From Mucilaginibacter tundrae (lineage in GTDB: Bacteria > Bacteroidota > Bacteroidia > Sphingobacteriales > Sphingobacteriaceae): DNA of 64,000 nt. Below, piece after piece: positions 1 to 64,000 of this stretch (the stretch's first letter is position 1; every line of letters begins with the position of its first letter). Position numbers and translations under genes: made by a program. The DNA lies in assembly GCF_013408825.1 (NCBI RefSeq), contig NZ_JACCBZ010000003.1, positions 124,001 through 188,000 on the forward strand, written 5' to 3'. Below the pieces are notes generated by a model. That model was not told where the DNA came from, did not search any database, and worked only from the letters and a program-made list of their open reading frames with translations.

Positions 1-691
1 TAGAAAATGCCAGTTCTTTTGCCTGCAAAACAAGTGTTGTATTGAGCTTACGTAATTCATCAGCATGTTGTTTACGTTCATTTGATAACTGGGCATCTTT
101 TTGCAATTCTGCCATTTGTATAGTTTGAACGATAAATATTTCGTTAAACCTTTTCAGGCGGTATGCCCACAGACCGCAGATAAAAAATATGACGGCGGTT
201 AAGAAAATATGTATAATAAATGCCTGCAAATCAAAGTAATCCAACTGTGTAAAATACACGTTATGAAAACCCGAATTCTGCAGATAGCTAAAGAAGGCAT
301 GATGAATGAACACTAAGATCAGTATTGGAATTTGCAATTTCCATTTTTGATAGATGATCAGTACAGCGCTGCCGATAAAGGCAAAAAAATGCATTTCGAA
401 CAGGCCATGCATTTGGTAGATAAATTGGGCCATAAAAACACCCAAAACAACACTTAAAACATATTGATATAATGATGAGCCCGGTAGCAGTATTTTAGCG
501 GAATAAAAGGCCAATAGCGAAAGTCCGCCAACGCCAAAAGCAATAAGCCATGTCTCGTAAAAAAAAGCGAATATTATTCCTAGCAAAAAATAACCGGCCA
601 GAAAGTAATTCATTAACCTGTCCGACTTTTCTTTTATTTCTAAATGAAAAATGTCGGCCAGATCGCCAGGTTGTTCATGGGGATTGTTCAT
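1..691 (-). CDS. Membrane sensor protein, N-terminal part (3' end beyond window)
   Basis: The minus-strand frame is open from an ATG at 689-691 through the window edge, so only about 230 N-terminal residues are visible. They contain about six hydrophobic helices, a short conserved block with QMHGLFEMHFFAF and IIYQKWK in the fourth helix region, and then a charged stretch that looks like a signalling coiled coil (AELQKDAQLSNERKQHADEL). In Bacteroidota this type of membrane domain usually precedes a histidine kinase or hybrid kinase core; that core is not visible here. The gene starts 7 nt after the stop of the thioredoxin-fold gene, which suggests co-transcription with the signalling block. 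The sensor role is inferred. Confidence 0.75.
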   Translation of the reverse strand, partial: MNNPHEQPGDLADIFHLEIKEKSDRLMNYFLAGYFLLGIIFAFFYETWLIAFGVGGLSLLAFYSAKILLPGSSLYQYVLSVVLGVFMAQFIYQMHGLFEMHFFAFIGSAVLIIYQKWKLQIPILILVFIHHAFFSYLQNSGFHNVYFTQLDYFDLQAFIIHIFLTAVIFFICGLWAYRLKRFNEIFIVQTIQMAELQKDAQLSNERKQHADELRKLNTTLVLQAKELAFS

Positions 692-698
692 GTGGGTT

Positions 699-1292
699 TT
701 ATTTGGTGCAATTAGGTAAGCGGCAACCGTACGCCGTTAATGCCAGATTACCAAAAACAAGATGTGTGTTATGGGCAAGCAATCCATCGATCGCTGCTTT
801 TGCATAATTGGTTTTTTCATCAGTACAATATCTCTCCCTGTTATAATTTCCGCGATAATACAATTTGTGCCCGGCATCCAGCAGCACAACCTGTGGCGTA
901 GAGTATACGCCGCAGGAGATTGCTATCGCCGGGTCAAACAAAACAGGTAAGCTAAGATCAAATTTATCCTGGATATCTTTAACTGTAAAGGTTTTACTGC
1001 TCATAACCACAATAACAAAGTTTAGCCGCTTATTGTATTTTGCATAGATATGTTCAAAGTTTGAGATGTTAAACTTGGAGCAAGGGCAATCGGGGTTGAA
1101 GAAATGCAGGAATACCGGTTTATTAATATCCTTTACCGTCAAATCAATTTTAATTATTTCCCCGGGGTCGACTGCTTTGTAATTTGGGGGCACAGGGGTT
1201 GGTAAACTAAACACCCAATCATTATACCAAAACAAACCTCCTGCTATAAAAAGGAGGAGGAGAAGCCAAACGATAACAATTGTTTTTTTCAT
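699..1292 (-). CDS. Membrane-anchored thioredoxin-fold (AhpC/TSA-like) protein
   Basis: A 197-aa protein with one N-terminal hydrophobic segment (about residues 4-22) and then an extracytoplasmic thioredoxin-like domain. The motif FFNPDCPCSKFN gives a Cys-Pro-Cys pair in place of the usual CxxC of TlpA/ResA proteins. The later segment with a proline after GVYSTPQVVLLD matches the cis-Pro loop of thioredoxin folds. This supports a redox or thiol-linked protein held at the outer face of the inner membrane. It lies between a receiver-PAS protein (3 nt upstream) and a membrane sensor (7 nt downstream), so a redox input to these sensors is possible but inferred. The exact subfamily is not resolved. 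Confidence 0.75.
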   Translation of the reverse strand: MKKTIVIVWLLLLLFIAGGLFWYNDWVFSLPTPVPPNYKAVDPGEIIKIDLTVKDINKPVFLHFFNPDCPCSKFNISNFEHIYAKYNKRLNFVIVVMSSKTFTVKDIQDKFDLSLPVLFDPAIAISCGVYSTPQVVLLDAGHKLYYRGNYNRERYCTDEKTNYAKAAIDGLLAHNTHLVFGNLALTAYGCRLPNCTK

Positions 1293-1295
1293 TTC

Positions 1296-2351
1296 CTATA
1301 GGTAGTTTGAATAACATAAAAGCATATCGCTTTTAAAGTCGTTGTTATCTTCTTCAATGTTTGTTTTTTCTGTTATGCCCTTTATAATTTCATCTAATTC
1401 ATTTGCCGACAGCAATAAATAAGCGAGCATTTTTCCCTTCTCAATATCATCTATCTTTATATCGTTGATGAGACTGACCAAACCTAATATCCGGGCTACC
1501 GGTGCCCTCACCAGGTGCGATTGCACCCATGATATTTCTCTCAATTTTTCATTTTGCGTTTCAATTGCTTTTATATAATTCAATCGTTCGGTTACATCAG
1601 TCGCTATGGTAACTTTTGCATTTTTCCCCTTGTAATCAATAAAATTAGCTTGAATATCAACCTGGATGATATCACCGTTCTTTTTTTTATGTATATATAT
1701 ACCCAAGCTATGGTTTTTGTGTGCTTTGCTGTCCGTTAATATCCCGGCTTCAAGCACTTCAACCTCTTCGGGCGGCCTTATTTGTTTCAAATCCATATTA
1801 GAGAGCTCTCCCCGGGTGTACCCGTATTGTTTTATAAATGCATCATTTACATCTAAAAATTTCAACGTCGCCAGTTCAAAAACATACATAGGCTGCGGGC
1901 TTAAATGAAATAGCTCGCTGTACTGTTTCTCAGACCTTTCAAGTGCGACGATGGCCTTTTTACGTTCTGAACTATATACTATGCTTTTGTAAAGCATGTT
2001 GGGAGTTAAGTCGTCTTTTAAAAGGTAGTCTGTTATACCTTCCGAGAGTGATTTTACGCTGAATGAAACATCTGTGTATCCTGTTAAAATAATGATCGGA
2101 ACGTTCAAACTCAGTGGTACTATTTCCTTTATTAGCGGCAGCCCGGTTTTATCAGGTAATGAAAGATCTAAAAGAATAACATCGAATTGTTGCGCACCCA
2201 TTAACAATATTTTTTGTGCCTCAGCAAAACTTTTAGCTTGCACCAGGACAAAAATATCTACCTGCTCAGATAAAAATTCTTCTACCAGGATAAAATCTCC
2301 CTGGTTATCTTCAATTACTAAAATGCTGTATATTTTACTCGGGGTTGGCAT
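1296..2351 (-). CDS. Receiver-PAS protein with phosphoacceptor-like helix but no ATPase domain
   Basis: A 351-aa protein. Residues about 8-125 form a CheY-like receiver with acidic pocket EDN, phosphoacceptor Asp62 (LLDLSLPD) and Lys112 (LLKDD). Residues about 140-255 form a PAS domain (ELFHLSPQPMYVFEL, followed by TDVTERL). The C terminus holds a helix with SHLVRAPVARILGL (His279), which resembles the DHp phosphoacceptor box of histidine kinases. The protein then ends after about 70 residues, with no N, G1 or G2 boxes, so it cannot autophosphorylate. It could act as a phosphotransfer or dimerisation partner. Its receiver is clearly paralogous to the one in the kinase at 3904-5010. Confidence 0.85.
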   Translation of the reverse strand: MPTPSKIYSILVIEDNQGDFILVEEFLSEQVDIFVLVQAKSFAEAQKILLMGAQQFDVILLDLSLPDKTGLPLIKEIVPLSLNVPIIILTGYTDVSFSVKSLSEGITDYLLKDDLTPNMLYKSIVYSSERKKAIVALERSEKQYSELFHLSPQPMYVFELATLKFLDVNDAFIKQYGYTRGELSNMDLKQIRPPEEVEVLEAGILTDSKAHKNHSLGIYIHKKKNGDIIQVDIQANFIDYKGKNAKVTIATDVTERLNYIKAIETQNEKLREISWVQSHLVRAPVARILGLVSLINDIKIDDIEKGKMLAYLLLSANELDEIIKGITEKTNIEEDNNDFKSDMLLCYSNYL

Positions 2352-2355
2352 TAAA

Positions 2356-2637
2356 TTATCCGTTAAAGTTTATCAATGTTAAGGTTGGTTTATTAGAGTT
2401 ATGAATGTTGCCACTATTATTTAGAGGTGGCGTATTCCTGTCGCTTTTCTTAAAAACATAATATTTTTTCGAACAGGCATAGCACTTATATCTTTTAACA
2501 GGCAGCCACGGCAGAAACAGTTTCACTAAAAAATTTCTGCGGGCCCTGTAAATAAGCTTTATATGACACTGGGGACAGTCATGGCTGGTGGACGATACTG
2601 AACCGGTATTACCTGCAAAGGGCAGTGTTAAATTCAT
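2356..2637 (-). CDS. Small zinc-ribbon-like protein
   Basis: A 93-aa protein with two cysteine pairs, CPQC (about residues 21-24) and CYAC (about 52-55), separated by a basic stretch. This spacing suits a zinc ribbon. The segment LVKLFLPWLPVKRYKC is basic and hydrophobic. The tail is Asn/Thr rich and probably disordered. It sits 4 nt upstream of the receiver-PAS gene in the same direction, so it is probably part of the signalling transcript. No function is recognised; metal binding is inferred from the cysteine pattern only. Confidence 0.55.
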   Translation of the reverse strand: MNLTLPFAGNTGSVSSTSHDCPQCHIKLIYRARRNFLVKLFLPWLPVKRYKCYACSKKYYVFKKSDRNTPPLNNSGNIHNSNKPTLTLINFNG

Positions 2638-2667
2638 GATAGCGCGATTATTGGTTAGTACTTGTCG

Positions 2668-2979
2668 TTAAAAGACTAATGAAGTGGCAGGGTAAAGGGC
2701 CTGGAAAAAAAGCGAACAAATAAGCAGCGCAAAATAAGTGTATACCAAGTAGTTATTAAGGCCTAGTAAGAAAATGGAAGTTTTTATATCGGCGTCCTTT
2801 TCATTTTGCTGCAATTGTGACCAAGCTCTTATTTCTATGAGTCGCAGTTTTCCGTTGATATGGACGGGAACGGGTATTTTCTGGTTTACCTTTTCCAGTA
2901 AAAAATGAGCAGCGGTTAGCGTATAACAATAACCAGCCAGGAAGATAAAACTGAGAACGAGGTCAAGGGATGTTTTCAT
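2668..2979 (-). CDS. Hypothetical small membrane protein
   Basis: A 103-aa protein with an N-terminal hydrophobic helix (about residues 5-27) and a second one near the C terminus (about 70-93), joined by a polar stretch with VPVHINGKLRLIEIRAW. No family is recognised. It lies in the middle of the minus-strand signalling block, 30 nt before the zinc-ribbon gene and 8 nt after the small ORF ending at 2988, so it probably shares their transcript. A membrane accessory role is possible but unsupported. Confidence 0.5.
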   Translation of the reverse strand: MKTSLDLVLSFIFLAGYCYTLTAAHFLLEKVNQKIPVPVHINGKLRLIEIRAWSQLQQNEKDADIKTSIFLLGLNNYLVYTYFALLICSLFFQALYPATSLVF

Positions 2980-2987
2980 GATTTAAA

Positions 2988-3125
2988 TTAGTTTAGTTTG
3001 GGAATTTTGGGATAATTTGCTTGTAGCACCATATGTTTAATCTCGATATCCAATGCCGAAACTAAAGGCGTATTACAGCACGCGCACAAGTGCGTAGCGA
3101 CAAGGTTCTCGGCATTTAATGGCAT
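2988..3125 (-). CDS. Possible 45-aa Cys-containing small protein
   Basis: This short frame starts at an ATG (3123-3125) preceded by GGAGG at a good distance, and encodes a 45-aa peptide with HLCACCNTP. The same frame is open further upstream to an ATG at 3272 (94 aa), but that longer N terminus has a biased, unconvincing composition, so the shorter start was chosen. It lies between the NarL-type regulator and the small membrane protein. Length and composition give little certainty; it may be non-coding. Confidence 0.3.
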   Translation of the reverse strand: MPLNAENLVATHLCACCNTPLVSALDIEIKHMVLQANYPKIPKLN

Positions 3126-3314
3126 GCTAACCTCCAGGTTGAGATGGTACAAAGAAACTTTGCACTGTATATTTCTACAATACAAATAATAAAGTGAGAA
3201 TGAACTTTTCATGTTTCGGTTGTTTAACAAAACAAAGTTGTTAAATAGCTCGTTCACAAAATATAGACCCAATTATGAAAGCTTTGTAGTTGTTTGGTTT
3301 ACAAAAAGCAAGTC

Positions 3315-3947
3315 TTATACAAGCTTTTTTGTAATGGCATAAGTAGTCAGTGCCGCGTTGTTCTTCATCTTCATTTTTTCAAGTATCCGGGCACGATAGG
3401 TACTAATGGTAGGTGTGCTTAAGCAAAGAATACCGGCTATTTCAGAAACTGTTTTCCCTGAAGCAATAAGCAATAAGGTTTGATATTCCCTGTCCGATAA
3501 AAGTTCATGGGGTTCTTTATTGGAATTGTCATCAAGTAACGAAAGCAGTTTTTCTGACAAGGACTGGGAAATATATTTTTTACCCTGCATAATTTGATCA
3601 ATAGCTTTCACTAATTCCAAATCGGCTGCGTCTTTTGAAAGATAGCCAGATGCACCAAGCTTCATAGCGCGTATTGCAATTTGTTCTTCGCTGTGAAAGC
3701 TGAACATTAGTACAGGTATTCTTAATTTTTCAGCCTTTATCTGTGTTAAAATATCCAACCCGTTCCTCCCGGGCAAATCAATATCCAATATCACTATATC
3801 CCAATCGTCCTCCTTCAACCGCTGAAAAACTTCGGCATAATTTACTGCTTCGCCAAATTGAACAAAAGGAAACTCAGTGGCACAAATTTGCTTAACGCCG
3901 ATCCTAACTGCTGAGTGATCGTCCGCTATTAATATTTTTTTTGCCAT
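3315..3947 (-). CDS. NarL/FixJ-type response regulator
   Basis: A 210-aa two-domain regulator. The receiver has acidic residues Asp9-Asp10, phosphoacceptor Asp55 (VILDIDLPG) and the conserved Lys near residue 105 (GYLSKDA). The C-terminal LuxR-type helix-turn-helix reads LSDREYQTLLLIASGKTVSE and LSTPTISTYRARILEKM. It should bind DNA when phosphorylated. Its start lies 44 nt inside the end of the upstream receiver-HisKA_3 kinase gene, the usual arrangement for a cognate NarX/DesK-like kinase and its regulator. Target genes are not visible from the sequence. Confidence 0.95.
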   Translation of the reverse strand: MAKKILIADDHSAVRIGVKQICATEFPFVQFGEAVNYAEVFQRLKEDDWDIVILDIDLPGRNGLDILTQIKAEKLRIPVLMFSFHSEEQIAIRAMKLGASGYLSKDAADLELVKAIDQIMQGKKYISQSLSEKLLSLLDDNSNKEPHELLSDREYQTLLLIASGKTVSEIAGILCLSTPTISTYRARILEKMKMKNNAALTTYAITKKLV

Positions 3948-5010
3948 TTATATTTAAGGTAAATTGGATAGTAGTACCCGTTTGAAATGAACTAGTTATA
4001 TTTAATTCCGCGCCGATGAGGTTAGCACGCTGTTTCATATTTAGTAACCCCATAGACATAGGATTGTGTAAAGTGCCGGATTTGATGCCGCAGCCATTAT
4101 CGATTATTTTGATCGATAATTGTTTATCTATGTTTTCGACCTTAATGATCACCAATGAAGCTTTGGCGTGTTTGGTTATGTTAGTTAAAGCTTCCTGGCA
4201 AATACGAAAGATATTTATTTCGAGTGTCTTGCTAATTTCTGGTTGATCCGTATCAGCATATAGATAGGCGGTGACGCCGGTCTTTTTTTCCAATTCTGTA
4301 ACCAACCATTCTAACGCGGCAAATAAGCCGAGCTTATCCAATAGTACCGGGCGCAATTCATTAGCTATTTGCCTAACCGATTCTATACTGGTGTTTACAT
4401 CGGCTATTAATGTATCCATTAGTACTTCCATATCGGTGTTATTACTATTAGATTTTTTTAATGAAGATAATGACATTTTAAGCCCTGACAATTGCTGCCC
4501 GAATTCATCGTGTATCTCGCGTGCAATACGTGAGCGTTCCTCTTCTAAAGCGTTGTTTAATTGATCTGCAAAACTTCTCACACGGCTTTCTGACGTTTTA
4601 AGGGCGGATATTATCCTTTTACGCTCGGTACTATATACAATACTTTTATAGAGGGACATGGAAGTTAGGTCATCCTTTAAAAGATAGTCGGCAACACCTA
4701 TTGAAAGCGATCTCACGCCAAAGGCAAAGTCGGTGTAACCAGTTAGGACAACTACGGGGATATTTCCGCATAGTTCAACAATTTGGTGTATCAAAGGCTC
4801 GCCGGTATGGTCGGGTAGAGAAAGATCTAATAGAACAACGTTATATTTATGCCCATAGCTTGTTAATATACCTTTTGCTTCTTCAAATGTCTTTGCCTGA
4901 ACAATTAGGGGCGAATTGATCCTTTCGAGTATAAAGTCCTCAACCAATACAAAGTCGCCGGGATTGTCTTCCACAACTAAAATGCGATATCCCCCATTGT
5001 CCCTGTCCAT
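3904..5010 (-). CDS. Receiver-containing histidine kinase (HisKA_3 type)
   Basis: A 368-aa soluble kinase with no transmembrane segment. Residues about 9-125 are a receiver (EDN pocket, Asp62 in LLDLSLPD, Lys112 in LLKDD). Residues about 150-220 are a HisKA_3 dimerisation domain with RIAREIHDEFGQQL (His167). The C terminus is an HATPase_c domain with DNGCGI (G1) and MGLLNMKQRA (G2). It probably takes phosphate or a signal through its receiver and phosphorylates the NarL-type regulator whose gene overlaps its 3' end by 44 nt. It follows the CheY-like gene by 6 nt. Confidence 0.93.
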   Translation of the reverse strand: MDRDNGGYRILVVEDNPGDFVLVEDFILERINSPLIVQAKTFEEAKGILTSYGHKYNVVLLDLSLPDHTGEPLIHQIVELCGNIPVVVLTGYTDFAFGVRSLSIGVADYLLKDDLTSMSLYKSIVYSTERKRIISALKTSESRVRSFADQLNNALEEERSRIAREIHDEFGQQLSGLKMSLSSLKKSNSNNTDMEVLMDTLIADVNTSIESVRQIANELRPVLLDKLGLFAALEWLVTELEKKTGVTAYLYADTDQPEISKTLEINIFRICQEALTNITKHAKASLVIIKVENIDKQLSIKIIDNGCGIKSGTLHNPMSMGLLNMKQRANLIGAELNITSSFQTGTTIQFTLNINGKKNINSGRSLSS

Positions 5011-5016
5011 TTTTTT

Positions 5017-5439
5017 TCAGTCTTTTGGGATAGTTACAATATTGATCCAGAAATCCTTAATTTTTGCTATCGCATTCATAAACTCCAAAACATCAATAGG
5101 TTTGGTAATGTAACAATTGGCATAGTGCTTATAAGCCGACAGCACGTCGCGCTCAGAAGACGAGGTCGTCAACATGATCACTGGAAGTTGCGCGTACTTT
5201 TCGCTTTTCTTAATATATTGTAATACCTCATGCCCGCTTTTTTTTGGTAAATTAATATCAAGCATCACTAAGTCGGGCATTTCACTTTTATTTGTAGTCT
5301 TTTCAAAAAAATCTATAGCGGCCTCTCCATCTCGGAGCACACTTACCCTATTTGTTATTTTGCTGTCCTCCAGTCCTTCAAGTGTTAATAGAATATCCCC
5401 TTCGTTATCTTCAATGAGCAAAATGTGTATCGATTTCAT
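5017..5439 (-). CDS. Single-domain response regulator (CheY/Rcp1-like)
   Basis: A 140-aa protein that is a receiver alone: acidic pocket EDNEGD (about residues 10-15), phosphoacceptor Asp61 (VMLDINLPKKSG) and Lys near residue 113 (CYITKP). The EDNEGD and LDINLPKKSG signatures match the Rcp1 family, which usually partners large PAS or phytochrome-type kinases. The six-PAS kinase is immediately upstream (6 nt gap), so it is the probable phosphodonor. With no output domain, it probably relays phosphate or binds another protein, perhaps one of the receiver or DHp proteins downstream. Confidence 0.93.
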   Translation of the reverse strand: MKSIHILLIEDNEGDILLTLEGLEDSKITNRVSVLRDGEAAIDFFEKTTNKSEMPDLVMLDINLPKKSGHEVLQYIKKSEKYAQLPVIMLTTSSSERDVLSAYKHYANCYITKPIDVLEFMNAIAKIKDFWINIVTIPKD

Positions 5440-5445
5440 GATTTG

Positions 5446-8400
5446 TTAATTCTTCAAAATTGTAAAACAAAAGGCACTACCTTTCCCTTCTTCCGACTTC
5501 ACCCATATTTTTCCACCCAGGTTCTCGACAATTTTTTTTGTTAAGGCCAACCCCATGCCGGTTCCTGAATATTCATCCTTATTATGCAGCCGCTGAAATA
5601 TGATAAATATTTTATCAAAATATTCCGGATTGATTCCTATACCGTTGTCTTCAACCCAAAACGCGTAATATGCAGGCTCTTCTTTAAATTCAATGCTGAT
5701 CGATGGGCATACGCCGGGTTTCACATATTTTAAAGCATTACTGATCAGATTTTGAAAAACCTGCCTGATGGGAACTTTATGTGTATGCAAAATCGGAAGT
5801 ACAGCGACGTTTATAATAGCTTTTTTTTCTTCTATCTGTTTGCGATATAGCGGCAGAATGTCGTTGACCAATTTATTAAGATCGACTTCTTCGGGGTTGT
5901 CCCCTGCACTACCTACTCTTGAAAATTCCAGTAAATCCAGTATGATCTGCCGCATACGTTTGGCACCGTCGACAGCGAAGTGTATATATTTCCTGCCTTT
6001 GTCGTCCAGTAAGTCACCGTACCTTTGTTCTATTTGGCTCAGAAAACTGGTGACCATCCGCAGCGGTTCCTGCAGGTCATGTGAAGCCACATAGGCAAAC
6101 TGTTCCAGTTCTGCATTTGAAATGGCCAATTCACGGGCATGTTTCCTTAGATTTTCATTTAACTCATTTAAACGGCTGTCTGACATTTTACGGTCTGTGA
6201 CATCTTTAAAATAAACCGAAAGCCCATTACCCGTAGGATAGGCGCTGATCTCATACCATTTATTTAAAGGTTCATAGTAATCCTCGAAATGCACTGCCTT
6301 GTTGGTTTTTATTGCCTGGTGATATTTTTTATAAGATTCCGAGGTTACTGAATCTGAAAATATTCCCCACAAGTCCTGATCTATCATTTCCTGCCTAGTC
6401 TTCCCTAAAACTTTTTCAGCGGTTTTGTTCCAGTAAGTAACTATCCATTTCTTGTCGACAGCAAAAAAAGCGTCCCCAATGCTTTCGAGTATGGTGTTTC
6501 TTTCTTCCAACGCGTTTTTGGCTGCTATTTCAGCTTTTTTACGGTCATCAATTTCCTGGAAACTGCCAACTATCCGAACACATTTATTTGCCAAAAATTC
6601 AGCTTCCCCAATCACCCGTACCCATTTGTCATTCCCTTTAGCGGTTACAATTTGTAGTTCTAAGTCCCAGGATTTACCTTTATTGATAGCTTCTTCTACC
6701 ACTTGGTTAATCAATTTCCTGCTTTCTCCCTCTTTATAAAAATTGATGCCTTTTTCCATGTCCGGCTCAAATGTTACTGGAACCTCATGAATTTCTTTGG
6801 TCATTGCTGACCAGTATACTGTTCCTTTAACAAGGTCAATATTCCATGCTCCGATCATAGCAAGATCTGTCGCTTTACGAAGCAATACCTCCAATTCCTT
6901 TTTATCGGTAATATCCTTGGCCGAGCAATACAGAAGCCCCTCGTTAGACGCCCCCGTAGTGGTCCAGGCCAGCCATTTCAATTTCCCTGACTTAGTGATA
7001 TAACGGTTCTCGATATAATAAGTTGGGTTGCCTGTGATGATATTTTGCAGCTCGGTAGTCGTTTGATCCCTGTCCTGCGGATAGACCATTTCCATAAAAG
7101 GTATTGCCAGCAGTTGCTCCTCTGAATATTCCAGTAACCGGGTCATGGCCGGGTTAACCTTTTTAAAATAGCCGTCGGTGCCTGCAATACAGAGAATATC
7201 CGGCGTAAAATTGAATATTTGGTTTAATTCATCTTCCACTTGTTTTCGCTGAGTAACATCGCGCTGGATAGCGATCATGTGCGTATGCTTACCATTTTCG
7301 TCAGTAACGGGGCTTACAGCAAAATTGATCCAAAACTCATCTCCGTTTTTATGATAATTAATGGTTGTAATTTCGCAGGGTAGATAATTTCGCATCGCAT
7401 CGCTCAGTCGTTTTAATTCCCGTTTATCAGATTTCGCACCTTGCAGGATGCGGGGCGTTTTCCCGATAATTTCTTCAGCCGTGTACCCTGTCATTTTAGT
7501 GAAGGCATCGTTGACGTACAGGATGCGTGGGCCGGGTTCATCAAAAAGGCCGGCTTCTGTAATTAATACAGCGTCTGTTGTGTTGGTAATAACAGATTCC
7601 AACAGTTTTAATCGCTGTTCCTCTTCTTTACGCTGTGTAATATCCGAACGGATGGCAATATATTGATAAGGTTTTCCTCCTTCATTTAAAAAGGGCACAA
7701 TGGTAGTGTCGACCCAGTAAAAGCTACCATCTTTGGCTTTGTTCTTTAGTTCACCCTTCCATATTTTACCATGGGAGATGGTGTTCCACAGATCGCGTAT
7801 GAAGGCTTTATCATGATACCCCGAATTAATGATCCGATGATCTTGCCCTACCAGTTCTTCGCGGCTGTATTTAGATATTTTACAAAAATTATCGTTAACG
7901 TGAGTAATAACACCCTTTTGATTTGTAATGGCAACAATTGACGATTCATTAAGCGCGTGTTTATAGTCGGCATTTTCTTTGAGCGTTACGTTCAACTGCT
8001 CGGTAATGATGCTTTCAGTTTGGCGATGCAACCGTTCCACCTCATCACTAAGCTCTTTTTGCTTAGTCATATCCCGGGTTATCTTGACAAATCCACGCAG
8101 TTGGCCGTCAACAGTGTATAACGCGGTAATGACCACATCGCCCCAGAATGCTGATCCATCCTTTCTGACACGGAAACCCGATTTGGAAAAGCTGCCGTTA
8201 GCCGCCGCCATTTTTAAATTAATTTGTGGTTCGCCTCTTTTGATGTCATCCGGGGAATAAAACATGGAAAAGTTCTTCCCAATAGCGTTTTTGGCTGAAT
8301 AACCCTTTATATTTTCGGCTCCTTTATTCCAGCTGGTTATGTTACCGGTAGTATCCAGCATAATTATGGCATAGTCCTGTACACTGTTAATAAGCAACAG

Positions 8401-8451
8401 CAGGTCGTCATAACTCAGGTCATGACCGGATAAAAGTGGTTCAAGGTTCAT
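5446..8451 (-). CDS. Soluble six-PAS histidine kinase
   Basis: A 1001-aa protein without transmembrane segments. Six PAS modules can be picked out, beginning near residues 20, 165, 285, 410, 535 and 660, several followed by PAC-like ends ([30 protein letters not shown]). The HisKA domain has [15 protein letters not shown] (His791), followed by HATPase_c with DNGIGI and [18 protein letters not shown]. It is a cytoplasmic multi-signal sensor, first in the block, and probably phosphorylates the Rcp1-like regulator encoded 6 nt downstream. The ligands of the PAS domains cannot be read from the sequence. A 177-bp gap separates its start from the mobile element. Confidence 0.95.
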
Positions 8452-8628
8452 TTGCTGGGATTAGCAATAATTCCTTAAAGTTGTACATTAAATATCGTAA
8501 CAGGAAATTAAATCGATGCCTTAATTAGCAGGTAAACTCATAGTTCATGGAATCTTAACAATGCTCTCTGGACTAAAATTTGTATTCTAGATCCCAACAA
8601 ATTCCGACTTGAATATATTCAACTATTG

Positions 8629-9456
8629 CTAACCTCCGCCCAATTGCAATCTACGTTGCTGATGTTGTTGTTGTTCTATTTCCAGCTTTTGCTGCCGCCT
8701 TAGCATTTGCACTCTTTTTTCTTCTTCTTTAAGCTCCAATTTTTGGTCATAAGAGCCATGCTTTAAAGTATTGGCATATTCAAAGGTTTCCTTCAATTCC
8801 CGTTCATAACCGAAAGTCCAGTCAAATTGATTCTCTGCAGCTTGTTTGAACGCGCTACGGTCGAACTGGCCGACTTTAAGGCTGTGGGCTACATTCTTTC
8901 CCCTAGAATTATTTAAAGGGCTCAAACGGATGCTGTCACTAATATCCTTGCGGCTGACAATGATCTGTAAGTGCATTTGTTCCCCGGGCTTTTGTTCGCC
9001 GCGCTTAACGAGGCCTTGTTTTACTTCCTCATCCCTGTGTGTATAATAACGGTGATTTTCCAGCTTACCGAAATAAAGAATATCATGGTTACCTTTGACA
9101 TGTTCCTTTTTAAAATTTTTAGCGTAGGCATCCATAATTGTATTAGCATATTCCTTTAATGCCTGTTTAGCGCCTTCATCGCCATAGGCTTCTTTTAGGA
9201 ATAACAACTCGTTTTCACTGGGACTGATATTAATAAGGAAGAACTTAGCTTCATCCTTGGAGAGTTTAGCAATATTGTGGTCGATGCTGTACCTGACCTC
9301 GTAAGGCTGTATATCTAGCTTTTGCGAATTAAACCAGTATTCGGGTTCGTTTTTAAGGTGGTTAATTTGGCAGTTCTCTTTTTCCAAGTACCTGACCAGC
9401 GCGCTGCTGCTGCCTTTGTTGTTGCCCACCTCGCTTTTGGTGATGTTAATATGCAT
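8629..9456 (-). CDS. Mobilization relaxase (DUF5712/BtgB-like)
   Basis: A 275-aa protein that starts MHINITKSEVGNNKGSSSAL and contains the run GEQMHLQIIVSRKD and several histidines (HRYYTHRDE). It resembles the DUF5712 family of Bacteroidota transfer proteins, which includes BtgB-type mobilization proteins. A role in nicking oriT and leading the strand during transfer is family knowledge, not shown here. The C terminus is Gln/Arg rich and ends at a normal stop. The gene follows the BtgA-like partner by 10 nt, the usual btgAB order. The length looks complete. Confidence 0.8.
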   Translation of the reverse strand: MHINITKSEVGNNKGSSSALVRYLEKENCQINHLKNEPEYWFNSQKLDIQPYEVRYSIDHNIAKLSKDEAKFFLINISPSENELLFLKEAYGDEGAKQALKEYANTIMDAYAKNFKKEHVKGNHDILYFGKLENHRYYTHRDEEVKQGLVKRGEQKPGEQMHLQIIVSRKDISDSIRLSPLNNSRGKNVAHSLKVGQFDRSAFKQAAENQFDWTFGYERELKETFEYANTLKHGSYDQKLELKEEEKRVQMLRRQQKLEIEQQQHQQRRLQLGGG

Positions 9457-9466
9457 TCGCTTCTTG

Positions 9467-9907
9467 TTATAAATTATTCAATTGCTGCCTCACCTGTTTA
9501 GTTAGGTTGTCTTTGTCGATTTGCCTGGGTACAATGCCCATATTCTCCCGGCCTTTAATATAGCATTCCAGTATCTCGGAAAATTTGGTTTTTAGCTGGA
9601 CTTTCTGCAAATGTGCTGTATCCAGTTTTTGCAGGTAGGTAACAATTTTTTCCACGCCGGCTGACTGGCTGACAAGCATATCCGTTTGCTGGTTGTTCTG
9701 CACACCCATAGAATTAAACTGGCTGATGATATTATTCTGTGCTTTAATAATTCTTTCCCCGTCCTTTTTTAATGGCCTTAGCAATTCTTCTTCCATCACT
9801 TTGATAAAAGCGATGATGGTGTCCGTCCTTTTGACCAGTTCCTTTTTTAATAATTCATCATTGAGGTCTCTGGGGTCTTTCTTGCTCTTATAGAAATAAT
9901 CCACCAT
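9467..9907 (-). CDS. BtgA-like mobilization accessory protein; start uncertain
   Basis: From the ATG at 9907 the product is 146 aa, mostly helical with a coiled-coil-like middle. The same frame stays open upstream to about 10021 and encodes IRFPDAS, then LALKTGLTKLAFFIAMVDYF running into the ATG. This looks like the ribbon-helix-helix DNA-binding region expected at the N terminus of a BtgA-type protein. No ATG, GTG or TTG occurs in that extension before the TAA at about 10022-10024. Either a rare start codon is used or the true start has been lost. It should bind the oriT region with the relaxase encoded 10 nt downstream. Confidence 0.65.
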   Translation of the reverse strand: MVDYFYKSKKDPRDLNDELLKKELVKRTDTIIAFIKVMEEELLRPLKKDGERIIKAQNNIISQFNSMGVQNNQQTDMLVSQSAGVEKIVTYLQKLDTAHLQKVQLKTKFSEILECYIKGRENMGIVPRQIDKDNLTKQVRQQLNNL

Positions 9908-10070
9908 TGCTATAAAGAAAGCCAGCTTAGTGAGGCCGGTTTTTAAAGCCAGTTTTTGCAGTTTCTGGTCGCTGGCATCCGGGAAACGGATGGTTTTTAT
10001 ATTGAGGTCTTTCGATCTGTCTTACTTTAATAATCTTGGTCTATCTTATTTCACCTATCGCGTGTACAGC

Positions 10071-10199
10071 GAAGTATACTGTTTTCCTTATTTGCGGCAG
10101 CAAATCACTAACGAAGTATACCGCAGGTATACCAAAAACCGCCTTAGCCCCGCAGGAGCGAGCAGGAGTCATGGCGAAGCCTGACTCCCGCTCGCTCCT
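10071..10199. other. Candidate origin of transfer (oriT) with hairpins and short repeats
   Basis: This non-coding stretch just upstream of the BtgA-like and relaxase genes has GAAGTATA at 10071-10078 and 10113-10120, a small hairpin TTTGC/GCAAA (10091-10104), the palindrome GGTATACC (10126-10133), and a large inverted repeat of 18 nt with one mismatch (10154-10171 and 10182-10199, loop 10 nt). Relaxase oriT sites commonly have this mix of hairpin and iterated sites next to the relaxase gene. The nick site cannot be placed. The large hairpin could instead be a terminator or a dispersed repeat. Confidence 0.45.
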
Positions 10200-10376
10200 T
10201 TTGCTTTCGCAAAGAACATAAGCATATCTGTATAGCTTTATATCGGTATAATCTTATATATTGATATAGCGATAGCTCTCTTTGAAATATTTCTTTGTGA
10301 ATAAATTCAAAATGAAATTCTTCGCTGAAAGCGCGTTCGCCGTGAACCTGTTTTGTTTTGGTAGTTATTACTGTTT

Positions 10377-10673
10377 TCATTTCCAATAGATCATGCTGCC
10401 TGTTTTGGGGTTATAACTTGGCTGGTATTTGATGTACCCCAGTTCGTCCAATTCTTTCATGCACTTATGGTAGGTGGCGACTGAGGCTATCTTGGAAAAA
10501 GCCATAAGCACTTTTCTGGTGATGGCAAATGGGCTTTCAAAGTCATGCTGCTGGTAGCAGGTAAACAGCGCTGTAAACAGACTGACATGGGTAGCCAGCA
10601 GGCGCTGGTCCTTTGCCATGCGCCTGATCTGTTTGCTAAAGCTGGTTAATTGATTGGTTGTCGCCTTTTGCAT
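10377..10673 (-). CDS. Small winged-helix-like element protein
   Basis: A 98-aa protein, basic and mainly helical, ending with HKCMKELDELGYIKYQPSYNPKTGSMIYW. That pattern of a helix, a short turn and a two-strand wing matches small winged-helix DNA-binding proteins. It starts at the nucleotide where the upstream excisionase-like gene ends (1-nt overlap), so the two are translated together. A regulatory or excision-related role in the mobile element is inferred. No precise family is recognised. Confidence 0.6.
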   Translation of the reverse strand: MQKATTNQLTSFSKQIRRMAKDQRLLATHVSLFTALFTCYQQHDFESPFAITRKVLMAFSKIASVATYHKCMKELDELGYIKYQPSYNPKTGSMIYWK

Positions 10674-10936
10674 TAGCGCTCGTTCCCTTCCAGTATCTTG
10701 TTAATGTCTTCCAGCTTATAATACATGATACTCCCAACTTTACTAAACCTTAGCGTGCCGTTGACTCTTAAGTTTTGCAAAGTGCCCGGTGATATATTCA
10801 GCAGCTTCCTGACCTCTACGCTTTTTAGCCATTTTTTGCTTTGCCCCGGTCCCGGCTGCATAATGGCTTTGATCTCGGTAAGCAGGTCACTTTTAAATTC
10901 CTTTAGATCGTCTTTAGTGATTAATTCAACATTCAT
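10673..10936 (-). CDS. Excisionase/MerR-like helix-turn-helix protein (HTH_17)
   Basis: An 87-aa protein. The C-terminal half reads KKWLKSVEVRKLLNISPGTL and LRVNGTLRFSKVGSIMYYKL, the usual pattern of the HTH_17 excisionase-like fold found in Bacteroidota conjugative and mobilizable elements. It probably regulates the element or directs the recombinase during excision. It overlaps the following winged-helix gene by 1 nt. The integrase it would act with is broken at 12898-14126. Confidence 0.8.
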   Translation of the reverse strand: MNVELITKDDLKEFKSDLLTEIKAIMQPGPGQSKKWLKSVEVRKLLNISPGTLQNLRVNGTLRFSKVGSIMYYKLEDINKILEGNER

Positions 10937-11115
10937 CTGTCTTTTCTCCTTTGTTTTAATTCGTTATGTTTCCCATCGTCAGCGTTTGTGATTAAATGAA
11001 AATTGCTGAATGGTTTGACCACAAATTTCAGGGTAAAGGCATAGCTTTAAATGACCAATGAGGGCGTTTGGTCAATGCTGTTAGCTGCTGGAAATGAATA
11101 GGATAGGGAAAGGGC

Positions 11116-11577
11116 TTACTTCTTTTCTCTCGGTTTGATGGAAAATAACTTGTCTTTTTCGGCGATCTCGATAAACTTGGCGGGCTTGTCCTGTTTTTGG
11201 GCGGCGAAATAATTACGGACGGTGTCGATTGGTAGATCGTTTTCGCCATGGCGAAAATATTTCGCGTTGAGTTTATGCCAGGGACTTTGGGTTTGTGAGC
11301 GGACAAACTTATGGCCGTTGGCCAGCGTCAGCTCCTGCACCTGTAATACCAAATCTATAAAGGCGGGCAGTTGCCCCTTAGCAATGACGATCTTTTCGCC
11401 TGCTTCATACTTTGACAGTTCCTTTAACTGTAACTCTATCTGTTTTACCTGCTCTTTTAGCCTGGCAATCAGCGCATCTTTTTCGTCGATCATGGTTTCC
11501 AGCGGGCCGCGTTTGCTCCATTGGTCGATGGTTTGCAGGTATTTATGAAAAATTTCCAGTTTAGTCGCACTCAACAT
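11116..11577 (-). CDS. Element-associated hypothetical protein with coiled coil
   Basis: A 153-aa protein with an N-terminal helical region and a charged coiled-coil stretch (about residues 28-60, MIDEKDALIARLKEQVKQIE), then a compact region with SPWHKLNAKYFRHGENDLPI. No named family is recognised. The frame stays open for about 17 codons upstream of the ATG (SGKYAPS immediately precedes it) without another standard start, so the true N terminus is uncertain. It lies 179 bp upstream of the excisionase-like gene, and is probably an accessory gene of the mobile element. Confidence 0.55.
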   Translation of the reverse strand: MLSATKLEIFHKYLQTIDQWSKRGPLETMIDEKDALIARLKEQVKQIELQLKELSKYEAGEKIVIAKGQLPAFIDLVLQVQELTLANGHKFVRSQTQSPWHKLNAKYFRHGENDLPIDTVRNYFAAQKQDKPAKFIEIAEKDKLFSIKPREKK

Positions 11578-12272
11578 ACTTGGGGCGTACTTTCCCGAAA
11601 TGGATCTGTCCTTTTGAAGTGTTTAATGCGGTTTACCGTGATGTCCTTTACGTGGGTAAAAAGGCTTCTTCCTGGTTGGGGCTGGTTTTTAAAAAGTGAT
11701 CTAAATGAAATTGGTAAAAAGCCGGGTATTCGGCTTCCTGTAGACTTTACAGCTTCAGCAAAAAGAAATTATCTTCTACTTTTTTGTTTTGAAATATAGG
11801 CCTGCCAATTTCATAAGTATTAGATGAAAATTTAAAACGGCTGCGGTATTTAAAGTATGTAACAATCATAAGGCTTCACAGGGATAGTCCTGCAAAACTA
11901 AGACTTAAAGGCTGGTTTCAAAAATGCCGTCTTTTTGGATGAACCTTATTTTTATTGCCGCCAGTGCCGATGAACAGGACATGCCATATTCAACGGTTGA
12001 GCAACAACAAGCGCGAGCCGGGTAAAAAGTCAAGACCGGGCAAGCCGCTGAAAAACAAAACACAACTGCCCGCCTGTATAGTCTTTACTTTTTATCCCGG
12101 CGGAGGGCTATCTTCGCGGCGGCGGTGAATAGGGAATGTGTTTTATATACGGGAGAAGCCAAAAGCAAATCTGGTGCGGGCACTGTTTTACGTGTGTCGG
12201 CGAGGCTGTCGGCGCATGAAACCCGCCGGGACGTGCGTGGTGTCATGCGCCGCCTGCCGCAGCCAAAAGGCT
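11578..12272. other. Gene-poor stretch of the mobile element
   Basis: About 695 bp with no convincing gene on either strand. The part at about 11980-12270 is clearly richer in G and C than its surroundings and has short overlapping frames in several phases, none with a recognisable protein. It may be a decayed gene or a non-coding element region. Confidence 0.5.
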
Positions 12273-12821
12273 TTACCAATCATCAGATTTATAGCCAATC
12301 CTTTTGCGGGGTGTCGGGTCTGGTTTAGCGTGGTCTATTTTATTTGACAGTTCATCCAGGTACTGAAACACCACTTCCATATTCTTGCCTTGATTACTGA
12401 CTTCTTTTTTAATTTTCTCAATTTCGAGACGTATTTCCGCGTGGTCAGCAATCATATGTCGGATGCGGGCAAATATTCTTACGATCTGAATATTTACCTG
12501 AATAGCTATTGGACTGTTCAATACGCTACTAATCATTAAAATTCCGAACTCAGTAAAAACAACGGGTAATTTTCTCCTGCCGCCACGTCCTGTTTTTGAT
12601 ATCACAAATTGTGATATCAAAGATGACCATTCCTCTGTTGTCAGTGTAAATGAAAAATCGGAAGGAAATCGTTCCTGATTCCTGTTGACTGCCTGATTCA
12701 ATACCCGTGTTTCCACCTGATAGAGTTCCGCCAGGTCACTATCGGGCATGACCTTGTGCCCCCTGATGAAATAAATCTTGTGAGTTATGAGTTCATCATC
12801 GATGGTTATAATTTCTGTCAT
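12273..12821 (-). CDS. ORF6N-domain DNA-binding protein
   Basis: A 182-aa protein. Residues about 9-100 match the ORF6N domain: IYFIRGHKVMPDSDLAELYQ, then RNQERFPSDFSFTLT and GRGGRRKLPVVFTEFGILMI. ORF6N proteins are common on phages and mobile elements of Bacteroidota and are thought to bind DNA. The C terminus is a coiled coil (EIRLEIEKIKKEV) and a basic tail. It lies 76 bp downstream of the broken integrase. Its exact function in this element is unknown. Confidence 0.9.
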   Translation of the reverse strand: MTEIITIDDELITHKIYFIRGHKVMPDSDLAELYQVETRVLNQAVNRNQERFPSDFSFTLTTEEWSSLISQFVISKTGRGGRRKLPVVFTEFGILMISSVLNSPIAIQVNIQIVRIFARIRHMIADHAEIRLEIEKIKKEVSNQGKNMEVVFQYLDELSNKIDHAKPDPTPRKRIGYKSDDW

Positions 12822-12897
12822 AACAATTTTGTTGTTTTTGATTAAATATCCGGCAGGTTATCACAAATTATGATAGCCTGCTGCAATTCATTCTTAA

Positions 12898-14114
12898 TTA
12901 TCCTGCGTTATATTTCTGTTTCAGCAATGCCATATCCTGGCTTACTTTCATATCTAATATCTTTGCGTAATGCTGTGTTGTCTTAATATTCGTATGCCCA
13001 AGCATTTTGGAGACGCTTTCAATCGGTACCCCGTTGGATAAAGTAACCGTCGTGGCAAATGTGTGCCGAGCGGTATGATAGGTTAATTCCTTATTATACC
13101 ACAAATGCCTGCTATTTCTTTCAGGTAGGCATTCATTTTTTGATTGGTAGAAACCGGCAATGCTTTGCCGCTGTTATCGCAAGCTGGGTGATATGCATAT
13201 TTATTCAAAATGGCCAATGCGGAGGCTAACAAGGGTACACGGGTAGGTGTATCCGTTTTTTGCCGCTTAGTGAATATCCACATTTCCCCGTCTAGTCCCT
13301 TTACGATTTCTGTCTTTTTGAGCTTTTGCACGTCGGCATAAGCCAGCCCCGTTAGGCAACTGAATAAAAAAATATCCCGGACTTGGTTAAGCCGCATGGT
13401 TTCAAAAACCTTATTCGCAATAAGGTCTATTTCATCCTGGTTTAAAAACACGCGGTCTACAATCTTCAACTTTGATTTGAAATTTCTGAATGGGTCCTGG
13501 GCAAGCCACCCGCTAGCTAAACAAAACCGGATGATCTTTTTAAAATTCTTAAGGTATTTTAAAGCGGAATTGTTACCGCACTTTTTCTCTGAACGCAGGT
13601 AGAATTCAAAACTGGTGACAAATTCATGGTCGATCTTTTTTATATCGATGTCTGTGGCTTGATATTTCCATTTCAAGAAATCCTATGTGTGTTTAATCGT
13701 GGTTCCAAAGCAGGTCATTGTACCGAGAGCGTAACCATTTCCGATTAGTGCCCGCATTCTCTTGTTATGCTCGTTAAAAACTATTAACAGGAGAATGGAT
13801 TTTTCATCCTTGCCTAATAATTTATTTTTAATGCTTTCTGCAGTTACAGGTATATCCCCTTCGGTTAACGCCCTGTGCGCATCGTAAACCTGGTGCTGCA
13901 AATTGTCGAGGTAAGCGTTAAACGACCTTACGTTTTCCGTCGTACCCTTTAAACGTCCGGAATAACTGTTCCATAGGCTCGGGTCGCATTCACGGCTCGA
14001 AGTGGTTTCTGAGCGTTCACCATTGACGGTAATACGCAAATAAACGGGCACAAGGCCTGATTCATAGTTTTTGGGCTTTTTTAGATAAAAAAGCAAGCTA
14101 AAATTAGTTTTCAT
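12898..14114 (-). pseudogene. Tyrosine recombinase (integrase), broken by an amber stop and a frameshift
   Basis: Three consecutive frames spell one integrase of about 405 aa. The N-terminal arm-type domain begins MKTNFSLLFYLKKPKNYESG. It stops at TAG (13683-13685), but the same frame continues as DFLKWKYQ and the core SAM-like and catalytic region. A one-base deletion in an A/T run at about 13089-13100 then shifts the frame between ICGI and [17 protein letters not shown]. The C terminus keeps HTARH and [15 protein letters not shown] with the nucleophile Tyr. The first catalytic Arg is Ala in TGLAYADV, as in some Bacteroidota integrases. An alternative start is 14126. As it stands the gene cannot make a full protein. 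Confidence 0.9.
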
Positions 14115-14211
14115 GTTTTTACGCATTAAAAAGTGAAACAAAACTAAGCTTGCAATCAATTCCAAACAAGATGTTCAATTGCTGAACAAGTTGATTGTCA
14201 AATAAATAAGT

Positions 14212-14286
14212 CGATTTGGTGAGTAAGTATTTTTCAAAATTCAACTCACCGAATTACTCACCATTTTGGTGCGATTTGGTGAATAA
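14212..14286. repeat. Direct and inverted repeats upstream of the integrase
   Basis: CGATTTGGTGAGTAA at 14212-14226 recurs with one change at 14272-14286, exactly 60 bp apart. Between them, TTACTCACC (14254-14262) is a 9-bp inverted copy of GGTGAGTAA (14218-14226). Repeats this close to an integrase gene are candidates for recombinase arm-binding or attachment sites. No matching copy was found at the far side of the element, so this is not proven. Confidence 0.4.
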
Positions 14287-14308
14287 AATGGTCTTTTGAC
14301 CTAAAAAC

Positions 14309-14341
14309 AAAAGCCTGCAATCATTTGATTTGCAGGCTTTT
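14309..14341 (-). terminator. Intrinsic terminator downstream of tRNA-Ser
   Basis: A 12-bp perfect stem (AAAAGCCTGCAA pairing with 14330-14341) with a short loop. Read on the minus strand it is followed by a T-rich run, and it lies 25 nt after the 3' end of the tRNA. It may also work in the other direction. Confidence 0.8.
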
Positions 14342-14365
14342 ATCTGTTTTTGATATTGAATCCAG

Positions 14366-14452
14366 CGGTGAGGGAGGGATTCGAACCCTCGGTACAGTTT
14401 CCCGTACGTCAGTTTAGCAAACTGATCCTTTCGGCCTCTCAGGCACCTCACC
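14366..14452 (-). tRNA. tRNA-Ser(GCT)
   Basis: On the minus strand, positions 14452 to 14366 fold as an 87-nt class II tRNA. The acceptor stem is GGTGAGG with CCTCACC (14367-14373). The anticodon arm is CAGTTTGCTAAACTG with anticodon GCT, there is a long variable arm (ACGTACGGGAAACTGT), and the T loop has GGTTCGAATCC. The long variable arm and GCT anticodon identify serine (AGC/AGU codons). The CCA end is not encoded. It borders the mobile element, but its 3' end is not duplicated at the element's other side. Confidence 0.95.
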
Positions 14453-14551
14453 ATGTTTTAGCCTTATCGGCCGATATCTCAATAAATCCCCTTTTTTCGG
14501 GACTGCAAATATAGTAATTAGGCTATGCCGTCAAAAAAAAAAATAAAATCG

Positions 14552-16618
14552 TTAGTAATTAATTCGCACGTGATAAATGCTCATCAGCATTCGTTTAAAA
14601 ATTGTTTTAATTGTTTCAATATCTTTAAGCGTTATGTCGCTGTCTTTCAGTTGCTCCTGATCTAATTTATATTTCACAATACGATCTACCAACTCGCTTA
14701 TTGATTTTTCGTCGGGTTCCTTTAATGATCGGGATGCAGCTTCAACCGAGTCGGCAAGCATTAAAACTCCCCCTTCTTTTGTAAAAGGAATAGGGCCTGG
14801 GTATCTAAAAACCTTCTCATTGATCATCTTTTCAGGAAAATTCTTCAAGTAGGATTGATAAAAATAATCAACCCGCGTGTCACCATGGTGCGTCCTGATA
14901 AAATCGATCACTACTTCAGGTAAATTAGCACTCTCTGCCATCTCTACACCTTTACTAACATGCCTGATAATAATCTGCGCGCTTTCCTCGTAAGGCAATT
15001 TATCATGAGGGTTGAAACCTGAGCTTTGGTTCTCAATAAAGAACAGGGGGTTTTCCAGCTTACCAATATCATGATACAACGCACCTGCCCTTACCAATAA
15101 AGCGTTGCCACCGATGCTGTATATGGCATTCTCGGCCAGGTTAGCTACTTGCAGCGAGTGCTGGAATGTGCCAGGCGCTGTAAAAGCCAATTCGCGTAGC
15201 AAGGGCGCATTAGTATTGGTTAATTCAATTAAAGTTATATCTGATGTAATGGCGAATATCTTCTCGAAAATATAAATAAGCGGGTAAGCCAATAGGGTTA
15301 GCAAAACACTAACTACGAATGGTAAAAAGTCCATCCAGTTTATACTCAAAAAACTACCTTCCCTAATAAACGAAATACCAATAAAGGCCATGAAATAACT
15401 AAATGTGATAATCAATGCCGATATTAAGAATTGCTCACGCCTAATAAGGTTTTTAATACTGTAGATAGAAACCATACCGGCGGTAATTTCGAAATAGGCA
15501 AATTCAAAGCTATTAGGCACAAAAAAGCCTGCTATTAACACTACCAGCAAATGTATATTTAATGCCAAACGGGTATCGAACAGTATGCGGATGATAATAG
15601 GTACAATACAGTATGGTATATAATATAAATTTGGCGTTTGTAGCTTTATAGCCAGCGATAGTGTAGCCAGCATGGCTGTAATTACCAATAGTATTAAAGA
15701 TACCAGCCTATTATCATCATATATATCACGGCGAAAAAGGTACAGGAATACCATAAGTAGCGCAATAGCAACAGCCACTAATATTACCTGCCCCAGCATT
15801 ACCAGGCGGCGGTCGCCGTTTACGCGGGAACTGTCCTCAAATGCTTTTTTGTATGATATTAATTTCTGGTAAACCTCATCATTTACAACAGAACCTGTGG
15901 TTACCAAAATATCTTCCTTCTGCACCATACCTCGTGTAAGCGATAAATTTTCCAACGCTTCCTTTTGCAATCTGGAAGTTAGCAGATCATCATAGATTAG
16001 GTTGCTTTGCATTCGGTTTAATACCAAATCAAGCAAAAATGACTTGTCGATATCCTTTCGGGTGCTTAAAACCTGATTGAAATATTCAAGTGCTTTATCA
16101 CGCGTAAAAAGGTCTGCTGTATTTTTATCTGTTCCAACATTTTTATCCAGAACAGTAATGATATAGTTTTGTGAATTTTGCTGATATTTAGGATCTAGCT
16201 TAAGTATACCTACATCATAAATATGCTTTAGTAAATTATAGCCGGTATTTATATAATCATCCTTAAACTTGTCATTTATACCGGCATTATGCCATCTTAT
16301 CTCCAGGTCATTTTTAAAAGCATCCAGTTGCTGATCGCCAATATTTACATTTAACTGGTAAATGGGAGTTATGGTTGATAATATTACTTTTCGGTCGTTA
16401 TCAAGTTCTTGCGGGGTTTTTAGTATGGCAAAATTATAGGGCGATATCAGGTCTTTTTGTGTCCATATTCTACCCTTTTGTATTTCGTATCTGAACTTAG
16501 CTTGCTTGGGTAAGGTCCACACAATAATGCCAATACTAACAAACATCATTAAAAACTTAAGCTTGCGGGCATATTTACGCAGGACAGCCTTTTGACGCGA
16601 AGAAGACAGATTTGCCAT
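14552..16618 (-). CDS. PgpH/YqfF-like membrane HD phosphohydrolase (7TMR-HDED family)
   Basis: A 688-aa protein with an N-terminal transmembrane helix (about residues 20-38), a long extracytoplasmic 7TMR-HDED domain (to about 270), seven membrane segments (about 275-470) and a cytoplasmic HD domain. The HD motif HDIGKLENP lies near residue 515, with an upstream His (TFQHSLQVA) and downstream HHGD. In other bacteria this family degrades cyclic di-AMP; the activity here is inferred from family. It is transcribed alone, next to tRNA-Ser. Length and architecture agree with the family. Confidence 0.93.
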   Translation of the reverse strand: MANLSSSRQKAVLRKYARKLKFLMMFVSIGIIVWTLPKQAKFRYEIQKGRIWTQKDLISPYNFAILKTPQELDNDRKVILSTITPIYQLNVNIGDQQLDAFKNDLEIRWHNAGINDKFKDDYINTGYNLLKHIYDVGILKLDPKYQQNSQNYIITVLDKNVGTDKNTADLFTRDKALEYFNQVLSTRKDIDKSFLLDLVLNRMQSNLIYDDLLTSRLQKEALENLSLTRGMVQKEDILVTTGSVVNDEVYQKLISYKKAFEDSSRVNGDRRLVMLGQVILVAVAIALLMVFLYLFRRDIYDDNRLVSLILLVITAMLATLSLAIKLQTPNLYYIPYCIVPIIIRILFDTRLALNIHLLVVLIAGFFVPNSFEFAYFEITAGMVSIYSIKNLIRREQFLISALIITFSYFMAFIGISFIREGSFLSINWMDFLPFVVSVLLTLLAYPLIYIFEKIFAITSDITLIELTNTNAPLLRELAFTAPGTFQHSLQVANLAENAIYSIGGNALLVRAGALYHDIGKLENPLFFIENQSSGFNPHDKLPYEESAQIIIRHVSKGVEMAESANLPEVVIDFIRTHHGDTRVDYFYQSYLKNFPEKMINEKVFRYPGPIPFTKEGGVLMLADSVEAASRSLKEPDEKSISELVDRIVKYKLDQEQLKDSDITLKDIETIKTIFKRMLMSIYHVRINY

Positions 16619-16714
16619 TGATATATTTAAGATATCAAAATTAAAATAAGTTTTTGGTATAGAGAGATTATTGAACGATTTAGTGATTATACATTGATTG
16701 AGGGAGTGAATTAC

Positions 16715-16754
16715 TGATTGAGTGATTTATCATTTTGATATATTCACTCAATCA
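16715..16754. repeat. AT-rich inverted repeat between divergent genes
   Basis: TGATTGAGTGA (16715-16725) is a perfect inverted copy of TCACTCAATCA (16744-16754). It lies in the space between the PgpH-like gene and the thiolase, with further partial copies of GATTGAG nearby. It could fold in RNA or bind a protein; no function is shown. Confidence 0.4.
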
Positions 16755-16813
16755 CCAATTCAAAAATCGCTCAACATTATTATGCATGCATAGCTTTTTT
16801 AACGAATAAACAC

Positions 16814-16821
16814 TAAATTTG
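16814..16821 (+). promoter_or_regulatory. Bacteroidota -7 promoter element for the thiolase gene
   Basis: TAAATTTG matches the -7 consensus TAnnTTTG of Bacteroidota sigma-ABfr promoters and sits 24 nt before the thiolase ATG. A T-rich run lies at a plausible -33 distance. Confidence 0.6.
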
Positions 16822-16845
16822 CCAACCATTTTATAATAAAACCAT

Positions 16846-18024
16846 ATGAAAGAAGTAGTAATAGTTGCGGCAACCCGCACCGCTATAGGCAGTTTTGGCG
16901 GTAGCCTATCATCCTTTACCGCTACGCAATTGGGTAGCTTTGTAATCAAATCAGTTATTGAAAAATCAGGTTTAAAACCTGAGCATATACAGGAAGTTTA
17001 TATGGGTAACGTGCTATCGGCTAATTTAGGCCAGGCGCCCGCTACCCAGGCAGCAATATTTGCCGGACTACCCTATTTACCCGCTACAACCGTGAATAAA
17101 GTTTGCGCTTCGGGTATGAAAGCTATTATGCTGGCAGCAACAAGCATTGCATCAGGCGAAAACGAAATTGTTTTAGCCGGTGGAATGGAGAGCATGAGCA
17201 ATGTGCCTTATTACCTAGATAAAGCCCGTAATGGCTATCGTTTAGGTAATGGACAGATTATAGACGGATTGGTTAAAGATGGCCTTTGGGATGTATATAA
17301 CGATTATCATATGGGTTCGGCAGCGGAACTTTGCGCTACAGATTGCCATATCAGTCGCGAAGAGCAGGACGCTTATGCGATTGAATCTTATAAAAGAGCA
17401 CAAGCTGCACAAAGCGCAGGTAAATTCAGAGATGAGATTACACCTGTTGAGTTAAAAGATAAAAAGGGCGATATTACTTTATTTGAAGACGATGAAGAAC
17501 CAAGAGCGGTAAAATTTGATAAGATACCATCGTTAAAGCCCGTTTTTAAAAAAGACGGCACTGTTACAGCCGCGAATGCATCTACCTTAAATGATGGCGC
17601 AGCCGCTGTGATTTTAATGAGCATGGAGAAAGCTAATGAGTTAGGTATAAAACCTATAGCCAGGGTTGTTGCTTATGCAGATGCCCAGCAAGCGCCAGAA
17701 TGGTTTACCACAGCTCCGTCTAAAGCTATACCATTAGCATTACACAGAGCGGGTTTAAATGGTGATGATATTGATTATTATGAAATAAACGAGGCTTTCT
17801 CGGTTGTATCTATAGCTAATAACCAAAATTTAAAGCTTGATCCGGCAAAAGTAAATGTAAACGGCGGTGCTGTTGCTATGGGGCACCCGCTGGGTGCATC
17901 AGGTGCCAGAATTGTAGTTACTTTATTAAGTGTATTACGACAGAACGGCGGAAAATATGGCGCGGCTGGAATATGTAATGGTGGTGGCGGCGCAAGCGCA
18001 ATTGTTATTGAAAATTTGCGTTAA
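16846..18024 (+). CDS. Acetyl-CoA acetyltransferase (thiolase)
   Basis: A 392-aa thiolase of normal family length. It condenses two acetyl-CoA to acetoacetyl-CoA or performs the reverse thiolysis. The acyl-accepting Cys87 lies in NKVCASGMKA, the catalytic His in GHPLGASGAR (about residue 347), and the second Cys in ICNGGGGAS (about 376). The N-terminal CoA-fold region starts VVIVAATRTAIGSFGG. It is likely to serve fatty acid or amino acid degradation, or acetoacetate metabolism; the sequence alone does not say in which direction. It has its own promoter and is followed 43 nt later by an exported hypothetical protein. Confidence 0.95.
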   Translation: MKEVVIVAATRTAIGSFGGSLSSFTATQLGSFVIKSVIEKSGLKPEHIQEVYMGNVLSANLGQAPATQAAIFAGLPYLPATTVNKVCASGMKAIMLAATSIASGENEIVLAGGMESMSNVPYYLDKARNGYRLGNGQIIDGLVKDGLWDVYNDYHMGSAAELCATDCHISREEQDAYAIESYKRAQAAQSAGKFRDEITPVELKDKKGDITLFEDDEEPRAVKFDKIPSLKPVFKKDGTVTAANASTLNDGAAAVILMSMEKANELGIKPIARVVAYADAQQAPEWFTTAPSKAIPLALHRAGLNGDDIDYYEINEAFSVVSIANNQNLKLDPAKVNVNGGAVAMGHPLGASGARIVVTLLSVLRQNGGKYGAAGICNGGGGASAIVIENLR

Positions 18025-18067
18025 TTGTTCTAATATTGAACTTTAATACAGATCATACTGAAGAACA

Positions 18068-18970
18068 ATGAAGCATTTGCTTGTTTTTATCCCGCTAATT
18101 TTATTTCTGAACCAATCGTTTGCTCAGCATACTGACGAAAGTAACAGTCTTAACCGGTTAAATATGTACCAGGACAGTTTAGCTGACCTTGGCAAGGTGA
18201 TGATTAACAATGATAATGAGTTGGAACGGCAAAATGCAAATACCATGTTTGTTAAAACATTGGTTGCTGCCTTAAAAGTGCCCAATTCATTTTTGTTTCC
18301 ATTTGATTCTGTAAAAACTGTTAGCATCTTAAATTCACCTGATAACCGTTTCCGCATATTAAGCTGGCATATTATGAATGATGATGGTAGCTACCGTTTT
18401 TATGGCGCTTTGCAATTAAATACCGGCGGACCTTTGAAACTGTTTCCTCTAGTAGATTATTCTCCGTTACTGGAACATCCTGAAGATTCGGTTACTGATA
18501 ACCGCAAATGGTATGGTGCCCAGTATTATAAAATAATCAGGGTAACCGGTGATAAATCTTATTACGTGCTGCTTGGCTGGAAAGGCTACACCGTTAATTC
18601 CACAAAAAAGGTAATTGAGGTACTTTCATTTAAAAATGATAAACCTGTCTTCGGTATGGAAGTATTCGGTACATCAAAGCATACAAGAATCATATTTCAA
18701 TACACACGCCAGGCATCTATGCTATTAAAGTACGTTCCCGAGCAGGATTTGATCGTGTTTGATCACCTTTCCCCTCCTGACGATAAGTCCAAGAAAAACC
18801 CGGAAACCTTTGGCCCTGATTTAAGCTATGACGGCTACAAGTTAATTAATGGCAGATGGAAATATGAGGACAATTTGGACATGCGAAATGTTCCGGACGA
18901 ACATGACAATGAATTTACAGATCCCAAAAAACAAGCTATAGAGGATAGATCAAGCATCCAACATAATTAA
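18068..18970 (+). CDS. Exported hypothetical protein
   Basis: A 300-aa protein with a clear Sec signal peptide (MKHLLVFIPLILFLNQSFAQ, cleavage after about residue 19). The rest is mixed alpha/beta with many aromatic residues and no transmembrane segment, so it is probably periplasmic. The segment GAQYYKIIRVTGDKSYYVLL is well ordered. No domain family is recognised. It starts 43 nt after the thiolase stop and may share its transcript, though no functional link is evident. Confidence 0.75.
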   Translation: MKHLLVFIPLILFLNQSFAQHTDESNSLNRLNMYQDSLADLGKVMINNDNELERQNANTMFVKTLVAALKVPNSFLFPFDSVKTVSILNSPDNRFRILSWHIMNDDGSYRFYGALQLNTGGPLKLFPLVDYSPLLEHPEDSVTDNRKWYGAQYYKIIRVTGDKSYYVLLGWKGYTVNSTKKVIEVLSFKNDKPVFGMEVFGTSKHTRIIFQYTRQASMLLKYVPEQDLIVFDHLSPPDDKSKKNPETFGPDLSYDGYKLINGRWKYEDNLDMRNVPDEHDNEFTDPKKQAIEDRSSIQHN

Positions 18971-19086
18971 TTAAATAACCCCTAATAGTTCACAATCAAA
19001 ATATTAACCGACTGTAGTGTAATACTTTCGATATTAAATTTTGATTTGACAGAATAATAGTATTTTAGTCGAAATTAACTGATCTC

Positions 19087-20598
19087 ATGAGTGAATATGT
19101 ACCTGTCTCGGAAGTAGTTCCGAAAAAATCAAAGTATCCCCGAAGCATACCATTTATTATTGGTAACGAAGCTGCTGAACGCTTTAGCTTTTATGGAATG
19201 CGTTCGATACTGGTAACCTTTTTGGTAGCCCAATTTTATAATCCCACACATAATCCGGCCCTAACTACAGTTGCAGAGGCAAGAGCTAATGAAAGCACCC
19301 ACTTTTTTGTTGCCTTAGCTTACTCGTTGCCATTTGTTGGTGGTTTAGTGGCCGACTGGTTTACAGGTAAATACAAAATCATTTTGTATATCTCTATAGT
19401 TTATTGCTTAGGACATTTATTCCTGGCTTTATTTGATACTAATTTAAATGGTTTTACAATAGGACTTATATTGGTAGCCATTGGTGCCGGGGGTATCAAA
19501 TCATGCGTATCAGCAAACGTCGGTGATCAATTCGATGCATCTAATCAGGATCTGTTAGATAAAGTTTATGGCTGGTTCTACTTCAGTATCAATGCAGGAT
19601 CAATGATTGCGACTGTAATGATACCATGGACTTATGAAACTTATGGTGCAAAATGGGCATTCGGTATACCAGGCATATTAATGGGCTTAGCAACAATTAT
19701 ATTCTTTTCCGGCCGTAAAATGTATGTAAGGGTTCCACCATCAGGTGTAAACCGAAATAACTTCGTCTTTATATCTTTCTATGCTTTATTCAATCTCAGC
19801 AAAAAGAAAAAAGGCGAATCATGGCTTGATGTGGCTAAAACTAATTACGACCCGATTAAAGTTGAAGGCATTAAGGCGGTATACCGTGTTATGGCTGTAT
19901 TCTTTTTCGCATTGGCATTTTGGGCTGTATGGGATCAAAATCTTTCGGAATGGGTATTGCAAGCCGCTAAAATGAACCGTACATTGTACATAGGATCTTT
20001 TCACTTCACCATGTTGCCAGGCCAGGTACAAACCTTTAATCCTGTGTTTTTATTAATATTTATTCCATTATTTAGTTATTGGTTATATCCTTATTTAGAT
20101 AGCATCGGCCTGAAAACAACTCCGTTAAGAAGATTAGGCACGGGTTTAGTTTTAACCGCTTTATCTTTTGTAATTATAGCGTTAATTCAAACTAATATAG
20201 ACAATGGCGGACATCCGACCATTTGGTGGCAAATATTCGCTTATGTTATATTATCAGCGGCAGAGGTATTAGTATCAATTACCGGATTAGAATATGCTTA
20301 TACACATTCTCCAAAATCGATGAAAAGTACCATGACCGCTATTTGGTTATTGGTTGTTGCTTTGGGTAACACCATCACTGCAATGGTTAATGGCAATATA
20401 TCAAGCGGAGGCTTTTTGTCTCACCGCTTACAGGGTGCTAATTATTATTGGTTCTTTGTATGGTTTATCACTGTATTTGTAGTCGTATTTATGTTCGTAT
20501 CACCTCGTTTGAAAGAACGAAGCTATATTTTAGATCCTGACCAGGAACCAATTCCCGTAGAAAGAAGCAAAATTATTGCCGATACAAATAATTTATAA
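19087..20598 (+). CDS. Proton-dependent oligopeptide transporter (POT/PTR2 family)
   Basis: A 503-aa integral membrane protein of the major facilitator type. The family motif ExxERFxxYG is present as NEAAERFSFYGM near residue 30, followed by many hydrophobic helices (12-14 expected). It should import di- and tripeptides with protons. The C terminus is short and polar. It is followed by an intrinsic terminator at 20617-20648 and appears to be transcribed alone, 116 bp after the previous gene. Confidence 0.95.
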   Translation: MSEYVPVSEVVPKKSKYPRSIPFIIGNEAAERFSFYGMRSILVTFLVAQFYNPTHNPALTTVAEARANESTHFFVALAYSLPFVGGLVADWFTGKYKIILYISIVYCLGHLFLALFDTNLNGFTIGLILVAIGAGGIKSCVSANVGDQFDASNQDLLDKVYGWFYFSINAGSMIATVMIPWTYETYGAKWAFGIPGILMGLATIIFFSGRKMYVRVPPSGVNRNNFVFISFYALFNLSKKKKGESWLDVAKTNYDPIKVEGIKAVYRVMAVFFFALAFWAVWDQNLSEWVLQAAKMNRTLYIGSFHFTMLPGQVQTFNPVFLLIFIPLFSYWLYPYLDSIGLKTTPLRRLGTGLVLTALSFVIIALIQTNIDNGGHPTIWWQIFAYVILSAAEVLVSITGLEYAYTHSPKSMKSTMTAIWLLVVALGNTITAMVNGNISSGGFLSHRLQGANYYWFFVWFITVFVVVFMFVSPRLKERSYILDPDQEPIPVERSKIIADTNNL

Positions 20599-20616
20599 TC
20601 AACATATAGTTGTAAG

Positions 20617-20648
20617 AAAACAGGAAGGTATAACGCTTTCCTGTTTTT
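20617..20648 (+). terminator. Intrinsic terminator of the POT transporter gene
   Basis: Stem AAAACAGGAA (20617-20626) pairs with TTCCTGTTTT (20639-20648), followed by a T-rich run. It lies 18 nt after the stop codon. Confidence 0.85.
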
Positions 20649-20675
20649 TTATTTTTTATACAGTGTAAATTCCCC

Positions 20676-20683
20676 TATTTTTG
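20676..20683 (+). promoter_or_regulatory. Bacteroidota -7 promoter element for the glycosyltransferase gene
   Basis: TATTTTTG fits the TAnnTTTG consensus and lies 30 nt upstream of the GTG start at 20714, just after the preceding terminator. Confidence 0.5.
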
Positions 20684-20713
20684 GTGCTTTACCAAATTAG
20701 CCCCCATACTTGA

Positions 20714-21448
20714 GTGCCTGATAGTATAGTAATAATACCAACGTATAACGAAAAAGAAAATATTGAACGGATGATCCGTAAGGTATTTTCATTGCCCCAT
20801 GATTTTCATTTGCTCATCATAGACGACGGATCGCCCGATGGTACCCAGAATATCATAAGAGCTATGCAACATGATTATCCTGATACACTTTTCTTAGAAG
20901 CCCGTGCAGGAAAACAAGGCCTCGGAACTGCTTACATTCATGGTTTTAAATGGGCCATTGAACGCCAGTACGATTATATTTTTGAGATGGATGCCGATTT
21001 CTCTCATAATCCTGACGACTTATTAAGATTGAGAGAAGCAGCCGTAAGCGGCGCGGACGCGGTTATCGGTTCAAGATATATTAATGGCGTAAATGTAGTT
21101 AACTGGCCTATGAGTAGGGTGCTGATGAGTTATTTCGCATCAGTATATGTTCGTTTTATAACGGGCATTAAAGTGCAGGACTCTACAGCCGGATTTATGT
21201 GTTATAAGCGCAAAGTTTTAGAAACCATTAAGCTTAACAAAATATCATTTGTAGGCTATGCCTTCCAAATAGAGATGAAATATACTGCCATTAAACATGG
21301 TTTTAAACTAGTTGAAGTACCTATCATCTTTACCGACAGAACTGCCGGTACATCCAAAATGTCGACCGGTATTTTTAAGGAAGCTTTTTGGGGGGTGATT
21401 CAAATGAAGATCAATAGCATATTCAGGAAATATCCCGAAGGGGAATAA
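20714..21448 (+). CDS. Polyprenyl-phosphate mannosyl/glucosyltransferase (GT2)
   Basis: A 244-aa glycosyltransferase family 2 protein resembling polyprenol monophosphomannose synthase (dolichyl-phosphate mannosyltransferase). It shows the nucleotide-sugar fold start IVIIPTYNEKENIERMI, then DDGSPDGT and the metal-binding EMDADFSHNP. It should transfer a hexose from a nucleotide sugar to a polyprenyl phosphate. The start codon is GTG at 20714 (VPDSIVIIP), as no ATG lies in frame before the conserved core. No transmembrane tail is present. It is followed by a nested AT-rich palindrome. Confidence 0.9.
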   Translation: MPDSIVIIPTYNEKENIERMIRKVFSLPHDFHLLIIDDGSPDGTQNIIRAMQHDYPDTLFLEARAGKQGLGTAYIHGFKWAIERQYDYIFEMDADFSHNPDDLLRLREAAVSGADAVIGSRYINGVNVVNWPMSRVLMSYFASVYVRFITGIKVQDSTAGFMCYKRKVLETIKLNKISFVGYAFQIEMKYTAIKHGFKLVEVPIIFTDRTAGTSKMSTGIFKEAFWGVIQMKINSIFRKYPEGE

Positions 21449-21451
21449 TTC

Positions 21452-21529
21452 AATTTTGGATTTCGGATGTTCGATTTCGGAATTGTCACCTTAAATTCTT
21501 CAATTTTGAAATTTGAAGAATCCAAAATT
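21452..21529. repeat. Nested AT-rich palindrome between glycosyltransferase and ruvB
   Basis: Outer arms AATTTTGGA (21452-21460) and TCCAAAATT (21521-21529) enclose inner arms ATTCTTCAA (21495-21503) and TTGAAGAAT (21513-21521). It may end the upstream transcript or be a remnant of a small repeat; there is no strong T-run. Confidence 0.4.
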
Positions 21530-21557
21530 CGAATATAAATACTAAATTCGTTGGCAA

Positions 21558-22580
21558 ATGAACGAGAATCTTGATCCTGAAAGCGAGCGCCTCTCTCCTG
21601 CCGAACGTGATATTGAAAAAGTTTTACGGCCGCAGGCTTTTGAGGATTTTACCGGTCAGCATAAAATATTAGCCAACTTACGCATATTTGTACAAGCTGC
21701 CCGCCAGCGTGGCGAAGCGCTTGACCACGTATTGCTGCATGGCCCTCCCGGATTAGGCAAAACTACCCTATCGCACATTATCGCCAATGAAATGGGCGTG
21801 GGTATTAAAATAACATCAGGCCCTGTACTGGACAAACCTGGCGATCTTGCCGGATTACTGACTAATCTTGAAACAGGTGACATTTTGTTTATTGATGAGA
21901 TACACCGGCTAAGTCCGTTGGTTGAGGAATATTTATACTCAGCAATGGAAGATTTTAAAATAGATATTATGCTGGAGAGTGGCCCGAATGCGCGCTCGGT
22001 GCAAATATCATTAAATCCCTTTACATTGGTTGGCGCTACAACACGTTCAGGTTTGCTAACCTCACCCCTGCGTGCAAGGTTTGGCATCAATTCAAGGCTT
22101 GAATATTATGATGCCAAGTTATTAACTACTATAGTATTGCGATCATCGTCTATATTAAAAACACCTATTAGTGACGAAGGTGCCTATGAAATAGCCCGCC
22201 GTAGTCGTGGCACGCCGCGTATAGCCAATGCCTTATTGCGCCGAACGCGCGATTTCGCGCAAATTAAAGGTGACGGTACAATTGATACTGCTATTGCTAA
22301 ATATGCGTTAAATGCATTGAATGTAGATGAGCACGGGTTGGATGAAATGGATAATAAAATATTGCTCACTATCATCGAGAAGTTTAAAGGTGGCCCTGTG
22401 GGCTTAAAGACCATATCCACTGCTGTAGGTGAAGAAGAAGGCACTATAGAAGAAGTTTACGAACCATTTTTAATACAGGAAGGTTTTTTAATGCGCACAT
22501 CCCGTGGTCGTGAGGCTACAGAGGCTGCATATAAACATCTTGGTAAAATAAAACTGGGTGGTAATCCTTCGTTATTTTAA
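21558..22580 (+). CDS. ruvB: Holliday junction branch migration helicase RuvB
   Basis: A 340-aa AAA+ ATPase that drives branch migration of Holliday junctions with RuvA. Walker A is GPPGLGKT (residues 62-69), Walker B is LFIDEIHR (about 110-117), sensor 1 lies in [20 protein letters not shown] with the arginine finger region, and the C-terminal winged helix includes [17 protein letters not shown]. Length and order are normal for the family. No ruvA or ruvC is adjacent. It is followed 21 nt later by an exported oxidoreductase. Confidence 0.98.
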
Positions 22581-22601
22581 GATAAACCAATATTCCTACA
22601 T

Positions 22602-23687
22602 ATGAGAAATTTCAGAAAAACCATCGTAGTAATGGCCTTGTCGGCCTGCGTAGCGTTCCAAGCGAATGCTCAAAGGTTACGTTTAGCTGTTGCCGGGTTA
22701 AACCACAACCATGTTTATGGCATTTTAAGCAGGTACAAAGACGGCACCGCCAATATAGTTGGTATTGCCGAGCCTAATAAAGCTTTATGGATAAAATTTG
22801 GTAAAATATTTCATATCCCGGATTCGTTGTTTTATACGGACTTGAAAACAATGGTGCTAAAGACTAAACCAGATGCGGTTCTAGGTTACAATGAGGCTGC
22901 CGGCCATGTGAAAATTGTTGAGATTTGTGCCCCATTGCACATCCCGGTGATGGTTGAAAAACCGCTTGCTGCAACACTGGATCAAGCAAAAAGAATACAG
23001 GAATTAGCCAGTCAATACCAAATTCAAGTATTAACTAATTACGAAACCACTTGGTATCCATCAAATTGGGATGTTTACAATACGGTAAATGCAGGCACTA
23101 TTGGTTCGGTTAAACGAATGGTAGCACATGACGGGCATCAAGGGCCAAAAGAAATTGGATGTAGTGATGAGTTTTTAGCCTGGCTAACCGATCCTGTTTT
23201 GAACGGTGCGGGTGCATTGAATGATTTTGGTTGCTATGGCGCCGATTTAATGACCTGGATGATGCATGGACAAAAACCTATCGCTGTTACTGCCGTTTTG
23301 AGGCATTATAAGCCAGCGGTTTATCCGAAAGTAGATGATGATGCTACCGTAATTGTTGAATACCCTGGTGCAACCGGCGAGATTGAAGGCTCATGGAATT
23401 GGCCGTTCTCGATTAAAGATTTTGAGGTGTTTGGCGAAACCGGGTATTTACATGCTTTAGATACCAGCCACATTGTTAGCCGCATGCGCGAAAAGATCAT
23501 CGGATCGAAGAACGTTGAGCCTTTAGCAGCGCCGATAAATGACCCGATCGTTTATTTAACTGCAGTTCTACATCACCAGATATCAGGTACTGATGATCTA
23601 TCATCATTAAATTATAATATGGTGGTTATGGAAATACTTGATGCAGCTAAAAGATCGGCACAAGAAGGAAAGCGAATTGTTTTATAA
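22602..23687 (+). CDS. Exported Gfo/Idh/MocA-family oxidoreductase
   Basis: A 361-aa protein with a Sec-type signal peptide (about residues 1-23, ending AFQANAQ). The mature protein has a Rossmann-like start (RLRLAVAGLNHNHVYG) and the family motif EKPLA at about residue 113, and then an alpha/beta substrate domain. The family oxidises sugars or cyclitols with tightly bound NAD(P). Sec export is less usual than Tat export for this family. The usual GxGxxG is replaced by AGLNHNH, so cofactor binding may be altered. The substrate is unknown. Confidence 0.85.
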   Translation: MRNFRKTIVVMALSACVAFQANAQRLRLAVAGLNHNHVYGILSRYKDGTANIVGIAEPNKALWIKFGKIFHIPDSLFYTDLKTMVLKTKPDAVLGYNEAAGHVKIVEICAPLHIPVMVEKPLAATLDQAKRIQELASQYQIQVLTNYETTWYPSNWDVYNTVNAGTIGSVKRMVAHDGHQGPKEIGCSDEFLAWLTDPVLNGAGALNDFGCYGADLMTWMMHGQKPIAVTAVLRHYKPAVYPKVDDDATVIVEYPGATGEIEGSWNWPFSIKDFEVFGETGYLHALDTSHIVSRMREKIIGSKNVEPLAAPINDPIVYLTAVLHHQISGTDDLSSLNYNMVVMEILDAAKRSAQEGKRIVL

Positions 23688-23780
23688 TAAAGTTGATGTT
23701 AATTTGTTTATAAATTGAGATTTATTAAAATATAAATTATCTTAATTTCGCCATTGTTAAATTATTATATAACATCTACT

Positions 23781-24548
23781 ATGTTAAAACAACTTTTTTC
23801 AGTATTATCATTAGGCTTAATAAGCACCATAAGTGTTCAAGCGCAATCAAACACCGCGGCTATCATGGCGCGCAAACAGGTTCCAGTAATTTGCTATCAT
23901 CAAATACGCGATTGGAAACCGACAGATTCTAAAACATCCAAAGACTACATTATTCCACCTGCTGCATTTAGGGATCACATTAAAATGTTGGCTGATAGTG
24001 GTTACCATACTATTTCGCCAGATCAACTTTATAATTATTTAACTAAGGGCGCCCCACTGCCAAGTAAACCTATCCTGTTAACATTTGATGACACCGATGG
24101 TGACCAATGGGATGTGGCAAGGCCAACATTGAAAAAATATGGTTTTAAAGGTACATTCTTTATCATGACCGTATCATTAGGGAAAAAACATTATATGAGC
24201 TCGGCGCAGGTAAAACAATTATCTGATGAAGGCAACACAATTGGTGGCCATACCTGGAACCACAGCAATTTTAAGAAATTTGCAGGAAAAGACTGGCAGA
24301 TACAATTAGACAAACCTGATGCAAAATTGCAGGAGATCACAGGTAAACAAATCACTTACTTTGCTTACCCGTTTGGTTTATGGAATGCACAAAACTTGCC
24401 TGAATTACATAAAAGAGGCATTAAACTGGCTTTCCAGTTAGCTGATAAACGTGACCCGCAAGACCCGCTGATGACTGTTAGAAGAATTTTAGACAGTGGT
24501 TATTGGACTACTAAAACGTTTAGCAATAACGTTAGGCATAGTTTCTAA
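23781..24548 (+). CDS. Exported polysaccharide deacetylase (NodB-type)
   Basis: A 255-aa protein from the ATG at 23781; an earlier in-frame ATG at 23754 gives nine extra residues that would spoil the signal peptide, so it was not chosen. The signal peptide ends VQAQS. The NodB domain shows LLTFDDTDGDQWD (catalytic Asp and metal Asp), GGHTWNHS (metal His pair) and FAYPFGLW. It should remove acetyl groups from cell-envelope or extracellular polysaccharide. It begins 93 nt after the oxidoreductase and ends just before a strong terminator. Confidence 0.9.
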   Translation: MLKQLFSVLSLGLISTISVQAQSNTAAIMARKQVPVICYHQIRDWKPTDSKTSKDYIIPPAAFRDHIKMLADSGYHTISPDQLYNYLTKGAPLPSKPILLTFDDTDGDQWDVARPTLKKYGFKGTFFIMTVSLGKKHYMSSAQVKQLSDEGNTIGGHTWNHSNFKKFAGKDWQIQLDKPDAKLQEITGKQITYFAYPFGLWNAQNLPELHKRGIKLAFQLADKRDPQDPLMTVRRILDSGYWTTKTFSNNVRHSF

Positions 24549-24576
24549 CCACCCAGACCCCTAAAGGGGGAGCTTA
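24548..24576 (+). repeat. Partial copy of a C/G-rich palindromic repeat
   Basis: The short sequence containing CACCCAGACCCCTAAAGGGGG resembles one half of the repeat family found at 58180-58260 and within smc at 60918-60994. The similarity was judged by eye over a short stretch. Confidence 0.35.
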
Positions 24577-24620
24577 TTAAGAAGAGGCTGTTTCATAAGC
24601 ATGAAACAGCCTCTTCTTAA
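24577..24620 (+). terminator. Long-stem terminator after the deacetylase gene
   Basis: A perfect 20-bp inverted repeat (24577-24596 and 24601-24620) with a 4-nt loop AAGC. The lower stem is A/T rich and the end is T/A rich, so it can terminate in both directions. Confidence 0.85.
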
Positions 24621-24669
24621 TTATAATAAACCATGCAAATGCACACGATTTTAAAAGTTTGATTTGTAT

Positions 24670-24677
24670 TATCTTTG
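24670..24677 (+). promoter_or_regulatory. Bacteroidota -7 promoter element for queG
   Basis: TATCTTTG matches TAnnTTTG and lies only 4 nt before the ATG at 24682. A T-rich -33-like site is at 24649-24652. If used, the message would have almost no leader. Confidence 0.6.
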
Positions 24678-24681
24678 CACA

Positions 24682-25620
24682 ATGCAGCTTAAGAAACAAG
24701 CATATTCCGACATGATTAAAACCGAAGCCAAAAACCTTGGCTTTATGTTTTGTGGGATTGCCAAAGCTGAATTTTTAGAACAGGAAGCGCCACGCCTGGA
24801 GGATTGGCTAAAAAAAGGCATGCACGGCGAAATGCAATACATGGAAAACCATTTTGAAAAACGCCTTGACCCACGTTTATTGGTTGATGGTGCAAAATCT
24901 GTTATCTCCCTTGGATTAAATTATTATACTGATAATGACCAACAAGATCCTTTAGCGCCCAAAATATCGCGATACGCTTATGGCGCTGATTATCATCATG
25001 TGATAAAAGATAAGTTAAAACAGTTACTAAATACGATCAACGAAAAAATCGGCGAAGTCGGCGGCCGTGCATTTGTAGATTCGGCACCGGTTTTGGACAG
25101 GGCCTGGGCCAAAAAAGCAGGCATGGGCTGGATAGGTAAAAATGGCAACCTCATTAATAAAAAAGCGGGGTCATTTTTCTTTTTGGCTGAATTGATCATT
25201 GACCTTGAACTGGAATATGATATTGAACCGACTGCAGACCATTGCGGCAGTTGTACGCGTTGTATTGATGCCTGCCCTACTGAGGCTATTGTTGGGCCTT
25301 ATATTGTTGATGGTAGCCGGTGTATCTCCTATCTTACTATCGAACTAAAAAATGAGATCCCTACCGAGTTTAAGGGCAAAATGGATAATTGGATATTCGG
25401 TTGTGATATTTGTCAGGACGTTTGTCCGTGGAATAAATTCTCGGTATTACATAGCGAACCTTCATTTGCACCGCATTCCGAATTGTTAGGCATGAAGAAA
25501 GCTGATTGGGAAGATATTACACACGAAACATTCCAAAAAATATTTAAAAATTCAGCTGTAAAACGCACTAAGTTTGATGGATTAAAAAGAAATATTGAGT
25601 TTTTAAGATCGGTTGATTAG
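24682..25620 (+). CDS. queG: Epoxyqueuosine reductase QueG
   Basis: A 312-aa enzyme that reduces epoxyqueuosine to queuosine in tRNA wobble bases, using cobalamin and two 4Fe-4S clusters. The N-terminal cobalamin-binding region includes [20 protein letters not shown]. The clusters are bound by [12 protein letters not shown] (about residue 188) and CDICQDVCP (about 241). The start was set at the ATG at 24682; the frame extends upstream to a TTG, but a promoter element overlaps that stretch. It appears to be a single-gene transcript. Confidence 0.95.
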
Positions 25621-25627
25621 TTTGAAT

Positions 25628-25681
25628 TAGTTGATTAAGCGAGTAGTTTAACTCTATCAACCAATTCAACCTAATCAACTA
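25628..25681. repeat. AT-rich inverted repeat between queG and the exonuclease gene
   Basis: TAGTTGATTA (25628-25637) and TAATCAACTA (25672-25681) are perfect inverted copies, with further partial copies of AATCAAC around them. It lies between two convergent genes and may serve as a weak bidirectional terminator. Confidence 0.4.
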
Positions 25682-25708
25682 GCTTAACTCAATCAACCAA
25701 TTAATAAC

Positions 25709-26716
25709 TTACCCCTTCTTAAACTTCAATGCCAGCTGTTGCAGCATATCATCATTAACCGGTTTGGCAGGCTCTTCCGGCTTTTTATAGGGTTTATTTT
25801 CGTGATGCGGATTGTTGCTCTTTTGGAAATCAGGTTTTTTAAACTCTTTTGGAGCAGCGGCTTCAGCCGGTTTGGGCTGCGCTGGCCTGGCAGCCTGTCT
25901 TTCTGCATTTTTCTTAGCCGTGAAACGATTGTATATTTCTTCAAGCTTACGCTTAGTGTATAGTGGAAAATCGCCCTGCATCATCCATGAATAATAACTT
26001 GGCTCAACAGCAAATACATCTTCAACCTTTTTGCCTTTATGTTTACCAAAGTTTATTAGTTCTTCACCTTGTTCATTGTATACCATACGGCCTGCGAAAT
26101 CAACGGGTTTGTTTAGGTTGGTAAACTTGTGTAATGCCTCAACTTCATTAGTGACCGGGATGCTTTTGTTGCCTTTTTTATCCTCCCACTCTACATTCTC
26201 ATATTTTTCTATCTGCGCGAGCAAAACCTCCATGGTAGCACGGGTATCAGCTTCAGCAGAGTGCGCATTGATGATATCGTTACCACAATAAAATTTATAA
26301 GCTGCCTTCAAAGTACGTTGCTCCATTTGGTGGAAAATATTCTGCACATCTACAAAATGGCGATTATCCAGGTCGAATACTACGCCCGCACGTAAAAACT
26401 CTTCCATCAGCATCGGGATATCAAATTTATTTGAGTTGAAGCCAGCCAGATCGCTGGTATGTATAAATTCGGCTACCTCTGTTGCTAATTGCTTAAAAGT
26501 ACGTTCATCTTTAATGTCCTCATCGTAAATACCATGGATCAGTGATGATTCCAGCGGGATTGGCATCTCGGGATGTACGCGCCAGGTTTTAACATCCTCG
26601 CTTCCATCGGGGTTAAGTTTGATAACAGAAATTTCAACAATCCTGTCGGCGCCTATATTGGTACCGGTTGCTTCAAGGTCGAAAAATGCAAGCGGTCTTT
26701 TTAAATTCAGTTTCAT
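25709..26716 (-). CDS. DnaQ-like 3'-5' exonuclease with C-terminal DUF3820 domain
   Basis: A 335-aa protein from the ATG at 26716; seven extra codons upstream to 26737 are possible but would precede the conserved core. The exonuclease domain has motif I FFDLEATGT (Asp13, Glu15), motif II around LAGFNSNKFDIPML, and motif III around NAHSAEADTRATMEVL. A DUF3820 segment follows (about residues 210-260, FGKHKGKKVEDV, YYSWMMQGDFP). The tail is rich in Pro, Lys and Ala. It is a DEDD exonuclease, perhaps for proofreading or repair; it is not fused to a polymerase subunit. Confidence 0.92.
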   Translation of the reverse strand: MKLNLKRPLAFFDLEATGTNIGADRIVEISVIKLNPDGSEDVKTWRVHPEMPIPLESSLIHGIYDEDIKDERTFKQLATEVAEFIHTSDLAGFNSNKFDIPMLMEEFLRAGVVFDLDNRHFVDVQNIFHQMEQRTLKAAYKFYCGNDIINAHSAEADTRATMEVLLAQIEKYENVEWEDKKGNKSIPVTNEVEALHKFTNLNKPVDFAGRMVYNEQGEELINFGKHKGKKVEDVFAVEPSYYSWMMQGDFPLYTKRKLEEIYNRFTAKKNAERQAARPAQPKPAEAAAPKEFKKPDFQKSNNPHHENKPYKKPEEPAKPVNDDMLQQLALKFKKG

Positions 26717-26827
26717 TATATAACTATCAGTTTGCAAAGGTGCAAAAGTATACCAAACATTCGGTCACAATAATTTTAAATCTTTTAAAATATTGTTAAT
26801 TTCATCCACCTAAATAGTTTAAACTAA

Positions 26828-28813
26828 ATGAAAAAAACCTTATTACTTTTTTCAATACTTTTCTTTGTTACATTATTTGCTCAGGCTCAGGATTTCAACT
26901 ACGGGACATTTACCCAGGAAGAAATAAACATGAAGAAGTATGACAAAGATACATCGGCTCATGCGGTAGTTTTATTGGAACATGGCCGCTCACAGATACA
27001 ACCTATTGACGATGAAAATATAGACCTTGTTTATGAGTACCATGTTAAAATAAAAATTTTTGATAAGGGTGGTTACAGCCAGGGCAATATAGAAATACCA
27101 TATTATAGTGAAGATGGCTCAACTTATGAGCAAGTACAAGATATAAAAGGTATTACTACCTACCAGGATGAAAATGGCTATATCAAAACTGCTGAATTAG
27201 ACCCAAAGAAAGTATATAACCAGGTTGACAGCAAGCATTGGAGCAGGCTAAAGTTTGCTATGCCTGGCATACACGACGGGTGCATTATTGAATATAGTTA
27301 TCGCTTAACATCACCTTGGTTCGAAGACTTCCACTCCTGGGAATTCCAAAGTGATATTCCAAAAGTTTACTCAGAATATGATGTACATATACCAGCTTAC
27401 TGGAATTACAATATATCCAAGATAGGTGCTTTGCCTTTATCAAAAAATGTTGGCGTGGCCGAAAGTGATTGTTTTGAATTCCACGGTGCTAAAAGCGGCT
27501 GTTCACATTATACCTATGGTATGAAGGATATCCCGGCATTTGTAGTAGAGGATGATATGACATCGCCCAAAAACTATGTATCGGCCATTAATTTTGAATT
27601 ATCTGATTATTACTCGTTAACCACCAGTAGTAACATAAAGGTTGCGAAAAACTGGAAAGATGTAGATTACGAATTAAAGCATGCTGAATATTTTGGCGCG
27701 CAGCTTAGACGCACTGGTTTACTGAAAGATAAAATAACTCCGGTTATTGCCGGTAAGACTGACGACCTTGAAAAAGCAAAAAGTATTTATAGCTACATCC
27801 AAAAAAGTATTAAGTGGAACGATGTGCGCGGACGCGGTAGTGTGGACGGTATACGCAAAGCGTTTAATGAACATACTGGCGATGTTGCAGATATCAACCT
27901 GGCGTTAACAACTGGTTTAAATGCTGCTGGATTAAATGCTGATGCCGTATTATTATCAACCAGGCAAAATGGACTAATAAACAGGCTATACCCAATAATT
28001 ACAGGTTTTGATTATGTAGTTTGCCAATTAACCATCAGCGATAAAACGTATTTGCTGGATGCCACAGACCCGCTTATGCCCTTTGGTATGTTGCCTTTAC
28101 GATGCATTAATGACCAGGGCCGTGTAATGAGCTTGGATAAACCATCTTACTGGGTCGATATGAGTACACCGCAGAGGAGAAACAGCACTTATCATTTCAA
28201 CCTGACATTACATCCCGATGGCAAGATCAAAGGAACCATGACTCACTATTCCATTGGTTATGAGGCTTATTTAAAACGACAGGAAATCAAGAAGTTTAAC
28301 AGCGTTGATGAGTATGTGGAGTACATGAATAGCAAATCAACCAAATTCAGAATATTAAAATCAAGCATTACAGGTGTTGATAGCCTTGAACAAGCAGTTT
28401 CCGAGACTTATGAAATAGAAATTAAAGAGTTCAAAAATCTTGATCATGACCGTTTGGCATTTGACCCTTATATAATTAACCGACTTGTTACGAACCCTTA
28501 CAAACTGGCTGATCGCACTTACCCGGTTGATATCGGTATGCCATCAACAATTAGATATACCTTGACCATGCATCTGCCGGATGGTTACACCATTGAGAAT
28601 GCACCTAAAAATACTAATTTAGGTTTACCGCTATCAGGAGGTAGTTTTATAACAGATTATCATCAGGATGATAATGGTAGCGGCTTTACTTTTGCGCATG
28701 TAATCCAATTGAATAAATCTGTTTATCAACCCGATGAGTACCCATATTTAAAGGAATTTTATAACCAAGTGATCTTATCAGAAAAAGACGAACTTATATT
28801 TAAAAAGAAATGA
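26828..28813 (+). CDS. Exported DUF3857/transglutaminase-like protein, catalytic Cys missing
   Basis: A 661-aa protein with a signal peptide (ending LFAQAQ, about residue 20), a DUF3857 domain (about 30-250), a transglutaminase-like core (about 280-420) and a C-terminal beta domain. In the core, the position expected for the catalytic Cys is Val353 (HTGDVADINLAL), and the His region reads FDYVVCQL. It is therefore probably not a peptidase and may bind peptide or act as a scaffold. It overlaps the next DUF3857 gene by 4 nt (ATGA), so the two proteins are translated together. Confidence 0.88.
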   Translation: MKKTLLLFSILFFVTLFAQAQDFNYGTFTQEEINMKKYDKDTSAHAVVLLEHGRSQIQPIDDENIDLVYEYHVKIKIFDKGGYSQGNIEIPYYSEDGSTYEQVQDIKGITTYQDENGYIKTAELDPKKVYNQVDSKHWSRLKFAMPGIHDGCIIEYSYRLTSPWFEDFHSWEFQSDIPKVYSEYDVHIPAYWNYNISKIGALPLSKNVGVAESDCFEFHGAKSGCSHYTYGMKDIPAFVVEDDMTSPKNYVSAINFELSDYYSLTTSSNIKVAKNWKDVDYELKHAEYFGAQLRRTGLLKDKITPVIAGKTDDLEKAKSIYSYIQKSIKWNDVRGRGSVDGIRKAFNEHTGDVADINLALTTGLNAAGLNADAVLLSTRQNGLINRLYPIITGFDYVVCQLTISDKTYLLDATDPLMPFGMLPLRCINDQGRVMSLDKPSYWVDMSTPQRRNSTYHFNLTLHPDGKIKGTMTHYSIGYEAYLKRQEIKKFNSVDEYVEYMNSKSTKFRILKSSITGVDSLEQAVSETYEIEIKEFKNLDHDRLAFDPYIINRLVTNPYKLADRTYPVDIGMPSTIRYTLTMHLPDGYTIENAPKNTNLGLPLSGGSFITDYHQDDNGSGFTFAHVIQLNKSVYQPDEYPYLKEFYNQVILSEKDELIFKKK

Positions 28814-30723
28814 TAAGAACTGGAGTATTTGCTTTACTTATAACAGTGTTGACGGTTAATGTTAAAGCACAGCAGGGATATGATGCAAGTTTAATACCTA
28901 AGGATTTACTGCCTTACGCAAGTTCGGTTGTGCGTTTGCAAGAGGTTAATATGTATGTTAAAGACCTCAACAATTCTACTTATCATATTAAACAAGCAAT
29001 CACTATCCTCAATAAAAATGGAGACGATATGGCCGACATCGAGATATGGCATGATAAAACAAACGTTATAAAATATGTAAAGGGCACGGTTTATAATTCG
29101 TCAGGAGTGCTGATAAAGAAATTTTCGGAAAGCGATTTTGAAGACGTTAATGCGAACGATGGATTTTCCCTTTTTAATGACCTGAAAGTAAAGCATTATC
29201 AGCCATCGGTAACTGAATACCCTTACACGGTTGAATACGAATATGAAGAGCGCGAAAAACAATCTTTAGATTTTCCTGACTGGATGCCTAATCCCGGCAC
29301 TGGTACAGCGGTAGAAAAAAGCACTTTCACGTTTTCCTGCAAGCCAGATTTTAATATCCGCTATAAAGAAATAAACCTGCCGTCTGCAGTAAGTATTGCT
29401 ACCGATAAAGATGGAGTGAAAACATATACCTGGCAGGTAAGCAACTTGAAAGCTGTTAAAGATGAACCTTACAGCCCTAATCCGGAAAAGATTTTAACCC
29501 AGGTGAAAATAGCACCGGTAAAGTTCACATATGAAAGGCTCGATGGTTCGTTTTCTGACTGGAACGGATTGGGGAAATGGATATATGATAAGCTGCTCAT
29601 CAATAGGCAACAACTTCCGGCTGCCACAGTACAACACGTAAAAGAATTAACGGCGGGTATTACTGATCCTAAACTTAAGGCGAAAAAAATATATGAATAC
29701 ATGCAGGGTAGAACGCATTATGTAAGCGTTCAAATTGGGATTGGTGGCTTACAGCCTTTTTTAGCCAGCGATGTTGACCAATTAAACTATGGCGATTGTA
29801 AAGCCTTAGTAAATTACACCAGGGCCCTGCTTAAAGCCGTTGATATTGATTCATGGTATTGCGTGGTAACGGGCGACCATTCGCGAAAAACAAGTATGCT
29901 TACCGATTTTGCCAGTTTGCAAGGTAACCACGCCATCTTATGTATCCCGTTTAAAAACGACACCACATGGATGGATTGCACCAGCCAAACTATCCCATTT
30001 GGTTATTTAGGCGATTTTACAGATGACCGGATCGCTTTGGCTTGTACTCCACAGGGGGGTATATTGCTACATACGCCCAAATATACTGCAGACGGTAACC
30101 TGTTAGAACATACGGGCAATTTTATACTTGACGATAATGGCGGATTATCGGGAAGCATGAAAAGCGTTTTTAAAGGCACCGAATATAACGACATGGACGA
30201 TGTGATACAGGAATCGTTAAAAGAACAGATAAAGGATATGCAAAGAATATATCCGATAAATAATATGATTGTTCAGAAGCTGGCATTTACACAGGATAAA
30301 AGCCTTCACCCCACCACAACAGAAGATATTACTTTAAAAGCTCCGGAATATGCTTCGATAGCCAACGGAAAAGTGCATTTTTTATTAAACCCCATAAACA
30401 GAATGAACCGGGCTCCAAAACTAGTAATGAACCGCACAACGGATTTGTATATTAATGAGGGCTATACCAGTGAAGATGAAATTACTTATACCATACCTGC
30501 TGGTTACCGGCAATATAGTGAACCTTTAACGGTGAGCATTAAAAATGCATTCGGTACGTTTTTAGCTACCAGTACTTTGCAAGGAAACTGCCTAATTTAT
30601 AAACGCAAATTGCAGGTTATTGATGGTACCTATCCTAAGGAAAGCTATCAGGACTTTGTGGACTTTTATCAGGCTGTGGTTGATGCTGATGACTACGAAA
30701 TGACGCTGGTAAAAAATAATTAA
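28810..30723 (+). CDS. Exported DUF3857/transglutaminase-like protein with intact triad
   Basis: A 637-aa protein with a signal peptide (ending VNVKAQ, about residue 20), DUF3857, a transglutaminase core and a C-terminal beta domain. The catalytic residues are Cys330 (YGDCKALV), His374 (GNHAIL) and Asp389 (WMDCTSQ). It may act as a periplasmic or cell-surface cysteine protease or transamidase; the substrate is unknown. It is translationally coupled to the Cys-less paralogue upstream by a 4-nt overlap. Its stop codon overlaps the stop codon of a small convergent gene. Confidence 0.9.
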   Translation: MIRTGVFALLITVLTVNVKAQQGYDASLIPKDLLPYASSVVRLQEVNMYVKDLNNSTYHIKQAITILNKNGDDMADIEIWHDKTNVIKYVKGTVYNSSGVLIKKFSESDFEDVNANDGFSLFNDLKVKHYQPSVTEYPYTVEYEYEEREKQSLDFPDWMPNPGTGTAVEKSTFTFSCKPDFNIRYKEINLPSAVSIATDKDGVKTYTWQVSNLKAVKDEPYSPNPEKILTQVKIAPVKFTYERLDGSFSDWNGLGKWIYDKLLINRQQLPAATVQHVKELTAGITDPKLKAKKIYEYMQGRTHYVSVQIGIGGLQPFLASDVDQLNYGDCKALVNYTRALLKAVDIDSWYCVVTGDHSRKTSMLTDFASLQGNHAILCIPFKNDTTWMDCTSQTIPFGYLGDFTDDRIALACTPQGGILLHTPKYTADGNLLEHTGNFILDDNGGLSGSMKSVFKGTEYNDMDDVIQESLKEQIKDMQRIYPINNMIVQKLAFTQDKSLHPTTTEDITLKAPEYASIANGKVHFLLNPINRMNRAPKLVMNRTTDLYINEGYTSEDEITYTIPAGYRQYSEPLTVSIKNAFGTFLATSTLQGNCLIYKRKLQVIDGTYPKESYQDFVDFYQAVVDADDYEMTLVKNN

Positions 30724-30842
30724 CTGAAGATGATTATCCCCAATATGATACCAACTATCATAATTACATAAAGCAATATTTCGGTACTAGCGAACCGTTT
30801 GTATTTCGTCCAGAACGAATATTGCTCTTTAGGCTTTTCCAT
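30720..30842 (-). CDS. Small 40-aa single-pass membrane protein
   Basis: A 123-nt frame from an ATG (30840-30842) to a TAA (30720-30722) encodes a 40-aa protein. It has a charged N terminus (MEKPKEQYSFWTKYKRF) and one hydrophobic helix of about 20 residues (LLYVIMIVGIILGIIIF). It starts 19 nt after the NlpC/P60 gene stop in the same direction, so it is probably co-transcribed. Its stop overlaps the convergent DUF3857 gene's stop. The regular amphipathic-then-hydrophobic layout supports a real gene; no function is known. Confidence 0.55.
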   Translation of the reverse strand: MEKPKEQYSFWTKYKRFASTEILLYVIMIVGIILGIIIFS

Positions 30843-30861
30843 ACGGCAAAAATAACAATAA

Positions 30862-31431
30862 TTATTGAGCCTGGGCGCTAGTAGTTAATGTATCAACAAC
30901 AGAACCGCAGCGCGAGAAGTATTTATACATGCCACCATGCAATGGTACTATCATAACCCCTTTAGTTGAGCTGGCATGTACAATGTAACCATTTTGCAAG
31001 TACACACCAACATGACTAAATTGCTTACCATCGAAATCAAAAAATACCAGGTCGCCTTCTTTTAAGTCCTCTTCGTATTCGCGTTTAATAACTGTTACCT
31101 GCTGGCTGGTAACACGCGGCAGGGTTATACCATAAACCTGCTGTTCTAGCAATAGTACAAGTCCCGAGCAATCTATCCCATCCTTATCCAAGCCGCCAAA
31201 TTTATATGGCGTACCGTACCATTGATCTATAAAAGCATATAACCTGCCATTTTGGATGTCACTTTTATTTACGGACATCATTTGTGAGTACTTATCGGCA
31301 ATACTGGCCTGTGGTTGAACGATCTCGCCAGGCTCACCTTTCATCACCGCCTTACGGGAGTGGCAGGATGACAAAATCACCAAAAAACAAAAGGCTGAGC
31401 AGGTAAATTTAAAGCCGCGGTTAAACATCAT
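30862..31431 (-). CDS. NlpC/P60 (C40) peptidoglycan hydrolase lipoprotein
   Basis: A 189-aa protein with a lipoprotein signal peptide (lipobox LSSC, Cys23). The NlpC/P60 domain has catalytic Cys88 (DGIDCSGLVLL) and His139 (FSHVGVYL), in the usual order. It should cut peptide bonds in the cell-wall stem peptide from a membrane-anchored position. It is followed 19 nt later by the 40-aa membrane protein. The length is normal for a small, single-domain member of the family. Confidence 0.95.
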   Translation of the reverse strand: MMFNRGFKFTCSAFCFLVILSSCHSRKAVMKGEPGEIVQPQASIADKYSQMMSVNKSDIQNGRLYAFIDQWYGTPYKFGGLDKDGIDCSGLVLLLEQQVYGITLPRVTSQQVTVIKREYEEDLKEGDLVFFDFDGKQFSHVGVYLQNGYIVHASSTKGVMIVPLHGGMYKYFSRCGSVVDTLTTSAQAQ

Positions 31432-31498
31432 GATATAAAGATAAAACAGCCTTTATCCTTATTTTTTCAGATATTTTAAACATATCAACATTTCAGCC

Positions 31499-34108
31499 TT
31501 ACCCTTTTATCACTCGCTGTATCTCATCCAGCTTCATTAAGGCTTCAACAGGTGTTAGCGTATTTACATCGAGATTATTGAGTGTATCGCGTATTTTAAC
31601 TAGCACAGGGTCATCAATGCTGAACATCTGCATTTGCACAGCCTGCTTTTGAACTTTACGGATGCTTTCCTTAATGTGTTCGCCGCCGGTGCGCTCGTTT
31701 TCGAGTTTTTTTAATATTTCGTTTGCGCGGCTCAGTACTTTTTGGGGCATGCCCGCTAGTTTAGCTACGTGGATACCAAAGCTATGCTCACTACCACCGG
31801 GAACCAGCTTGCGCAGGAAAATAATCTGATGCCCTACTTCTTTTACCGATACATTAAAGTTTTTGATCCGGTTAAAGGAATTGCTCAACTCATTTAATTC
31901 ATGATAATGCGTGGCGAACAATGTTTTTGCTTTAGCCGTAGGATGATTATGCAGATACTCGGCAATGGCCCAAGCTATCGATATACCATCATAAGTTGAC
32001 GTACCGCGACCTATCTCATCCAATAAGATCAAACTTCTGTCGGATATGTTGTTGAGGATGCTGGCGGTTTCGTTCATCTCCACCATAAAGGTTGACTCAC
32101 CTGATGAAACGTTATCGGATGCGCCTACCCTGGTAAAGATCTTATCAACCAAACCAATAGATGCAGATTTAGCAGGCACGAAACAGCCCATTTGCGCCAT
32201 TAATACTATCAGACCAGTTTGCCTTAGCAATGCTGATTTACCGGCCATGTTGGGGCCAGTTATTATGATGATTTGCTGTGAATCGGAATCAAGGTAAACA
32301 TCATTGGTGATATAAGTATCGCCTAGTGGTAAATTCCTCTCAATAACAGGGTGGCGGCCACCTTTGATATCTATTAGTCTACTTTCGTTTATCTCTGGTT
32401 TAACGTAATAGTTTTTGATAGAGATGGTTGCAAAGTTTAACAACACGTCCAGCCTGGCAATCAGTTGGGCGTTAAGTTGTATAGGTTTAATATATTCTGC
32501 CAGTGAATAAAGCAATTCGTTATATAGCTTAGTTTCAAGCGTCAGGATTTTTTCCTCGGCGCCCAAGATCTGCTCTTCGTATTCTTTAAGTTCAGGGGTA
32601 ATATAACGCTCGGCATTTACAAGCGTTTGTTTGCGGATCCAATCCGTTGGCACCTTATCCCGGTGACTGTGGGTAACCTCCAAATAATAGCCAAAAACGT
32701 TATTGAATGATACTTTTAGCGATGGTATTCCTGTTGATTCTGCTTCGCGCTTTTGGATCTCCAGCAAATAACCTTTTCCGCCGAAGGCAATCTTACGCAG
32801 ACGGTCGAGCTCTTCGTTGATGCCTTCATTCATTACACCGCCTTTAACAATCATCACCGGTGGCTCAGGATTCAATTCCTGTTCAATTTTTTCGCTTATT
32901 GAAGTACAAGGATTCAATTGCTCACCAATAGCTTTTAATGGTAAGCTGATGGAATGCTCGCATAGTGTTTTTATACCTTCGATTGCTTTCAGTGCCTTTT
33001 TAAGCTGACAAACTTCGCGCGGGTTAGCTCTTTGTAGGCCAATTTTGGATATTAAACGCTCCAAATCGCCGATTTGCCTGATTGATTGCTGAAGAGTTTC
33101 CCGTAATTCTTCTTCGGCTATTAAATATTCAACAACACCCAGCCTATCTTTAATAGGTTTAATTTCTTTTAGGGGCATTACTATCCATCTGCGCAGCATC
33201 CTGGCTCCCATTGGTGAGCAGGTATGATCGAGCACATCAACTAAAGTCAGCGCGTTTTCGTTGGATGACCCAACCAACTCCAGGTTACGAATGCTGAAGC
33301 GGTCTATCCACAAATAACGATCTTCTTCAATCCGGGATATAGCTGAAATATGTTGGAGATTTCTGTGCTCAGTTTCATTAAGATAGTGCAATACCACACC
33401 AGCAGCTACAATACCTAAATTCAATTTATCAATACCGAAACCTTTCAATGATTTTACCCCGAAATGTTTTAGCAAGGTTTCGTTAGCATAATCACCGCTG
33501 TAAGGCCAATCATCAAGGGTGTAAGTATAAAAGCGGTCACCATAATTTTCTTTAAAGTCGGTTGAACGGCTTTTGGGATAGATAACTTCGCTAGGTGAAT
33601 AGCTTTGCAATAATTTATCAATATAATCGCTGCTACCTTGCGCCGTTAAAAACTCTCCTGTTGAAATATCGATCAGCGCGATACCGATGCTGTTTTTTTC
33701 AAAGTACAGTGAGGCCAGATAGTTATTACTTTTTTGATGGAGAATATTATCGCTGATGGCTACACCGGGCGTAACCAGTTCGGTAACGCCCCGCTTTACA
33801 ATGGTTTTGGTGGTTTTAGGATCTTCGAGCTGATCGCAAATAGCCACACGCTGCCCAGCCCTTACCAGTTTAGGCAAATAGGTATCTAGTGAATGATGCG
33901 GGAAGCCCGCTAATTCAATATGCGTTGCCGCGCCGTTTGCACGGCGGGTAAGTGTAATACCTAAAATACCTGCCGCTTTAATGGCATCCTGCCCAAACGT
34001 TTCGTAAAAATCACCCACGCGAAATAGCAGCAAAGCACCGGGGTACTTAGCCTTTATCACGTTATATTGCTGCATTAAGGGGGTTTCCTTAGTAGCTTCT
34101 TTTGCCAA
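31499..34108 (-). CDS. mutS: DNA mismatch repair protein MutS
   Basis: An 869-aa protein that recognises mismatches and recruits MutL. The mismatch-binding Phe-x-Glu is present as F34-Y35-E36 (GDFYETF). The ATPase has GPNMAGKS (about residue 620), [12 protein letters not shown] and FATHYHEL. The clamp and lever regions are complete and the length is normal. It is transcribed alone, 67 nt before the NlpC/P60 gene. No mutL lies nearby. Confidence 0.98.
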
Positions 34109-34283
34109 ACGTTTTACTCCTATTTATAGGTTGGTAAAGTTAATGGATTGCGTGGTGTTTAATGGCATTGTTGAAAAGTTGAAGAATTGTGGAATATCAT
34201 ATACCATCACCTCATATGCTCATTCTGAAAATATTGTTAAACAATACTAAAACTCCATTGTAATTATATAAAATCAAAAAACA

Positions 34284-34514
34284 ATGAAAAATTCAATCTC
34301 TGTAATATGTGTTTGCATAGTATTAACCTTTACTGCTTGCAAAGGTAACCCAGGAACTCAAGCGGGTGACTCTACCGGTACAGGAGCATCAGGTGCGAGG
34401 GTGCCGGGAAATGTAGATGGTGACACTACTAAACACGATTCTACCAATACTTCACCTAAAAACGCTATTTATACGGATTCAACAAAAAGCAAGGCAGATA
34501 CAATAAAAAAATAA
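34284..34514 (+). CDS. Small lipoprotein, low complexity
   Basis: A 76-aa protein with a lipoprotein signal (lipobox FTAC, about residue 19). The mature part is short, rich in Gly, Ser, Thr, Asp and Lys, and likely disordered. No family is recognised. It precedes the TPR sensor gene by 82 nt; a link is not evident. Confidence 0.6.
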   Translation: MKNSISVICVCIVLTFTACKGNPGTQAGDSTGTGASGARVPGNVDGDTTKHDSTNTSPKNAIYTDSTKSKADTIKK

Positions 34515-34596
34515 ATTGACACAGGGTATGCTAAATGCTTTTTACGATATTAAATTGATATTTTAATTTATATATTCGTGCAAAGCATTTGTTTTT

Positions 34597-35979
34597 ATGC
34601 CCCAAGCCACATCGCGTTTTTTTATTTATTTATTGCTGATAACCCTATTTATCGCCTGTAAGCAAAAAGTAATTAAAACTACAGGGGATGTTCATGTTGA
34701 CCAACATATTGATTCATTGATCCGTATAGGAAAAAAATATCCAAACAGTAATATAGATTCCTTACTCCGTGTTTCCAGAAAGTTAACTGCTATAGCTATT
34801 TCCACAAGCAATAAAAAGGCATTAGTTTATGGAGAAGTATATTTAGCGCAGTATTATTGGCTTTCCGGTGATCACAAAAAATCGATGGAAGAGGCTTTAA
34901 AATGCCTCAACAACGTGGAGAAATGGAATATAAAACAAGCCTACCCCTACATTTATACCATAATTGGTAATCTGCATAAAGAAAACGCCAACTATCAGCT
35001 TGCTTTTTCATGTGTGCAAAGCGGTTTGTATTGGGCACAGATGAATAAAGATACCAATGCCATTATTTCAATGATCAACCTTAAAGCGATGTTTATTCAA
35101 ACCCGTTGCGAAGCATTGAAAATGCCATTGAATGATACATCTATCAATTTACAGCTTAATGCCTTAAAAATAGCGGAATCCAGTCCAAAATTTGAAGAAT
35201 TACGGGTTGCTTTATTTGATAATATTGCCCAATATTATATTGACAATAAAAATTACAAAAACGCGATAAGCTATGGCAACCAGGGTGTTGCATTAGCATT
35301 AAAATATAACCGGCAACGATCACTTACTTATGGTTACAATTGGCTTGGCAAAGCATGGTACCAGTTAGGTGATAAGCAAAAAGGGCTTGACTATCTAAAC
35401 AAAGCTTTAGAAATAGCCCGTAACCTGAAAGAGCCCTATCGTGAGATGGAAATAAATGAAGACCTGTATCATTTTTATTCTAAAAATGGCGATTATAAAA
35501 CAGCGGTTGATTTTGATGCACGTTCACAGCAAATACTTGATTCCCTGCGTGTACATATGAATGAAAAGCAGATGAGCGAATTGCAATTGCAATATGAAAC
35601 CGGGAAAAAGAACAAGGAAATAGCCCAAATGAGCCGCGCCAGGCAAATAGAAAACAAGCAAATACTAATCATATCGGGCATAAGTATATTACTTATAATC
35701 TTTTTCATTATTTTGATTTTGCAATACAGGATCATTTGGCATCACAACCATGCGATTAAAAAAAGCAATGAAAAAAAAGACCAGGCTTTGGGCGATATAG
35801 CTTTTATACAAGCACATGAATTAAGAAAGCCACTCGCCTCAATTATGGGTATGGTAAATGTGATTAAGGCGATGGATTATAGAGTTGACCCGGAATCCAT
35901 CGCGAAACTGGATGAAGCAAGTAAGGAGCTTGACGCGAAAATACATGCTGTACTCACCCATATTAAAGAAGCAGAGTAA
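34597..35979 (+). CDS. TPR sensor with a phosphoacceptor-like helix but no ATPase domain
   Basis: A 460-aa protein with an N-terminal hydrophobic or lipoprotein signal (LFIACKQ), several TPR units (about residues 40-330), a transmembrane helix (about 355-375, ILIISGISILLIIFFIIL) and a cytoplasmic coiled coil. It ends with QAHELRKPLASIMGMVNVI (His407), which resembles a DHp His box, followed by only about 50 residues and no HATPase_c domain. It resembles the TPR sensor histidine kinases of Bacteroidota cut short after the DHp helices. It might act by phosphotransfer or dimerisation with a full kinase. Confidence 0.8.
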   Translation: MPQATSRFFIYLLLITLFIACKQKVIKTTGDVHVDQHIDSLIRIGKKYPNSNIDSLLRVSRKLTAIAISTSNKKALVYGEVYLAQYYWLSGDHKKSMEEALKCLNNVEKWNIKQAYPYIYTIIGNLHKENANYQLAFSCVQSGLYWAQMNKDTNAIISMINLKAMFIQTRCEALKMPLNDTSINLQLNALKIAESSPKFEELRVALFDNIAQYYIDNKNYKNAISYGNQGVALALKYNRQRSLTYGYNWLGKAWYQLGDKQKGLDYLNKALEIARNLKEPYREMEINEDLYHFYSKNGDYKTAVDFDARSQQILDSLRVHMNEKQMSELQLQYETGKKNKEIAQMSRARQIENKQILIISGISILLIIFFIILILQYRIIWHHNHAIKKSNEKKDQALGDIAFIQAHELRKPLASIMGMVNVIKAMDYRVDPESIAKLDEASKELDAKIHAVLTHIKEAE

Positions 35980-36100
35980 AATATCGCAATTCAATTAAAA
36001 GCACAAATAATATTCATTTAACGAAATTAAATTAATCTTATTGATATTTTAGGAACGGTTATTGCAATACATGCTTTGTAACTACCTAAAATAAAATATT

Positions 36101-36466
36101 ATGAAAAAGTTAAAAATAATTGCGATTGCTTTAACTGCATCATGTGCATTTGAATATGCAGTAGCTAATACTGGTATAAATAGTTCGGTTCGTACTATAT
36201 CTCATAGGGATTATGCCTTAAGAGATACGGTACCAAGTAGTTCAACAGGCAGTAGATCAAAAACACCTACTACTACCCCAATGCCCACCACCACACCAAT
36301 GCCAACAACTACACCGACTCCAACAACCACACCGACTCCAACAAGTACACCGACTCCAATGCCAAGTCCAACGCAATCACCAAGTGTGCCGCCTGCTTCA
36401 ACACCGGTAACGCCCACCCCTAGCCCAACATCAGTTCCAGCACCTACAGCTCCGCCGAGTAAATAA
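36101..36466 (+). CDS. Exported Pro/Thr-repeat protein
   Basis: A 121-aa protein with a signal-like N terminus (about residues 1-22, ending VAN). The second half is almost only Pro, Thr, Ser, Met and Ala, in repeats such as PTTTPMPTTTP and PTPTTTPTPTSTP, coded by near-repeats of 18 nt (for example ACACCGACTCCAACAACC). Such mucin-like stretches are common in exported proteins with linkers or anchors. No anchor domain is seen at the end, so it may be a short free or wall-linked protein. The repeat tract may vary in length. Confidence 0.6.
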   Translation: MKKLKIIAIALTASCAFEYAVANTGINSSVRTISHRDYALRDTVPSSSTGSRSKTPTTTPMPTTTPMPTTTPTPTTTPTPTSTPTPMPSPTQSPSVPPASTPVTPTPSPTSVPAPTAPPSK

Positions 36467-36490
36467 TAAACCGGATTTATAAAACAAGAC

Positions 36491-36522
36491 TATGTAGCCG
36501 TATCCTTAGATATGGCTACATA
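36491..36522 (+). terminator. Hairpin after the Pro/Thr-repeat gene
   Basis: TATGTAGCC (36491-36499) pairs with GGCTACATA (36514-36522). It lies 24 nt after the stop. No good T-run follows, so termination is uncertain. Confidence 0.4.
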
Positions 36523-36703
36523 TGTATTAAATTAGTTTGAGTCTGTAGAAGCGAAGAATAAGGCGTTTAACCACTTCTAACCTAAGAAAAGGTAAATTGT
36601 ACACATATAGATAGCAAAAAAGCTGCATTAGGTGTTGTAACAATACTAATTTGGAGCAGTCTATTGTTTATATTTACACTAAAAATCTAAAACTATCAAA
36701 ATT

Positions 36704-37033
36704 ATGGATGCAGCATTAATTACTACCAGTACAGGTTTAGAAGGTTATAAAATTGTTAAACATTTAGGTGTTGTACGTGGCATAACCGTACGTAGCCGTA
36801 GCGCTTTAGGCAATATTGCCGGCGGGTTTCAATCTTTATTCGGCGGCAGACTTTCAATTTATGTTGAACTTTGTGAAAAATCGCGCGAGGAAGCATTTCA
36901 ATTATTGGCGCAGCATGCCCAAACCCTGGGTGCAAATGCTATTGTAAATATGCGTTACGATGCCAATGAAATTATGCAAGGCATTACCGAAGTACTTGCT
37001 TACGGTACAGCGGTATTAGTTGAAAAAATATAA
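36704..37033 (+). CDS. YbjQ-family (UPF0145, heavy-metal-binding) protein
   Basis: A 109-aa protein of the YbjQ/UPF0145 family. It shows the N-terminal TSTGLEGYKIVKHLGVVRG and later AQTLGANAIVNMRYDA. Members form pentameric rings and are described as heavy-metal-binding in databases, but their role is not established. The length and the whole domain are intact. It is 237 bp after the previous gene and is probably transcribed alone. Confidence 0.92.
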   Translation: MDAALITTSTGLEGYKIVKHLGVVRGITVRSRSALGNIAGGFQSLFGGRLSIYVELCEKSREEAFQLLAQHAQTLGANAIVNMRYDANEIMQGITEVLAYGTAVLVEKI

Positions 37034-37042
37034 GCTATCGCA

Positions 37043-37240
37043 TTATTTGAAATATGAGAGTGGAATTGTCTTCCACATGCCATGAGCAAGGTGGCCAATA
37101 AGTAATTCATACAGCAAGTATACCGGCCAAAAAATATAAGTTATAAGTAATATAATAAGGGAGTGGTTATAATACCAACTTACCATTAAAGCATACAGCC
37201 CTAAAATAAAGTACAATATACTTGAGTCTCTTTTGTCCAT
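37043..37240 (-). CDS. Small hydrophobic membrane protein
   Basis: A 65-aa protein with two hydrophobic helices (ILYFILGLYALMVSWYY and IILLITYIFWPVYLLYELLI). It ends 9 nt after the convergent YbjQ gene. No family is recognised. The regular two-helix layout suggests a real membrane protein, but the AT-rich sequence makes chance frames more likely than usual. Confidence 0.45.
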   Translation of the reverse strand: MDKRDSSILYFILGLYALMVSWYYNHSLIILLITYIFWPVYLLYELLIGHLAHGMWKTIPLSYFK

Positions 37241-37535
37241 AGCAGATAACTAAATTTTATACTTAAACTAACAGCTAATGTAATAGTTTGAGCTAAAAAT
37301 TAAAAAAACAATTAATAAGTCATTAGCCCTAATATGTCCCTATGATGCGAATCAGGCCAACAAAATGGTTATTGGGAATAGTTAACTGATTTTACAGCTA
37401 AAAAAATGTTAATTACCTATAATTTGTTAATAATTTTTAGGTTAAACAGTATACAACTTAAATACAATAAGCTATGTTTGTTAAAACAAACATCTCCTGT
37501 GGGGAGTTATTTCAAAAAAACAATTTAAACTAATT

Positions 37536-37751
37536 ATGGCAACACCAACAAGCGGCGGTATTACCGCCTATTCTGTAAAAACAAAAACCAAAAACGTTCC
37601 GATGATTGATCCTGTTATCGACGTAAAATCAGGCAGGTACATTGCAACTGGTAAAGACAGCGCAGGCAATAAAATGGCTGCAATTATGAGCAAAGCTACA
37701 GCAGAAGGACACATCAGCAGCGGCGCCGCTACAAAAGGCTCTGGCTGGTAG
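37536..37751 (+). CDS. Small conserved-looking soluble protein
   Basis: A 71-aa protein, rich in Gly, Ala, Thr and Lys, with no signal peptide or membrane segment. It contains IDPVIDVKSGRYIATGKDSA and ends SGAATKGSGW. A strong terminator follows at 37773-37820, and 295 bp of non-coding sequence precedes it, which supports an independent gene. The function is unknown. Confidence 0.6.
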   Translation: MATPTSGGITAYSVKTKTKNVPMIDPVIDVKSGRYIATGKDSAGNKMAAIMSKATAEGHISSGAATKGSGW

Positions 37752-37772
37752 AAACTACCGTTCTCAATTTAT

Positions 37773-37820
37773 AAAAAATATCATTGTGATCCTGAAAAAC
37801 GGATTATAATGATATTTTTT
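37773..37820 (+). terminator. Intrinsic terminator after the 71-aa gene
   Basis: A 20-bp imperfect stem (37773-37792 with 37801-37820, loop TGAAAAAC) ends in a run of T. Confidence 0.8.
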
Positions 37821-37969
37821 ATTTATACCCTTCCGATCTTGCGATTATCCTCCTATAATATAATATTCTCAATATTTTCAATTGTAAAAAATATGTTAAA
37901 GCATGTTAAACTGCTTATGCTATTGTTTTAAATAGATATATTTATCGTCCGTATATTTCACTTTATTTA

Positions 37970-40708
37970 ATGTTGATGATCCTCAAAAAAATCACGCTTG
38001 CAGCATGTCTTTTAATCGTTTTCACGTTATCGGCCTTTGCACAGGAAGATAGTATCCCGCTAAGAACCATAATTACAAAAACAAACCAGTATACCCAAAA
38101 CTTCCCAGTGGAGAAAGTATATCTCCATTTTGACAAGCCCTATTATGCTGTAGGAGATACCATTTGGTTTAAAGCTTATGTAACACTTGAGCAAAATCAA
38201 CTTTCGGCAATTAGTAAAATCGTATATGTTGATATGATCAACAACCGGGATTCCGTTGTAGCATCATTAAGGTTACCGGTAACTAATGGTACTGCCGATG
38301 GCAATATTGTTTTGCCGCAAGTCTCGTTTGTTGAGGGTAACTACCACGTTAGGGCTTATACTACCTGGATGCGTAATTTTGACCAAGGGTATTTCTTTAA
38401 TAAAAACATCGCTGTGGGTAATATCGAAGATAGAGATACACCAATTGATACCCACATATCATTTGTAAACTCTGTTACCAGCAGTGCGGAAAAAATAACA
38501 GCACATATTATTTATAAAGATCAGGATGGTTCGCCGTTAACGAATAGAAGGGTATCATGGAAAGTTCAATCCGACGATGAAACAATTGATAAAGGAAAAG
38601 GCGTTACCGACCAGAATGGCGGTTTGGATATAACTTTTACCAGCAACAAAAAAGGCGTATTCGCGGCAGCAGACCTAACCGCTGTAATTGAACTGAATTA
38701 CAAAAAGAGTATTACCAACACTTATCCTTTAAAAACCGCCGCTATAGAGAAAGATGTACAGTTTTTTCCGGAAGGTGGCAATATGCTGAGCGATGTACAT
38801 GCGAAAATCGCATTTAAGGCTATTAACTCTAACGGAATGGGTATTGACATAAAAGGTTCTGTAATTGATGATGGTAATAATGAAGTTGCGCAATTTACAT
38901 CTCAGCATTTAGGTATGGGCGAGTTTGTTTTCGAACCTCAATCGGGCAAAAGTTATAAGGCTAAGGTGTCGTTTTCAGATGGCACGCAAAATACTTATGA
39001 TTTACCTAAAGTACTTGATGAGGGGATATATCTATCTGTAAATAACACAAATCCAGATAGTTTAACCATCAGACTGGCATCGAATCAGGCTTTTTTAGAT
39101 AAGTTTAAAAACACCCTTTTTTATATTATAGCGCAAAGTGGTGGCACTGTATATTATGCCGCGCAAACCAACTTGCAAAATCTGCTCTACACATCAATCG
39201 TAGCTAAAAGCAAGTTCCCTACCGGTATTTTACAGTTTTCATTACTTACATCCGAAGGCGACCCATTAAGCGAAAGGCTTGTGTTTATACAGCACAATGA
39301 TTTATTAAACGTTGCTATTAATACCGACAAACAACTGTATACCACCCGACAAAGGGTACATATGAATTTATCGGTTAAAAATAAAGATGTACCTGATGTT
39401 GGAACATTCTCTTTATCTGTTACTGATGAAAGTAAAGTACCCTATAATGAAGATAGTGAAACCACCATCCTTTCAACATTGCTTTTAACCTCAGATCTTA
39501 AAGGATATATTGAAAAACCTAATTACTACTTTAACCATGTAGATGCTAAGCGGGTTGATGACTTAGAGGTTTTAATGCTTACACAAGGTTACCGCCGTTT
39601 TGATTATGGCGATATCGTTGCAGGTAAAAATCCGCAATTGTCTTTTTTACCTGAGCAGGGCATAACTGTTAGTGGTAAGCTTCGCAGCTCTTCGGGTATA
39701 GAAGTTCCACACGCTAACATTCATTTAAATTTTAGTGACAGACTATCTCCAGAAGATGCTACTACGGATGAGTCGGGGAATTTTAGATTTTCTAATCTGA
39801 ACTTTAAAGATTCTACTAAGATTGTTCTTAGTGCTAAAAACAATCCAAATTATAAGGATCTGGTTATCACAGCGAATAGCGATACCTGGCCTGCGCTAGT
39901 TAAAAATATTAATTCGCCGGATAACGTGCAAAATATCGATAGTACATTATCGGTTTATCTTAAAAATACTAAAAGGCAATATGCAGGTACGCGTATGCTT
40001 AAAGAGGTTGTAATTGTAGCAAAATCCGAAGTTAAGAAACCAAGCCATACAGATTATCCTGCATTAACTGGTTTAAGCCCGCAACCGGATCATGTCGTTT
40101 CTGGTGTTCAATTATCTGGTTGTAATTTTTTATTGGACTGTTTAAGAGGGGCGGCATTTGGCTTTACTTTTGACAATGATAACTTTTACCTAACAAGAGA
40201 TTATAACCAGGGTAATAAATCAACACCAGCGGCTATTTATTATAATGGAATGCCAGTTGACGTTAATTACCTGTCAAACATTGATTCGAAGACAGTTGAA
40301 TCGGTAGAATTATTTAATAATGATGGATTAAGTAGCATTAATAAAATGAGTAATACTAAAGGTGTGATAGTTATAAACGGTAAACCTGTTCCAAAGGGCG
40401 AAAAAATTTCACTTTCGCAATTACGGGATATGATGCCACAATATAACCTGATAACTATTAACCCTTTAGGCTATGTACGCGCAAAGGAATTTTATGTACC
40501 AAAGTTTAGCGTACCAAAAACCAACCTTGCCTATTCTGACCTTCGTACGACTATTTACTGGAACCCGAAAATAATTACCGACGCTACCGGAAAGGCCGCA
40601 TTTGACTTTTTTAATGCTGATGGCAAAGGTTTATATCGCGCGGTGCTCGAAGGTATTGATGCTGATGGTAATATTGCACGCTATGTTTACCATTATAAGG
40701 TTGACTAA
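37970..40708 (+). CDS. Large exported protein with MG2-like and TonB-plug-like regions
   Basis: A 912-aa protein with a signal peptide (about residues 1-24, ending SAFAQ). An MG2-like start (VEKVYLHFDKPYYAVGDTIW) recalls alpha-2-macroglobulin repeats; then come beta domains, a carboxypeptidase-regulatory-like domain (about 565-640, GITVSGKLRSSSGIEVPHAN) and a region like a TonB receptor plug (about 740-810, with AAIYYNGMPVD and VESVELFNN). There is no TonB-dependent barrel, so it is not a transporter. It probably sits in the periplasm or on the outer membrane. The ligand is unknown. A terminator follows. Confidence 0.75.
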   Translation: MLMILKKITLAACLLIVFTLSAFAQEDSIPLRTIITKTNQYTQNFPVEKVYLHFDKPYYAVGDTIWFKAYVTLEQNQLSAISKIVYVDMINNRDSVVASLRLPVTNGTADGNIVLPQVSFVEGNYHVRAYTTWMRNFDQGYFFNKNIAVGNIEDRDTPIDTHISFVNSVTSSAEKITAHIIYKDQDGSPLTNRRVSWKVQSDDETIDKGKGVTDQNGGLDITFTSNKKGVFAAADLTAVIELNYKKSITNTYPLKTAAIEKDVQFFPEGGNMLSDVHAKIAFKAINSNGMGIDIKGSVIDDGNNEVAQFTSQHLGMGEFVFEPQSGKSYKAKVSFSDGTQNTYDLPKVLDEGIYLSVNNTNPDSLTIRLASNQAFLDKFKNTLFYIIAQSGGTVYYAAQTNLQNLLYTSIVAKSKFPTGILQFSLLTSEGDPLSERLVFIQHNDLLNVAINTDKQLYTTRQRVHMNLSVKNKDVPDVGTFSLSVTDESKVPYNEDSETTILSTLLLTSDLKGYIEKPNYYFNHVDAKRVDDLEVLMLTQGYRRFDYGDIVAGKNPQLSFLPEQGITVSGKLRSSSGIEVPHANIHLNFSDRLSPEDATTDESGNFRFSNLNFKDSTKIVLSAKNNPNYKDLVITANSDTWPALVKNINSPDNVQNIDSTLSVYLKNTKRQYAGTRMLKEVVIVAKSEVKKPSHTDYPALTGLSPQPDHVVSGVQLSGCNFLLDCLRGAAFGFTFDNDNFYLTRDYNQGNKSTPAAIYYNGMPVDVNYLSNIDSKTVESVELFNNDGLSSINKMSNTKGVIVINGKPVPKGEKISLSQLRDMMPQYNLITINPLGYVRAKEFYVPKFSVPKTNLAYSDLRTTIYWNPKIITDATGKAAFDFFNADGKGLYRAVLEGIDADGNIARYVYHYKVD

Positions 40709-40724
40709 ACAATCTCACCTAATT

Positions 40725-40763
40725 ACAAAAAGGGAGCAAGTTTAAAACTTGCTCCCTTTTTGT
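40725..40763 (+). terminator. Intrinsic terminator after the 912-aa protein gene
   Basis: A near-perfect palindrome (stem ACAAAAAGGGAGCAAGTTT with 40745-40763) ends in a T run. It works in both directions in principle, but the minus-strand cluster ends at 40849, so it may serve both convergent units. Confidence 0.85.
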
Positions 40764-40848
40764 TTAGAATATTTATTAGTATTTAGCTTCCTTTTCTATC
40801 CAATTCCAGCGATCTACCTATAGGGATAGGATTGAAAAATTGATTAGG

Positions 40849-41619
40849 CTAAAGTTCCCTTACCCAAATATTTCTGAAGCTTAGTGGCTCGCTTTTGTCG
40901 CCGTGAGCTTGCAGCTTTATTGGTGCCGGACCATGTGCTTTGTATGCCGGTTTGCCTATGTATAATGTAGGGCCTAATAACGATACATTGTTCTCAACTA
41001 CCACACCGTTATAAATTACTGTTGCACGGGCTGGAGTATTTAGCGAACCATCGTTATTAAATGTTGGTGCTGTCCAGATCACATCATAGGTTTGCCATTC
41101 GCCCGGTGGCCTTGCCGGGTTTGCAAGCGGAATAAATTGTTTGTAAATGCTACCAGCCATGCCGTTAACGTAGGTTTTGTTTTTGTAAGAATCCAACACC
41201 TGCAGCTCATATCCGGCATCACCTTTACCTAATGAGGCTAAAAACACACCACTATTACCCCTTGCCTGACTTGTACCGGTAATATCAGCAGGAATGCGCC
41301 ATTCGATATGTAATTGGTAATTAGTAAATAACTTTTTAGTTTCGATGTTGCCTGAATTTTTATTTACGGTAACGATGCCATCATGAACATGCCAATCCGC
41401 AGGTTGGGTTCTATCCTGTGCAGAAACCCATTGCTCAAGATTAGTCCCATCAAATAAAACAGTAGCATCCGATGGGGCATCGGCCATTGTTTTACCTGGA
41501 GTGACAAATTTAGGTTCAGGGCTCCAGATTTCTGTATCTTCAGGCTTGGCAGTTTGCTGCGCATTGGCCATCATGCTGCTCGCAGCCAATACAGTGGTTA
41601 ATAATATTTTATATTTCAT
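40849..41619 (-). CDS. Exported DUF1080 / 3-keto-disaccharide hydrolase family protein
   Basis: A 256-aa protein from the ATG at 41619; an in-frame ATG at 41640 adds seven residues ahead of the signal peptide and was not chosen. The signal peptide ends MANAQ. The DUF1080 jelly-roll domain spans most of the rest, with TVLFDGTNLEQWVS, IEWRIPADITGTSQARGNSG and GYELQVLDSYKN. Members hydrolyse or eliminate 3-keto-glycosides in known gut Bacteroidota pathways, a family fact not shown here. It is the last gene of the minus-strand sugar cluster. Confidence 0.9.
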   Translation of the reverse strand: MKYKILLTTVLAASSMMANAQQTAKPEDTEIWSPEPKFVTPGKTMADAPSDATVLFDGTNLEQWVSAQDRTQPADWHVHDGIVTVNKNSGNIETKKLFTNYQLHIEWRIPADITGTSQARGNSGVFLASLGKGDAGYELQVLDSYKNKTYVNGMAGSIYKQFIPLANPARPPGEWQTYDVIWTAPTFNNDGSLNTPARATVIYNGVVVENNVSLLGPTLYIGKPAYKAHGPAPIKLQAHGDKSEPLSFRNIWVREL

Positions 41620-41640
41620 ATCTATTTTAATTAATAGCAA

Positions 41641-42522
41641 TTAAACATGTAAAACATTTTTACAGTATGCAGCACTTTGCGCTATGCTTACGTAAGGATC
41701 GATATTTGTATAATTCTCTTGTTCCACAATAAAGTGTTTTACACCAGCAAGTTTAGCGTAGGACATAATCGCCTTAAAATCAATAGTGCCGTTGCCTACT
41801 TCTGTATTTATATTATGGTTGGCTTTGTCCATATCCTTAATATGGAAAGCAAAGAACCTACCCGGGTGCCTTTTGATGATCTCGATAGGATCCTGACCAG
41901 TACGAACAACCCAATACAGATCCATTTCCATTTTTACCAGGTTCGGATCGGTACGTTCTAATATCGTATCGTAAAAAGTAGTGCCATCAACTTGTTTCCA
42001 CTCAAAATTATGGTTGTGATAACCGAATTTCAAGCCTTGTTTTTTACATACTTCGGCAGCAGTGCTTATTTTATCGGCAATTTTTTTAAAGTCATCAACC
42101 GTTTTTATAAAATCGCCGTCAAGGTGCGGAACAATTATATACTCCATCCCGGTGGTATGAGCAGCATCAATATAGGTTTGTAATTGATCGGTATTGCCGG
42201 TAGCGAAAAAGTTATCAAACTCAAAATGCCCGCTTGGTGTACGCAAGCCGTTATCTTTTAAGGCATCACTAAACTGTGTGGCATCTAGCCCCCAAAAACC
42301 ATCTTTTTTATTGTAGCCAAATGTTTCAACCTCTTTATAACCTGCTTTAGCAACTTTGGCTAATACTTCCTTTACATCGCCGCCTTTCAGCCGGTCGCGA
42401 AGGCTATATAACTGAAGTCCCACCCCATTATTGCTACCCTTTGCCATCACCAGCTTTGGAGCAATCATTATCCCGGCAGAAAGCATCCCCGCCTGGGCTA
42501 AAAACATTCTTCTATTTGTCAT
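41641..42522 (-). CDS. Tat-exported sugar phosphate isomerase/epimerase-like TIM barrel
   Basis: A 293-aa protein with a twin-arginine signal (NRRMFLAQ, about residues 3-10; mature start near 28). The AP endonuclease-2-like TIM barrel contains VGLQLYSLRDRL, FGYHNHNFEW and EMDLYWVVRTGQDP with the metal-binding Glu, His and Asp of the family. It should isomerise or epimerise a keto sugar in the periplasm. It follows the cytochrome c gene by 22 nt and precedes DUF1080 closely. The exact substrate is unknown. Confidence 0.9.
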   Translation of the reverse strand: MTNRRMFLAQAGMLSAGIMIAPKLVMAKGSNNGVGLQLYSLRDRLKGGDVKEVLAKVAKAGYKEVETFGYNKKDGFWGLDATQFSDALKDNGLRTPSGHFEFDNFFATGNTDQLQTYIDAAHTTGMEYIIVPHLDGDFIKTVDDFKKIADKISTAAEVCKKQGLKFGYHNHNFEWKQVDGTTFYDTILERTDPNLVKMEMDLYWVVRTGQDPIEIIKRHPGRFFAFHIKDMDKANHNINTEVGNGTIDFKAIMSYAKLAGVKHFIVEQENYTNIDPYVSIAQSAAYCKNVLHV

Positions 42523-42544
42523 TGGTTTATATTGGTTTGTTGGT

Positions 42545-42949
42545 TTATTTTTTAAGTGACAAGATGTATTTCACCATATGCTGCGCATCTGTGATTGACA
42601 AATTTGGGTGCGGCGACATGGCGATATTACCCCAGTTACCTGAACCGCCTTTTATGATTTTATTAGCCAAAGTATCGATAACAGCTGGCGATGCGGTGTA
42701 TTTGTTAGCCACATCGTTATAAGCAGGGCCAATAACCTTTTGATCAAGCTTATGGCAGGTAAGGCAGTCATTTTTTTGAATTAATGCCGCGCCTAAAGTA
42801 TCTTTTACAGCTACAGATGTATTTTGTGATGATGATGTAGTTGTAGTGGTGGTAACTGTGGTATCGGTACCTGAATTGTTGTTTGATTTGTTGTTGCCGC
42901 AGGCAGATATTGCCAGCGCAAGCCCGAAAATAATGAATGACCTTTTCAT
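42545..42949 (-). CDS. Cytochrome c lipoprotein (class I)
   Basis: A 134-aa protein with a lipoprotein signal (lipobox ISAC, Cys17), an Asn/Thr/Ser-rich linker of about 35 residues, and a class I cytochrome c domain with heme motif CLTCH (Cys62, Cys65, His66). Met in GNIAMSPHP (about residue 111) is the likely sixth heme ligand. It should carry electrons in the periplasm. It lies inside the sugar cluster, so it may accept electrons from one of the exported oxidoreductases; this is an inference. Confidence 0.93.
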   Translation of the reverse strand: MKRSFIIFGLALAISACGNNKSNNNSGTDTTVTTTTTTSSSQNTSVAVKDTLGAALIQKNDCLTCHKLDQKVIGPAYNDVANKYTASPAVIDTLANKIIKGGSGNWGNIAMSPHPNLSITDAQHMVKYILSLKK

Positions 42950-42968
42950 AGATGTATTGTTATGTGTT

Positions 42969-44021
42969 TTATATTCCTAATATCTTTTTGTTGAACGCTT
43001 CATTGCCGCCTGATGACGCAAAGTCATCGAAAGCTTTATCGGTTACCTTAATGATATGATTTTTGATAAATTCGGCGCCTTCACGTGCTCCATCTTCTGA
43101 ATTTTTAAGGGCACACTCCCACTCCAGTACTGCCCAGCCGCTAAAATCATATTGCGCGAGTTTGCTGAATATGCTTTTAAAATCAACCTGACCATCACCT
43201 AAAGAACGGAAGCGCCCCGCCCTATTTATCCAGCTTTGGTAACCGCCGTACACGCCCTGCCTGCCGGTTGGATTAAACTCGGCATCTTTTACATGGAACA
43301 TTTTGATACGTTCGTGATAAATGTCGATATATTCCAGATAATCCAAACATTGCAAAACAAAGTGCGACGGATCATATAACAAGCAAGCGCGCGGATGGTT
43401 GTTTACTTTCTCCAAAAACATTTCGTAAGTAATGCCATCGTGCAAGTCTTCGCCGGGATGGATCTCATAACAGAGATCTATTCCACATTCATCGTATACA
43501 TTCAGAATCGGTTCCCATCGTTTGGCAAGTTCAGAAAAGGCATCATCAACAATTCCGGCAGGGCGTTGTGGCCACGGGTACACCATTTGCCATATAAGCG
43601 CACCGCTAAAGGTAACGCTTGCATTCAAACCTAAATTTCGGGATGCTTTAGCAGCATACTGTAATTGTTGTACAGCCCATTCCTGCCTTGCTTTAGGGTT
43701 ATTTCGATATACTTCGGGTGCAAAACCGTCAAATAATTGGTCGTAAGCAGGGTTAACCGCTACTAACTGCCCTTGTAGATGGGTCGATAGCTCGGTGATT
43801 TCTAATCCACATTCTTTCACCAGGCCATTCAATTCATCGGCATAGGTTTTACTTTCGGCAGCTTTTTTCAGGTCGATGAACCGATTATCGAGCGTTGGGA
43901 GTTGCACTCCTTTATAGCCTAACTCCTTCGCCCAATTACAAATGGACTTTAAATTATTAAAAGGTTCATCGGCACATATAAATTGCGCTAAAAATATTGC
44001 CGGGCCTTTAATGGTTTTCAT
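42969..44021 (-). CDS. Cytoplasmic sugar phosphate isomerase/epimerase-like TIM barrel
   Basis: A 350-aa TIM-barrel protein without signal peptide. It shows FLAQFICADEPFNNLKSICN, IDLCYEIHPGEDLHDG (metal Glu and His) and WAVLEWECALKNSEDGAREG. It is one of three isomerase-type genes in the cluster and the only cytoplasmic one. It should act on the sugar after uptake. A hairpin at 44041-44073 lies between it and the upstream dehydrogenase gene, which might set its relative expression. Confidence 0.9.
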   Translation of the reverse strand: MKTIKGPAIFLAQFICADEPFNNLKSICNWAKELGYKGVQLPTLDNRFIDLKKAAESKTYADELNGLVKECGLEITELSTHLQGQLVAVNPAYDQLFDGFAPEVYRNNPKARQEWAVQQLQYAAKASRNLGLNASVTFSGALIWQMVYPWPQRPAGIVDDAFSELAKRWEPILNVYDECGIDLCYEIHPGEDLHDGITYEMFLEKVNNHPRACLLYDPSHFVLQCLDYLEYIDIYHERIKMFHVKDAEFNPTGRQGVYGGYQSWINRAGRFRSLGDGQVDFKSIFSKLAQYDFSGWAVLEWECALKNSEDGAREGAEFIKNHIIKVTDKAFDDFASSGGNEAFNKKILGI

Positions 44022-44040
44022 ATAGTTGTTTTTAACCGTA

Positions 44041-44073
44041 AGACTTACGAAGTTTTAAAAACTTCATAAGTCT
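44041..44073 (-). terminator. Hairpin between dehydrogenase and isomerase genes
   Basis: A 16-bp stem (44041-44056 and 44058-44073) with one mismatch. It may be a partial terminator or a stabilising hairpin within the operon; there is no clean T run beyond the stem. Confidence 0.45.
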
Positions 44074-44083
44074 ATCTACTATT

Positions 44084-45235
44084 TTATATTTTAAAATCAG
44101 TCCATTTAGCATCTGATTTGCCAGATGCTATTACATTCTCCACAAAAGCCATTCCTCTGATACCATCTTCAATACCCGGATAATCTAACCATTCCTTTTC
44201 GGCTTGTTTGCCTTCTATATCCGCTTTAATACTTAAGGCAAAGTTCCGGTATAGATTGGCAAATGCTTCCAGGTAACCTTCCGGATGGCCTGCAGGAACA
44301 CGGGTATTACTGGTAGCATAAGAACTTAAATATCCTGCGCCTGTGCGTAATATTTCAGCCGGTTTGTCTAACCATTTTAATAGTAAGGTGTTGGCATTGT
44401 CCTGCTGCCATTCGAGGCCGCCTTTCTCGCCGTGAACCCTTATTTTGATATTATTTTCGTCGCCAGCGGCAATTTGTGATGCTATCAATACCCCGCTTGC
44501 ACCGTTATTGAATTTTAGCAGGGCAGCACCGTCATCATCTAGTTTGCGGCCTTTCACTACAGTATTAATATCGGCACATATTTTAGTTACAAGTAAACCA
44601 CTTATATATTCAGCTAAGTTAAAGGCGTGGGTGCCTATATCACCCATGGCACCCGCTATACCACTTTTGGTAGGATCGGTACGCCAGGTTGCTTGTTTAT
44701 TTTCCTCGCCTTCTAAAAAGGTACTTAACCAGCCTTGCGGGTATTCTACGTAAACTTTTCTAACCTTACCTAATTTACCATCTTTAACCAATTGTCGGGC
44801 TTCTTTAACCATGGGGTAACCAGTATAAGTATGCGTAAGGCAAAAGCGTTTGCCACTTGTTTTAACAACTTCTTCAAGCTCTTTAGCCTCCGCAAGCGAG
44901 AATGTCATAGGCTTATCCAATATTACATGGAAACCGTTCTCCAACGCTAGTTTGGCTGGAGCGAAATGAAGGTGATTTGGAGTTACGATGCTTATTACTT
45001 GTACACGCTTATCTTCAGGCAATTGCTTTTCTTTTTCAATAAGATCCTGATATGATGTGTACACCCTGTCGGGAGATAAGCCCAATAATAAACCGCTTGC
45101 TTTAGCCTTCTCCGCATCACTGCTGAAGGCGCCGCAAACCAGTTCATATTCGTTATCCATCCGGGCGGCAATGCGGTGCACAGCGCCTATAAATGCGCCC
45201 TGGCCGCCGCCGATCATTCCTAATTTTAACTTCAT
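44084..45235 (-). CDS. Cytoplasmic Gfo/Idh/MocA-family dehydrogenase
   Basis: A 383-aa protein without signal peptide. It has a clear NAD(P) motif (GMIGGGQGAFIG), the catalytic-site motif DKPMTF (about residue 99) and the conserved Asp/His region GDIGTHAFNLAEY. It should oxidise or reduce a sugar or cyclitol, here likely a keto sugar. It begins 5 nt after the Tat-exported member upstream, so both are coordinated. Together they could oxidise outside the cell and reduce inside it. Confidence 0.93.
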   Translation of the reverse strand: MKLKLGMIGGGQGAFIGAVHRIAARMDNEYELVCGAFSSDAEKAKASGLLLGLSPDRVYTSYQDLIEKEKQLPEDKRVQVISIVTPNHLHFAPAKLALENGFHVILDKPMTFSLAEAKELEEVVKTSGKRFCLTHTYTGYPMVKEARQLVKDGKLGKVRKVYVEYPQGWLSTFLEGEENKQATWRTDPTKSGIAGAMGDIGTHAFNLAEYISGLLVTKICADINTVVKGRKLDDDGAALLKFNNGASGVLIASQIAAGDENNIKIRVHGEKGGLEWQQDNANTLLLKWLDKPAEILRTGAGYLSSYATSNTRVPAGHPEGYLEAFANLYRNFALSIKADIEGKQAEKEWLDYPGIEDGIRGMAFVENVIASGKSDAKWTDFKI

Positions 45236-45240
45236 ATATA

Positions 45241-46701
45241 TTAACCTAGCGTTTTCCAGCCTTCACGATACTCACGTTTTATGTATTGGTTTACATCATC
45301 AAAATTAGTTACACGCATGGCATCATTATCCCAGATCAGTTTTATGTTTTGGCCCGGATAATCAAAGCCCCTGCCATCCGCACGTGCTTTTTGAATATCA
45401 TGCCCACGGATAGAAAGGTTTGCCATCAGCAAAGCCTCTGTTAGCGGGCCAGCCAATTTAAACGGAGAACTTACCTCATCAGGTTTACCAGCGATAGCTG
45501 CATTTACCCATTGAGCGTAATGACCTTCTTGCCCGCCCGGCACACGCTTAATTGTTTGCGGTACGTTTACCTGGTTTGTGCGTGAAGTTGGCAATAGCTG
45601 AGGATTTAATGAGTATGTACTTGCCATCATTTTTCCTTTTGTGCCGATGAAGAGCATACCGTTGCCATTGTCGCCAAAATCTTCATTCGGGCCTAATTCA
45701 ACAGGGCGTTCGGGTTGTATGCCGCCGTCCATCCAGTGTACGGTAACATCACCTTGAGTTTTTGCTGTTTTAGGGAAAGTCAATGTAATGTGACTTGATG
45801 GCGGGCAACTATCCGGGAAATATCCTTTTCTAAAGTTATCTACATAAACAGTCCCCACGCTTGATTGTACGTCTTTAACGTATTGCAGATCAAGTACACG
45901 GAATGGGGCTTCCATTATGTGGCAACCCATATCGCCAAGTGCACCGGTGCCATAATCCCACCAGCCACGCCAGTTAAATGGCACTAATTTCTCAACGTAA
46001 TCTTTATATGGGGCGGTTCCTAACCATAAGTCCCAATCCAGTTCTTTTGGAATATCTGCTTTTGTAGCTGGCCACGGAATACCCTGTGGCCAAACCGGGC
46101 GGTCTGTCCAACAATAAACGGTGTGTACATCGCCTATTGTGCCTGCATCGTACCACTCACGTAAGCGCCTTACGCCATCGTTCGATGAGCCTTGATTACC
46201 CATTTGGGTTACTACATTATATTTTTTTGCCGCATGTGTTAAGGCACGAGCTTCAAATACATCGTGCGTTAGCGGTTTTTGTACATATACATGCTTGCCC
46301 ATTTGCATGGCTGATAATGCGACGATAGCATGATTATGGTCTGGAATAGATACGGATACAGCATCAAAGTTTTTGTGATCCTTATCAAGCATCTCGCGCC
46401 AGTCTTTATAAAATTTAGCTTTAGGGAATTTAGCTACCGTTTTGGCAGCGCTGCGCGTATCAACATCACATAGATAGCCAATTTCAGCATTGCCGCTGGC
46501 GTAAAAATTGGCAATATCGCTTTGGCCTTTGCCACCTGCGCCAACAGATGCAATTACCAGTTTATCGCTTGGTGCAATAAAACCCTTTCCGCCTAAAACA
46601 TAGCGCGGAACAATCATGATACCTGCAGCCGCTATAGAACTGCTTTTAATAAAACCTCTGCGCGAGGTATTTAAAGATGAGTCAATTGGTTTATCGGTCA
46701 T
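45241..46701 (-). CDS. Tat-exported Gfo/Idh/MocA-family oxidoreductase
   Basis: A 486-aa protein with a twin-arginine signal (SRRGFIKSS, about residues 13-21). Rossmann-like start (VIASVGAGGKGQSDIANFY) and motif QKPLTHDVFEA precede a long substrate domain with GDMGCHIMEAPFRVLDL. Tat export fits folding with NAD(P) bound in the cytoplasm. It probably oxidises a glycoside sugar in the periplasm and would need an electron acceptor to turn over; the nearby cytochrome c is a candidate. It is 5 nt before the cytoplasmic homologue. Confidence 0.93.
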   Translation of the reverse strand: MTDKPIDSSLNTSRRGFIKSSSIAAAGIMIVPRYVLGGKGFIAPSDKLVIASVGAGGKGQSDIANFYASGNAEIGYLCDVDTRSAAKTVAKFPKAKFYKDWREMLDKDHKNFDAVSVSIPDHNHAIVALSAMQMGKHVYVQKPLTHDVFEARALTHAAKKYNVVTQMGNQGSSNDGVRRLREWYDAGTIGDVHTVYCWTDRPVWPQGIPWPATKADIPKELDWDLWLGTAPYKDYVEKLVPFNWRGWWDYGTGALGDMGCHIMEAPFRVLDLQYVKDVQSSVGTVYVDNFRKGYFPDSCPPSSHITLTFPKTAKTQGDVTVHWMDGGIQPERPVELGPNEDFGDNGNGMLFIGTKGKMMASTYSLNPQLLPTSRTNQVNVPQTIKRVPGGQEGHYAQWVNAAIAGKPDEVSSPFKLAGPLTEALLMANLSIRGHDIQKARADGRGFDYPGQNIKLIWDNDAMRVTNFDDVNQYIKREYREGWKTLG

Positions 46702-46803
46702 TGGTTATAATTAGTTATAGGTAGTTATAAAATCAATTTAGCCCCGGTACATCAAACTTAGTAATTTATTTAAAAAAGATGCACCACGCCATAAATATGT
46801 TAC

Positions 46804-47706
46804 TTAGTAACCCCAGCCCTGCATAACTTTCAGGTCTATCGCAGTACTGGCTACAGGATCCATACCCTGGTAATCTTCCTGCTCAATAATAAATTGTGAA
46901 GTACCTGTTTTTCGGGCTGTTTTTAATATTTCTTTTAATGGAAGTACGCCTTTGCCAAGCAAGGTATTCTCATATTTACCATTATCTTTTTTAATTACAT
47001 CTTTTACATGCAGTAACTCAAACCTGCCAGGATATTTCTTGATATAATCTAATGGCATAGCGCCGGCTGAGTACATATTTCCAATATCCAACTGCTGTGT
47101 AACCAATCCAGGGTCGGTATTGGCTAATATTAAATCGTACATCTTCTCATTATCAAATATGGTTGAGAATTCGAAATCGTGGTTATGGTAACCGAATACC
47201 AAGCCTTTACTTTTACATAGTTCGCCGCATTTGTTAAATACATCTATAAAGGCTTTAAAGGCACTAAAATCATGTTTTAAATTATCATCCAGACCCGGGC
47301 TTATCAGATATTTTTGGTGTATATCGGATGCATCATCAAGTGTTTTTTTCCATTCGTCAGTAAAGTCATTTTTAGCGGAATCCCAGTGCTTTTGTTGTAA
47401 CACGACATGTCCGCTGGTCATGTTCAGTGAGTTATCATCTAAAACCTTTTTAAAATCCTTGACGCTTAAGCCATAAAACATGCCGTCACTATAACCCGCG
47501 TGTTCCAAATGTTTGTAACCTACAGCAGCTAATTGTTTGAGCGTTCCCGTAGGGTCGGCGTGCATGGCATCACGTACAGTATAAAGCTGCAGGCCGAGGC
47601 GTTCAAGTTTTTTTGTTGGTGAGGGGAAAAGATCATTGGGTAAAAAAGCTGTGCCAGCTGCTAACACAGCACTTTTTATTAAAAAACTTCTACGGGATGT
47701 TTGCAT
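46804..47706 (-). CDS. Tat-exported sugar phosphate isomerase/epimerase-like TIM barrel
   Basis: A 300-aa protein with twin-arginine signal (SRRSFLIK, about residues 4-11). The TIM barrel is closely related in layout to the one at 41641-42522, with GLQLYTVRDAM, FGYHNHDFEF and TQQLDIGNMYSAG. It should act on a keto sugar in the periplasm. It follows the beta-propeller gene by 6 nt and precedes the exported oxidoreductase by 102 bp. Confidence 0.9.
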   Translation of the reverse strand: MQTSRRSFLIKSAVLAAGTAFLPNDLFPSPTKKLERLGLQLYTVRDAMHADPTGTLKQLAAVGYKHLEHAGYSDGMFYGLSVKDFKKVLDDNSLNMTSGHVVLQQKHWDSAKNDFTDEWKKTLDDASDIHQKYLISPGLDDNLKHDFSAFKAFIDVFNKCGELCKSKGLVFGYHNHDFEFSTIFDNEKMYDLILANTDPGLVTQQLDIGNMYSAGAMPLDYIKKYPGRFELLHVKDVIKKDNGKYENTLLGKGVLPLKEILKTARKTGTSQFIIEQEDYQGMDPVASTAIDLKVMQGWGY

Positions 47707-47712
47707 ATTTGA

Positions 47713-49230
47713 TTATTGAGCTATCGGAAATACTGGAAACAATAATTGCGTATTACTCACAAATGCTAAACGTTTGCTATCAGGCGACCATGACGGTGTA
47801 TTAATAGTTCCCTGGCCGCCATATAAGTAGGCAACTACTTTAATCGGGCCGCCGCCAACCGGCATCACCCTAAGATATACATGCTTATAAAATGGATGAT
47901 CACCAGGGGCAACCTCATCTTTCATGAAAGATATGAATTCGATCATTTTGCCATCAGGCGAAACGTGCGGAAACCAATTATCATAATCATCATTGGTTAC
48001 TTGTGTTTGGTTGCTGCCATCAGGATTCATACGCCAAACCTGCATCAGGCCGCTGCGGACCGAGCAGAAGTAGATATATTTTCCATCTGGAGTATATTCC
48101 GCACCGTCATCTAATCCCGGCGCATCGGTAAGTCTGATTTCCTTGCCTCCTTTTGATGGGACTTTATAAATATCATATTCGTTATTCCTATCGCCACAAA
48201 AAACAATATACTTACCATCAGGCGACCAGCCATGCATATATGATGGCCCAGTTGGTGTCAATTGCCTTGCCTCACCGCCTGTTGATGGAATAATATAGCC
48301 TATAGAGCCGTATTTTTCGCTGTTACTAATTGCCAGCCATTTACCATCAAAAGAAAGCACGTGATCATTGTTGTTATTTTTAGCAATCCCTGTGTTTAAT
48401 ACTTGGGGAATATTGGTTTTCAAATTATATTTATAGAGTAATCCGTTGCTATTATAGATAAGAGATTTACCATCTTTAGTCCAGTTTGGGGCCTGAAGCG
48501 ATTGTGATGACTGGTAGATGATACGGCTGTTGCCACTTTCCAGGTTTAATATTTGAATATCGCTGCCGATATATTTTTGATAGCCATTAGCACCATTGGC
48601 AGGAACAACAATCCGCACATTATTAAATACAGCAGTTTCGGAAACATTTGGGTTGTGTGAGCATACAAACAGGCCCACATAAACTTCATCACCCAGATCA
48701 AGATCATCAACTTTTTCAGTAACAAAAGTTTCGCCGTTGCGCGCTACCGACATGGTGTAGGTATTGCCTTTTCTTTCGATCTGGATAACATCAGCATGCG
48801 TAATAGAAGATTTTATCTCCTCTGTTTGTGCACCGACTGTACGCCTGAATTGCAATGAGGTTAAACCATCGCCATGTACTACGGCGTTAACGTGTTTTGA
48901 ATTGGAATCAAGCGATGTGCGGATCATCCAACCCAGTTTGCGATGCATCTCTACCCCTTTGCCTAAGAAAGCGGCGCTTGTGGTTAATATAAAATCGCCT
49001 TTTATGCGCTTATAAACGTAATGGAAAGCATCATGATCAAACCAGATATTATAGCCAGAACCAGTAACCTTATATTGCTGTGATCCGGGCTCATACAATG
49101 CAGAACCCGTAAGCTTTACATTGCCCACATCAGTTTGTGCATCAAATATTCCTAAATTTTGGGCTGAAACTGCTTGGTTGAAAAACACAGCACATAAAAA
49201 ACAAATCAGTAGTGATGATTTTGCACTCAT
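47713..49230 (-). CDS. Exported TolB-like beta-propeller protein with N-terminal jelly-roll domain
   Basis: A 505-aa protein with a signal peptide (ending AVSAQ, about residue 23). Residues about 30-215 look like a DUF1349-type jelly roll (GKGVEMHRKLGWMIRTSLDS). Residues about 225-495 hold PD40/TolB repeats with SPDGKYIVFCGDRNNEYDIY and SWSPDSKRLAFVS. It probably binds carbohydrate or glycoside in the periplasm. It is first in the minus-strand sugar cluster. Confidence 0.85.
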   Translation of the reverse strand: MSAKSSLLICFLCAVFFNQAVSAQNLGIFDAQTDVGNVKLTGSALYEPGSQQYKVTGSGYNIWFDHDAFHYVYKRIKGDFILTTSAAFLGKGVEMHRKLGWMIRTSLDSNSKHVNAVVHGDGLTSLQFRRTVGAQTEEIKSSITHADVIQIERKGNTYTMSVARNGETFVTEKVDDLDLGDEVYVGLFVCSHNPNVSETAVFNNVRIVVPANGANGYQKYIGSDIQILNLESGNSRIIYQSSQSLQAPNWTKDGKSLIYNSNGLLYKYNLKTNIPQVLNTGIAKNNNNDHVLSFDGKWLAISNSEKYGSIGYIIPSTGGEARQLTPTGPSYMHGWSPDGKYIVFCGDRNNEYDIYKVPSKGGKEIRLTDAPGLDDGAEYTPDGKYIYFCSVRSGLMQVWRMNPDGSNQTQVTNDDYDNWFPHVSPDGKMIEFISFMKDEVAPGDHPFYKHVYLRVMPVGGGPIKVVAYLYGGQGTINTPSWSPDSKRLAFVSNTQLLFPVFPIAQ

Positions 49231-49353
49231 AATATAGGTAGTGTAATGGTTAATTGGTAAGCTAAAGATAATTAATCCTTACGGAAAAAAGATAGTGCTT
49301 TTTTACCGAAAAATTTTCTTTTTGGTATAGTATAAAAAAAACAAGCAACAAAA

Positions 49354-49380
49354 AAGGGAGATACAAATTGCATCTCCCTT
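49354..49380 (-). terminator. Intrinsic terminator of the 63-aa gene
   Basis: AAGGGAGAT (49354-49362) pairs with ATCTCCCTT (49372-49380). Read on the minus strand it ends with a T run and lies 20 nt after the stop. Confidence 0.85.
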
Positions 49381-49399
49381 AATTTCTTACCAAGGCTTA

Positions 49400-49591
49400 T
49401 TATTTCCTAACCTTAGTTTTTACCTTGTAACCATTGTAACGTTTCTTTTTGTGAAAAGTGTTATGTACTTTTTGACCGAAAGTGCTGGTATGTTTTACCT
49501 TAACAGTTTTCTTTTCTACCCTGTGTTCTTGTGCAAATGATGAGAAGCCTATGGCTAAAATCATCAAGATTGATAAAATTATTTTTTTCAT
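49400..49591 (-). CDS. Small exported basic protein
   Basis: A 63-aa protein with a Sec signal peptide (about residues 1-20, ending SSFAQ). The mature 43 residues are very basic (many Lys, His and Arg: KKTVKVKHTSTFGQKVH, HKKKRYNGYKVKTKV). No family is recognised. It has its own terminator and follows the desaturase gene by 62 bp. It may bind nucleic acid or the envelope; this is speculation. Confidence 0.65.
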   Translation of the reverse strand: MKKIILSILMILAIGFSSFAQEHRVEKKTVKVKHTSTFGQKVHNTFHKKKRYNGYKVKTKVRK

Positions 49592-49653
49592 TGGTTGAGT
49601 TTTTATAAATCTTACAACTACTAAGTATAATAAAAGTTTTAATCGTTGGGATA

Positions 49654-50745
49654 TTAATTAATAAAAACCTCTTCTGGCTCCCGATCGTAAACCTTAGGTA
49701 CACCTTTATTAGCTAATATCGGGGCTTTAACAATTTTTTGACAATAAGCCAGCTTAAATTCTTTTTTAGAATCGCGGTAACTACTCACAGCACCTATCAT
49801 GCTCAATAGTTTTATATAACACCAGGCCAAATCAAGCTGATATGCTTTAAAGCCTGAGCGTGCACTTTTAGGATACAAATGGTGGTTATTATGCCATTCG
49901 CCGGCTACATAGCCAGGCCACAACTGATTTATTGACATATCCTCGCGGTTATGATCAACACCATCGCGGCGCATATCTTTCCCTTTACCGTGGCCTTCGT
50001 AATTATAAGTACGCACACCTACAGCCCAAAAACCAGCCGCACCAAATACGGCGCATACCAAGCCAAAACCACCTATTAAATAAAACGCCGCAAACCAAAA
50101 TGCCCAATTAAGCAACACGGCGGTAATGGTACGAATAGGTGCAGCTAGTGTACCCCATTTGTTATATTTAGCGTAGGAATTTGTTTTAACCCCCGTATGG
50201 CGCATTAAATTAACACATTTGTCATAATCTTTTTCAGATAGACTGCGTGATATAGGCTGATGATTTACATCTGCTAAAAAGCAATATAAAAAGCCACCCT
50301 GAGCGTTATAAGGATCACCGGGCTGATCAGAAAGCGCATGGTGAACGTGGTGTGATACTGCGTAGATCTCTTCCGGAATAATTTTTAAAGTAAGATTCTG
50401 AGTAAAAAATCGCCAAAAATTATTTTTGAATGTATAAGCGCCATGCGTACAGTAACGATGTAACCAAATGGTACCGTGCGTACCCATTACAATCATGCTA
50501 TACACAAAGGCAACAATTAATAGTTTAATGGAGAAATATTTAAATACAAATATAAACAGGAACGGCGCAAGGCAGCATACCATAAACCAACTCATGAATG
50601 AGAGCCAGTTTTTTTTATTTTTAAATACATTTAAACGGGAAAAGAACTCTTTGAAAATTTGACCTGATTTAGGTTTTGAAAGCTCACCAAATTCATCTTT
50701 CCAACCATATGAGGGTGGTTCCAACACACTTTCTAAGAAAGCCAT
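49654..50745 (-). CDS. Membrane fatty acyl-CoA desaturase (delta-9 type)
   Basis: A 363-aa membrane desaturase. The three histidine boxes are HRYCTH (residues 96-101), HHVHH (132-136) and HNNHH (about 283-287), with hydrophobic helices between the first and third. It should introduce a double bond in fatty acyl chains with a di-iron centre and oxygen. The C terminus is basic. It is probably monocistronic; 552 bp of non-coding sequence lie upstream. Confidence 0.95.
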   Translation of the reverse strand: MAFLESVLEPPSYGWKDEFGELSKPKSGQIFKEFFSRLNVFKNKKNWLSFMSWFMVCCLAPFLFIFVFKYFSIKLLIVAFVYSMIVMGTHGTIWLHRYCTHGAYTFKNNFWRFFTQNLTLKIIPEEIYAVSHHVHHALSDQPGDPYNAQGGFLYCFLADVNHQPISRSLSEKDYDKCVNLMRHTGVKTNSYAKYNKWGTLAAPIRTITAVLLNWAFWFAAFYLIGGFGLVCAVFGAAGFWAVGVRTYNYEGHGKGKDMRRDGVDHNREDMSINQLWPGYVAGEWHNNHHLYPKSARSGFKAYQLDLAWCYIKLLSMIGAVSSYRDSKKEFKLAYCQKIVKAPILANKGVPKVYDREPEEVFIN

Positions 50746-51297
50746 AGCACAAAAGTTAAGTTTATATAGTTTATATTTAATTGGGGACAGTGAATGAAAG
50801 GTATGGATAATATAATGAAACTAAGAATTATTCTTAGAGCCTCAGCGCATACAGTTTATAAACTACCGGATTTTGTTTTTAAAGAAATATCTTATCTAAT
50901 TATAGATAGTGCCGCATGGCGCTATTGCCTGAGTTATAGGATAAATTTGATTAGCGTTTAATATTGAACGTTTGATGTTAAACAAAAGTGTACCAGATAA
51001 AACAATTATATATTTATACGTAATCAATCAATAATAGTTGGGCACACAGGCATATAAATGCATCAAAACAACAAATAATTGCTCGAAAATCGAGTTTTAA
51101 ATTTCACTTAATCTCCTTTCTATTATCTAGTGAAAGGCATCCTATAAGCTATCCTCTTTAACAAAGTCATGTACAAAGTACTTAAAGGTTTCTTTCATCT
51201 ATTGATAAAGTATTTATTTTTTTAAAATATGTATTATTGCAAACCCCTAAGCTGACTAGCATAATAATTGTTATAAATAATATTATTTAATACCACC
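50746..51297. other. Non-coding intergenic stretch
   Basis: About 552 bp between divergent genes with no convincing gene. It is AT-rich. TAAATTTG at 50942-50949 resembles a plus-strand -7 element but is far from the next start. A short hairpin ATAGTGCC/GGCGCTAT occurs near 50905-50925. A regulatory leader for the desaturase is possible but not shown. Confidence 0.4.
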
Positions 51298-51990
51298 GTG
51301 AAGAAAGTAATACTGCTTATTGCCATACATTTTTTTATAAGCCGTGCCTTGGCGCAAGATTCGGTATTGAGGAAAAACAGGCTGACCCAATTGGTTATTG
51401 AGCAGTTTTTTGTGTTGAAAAGCAACAAGGAAATAAAACAGGGTTTGTACCAGGCGATATACCGCCGCAGTATCGCGTTGGCGAGCGGTAATTATGCCAA
51501 CAATAAAAGAGTTGGCATTTGGCATTTTTATGATAAATATGGTCGTTTAGTACAAAATTTTAATTACGATCGGAACAGCATCACCTGGGAAATAGCTGAT
51601 GATACCCTTACGGCCACACATATCAGATATAGTTTTGATAATAAGTTCAAGGATTCGGACAGGGTAACCAAACCAATGAAGGCTGGTGGCATTTATTACG
51701 GTTATATTCCTTATTTAAAATTATTCAGGCTATCTAACGATTATATGGGGACAGATCTATCTCAGTTTACGGCTGTTCTAGAAATTTTGGTTAGCCCCGG
51801 CGGCAGACTGGCTGATTTTAAGGTACATATTAAATCGCCGGATGATGAACGTATCACTTCATTCAGCCCCGATTTGATTGATGAGGATGACAAGCTTTTT
51901 GTGCCGGCAACTATAAATTACAAACCGGTACTGTGCCGAATATTTGTGAAGTGCCGGATAACCGATGACGGGGAGCTGGATATTGACTAA
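51298..51990 (+). CDS. Exported hypothetical protein with MORN-like segment
   Basis: A 230-aa protein with a signal peptide (about residues 1-19, ending RALAQ). The middle has a MORN-like strand pair (KRVGIWHFYDKYGRLVQNFN), and the C terminus has a TonB-C-like strand (AVLEILVSPGGRLADFKVHI). The start is GTG at 51298, as no ATG lies ahead of the signal peptide. The function is unknown; it is probably periplasmic. A terminator hairpin overlaps its stop codon. Confidence 0.7.
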   Translation: MKKVILLIAIHFFISRALAQDSVLRKNRLTQLVIEQFFVLKSNKEIKQGLYQAIYRRSIALASGNYANNKRVGIWHFYDKYGRLVQNFNYDRNSITWEIADDTLTATHIRYSFDNKFKDSDRVTKPMKAGGIYYGYIPYLKLFRLSNDYMGTDLSQFTAVLEILVSPGGRLADFKVHIKSPDDERITSFSPDLIDEDDKLFVPATINYKPVLCRIFVKCRITDDGELDID

Positions 51991-52030
51991 TTATGGTTCA
52001 GAACGAAAAACTCCGTTCTAAACCATAATT
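51989..52030. terminator. Bidirectional terminator between convergent genes
   Basis: A stem of 17 bp with one mismatch (AATTATGGTT at 51989-51998 with AACCATAATT at 52021-52030, extended by AGAACG/CGTTCT) lies between the MORN-like gene and the FKBP gene, which converge. Confidence 0.8.
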
Positions 52031-52040
52031 GATTATAATA

Positions 52041-52538
52041 TTAGTGAGCGTGATGACCATCGGCGCCATGCGCATGGCCGTGTGATAATTCTTCTGGTGT
52101 TGCAGGACGAACATTCAGGATATTTCCTTTGAAATGTAATTCCTGACCAGCCATTGGGTGATTAAGATCAACAATTACTGCGTCCTCTGCGACAGAAACA
52201 ACCTGTCCCTGGAAACGATTGCCATTGTTATCTTGCAAAGGCAAAATGCTGCCGATTTCAGGTACATCGGTACCGTTAAACATTTCTTTTGGCAGGTTAG
52301 CTACTGCTTCATCGTCATATTCTCCGTAGGCTTCTTGTGCCGACAACTGAAAATCATAGTTGTCACCAGTAGATAAAGTGCTTAAATGTTCCTCAAACTT
52401 AGGCAGCATCTGGCCTGCTCCGTATAAAAAGGTTAAAGGCTGCTCCTGTGTAGCGCTCTCAACTAATGTTTCTGTGCCGTTCTGATCAACATACAAATCG
52501 TAAGTTAATGAGACTACGTGTTGTGGTTCAATTTTCAT
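52041..52538 (-). CDS. FKBP-type peptidyl-prolyl isomerase (SlyD-like)
   Basis: A 165-aa protein with FKBP fold start (VVSLTYDLYV), an insert-in-flap region (EAYGEYDDEAVANLPKEMF) typical of SlyD-type chaperone isomerases, and a His-rich tail (SHGHAHGADGHHAH) that may bind nickel or other metals. It should assist folding as a prolyl isomerase and chaperone in the cytoplasm. It lies 15 nt after the YyaL-like gene. Confidence 0.93.
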   Translation of the reverse strand: MKIEPQHVVSLTYDLYVDQNGTETLVESATQEQPLTFLYGAGQMLPKFEEHLSTLSTGDNYDFQLSAQEAYGEYDDEAVANLPKEMFNGTDVPEIGSILPLQDNNGNRFQGQVVSVAEDAVIVDLNHPMAGQELHFKGNILNVRPATPEELSHGHAHGADGHHAH

Positions 52539-52553
52539 TCTGAATTCTATTTC

Positions 52554-54569
52554 TTATAAAAGTATTTTGGAATTAATTTGTTTTACAGCGTCGATGGAAT
52601 TGTAAACAGGCAGGCTACAGGTTTTATCCTTGCAGATAAAGATTTGTGTCTCGCTGGTGAATTTTTCCTGCAACAAAGGTAAACTTCCTTTTTTACCTCC
52701 CAATATTATTTTGTTAGGAATGTACTTGTTTTCGATTTCTACACGTAAAATATCATAATTTTCTCCGGTAATGGCAACTTCATAGGTACCAAACACTTCA
52801 TCGAGCAATAGCATACACCATTTTGAATAAGATGAACCATATTTTGCTATATGAGGCATTACATTGCGTAATAGCTGCGCTGATATTTCCAGATATTCTC
52901 CATCATCAAATAACAAACCCAACTTTTTTAAGTTATGTGCCATTACGGAGTTGGATGATGGGATTACGCCATCCATAATTTCTGATTTTCGGGCGATCAG
53001 TTGTTCATTGCTATCGCCGGTAAAATAGAAGATACCGCTTGCCGGATCATAAAAATGCGCGATGGCATAATCGACAAGCCCACGGGCATGTTCCAGACAG
53101 TGTTCATCAAAGGTAACTTCGTATAAGGCAATTAAACCATTGGCGACGTTGGCATAGTCATCCAGAAAAGCTATGGAATCGTTATCCACGCCTTTGTATG
53201 TACGCGACAGACGGCCTTCTTCATTTACCATATAATTCACAATAAAATCGGCATTACGCAGGGCCATATCCAGATAATCGTGCTCATTAAAAGCACGATA
53301 AGCATCACATAGGCCTTTGAGCATTAATCCATTCCATGAGGCTAGTATTTTATTATCCAAACCGGGGCGGATACGCTGACTACGGGCATAGAAGACTTTC
53401 TTGCGACCATCTTCAATCTTTTCCATCATCGATTCCAATGGTAAGCCAAGTTTATTGGCCAGTTGCAGGTCTTTTTCTTGCCTGAAAAGTACGTTAGTTT
53501 GTTCTTCTTCCCAGTTGCCATCTTCGGTTATGTGGTAGTAGATGCAAAATAGCCCGGCATCATTGCCCAAAATAGCTTCGATATCGGCTTTGGTGAAAGT
53601 GTAGAATTTACCCTCTACGCCTTCGCTGTCGGCATCAAGGGCGCTGTAGAAACCTCCATCAGAAGATGAAAGCTCGCGCATGGTGAAGTTGATGACCTCA
53701 TCAACCACCTGTTTATATAGCTGTGAGCTTTTCCAGGTATAAGCTTCTGAGTACAGGCTGATCAATTGTGCGTTATCATACAACATCTTTTCAAAATGCG
53801 GCACATGCCAGCGGCCGTCAACCGAATAACGGGCGAAACCACCACCAATATGATCGTATATACCACCAAAAGCCATCTTTTTTAATGTGAGCGTTACATT
53901 TTGGGCGATGTCGGTATCATTCATTAAATAGGCATAGCGCATCAGGAATTGCCAGTTATTAGGCATCGGAAATTTGGGTGATGAGCCCATACCGCCTTCT
54001 TCGGGGTCGAGGTATTTTTTCCAGTTCTCAACTATCAATTGCAGATCTTCTCTGGCATATTCCGGCTGTTCTTTGATAAAGCCGATGGTTTCAAAGTTTT
54101 GAATTCCTTCGGTAAGCTTTAAGGCATATTCTTCGGCTTCGACAGGCTTTTGTTTGTAGAAATCGGCGAGGTTGAAGAGTAATGAAGCCCAGTCGTTTTT
54201 GCGGAAGTAAGTACCGCCGTATATTGGCCTTTGATCGGGCAGGCAGATGCAATTTAATGGCCAGCCTCCCCTGCCGCTCATCAGCTGTACGGCGCTCATG
54301 TAGATCTGGTCGATATCCGGACGTTCTTCCCTGTCTACCTTAATACAAACAAAATATTGGTTCATTACGCCGGCAACGCTTTCGTCCTCAAAGCTTTCGT
54401 GCTCCATTACATGGCACCAGTGGCATGCAGAATAACCGATGCTCACGATGATGAGCTTGTTTTCGGCCTTAGCTTTTTGCAATGCTTCCGGCCCCCATGG
54501 GTACCAGTTAACAGGGTTATTGGCGTGCTGTAATAAATAGGGCGAAGTTGAATTGGCGAGGTGATTCAT
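52554..54569 (-). CDS. YyaL/DUF255 thioredoxin-like and glycosidase-fold protein
   Basis: A 671-aa protein of the YyaL (DUF255, SSP411-like) family. The N-terminal thioredoxin fold has [13 protein letters not shown] (Cys49, Cys52), followed by [13 protein letters not shown]. The rest is an (alpha/alpha)6-like barrel with [20 protein letters not shown] and [12 protein letters not shown]. The molecular role is not established. The length is normal. It precedes the SlyD-like gene by 15 nt, so the two may be co-transcribed. Confidence 0.95.
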
Positions 54570-54655
54570 ACGTTATTTATAGGCCGCTAAAATGCAATAA
54601 TATAGCCGCTTATGTAAAAGCAATTGTGGGAAATAAAAGTTTGAGAGGATGGTGA

Positions 54656-54949
54656 TTAAGATGTGACTATTGGATCTTGTCGATTATCCCAGAAGAAATC
54701 TATCTCAACGTAATTACCATGGATAGTGTAAAACATTGAACAGTTCTTATGAAGAACACATTTACGTAGTGTTCCGTTCTCTTTCGCTATTGGATAAATA
54801 AATGGTGTAGTCGAAATAATATCCAAACAATCAAGCACTTTCTTGTTAAATTTATTAACGAATTTTTCATCCCATCTTTGCTCGAGCTGGTCAACAACAG
54901 CTTCAAAAGTTTCTTCGGCTTTAACAGAGAATTTTACCTCAAAACTCAT
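54656..54949 (-). CDS. ParE/RelE-type toxin
   Basis: A 97-aa protein of the ParE/RelE superfamily: SFEVKFSVKAEETFEAVVDQ, then PFIYPIAKENGTLRKCVL and a C-terminal strand with VEIDFFWDNRQDP. ParE-type proteins poison gyrase, RelE types cut mRNA; which applies is not clear. Its start overlaps the end of the antitoxin gene by 4 nt, as in a toxin-antitoxin operon. Confidence 0.85.
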   Translation of the reverse strand: MSFEVKFSVKAEETFEAVVDQLEQRWDEKFVNKFNKKVLDCLDIISTTPFIYPIAKENGTLRKCVLHKNCSMFYTIHGNYVEIDFFWDNRQDPIVTS

Positions 54950-55155
54950 TTCTTCAAAAGATGCTTTTCCTTAAATTCTTGAAGAGATATCGTTTGTCCG
55001 TTTTGATGTTGCCTTCTGCTTTCTTCTATACCTTGTAAAACATGAGGCGGTAAAATCTCAGGTTGCGGTTCAAATTGCACTTTTAAAGCTTTCAAAACGG
55101 CTTTAACTGTTTTCAGTTGCTCAGCATTTTCAGGATGTACCAGGATTGATTCCAT
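54946..55155 (-). CDS. Antitoxin of the ParE/RelE-type pair (DUF2683-like)
   Basis: A 69-aa protein with MESILVHPENAEQLKTVKAV and a Gln/Lys-rich C-terminal helix (LQEFKEKHLLKK). It resembles DUF2683-like small proteins that precede ParE toxins in Bacteroidota. It should neutralise the toxin and repress the operon. It overlaps the toxin gene by 4 nt. Confidence 0.75.
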   Translation of the reverse strand: MESILVHPENAEQLKTVKAVLKALKVQFEPQPEILPPHVLQGIEESRRQHQNGQTISLQEFKEKHLLKK

Positions 55156-55287
55156 ATATTCAAAAATACAAAAATCAATCTCAAAAATTAAAAAATATTA
55201 TATACCGGCTATTCTTTTGTATCATCCTTAAAACAAACACTTTGTTAAAAAATTATTTTAGTTAATTTGCGCTCTTTAACTGACTAT

Positions 55288-57255
55288 ATGCAAACTAAAC
55301 TAAAACACCTGCTGGGTGCGTGCGTGCTGTTCCTGACGGCGGCAAGTGCATCGGCACAAACTACTCCAGACTCCATTAAGTACGACCACAATGATGTGTT
55401 CGGCCCTGTTGTTTGGCCTACTACTACCGGCGACACCCGCTCGGCGAGCGGACAACCTGGTCAGAACTACTGGCAAAACCGTGCTAACTATTTAATCCAC
55501 GCTACTTTAGACGAAGGTAAGCAGGATACTACCATTACCGGTGATGTAACTGTTGATTACACCAATAATAGCCCTGATAAACTGGACTATTTATGGTTCC
55601 AGCTTGACCAAAACTTATTTAAACCGGACTCACGCGGTGCGGCGGTTACCCCCATAAGTGGCGACCGCTTTGATGTGCGTGGCTTTAGTCGCGGTGGTTA
55701 TCATATTGAATCGGTAACAGTAACGTACAAAGGCACAAGCTATAAGGTAATCCCGGTTATTACGGATGCCCGTATGCAGGTGCGTTTAACTACGCCGGTT
55801 GGCGCTAAAGGCGATAAGATCAGCGTTAGGGTAAACTACAATTTTTCTATCCCTTACTATGGCGCCGACCGTATGGGGCGTAAGCAATTTAAACAAGGCT
55901 GGGTTTACGAAATTGCCCAATGGTACCCACGCATGTGTGTGTATGATGATGTGGAAGGATGGAACACCCTACCTTACATGGGTTTAGGTGAGTTTTATTG
56001 TGATTACGGCGATTTTGATTACTACATAACCGCACCGGCAAACATGACCGTTGTTGGATCAGGTGATCTGCAAAACGGTGCGCAGGTATTAACCGCTACA
56101 CAACAAAGCAGGTTAGCCGAAGCACGTAATAGCGACAAAACGGTTATGCTGATTAAACCGGACGAAGTTGGCCAGCCTGCAACTCATCCGCAACACGGCA
56201 ACTTAACATGGCACTTTAAAATGGAAAACAGCCGCGACGTATCATGGGCTGCTTCAACAGCGTTTATCTGGGATGCGGCTAAGGTTAATTTCCCTTCGGG
56301 GCGTAAAGGTATAGCGCAATCGGCTTATCCTATCGAGAGCTCAGGTAACGATTCATGGAGCCGTTCGACTGAATATTTAAAGAACAGCATGGAGATCTAC
56401 TCAAATGCTTATTTTGAATATCCGTGGAATTCGGCAGTAAGTGTATCGGGTGTTGCTTTGGGTATGGAATACCCGGGTATCATTTTTTGCTTAAGCAACT
56501 TGAAAAATGGCCAGCTTTGGGGCGATATTACGCATGAGATCGGCCACAACTGGTTCCCGATGATTGTTGGTACTAACGAACGTAAATACATGTGGATGGA
56601 CGAGGGCTTTAACACCTTTATCAACATCTACGCTACAGATCATTTTAACAATGGCGAATACAAGGACACTGCTAAAATGGCGCAAAGAATTTTACGCCAG
56701 TACCGCCGCAGCAACGATCCGTTAATGACCCCTCCTGAAGCTATCGGCCTAAATGATTACGGCCAGTATTATGTTAAAACCTCGTTAGGTTTAGTAATGC
56801 TGCGTAGTGATGTATTAGGGCCTGAAAGGTTTGATTACGCTTTCCGCGAATACATTAAACATTGGGCTTTTAAACACCCGTTGCCTTATGATTTCTTTAG
56901 AGCGATGAATGATGCAGCTGGCGAAGACCTGAACTGGTTTTTTAAACCATGGTTCTTCACTACCTGGAAGTTGGATCAGGCTATACAATCCGTAACTTAC
57001 GTTGAGAATGACCCTGAAAAAGGAGCTATCATCACTCTAGTAAATAAAGATAAATTGGCAATGCCTGTCGAATTACAAATTACACAAGCTAACGGTACTG
57101 TTGAGATTTTGCACATGCCGGTAAACATTTGGCAGCGCGGTGGTGTGTGGAAATTTAAATATCCGTCAACATCAGCTATCAAAAGTATAATACTCGATCC
57201 AAATCATGAATTACCTGATTCGGATTTGAAGAATAATACCTGGTACGCGAAGTAA
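55288..57255 (+). CDS. M1-family metallopeptidase
   Basis: A 655-aa protein with a signal peptide ([19 protein letters not shown], cleavage near residue 24). The zinc site is HEIGHNW (His416, Glu417, His420) with Glu439 in MWMDEGFN, the HExxH(18x)E pattern of M1 aminopeptidases. The N-terminal beta domain is as in the family. The ATG at 55288 was chosen over a TTG at 55267, which would precede the signal peptide. It should cleave peptides in the periplasm or outside. A terminator follows. Confidence 0.93.
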
Positions 57256-57257
57256 TT

Positions 57258-57343
57258 AGAATCAAGATTTAAGAACTAAGAGCCAAGACTTATGTTTTGG
57301 CTCTTTTATTTTCAGTTAATTTTTCTTTTTAAATCTTGATTCT
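57258..57343. repeat. 15-bp inverted repeat enclosing the M1 peptidase terminator
   Basis: AGAATCAAGATTTAA (57258-57272) and TTAAATCTTGATTCT (57329-57343) are perfect inverted copies. The terminator stem lies inside them. Further copies of TCTTGATTCTTG follow to about 57360. Confidence 0.5.
57278..57305 (+). terminator. Intrinsic terminator of the M1 peptidase gene
   Basis: AAGAGCCAA (57278-57286) pairs with TTGGCTCTT (57297-57305), followed by TTATTTT. Confidence 0.85.
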
Positions 57344-57398
57344 TGCATCTTGATTCTTGACGCTATAACACTATATTAGCCTATCAAACAATACAACT

Positions 57399-58190
57399 AT
57401 GAGGATCCCAATATTCCAGGCTGATGCATTTACAAGTAATCTTTTTGGCGGCAACCCGGCAGCTGTTTGTCCGCTAACGGAATGGCTGCCTGATGAGGTG
57501 ATGCAAAAGATAGCAATTGAAAATAACCTGGCTGAAACCGCTTTTTTTGTAAAGACAGATGGCGGCTATAAATTAAGATGGTTTACACCTGAATATGAGA
57601 TAGACCTTTGCGGGCATGCTACCTTAGCATCGGCACATATATTGTTTACCGAGCTGGCTTACGGTGGCGATGAGATCCATTTTGAAACGGTGAAAGCCGG
57701 TATACTGCATGTTAAACGCGATGGCGACAGGTACACGATGGATTTCCCTTCTCGCCCGCCGATACCTATTGACGCGCCGGTGGGGTTGACTGAGGCTTTA
57801 AGTGACAAGCAGCCGGTGGAAGTTTTGCGATCAAGGGATTATTTTATTGTTTATGAATCGGAGGATGAGATCAGGGATATTTCGCCTGACTTTTTCGCTT
57901 TGTCAAAAATGGACACGGTTGGGGTAATTGTAACAGCGCCGGGTAAGGATGTTGATTTTGTATCACGTTTTTTCGCGCCGGGGGCGGGTATCCCAGAGGA
58001 TCCGGTTACGGGATCGGCACATTGTAATTTGATACCTTACTGGGCAAAGAAATTGGGTAAGGATAAACTGCACGCTTACCAGCTTTCATCCCGTAAGGGC
58101 GAACTTTGGTGCGAGTTAAAAGGCGACCGGGTTTTGATGAGCGGTAACGTGGTTACTTTTTTGAGCGGGGAAATAATCAGCCCCCTCTAA
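57399..58190 (+). CDS. PhzF-family isomerase/epimerase
   Basis: A 263-aa protein of the PhzF (diaminopimelate epimerase-like) family. It begins MRIPIFQADAFTSNLFGGNP and has the catalytic Glu in ENNLAETAFF and the C-terminal EDPVTGSAHC motif. The reaction of this member is unknown. Its stop codon (58188-58190) lies within a palindromic repeat that starts at 58180, so the last two or three codons are probably repeat-derived. Confidence 0.93.
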   Translation: MRIPIFQADAFTSNLFGGNPAAVCPLTEWLPDEVMQKIAIENNLAETAFFVKTDGGYKLRWFTPEYEIDLCGHATLASAHILFTELAYGGDEIHFETVKAGILHVKRDGDRYTMDFPSRPPIPIDAPVGLTEALSDKQPVEVLRSRDYFIVYESEDEIRDISPDFFALSKMDTVGVIVTAPGKDVDFVSRFFAPGAGIPEDPVTGSAHCNLIPYWAKKLGKDKLHAYQLSSRKGELWCELKGDRVLMSGNVVTFLSGEIISPL

Positions 58191-58260
58191 ATCTCCCCCA
58201 GAAGGGGAGACTTTTAATTTGCTTTTTTAGCTCTCCCTTCCGGGGCGGGTTGGGTGGGGC
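58180..58260. repeat. 81-bp palindromic repeat at the 3' end of the PhzF gene
   Basis: This C/G-rich stretch begins GCCCCCTCTAAATCT and ends TTGGGTGGGGC, with internal hairpin TCTCCCC/GGGGAGA. It is an inverted copy (similar by eye over most of its length) of 60918-60994 inside smc. It supplies the PhzF stop codon. Confidence 0.85.
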
Positions 58261-58264
58261 ACAG

Positions 58265-58900
58265 TTAATATCCTATCGTAAACACTTCCCTAATATGCAT
58301 CGGGTTTTCGATCTCATCGATGATTCCGATAGCGTAATCTTCCATGGAAATGTGGCTTTTGCCGTTCGCATCTACTAATAATTTTGTATCGGTGCGGAAT
58401 TTGCCGGTGCGTTCGCCGGGTATGATCTCCGCGGATGGGCAGGCGAATGTCCAGTCTAAATCTTTTTCTTTTTGGTAGAGTTTTAATGCGTCGCGGTGGG
58501 CTAAGGAAACGGCTTTGTACTCGGCGGGGAAATCGGGGGTATCAACTAATTGAACACCGGGCGAAACTTCCAGGCTTCCTGCTCCGCCTACTATAATGAG
58601 GCGTTTGGTATGCGCTTGTTTTAGTCCGTTGACAATCGGCACCACAACTTCCGTTAGCGTTGATGCGGGTGCGCCGTTTGTGGGGCTGTATGATACTACC
58701 ACAGCATCCTGGTTAAAGGCGGCGGTTTCTACATCCTGCGAGTTGAACAGGTCGGCTTTGGCAACTTTCAGGTGCTCGTGGGTTTTGGTGTAATTTTCGG
58801 GGTGACGGACGGCGGCGGTAACATCATGCCCGCGGCGAAGCGCTTCATCAACTATGCGGCTGCCTATACGCCCGCCGGCTCCAAATATTGCAATTTTCAT
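58265..58900 (-). CDS. NAD(P)-binding oxidoreductase (NmrA/YwnB-like short-chain family)
   Basis: A 211-aa Rossmann-fold protein. It starts MKIAIFGAGGRIGSRIVDEA (GxxGxxG) and has ADLFNSQDVETA and CPSAEIIPGERTG. It belongs to the NAD(P)H-binding YwnB/NmrA-like group. The substrate is unknown. It is transcribed toward the PhzF gene and ends 4 nt before the palindromic repeat. Confidence 0.9.
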   Translation of the reverse strand: MKIAIFGAGGRIGSRIVDEALRRGHDVTAAVRHPENYTKTHEHLKVAKADLFNSQDVETAAFNQDAVVVSYSPTNGAPASTLTEVVVPIVNGLKQAHTKRLIIVGGAGSLEVSPGVQLVDTPDFPAEYKAVSLAHRDALKLYQKEKDLDWTFACPSAEIIPGERTGKFRTDTKLLVDANGKSHISMEDYAIGIIDEIENPMHIREVFTIGY

Positions 58901-58990
58901 AAGGTGATTATTTGTTAATGGATAAAGGGAAAAGGCGGTGGAATTGTTTGCGGGAGTTGAAAGATTGTGGTGCTGTCTGCCTTAATGTCA

Positions 58991-59068
58991 TTTCGACCGG
59001 AGGGAGAAATCTTTTACTACTTGCAAGTTCGGATACAGGGCGAAGAAGATTTCTCCCTCCGGTCGAAA
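58991..59068. repeat. 23-bp perfect inverted repeat upstream of smc
   Basis: TTTCGACCGGAGGGAGAAAT begins the left arm (58991-59013) and its inverted copy is at 59046-59068, loop 32 nt. It is unlike the 58180-58260 repeat. A partial relative (CGGTCGA and TCGAAACG) occurs at about 62830-62850. Confidence 0.85.
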
Positions 59069-59165
59069 CGACAAGGAGTTATGACCGGTGCTGAGAAATA
59101 TTTTCAAAAAACAATTTTTATAGCTACTTTGAAGGTCGGAATTTTTGCGTCCTGAATTAATTTAA

Positions 59166-62100
59166 ATGCAGCTTACCAGTTTAGAAATCAAGGGGTTTAA
59201 AAGCTTTGGCGATAAGATCACCATTAATTTTAATGAGGGTGTTACGGCTATTGTGGGCCCTAATGGCTGCGGTAAATCAAATGTGGTGGATTCCATCCGC
59301 TGGGTACTCGGTGAACAAAGCACCCGGATGCTGCGCTCTGAGAAAATGGATAATATCATTTTCAATGGATCAAAGAGTCGCAAACCGGCAAATCTGGCCG
59401 AGGTCTCGCTTACTTTCGACAATACTAAAAATATCCTGCCTGTTGAGTTTTCGCAGGTTACCATCACCCGTAAATTATACCGCAGCGGAGATAGCGAATA
59501 TCGTTTGAACGATGTGCAGTGCCGTTTAAAGGATATTACCGATCTGTTTTTAGATACGGGTATCGGTTCGGACTCTTACGCCATTATTGAGCTGAGGATG
59601 GTTGATGAGATCATCACCAACAAAGAAGGCTCTCGCCGGAATTTATTTGAGGAGGCATCGGGTATCTCCAAATACAAACTCCGAAAAAAACAAACTTTCA
59701 ATAAGTTAAAAGATACCGAAGCGGATTTGGAGCGGGTAGAAGATTTGCTTTTCGAAATAGAAAAGAACCTGAAGACGCTTGAAAATCAAGCTAAAAAGAC
59801 GGAGCGCTATTATCGCATCCGCGATCAATATAAATCGCTGAGTATTTTGCTAGCGTCGTTCAGGATAGCGCATTTTAGTGAATCGCTGGCAAAGATCGAG
59901 GAGAAAGAGCAGGTTCAGCAGGTTGAAAAGTCAGAAGTATCTGCTCAAATAGATACTTTGGAAGCGGCATTGCAGCAGCAAAAGCTGGATAGTTTGAATA
60001 AGGAAAAAAACCTTTCGATCCAACAAAAAACCACTAACGAGTATGTATCCAAAATAAGGGCCTACGAGAGTGAAAAGAAAATAAAAAATGAGCAACTGAA
60101 GTTTCAGCAGGATAAGGAAGCGCGGGTTAGCGATGAGCTGGAACGTGACCGTAACCAGTTGAACCACGTGCTATACAACATAAAGCGTTTAGCTGAGGAA
60201 AAGCTGCAGGAAGATGAGACGCTGCAAACTATACTGGAGCGGGTTACAGAATTGAAGGAGACCGTTGATGAATTAAAGGCTCAGCAAGCATCTGCAAGAA
60301 ATGAACTGAACGACCTGACCGGCAATAACAACAAGCTACAAAACCAGGTTTATAAGGCTGAAAAGGACCTGGAGATATTACAGATCCAGCAACAAGCTTT
60401 GGAGCAGGAAAGTCAGCGGAATATGGAGGATGCTACCAATAAGGAGGTGGAACTTTCACATTTTAACGATGTGGTTGCTGAATTACAGGAACGTACCGAA
60501 ACACTGAATAGCGAGCACCAAACACTGCTTGATTTCGATAAAAAATTACAGGAGCAGTTAATTGAGATAGATGCGGAGCTGACCACTGTTAAGGAAAGTA
60601 TTGTTGCTGACAGCCGAAAATTGGACGCGAAGCAGAATGAATACAACCTTACCAAGAGTATGGTTGATAATTTGGAAGGCTTTCCGGAGTCGATACGTTT
60701 TCTGAAAAAGAACGCGGACTGGGCGAAGAATATCCCGCTGTTTAGTGATATTTTGTTTTGTAAGGAGGAATATCGCGTAGCCATTGAAAACTATTTGGAG
60801 CCGCTGATGAACCATTACGTGGTGAATAATTATGATGAGGCGATCAGCGCGATCAAGTTATTGAGTAATTCGGCTAAGGGCAGGGCACAGTTTTTTGTGC
60901 TGGATAGTTATAAAATAGCCCCACCCAAACCCTCCCCGGAAGGGAGGGCTTTAGAAAGTAAAGTCTCCCCTGCCGGGGTAGATTTAGAGGGGGCCGGGCT
61001 TATTGCGGCGTTGAATGTTGTTGATGTTGACATTTACTACCAAAGTCTGTGTAATTATTTATTGAAAGATGTTTATTTGATAGATGATCATAACGAGCAG
61101 GTTTTGAACAATGCGGAGTTGCCGGAAGGCGTTGTGCTTATTGGCAAGAGTGGCAAATTCAATAAATCAAAACACACTATGGCCGGTGGGTCGGTGGGTT
61201 TGTTTGAAGGTAAGCGGATCGGGCGGGCTAAGAATTTGGAGAACCTGGCTAAGGAGATCAAGCAGTTTGATACCCGGGTTAACTATTTTAAGGATCAGCA
61301 GCAGGATTTGCAGAACGGGCAGGCTGCATTAAAGGCATCTAACAAAACAGAAGAACTTAAGCAAAAGCAACTGGAGGTTAACCGTTTGAACACGGAACTG
61401 ATCACCGTTAAAACGCGGCAGGAACAGTATCAAACGTTTATTGCCAACAGCCTTAACCGTAAGGATGATATTGCCAAAAAGATCAGCGGTATTATTGAGG
61501 AAACCGCGGTGCTGAAGCCGGAACTGGCCGAGTTAAAAACCCAAAAGCAGATACAGAATGACCTGCTGATTAGCAAGCAGGGTATTTTTAATGAGTTGAA
61601 CGAGTTTGTTTCAGTACAATCCAATGCTTTTAACCAGGAAAATATCCGCTTTCATCAGCAGCAGAATAAGGTTTCAGGGCTATTTAAGGATCTTGACTAT
61701 CGTAAAACGCAGAAAGAACAGTTAGAAGGCCGCATCAAAATAAACAGCATTGAACTTGAAAAAGTTAAAGCAGCTATACAGGAAAATCTGCAACTGGCCG
61801 ATAACTCCGACGATGATCTGCTGGAAATGTACGCGCAAAAGGAGGCTTTAGAAAAAGCGACCCAACAAGCGGAACAGGAATATTATGAATGGCGCGGGAA
61901 AATAACGGAAGCCGAAGCTGAGGTGACCAATCTTCGTAAAAAGAAAGATAACGCCGTATTTATTGAGAACGAACTGCGTGATGAGCGCAATAACCTCAAA
62001 CTGGAACTGAACGCGCTGAAGGAGCGGCTTTCGGTTGAGTTTAATGTGGATATACAGGAGCTGATCGATACCGATGTGCCGGTTGATGAAAGTGAAGAAG

Positions 62101-62753
62101 AACTGCGCGAGAAAACTGAAAAGCTGAAGAAGCAAATGGACGATTTCGGGGCGATAAACCCGATGGCGGTGGAGGCTTATAACGAGATGAATGAGCGCTA
62201 CCAGTTTATCCAGGCGCAGAAGAAGGATTTGGCGGAGGCTAAAGCATCATTATTAGCTACAATACAGGAAATTGACGATACGGCGAAGGAGAAATTTATG
62301 TCGGCGTTTATTATGGTGCGGGAGAATTTTATCAAGGTGTTTAGGTCGCTGTTTAACGAGGAGGATTCCTGCGATCTGATCCTGACAGATCCGGATAGGC
62401 CATTGGAGTCGGATATTGATATTATCGCGAGGCCTAAGGGGAAACGGCCGTTGTCGATCAACCAGTTATCGGGCGGCGAGAAGACTTTGACGGCTACGGC
62501 TATCCTGTTTTCGCTTTACCTGTTGAAGCCTGCGCCGTTTTGTATTTTTGATGAGGTTGACGCGCCGCTGGATGATACGAATATTGATAAGTTTAATAAT
62601 ATCATCAGGGAGTTTTCTAAGGAATCGCAGTTCATCGTGGTATCGCATAACAAGCGGACGATTGCGAGTACGGATATTATTTACGGGGTGACGATGGTGG
62701 AACAGGGAATATCGCGCGTGGTGCCGGTGGATTTGCGGCAGCTGGCGGATTAG
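59166..62753 (+). CDS. smc: Chromosome segregation protein SMC, with repeat-derived hinge insert
   Basis: An 1195-aa ATPase that organises chromosomes. Walker A is GPNGCGKS (residues 31-38), the signature motif is LSGGEKT (about 1101) and Walker B is CIFDEVDAPLDD (about 1127). Long coiled coils lie on both sides of the hinge (about residues 515-670). Inside the hinge, residues about 585-610 (PKPSPEGRALESKVSPAG) are coded by a palindromic repeat like that at 58180-58260. The frame is kept open. The rest of the protein is intact and the length is normal. No scpA or scpB lies nearby. Confidence 0.97.
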   Translation: MQLTSLEIKGFKSFGDKITINFNEGVTAIVGPNGCGKSNVVDSIRWVLGEQSTRMLRSEKMDNIIFNGSKSRKPANLAEVSLTFDNTKNILPVEFSQVTITRKLYRSGDSEYRLNDVQCRLKDITDLFLDTGIGSDSYAIIELRMVDEIITNKEGSRRNLFEEASGISKYKLRKKQTFNKLKDTEADLERVEDLLFEIEKNLKTLENQAKKTERYYRIRDQYKSLSILLASFRIAHFSESLAKIEEKEQVQQVEKSEVSAQIDTLEAALQQQKLDSLNKEKNLSIQQKTTNEYVSKIRAYESEKKIKNEQLKFQQDKEARVSDELERDRNQLNHVLYNIKRLAEEKLQEDETLQTILERVTELKETVDELKAQQASARNELNDLTGNNNKLQNQVYKAEKDLEILQIQQQALEQESQRNMEDATNKEVELSHFNDVVAELQERTETLNSEHQTLLDFDKKLQEQLIEIDAELTTVKESIVADSRKLDAKQNEYNLTKSMVDNLEGFPESIRFLKKNADWAKNIPLFSDILFCKEEYRVAIENYLEPLMNHYVVNNYDEAISAIKLLSNSAKGRAQFFVLDSYKIAPPKPSPEGRALESKVSPAGVDLEGAGLIAALNVVDVDIYYQSLCNYLLKDVYLIDDHNEQVLNNAELPEGVVLIGKSGKFNKSKHTMAGGSVGLFEGKRIGRAKNLENLAKEIKQFDTRVNYFKDQQQDLQNGQAALKASNKTEELKQKQLEVNRLNTELITVKTRQEQYQTFIANSLNRKDDIAKKISGIIEETAVLKPELAELKTQKQIQNDLLISKQGIFNELNEFVSVQSNAFNQENIRFHQQQNKVSGLFKDLDYRKTQKEQLEGRIKINSIELEKVKAAIQENLQLADNSDDDLLEMYAQKEALEKATQQAEQEYYEWRGKITEAEAEVTNLRKKKDNAVFIENELRDERNNLKLELNALKERLSVEFNVDIQELIDTDVPVDESEEELREKTEKLKKQMDDFGAINPMAVEAYNEMNERYQFIQAQKKDLAEAKASLLATIQEIDDTAKEKFMSAFIMVRENFIKVFRSLFNEEDSCDLILTDPDRPLESDIDIIARPKGKRPLSINQLSGGEKTLTATAILFSLYLLKPAPFCIFDEVDAPLDDTNIDKFNNIIREFSKESQFIVVSHNKRTIASTDIIYGVTMVEQGISRVVPVDLRQLAD
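60918..60994. repeat. Palindromic repeat inserted in frame inside smc
   Basis: Begins GCCCCACCCAAACCCTCCCC and ends TAGATTTAGAGGGGGC, with internal hairpins CCCTCCC/GGGAGGG and TCTCCCC/GGGGTAGA. Its reverse complement matches 58180-58260 closely, including a 15-nt identical end (GCCCCCTCTAAATCT). It codes about 26 residues of the SMC hinge. Confidence 0.85.
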
Positions 62754-62856
62754 CAGTTTGTGAGCGTGGACGCTCATTAGAATTTGGATTTAACCGTGGA
62801 CGCTTGAACCGGCGGTAGCATCTGTTTCTTCGGTCGAGCTGTCGAAACGAAAAGAA

Positions 62857-64000
62857 TTATTTACTCTTTTCGGTCAAGACCATCCCTCTAAACCTATTAG
62901 TCAGAAATTTTCTGTTAATAGCTTTTTGTTGATAGATGGAAAGTTTTTGGCTTTGTGCAAAGCTTTGAATTTTTTGGATTGCAATACTGTAAGTGCCATT
63001 TTGAACGTAATTTAAGGCATGTGCCAATAGCATTTCTGTCGAGTCGCCAAAGTTTTTGGTTACATCATCACCGGCAAGTATGCCCGGATAAGTTGATGAT
63101 CCAGGGGCCATACCATTATAATAGCCGCCCTGGCTGGCAGAATTTTCTACCGAAAACTGCGGCGAATATAAAACATAATGCCCTATGGGTATCGGCATCT
63201 CTCCTACCGGCTTGCCATAAGTGGTATCCCCTATCAACTGTACGTTCATTTCCGGGATAAGGTTATTAATAGTCAGCTCACTTGATGACGCTGTTTCACT
63301 GGTCACAATAAAAAATACGCGGCTTATATTTAAACTTAAAGCTTTTGCAAAATTAGTTTGATTATTAGCAACCGTGAACATACCCGGAGTTACAGCTATC
63401 TTTTTAGCCAACAAAGGGTAAATATCATTTTGCAAATTGCTATTAAAATAGGTAGTGTACATTAGCGTGTTGCTCTTATCCGCCGGAACGATCAGATCAT
63501 CTAAATACGCGGCTGTTTTTTCTACTCCACCAGTATTATAGCGAAGATCGACCACCAAGTCATTAACGCCATTAGCTATAAAGTAGTTAAAGGCCGTAGT
63601 TAATTGCGGCTGGGCATTTGCCAGCGCGGTAAAGCTACCAAATACCATATAGCCAACTACATGCCCGCCGCCTAAATTGAATACTTTGTAAAGCAGTACA
63701 GGGTTTATGGTGTAAGAGGCCGTAGACAAGCTAACATTCTTTGTTGTACCATCAGGCAATTGAACCTGCATAGTGATGGAGCTGCTGTAATAAACGGCAT
63801 TAATAATAAAGTTTGATGTGGTACCGTCGTAAGATAGGTCGGTATTACCGTTTATGCTTAAAATCTGGTAACCTCTTTGCAGTCCGGCTGCTGCCGCAGG
63901 CGAATTCGGGTTTACATACTTTATGCGCAGATCATTATCATTGGCATATAAAGGCTCAAAACCAAAATCGGTATTGGTACCATTAAGCGATGCCTGTTTG
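62857..64000 (-). CDS. S41-family peptidase with PDZ domain (N terminus beyond window)
   Basis: The minus-strand frame is open from the window edge to a stop at 62857. The visible 381 residues begin inside a region followed by a PDZ-like segment (SPAAAAGLQRGYQILSINGN). The C-terminal S41 core has NDLVVDLRYNTGG and the catalytic Ser in TSETASSSELTINNL. It is a C-terminal processing-type serine peptidase, usually exported. The real start lies past 64000; an internal ATG at 63771 is not the start, because the PDZ part precedes it in frame. Confidence 0.9.
   Translation of the reverse strand, partial: KQASLNGTNTDFGFEPLYANDNDLRIKYVNPNSPAAAAGLQRGYQILSINGNTDLSYDGTTSNFIINAVYYSSSITMQVQLPDGTTKNVSLSTASYTINPVLLYKVFNLGGGHVVGYMVFGSFTALANAQPQLTTAFNYFIANGVNDLVVDLRYNTGGVEKTAAYLDDLIVPADKSNTLMYTTYFNSNLQNDIYPLLAKKIAVTPGMFTVANNQTNFAKALSLNISRVFFIVTSETASSSELTINNLIPEMNVQLIGDTTYGKPVGEMPIPIGHYVLYSPQFSVENSASQGGYYNGMAPGSSTYPGILAGDDVTKNFGDSTEMLLAHALNYVQNGTYSIAIQKIQSFAQSQKLSIYQQKAINRKFLTNRFRGMVLTEKSK

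Follow-up and report, generated by a model that had tools for sequence, protein, structure and literature searches.

The window, that is the whole 64-kb stretch of DNA that was analysed, carries an smc gene whose hinge-coding region contains a palindromic repeat, here termed family A, and a second copy of this repeat (the twin) at the end of a PhzF-like gene. The relevant features are as follows.

57399-58190, + strand: PhzF-like gene (PF02567), with the end of its open reading frame (ORF) inside the twin
58180-58260, - strand: second family A copy (twin), between convergent genes, at the 3' end of phzF
59166-62753, + strand: smc host gene, an ORF of 1195 codons (1195 aa)
60744-61088, + strand: SMC hinge domain PF06470 (Pfam), residues 527-641
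60918-60994, + strand: family A palindromic element in smc, 77 bp, in frame, read from the sequence

The palindromic repeat in the SMC hinge

The smc copy consists of a left half (about 60918-60953) and a right half (60960-60994) and encodes the peptide APPKPSPEGRALESKVSPAGVDLEGA, corresponding to SMC residues 585-610 within the PF06470 hinge. Its position, its frame and the absence of a stop are as described in the initial annotation. The same holds for the twin at the PhzF gene end, which lies on the opposite strand, matches the smc copy at 82% (E 3e-14), has the 15-nt identical terminus and contributes both the final codons and the stop codon to the phzF ORF. Inverted arms of 35 nt (91%) and 42 nt (76%) were found, and both copies fold better than shuffled sequences (z -2.8 and -3.3, with an equally good fold in 2 and 1 of 200 shuffles).

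SMC is 1195 aa long in the genome under study (G000), versus 1178 aa in the relatives G009, G026 and G029, and the loop receiving the insert counts 31 residues versus 14. The repeat had been said to add about 26 residues; it does encode 26, but the net gain is only 17, so that the G000 protein lacks about nine residues that the loop has in the relatives. As the structural model of the hinge is poor (mean pLDDT 54), with the insert disordered and among the least certain parts, the placement is based on the sequence and Pfam. None of the 35 candidates from a protein search with the insert region reached E 0.01; the region is probably too short to serve as a query.

The window contains further repeats. 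Just upstream of smc, a different palindromic family is present at 58986-59073, in which 32 nt separate TGTCATTTCGACCGGAGGGAGAAATCTT from its inverted counterpart. At 62766-62810, GTGGACGCT repeats resemble the REP AAGCGTGGACGCTT found around a Y1_Tnp (RAYT-like) gene elsewhere in the same genome (locus L065), a gene that may have its own separate REP family. A 21-nt perfect inverted repeat with a 4-nt loop at 24576-24621 is terminator-like. An Rfam scan of the window yielded a tRNA (14366-14452) as its sole match.

Distribution of the insert among SMC proteins of the genus

From 61 sampled genomes of the same genus, 56 SMC sequences were read. The nearest relative, G009, has an SMC that is 95% identical and lacks the insert, as do the next relatives G026 and G029. 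The gap foreseen in the initial annotation is therefore present in all three, within a comparison that covered same-genus SMCs. In a motif test, 5 of the 56 proteins contain whole or partial family A peptides in the same loop: whole and forward in G000 and G028, whole and reversed in G021, and as halves in G047 and G057. The longer loop of G010 may represent a decayed copy. Loop length also varies among other SMCs of the genus; in the SMC tree, the loops of G011 and G048 were mis-measured (length 1) and their state was left unjudged. Judging from the opposite orientations and the tree, this one loop seems to have received insertions at least three times.

Family A in the genome and the genus

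The whole-genome search on which the initial annotation had made its proposal depend returned 45 matching stretches in G000 (4.83 Mb, 24 contigs), a count obtained with 40 of 53 candidates scored and in which some stretches are two halves of a single copy. Given this number, the occurrence of the repeat in smc is not due to chance. Together with its absence from the G009 protein, it bears out the proposal of a lineage-specific, in-frame repeat of the mobile type, comparable to the Rickettsia palindromic elements (RPE). The common form reads GCCCCACCCAA(A)CCCTCCCCGGAAGGGAGGGCTTTA, followed by an AT-rich loop of variable length and AAAGTCTCCCCTACCGGGGGAGATTTAGAGGGGGC. Among 30 loci of this genome read by eye, most copies are intergenic or at gene ends, and the clear intragenic cases are smc and leuS.

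The genus-wide SMC search also matched the family A peptide within unrelated long ORFs. Thirteen such loci were read, revealing in-frame copies in IcmF (three genomes), IspG (two genomes, with two copies each), UvrA, LeuS (two genomes) and a protein without a Pfam match (L095), while at the remaining four the copy is not covered by any long ORF. Since these loci were found with the peptide, the frame of their copies is not independent evidence. An exact search with the DNA of the right half alone detected at least 116 stretches, and 80 loci resolved into 87 distinct places among the matches listed: 8 inside long ORFs, 19 at ORF edges and 60 outside. The eight inside places belong to six loci, and four of them are the ends of two LeuS nuclease units (see below). 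All eight are in codon phase 0 (six forward, two reverse). As three of the six frames of the 32-nt right half are open, one open frame is never used; 'inside' is defined here by an open frame, so that broken genes are uncounted. Apart from one Spirosomataceae MAG, the titles listed in the right-half search are Mucilaginibacter or Bacteroidetes.

First-look candidates were most abundant in G056 (95), G027 (88) and G021 (69). No nuclease unit with family A ends was read in these three genomes, a statement that covers all four DUF559 matches of G021 and part of those of G056 and G027. A search by eye for target-site duplications gave no clear answer, the loops being too variable. At one locus (L007), the element lies exactly central in the inverted sequence TTCGGCAAAA/TTTTGCCGAA, a position that may hint at target choice.

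Nuclease units in leuS and other host genes

The leuS gene of G000 (contig C6) carries a 155-residue in-frame insert composed of APSKSPPEGET, a 107-residue DUF559 match (PF04480, E 9e-34) and KVSPAGGDLEGA, located directly before YELSTMPGWAGSSWY. The nuclease thus sits between the two halves of the family A palindrome, and the ends of the unit share 34 to 35 identical nt with other copies in the genome, including a 34-nt stretch in common with the twin at 58180-58260. A second leuS was sought in this genome and none was found. The open frame runs through the insert, which speaks against an intron, and Pfam detected DUF559 and no intein (Hint) domain in the leuS insert and the host proteins scanned.

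PF04480 occurs in 54 of the 61 same-genus genomes, often within open frames of 336 to 1409 codons. In the loci read, the fused hosts, identified by sequence motif with Pfam run on examples, are HisF (16), IcmF (14), LeuS (6), TruB (4), an Lhr-like helicase (3) and HisH (1); the HisF and HisH fusions are at the gene start. In a database search for the DUF559 architecture, 156 of 199 candidates reached E 1e-5 or better; the 120 matches listed include LeuS, IcmF, MiaB, MetH and a DegT-type protein. A second search, for the HisF type, gave 334 of 464 at the same threshold, and of the 120 matches listed nearly all contain a HisF domain and two contain PF00117. Two LeuS proteins, P0013 (Pedobacter) and P0001, have nucleases at two sites each.

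Whole nuclease units are homologous end to end across unrelated hosts, and they are inserted beside conserved motifs of the host genes. Purifying selection acts on the nuclease, whose invariant residues are conserved, and its domain matches the homing endonuclease I-Bth0305I (Vsr/EDxHD-type). Nuclease lineages follow the insertion site, with jumps between genes, in a tree in which many forks are unresolved.

Occupied sites differ among genomes. At LeuS site 2, the 48 genomes parsed comprise 5 with DUF559, 1 with another insert and 10 with palindrome peptides only, the pattern having overlooked G008, which contains a nuclease. Palindrome peptides are present at LeuS site 1 in 14 of 53 genomes. 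At the IcmF site, G055 has only a miniature family A element and 13 other loci have nuclease units, in a parse that excluded L091, L094 and L123 (pattern unmatched).

Several individual loci deserve separate mention. The insert at LeuS site 2 of G057 (L185) is in frame, about 120 aa long and non-DUF559, with no significant Pfam match, and is perhaps another or a decayed nuclease. In G050 (L179), APSKSPPVGET is joined directly to LEGA at this site, a junction that looks like the scar of a lost nuclease unit. In many genomes other repeat-like peptides (ENQESRVKSQE, RISDFQFRNSDKSEIENPKSE) fill the loop of LeuS site 1, which for this reason looks like a general sink for repeats. Finally, a free-standing DUF559 gene of G000 (L202, C2:293700-297100) lies amid several copies of a longer palindrome from another family.

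Inverted repeats flanking DUF559 genes

DNA to the left and right of each DUF559 domain was compared, and inverted repeats with a score of 25 or more were counted. Of the 73 domains in the loci read, 72 were tested (one flank being too short); weaker and fragmentary PF04480 matches were left out. With flanks placed outside the domain match, 45 of 72 loci scored positive (21 of 44 fused, 24 of 28 free-standing), versus 0 of 44 and 1 of 28 controls. HisF loci escaped detection with this placement, as their right repeat lies within the domain match. With shifted flanks, inverted repeats were found at 67 of 72 loci (helicase 3/3, HisF 15/16, HisH 1/1, IcmF 14/14, LeuS 3/6, TruB 4/4, free-standing 27/28), versus 2 of 142 distant control stretches and, among ordinary genes of the window, 1 of 48. 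At least two of the three failing LeuS units, those of G023 and G033, fail because their two family A halves are unlike each other, as they are in the SMC copy. The palindromes surrounding DUF559 genes belong to several unrelated families.

In a survey of Bacteroidota, PF04480 was detected at E 1e-10 or better in 66 of 158 genomes. Among 29 loci read, 12 lie in ORFs of more than 250 aa (MetH, LeuS, restriction-modification-like and others, named by eye). Flanking inverted repeats occur at 19 of the 29 loci and at 10 of the 12 fused ones, versus 1 of 51 controls; the link between palindrome and nuclease is weaker outside the genus.

Proposed origin and movement of the SMC insert

The SMC insert probably represents a miniature, non-autonomous version of a nuclease-encoding element with palindromic ends, which survives in essential genes through in-frame translation in tolerant loops. 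In full-length members a DUF559 (Vsr/EDxHD-type) endonuclease frame is enclosed by a left and a right half-palindrome, while in miniature members nothing but a short AT-rich loop parts the two halves. Both forms have the same termini, the units are fused in frame to their hosts, and their presence among close relatives is patchy. From this anatomy, the phylogeny and the kinship to a homing endonuclease, we infer that movement is nuclease-driven. The nuclease might cut the empty site or the extruded palindrome, upon which repair would copy the element in, as in homing, and miniature copies could be carried in trans. Genic copies would survive only with an open frame in a tolerant loop, such as the SMC hinge loop or the two LeuS loops.

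Alternatively, the palindromes could be the primary mobile repeats, moved by other means, with DUF559 genes as passengers in safe palindrome loops. Miniature copies are indeed far more numerous than nuclease units, DUF559 genes are surrounded by several unrelated palindrome families, and in some genomes rich in family A no family A unit was read. We nevertheless regard this as unlikely in view of the end-to-end homology of units in unrelated hosts and of the copy number of a palindrome, which varies with the corresponding unit type but not with a different type (with first-look candidates as a proxy, and statistics that ignore relatedness). Mobilisation as REPs by RAYT-type tyrosine transposases is very improbable. 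Although five Y1_Tnp proteins are encoded in the genome and intragenic REPs linked to RAYT are known (PMC3733652), family A is absent from all five Y1_Tnp loci: comparison with 26 copies of the genome gave chance matches only (35 matches, at most 27 nt and 25 bits, versus 35 identical nt for the leuS unit). Moreover, a scan of the four longer Y1_Tnp loci revealed different strong inverted repeats at three of them, and the GTAG tag was not found at the ends of the 26 copies. With neither family A at these loci nor GTAG ends, RAYT is disfavoured as the mobiliser.

Recruitment of the insert for an SMC function, such as DNA binding by the hinge or regulation, in the sense of the exaptation suggested in the initial annotation, would fit the repeated occupation of one hinge loop in the genus, yet it is exceedingly improbable given that most relatives lack the insert, that both orientations and partial remnants are present, and that loop length varies in other SMCs. 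Removal of the insert from RNA or protein, or its bypass by ribosomes, would account for the tolerance of about 155 extra residues by LeuS; this is next to inconceivable, as the frame is kept and stops are absent, Pfam detects no intein (Hint) domain, and the miniature form is far too short for self-splicing.

Comparison with known systems

Intragenic palindromes are known from the RPE of Rickettsia and from REPs of several bacteria (PMC2229807, PMC3733652), and R. conorii truB also has a palindromic insertion (PMC3733652). Like RPE, family A is palindromic, dispersed and located both between genes and in frame within conserved genes, and in this sense is RPE-like. It differs in belonging to another phylum and in having nuclease-carrying relatives, whereas the sections on RPE in PMC2229807 and PMC3733652 mention no encoded enzyme. 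The ends of the 26 copies of the genome were searched for the CGTC tag and none was found; family A is set apart from RPE by its ends and its host (its kin being Mucilaginibacter). With the REP/RAYT system (REPtrons) it has in common dispersed palindromes, some of them in genes, REPs being located in genes such as uvrA, truB and those for tRNA synthetases (PMC3733652); unlike REPs, the family A copies of this genome have no GTAG end and no adjoining tyrosine transposase.

EDxHD homing endonucleases such as I-Bth0305I, which reside in introns, inteins and free-standing genes, have a related catalytic domain and site-faithful lineages, and likewise insert beside conserved host-gene motifs. Invasion of coding genes by homing endonucleases has been tied to splicing in a review (PMC3943268), while here palindromes border a nuclease that forms a continuous reading frame with its host, and no intein domain was found. 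Bacterial MITEs are similarly internally deleted forms with terminal inverted repeats common to a coding relative, but the coding relative of family A is a PD-(D/E)XK-type nuclease and not a DDE or tyrosine transposase. In the open-licence literature, to which our search was confined, no account was found of DUF559 genes forming in-frame units with palindromes. To this extent family A looks new, and so, most notably, do the non-splicing units with a nuclease in essential genes.

More tentatively, endonuclease units with palindromic ends, entering essential genes in frame and persisting in the protein unspliced in several Bacteroidota groups, could constitute an entirely new kind of mobile element, with SMC-type miniatures as offspring, and similar nucleases may have driven the spread of RPE and other such repeats. 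The mode of transposition of RPE-type sequences was named as a question for future work in a 2007 review (PMC2229807), and a section on CGTC repeats in a 2013 paper reports no dedicated transposase for them (PMC3733652). The nuclease-carrying relatives, absent from the initial annotation, change the meaning of the SMC find: full-length relatives with the same ends encode a candidate enzyme for the movement of coding palindromes, so that the question becomes testable. They also show that endonuclease genes can reside within essential proteins without any indication of splicing, and many DUF559 proteins thereby gain a plausible biological context. The nuclease-bearing relatives in essential genes of this soil bacterium and its kin suggest how such repeats spread.
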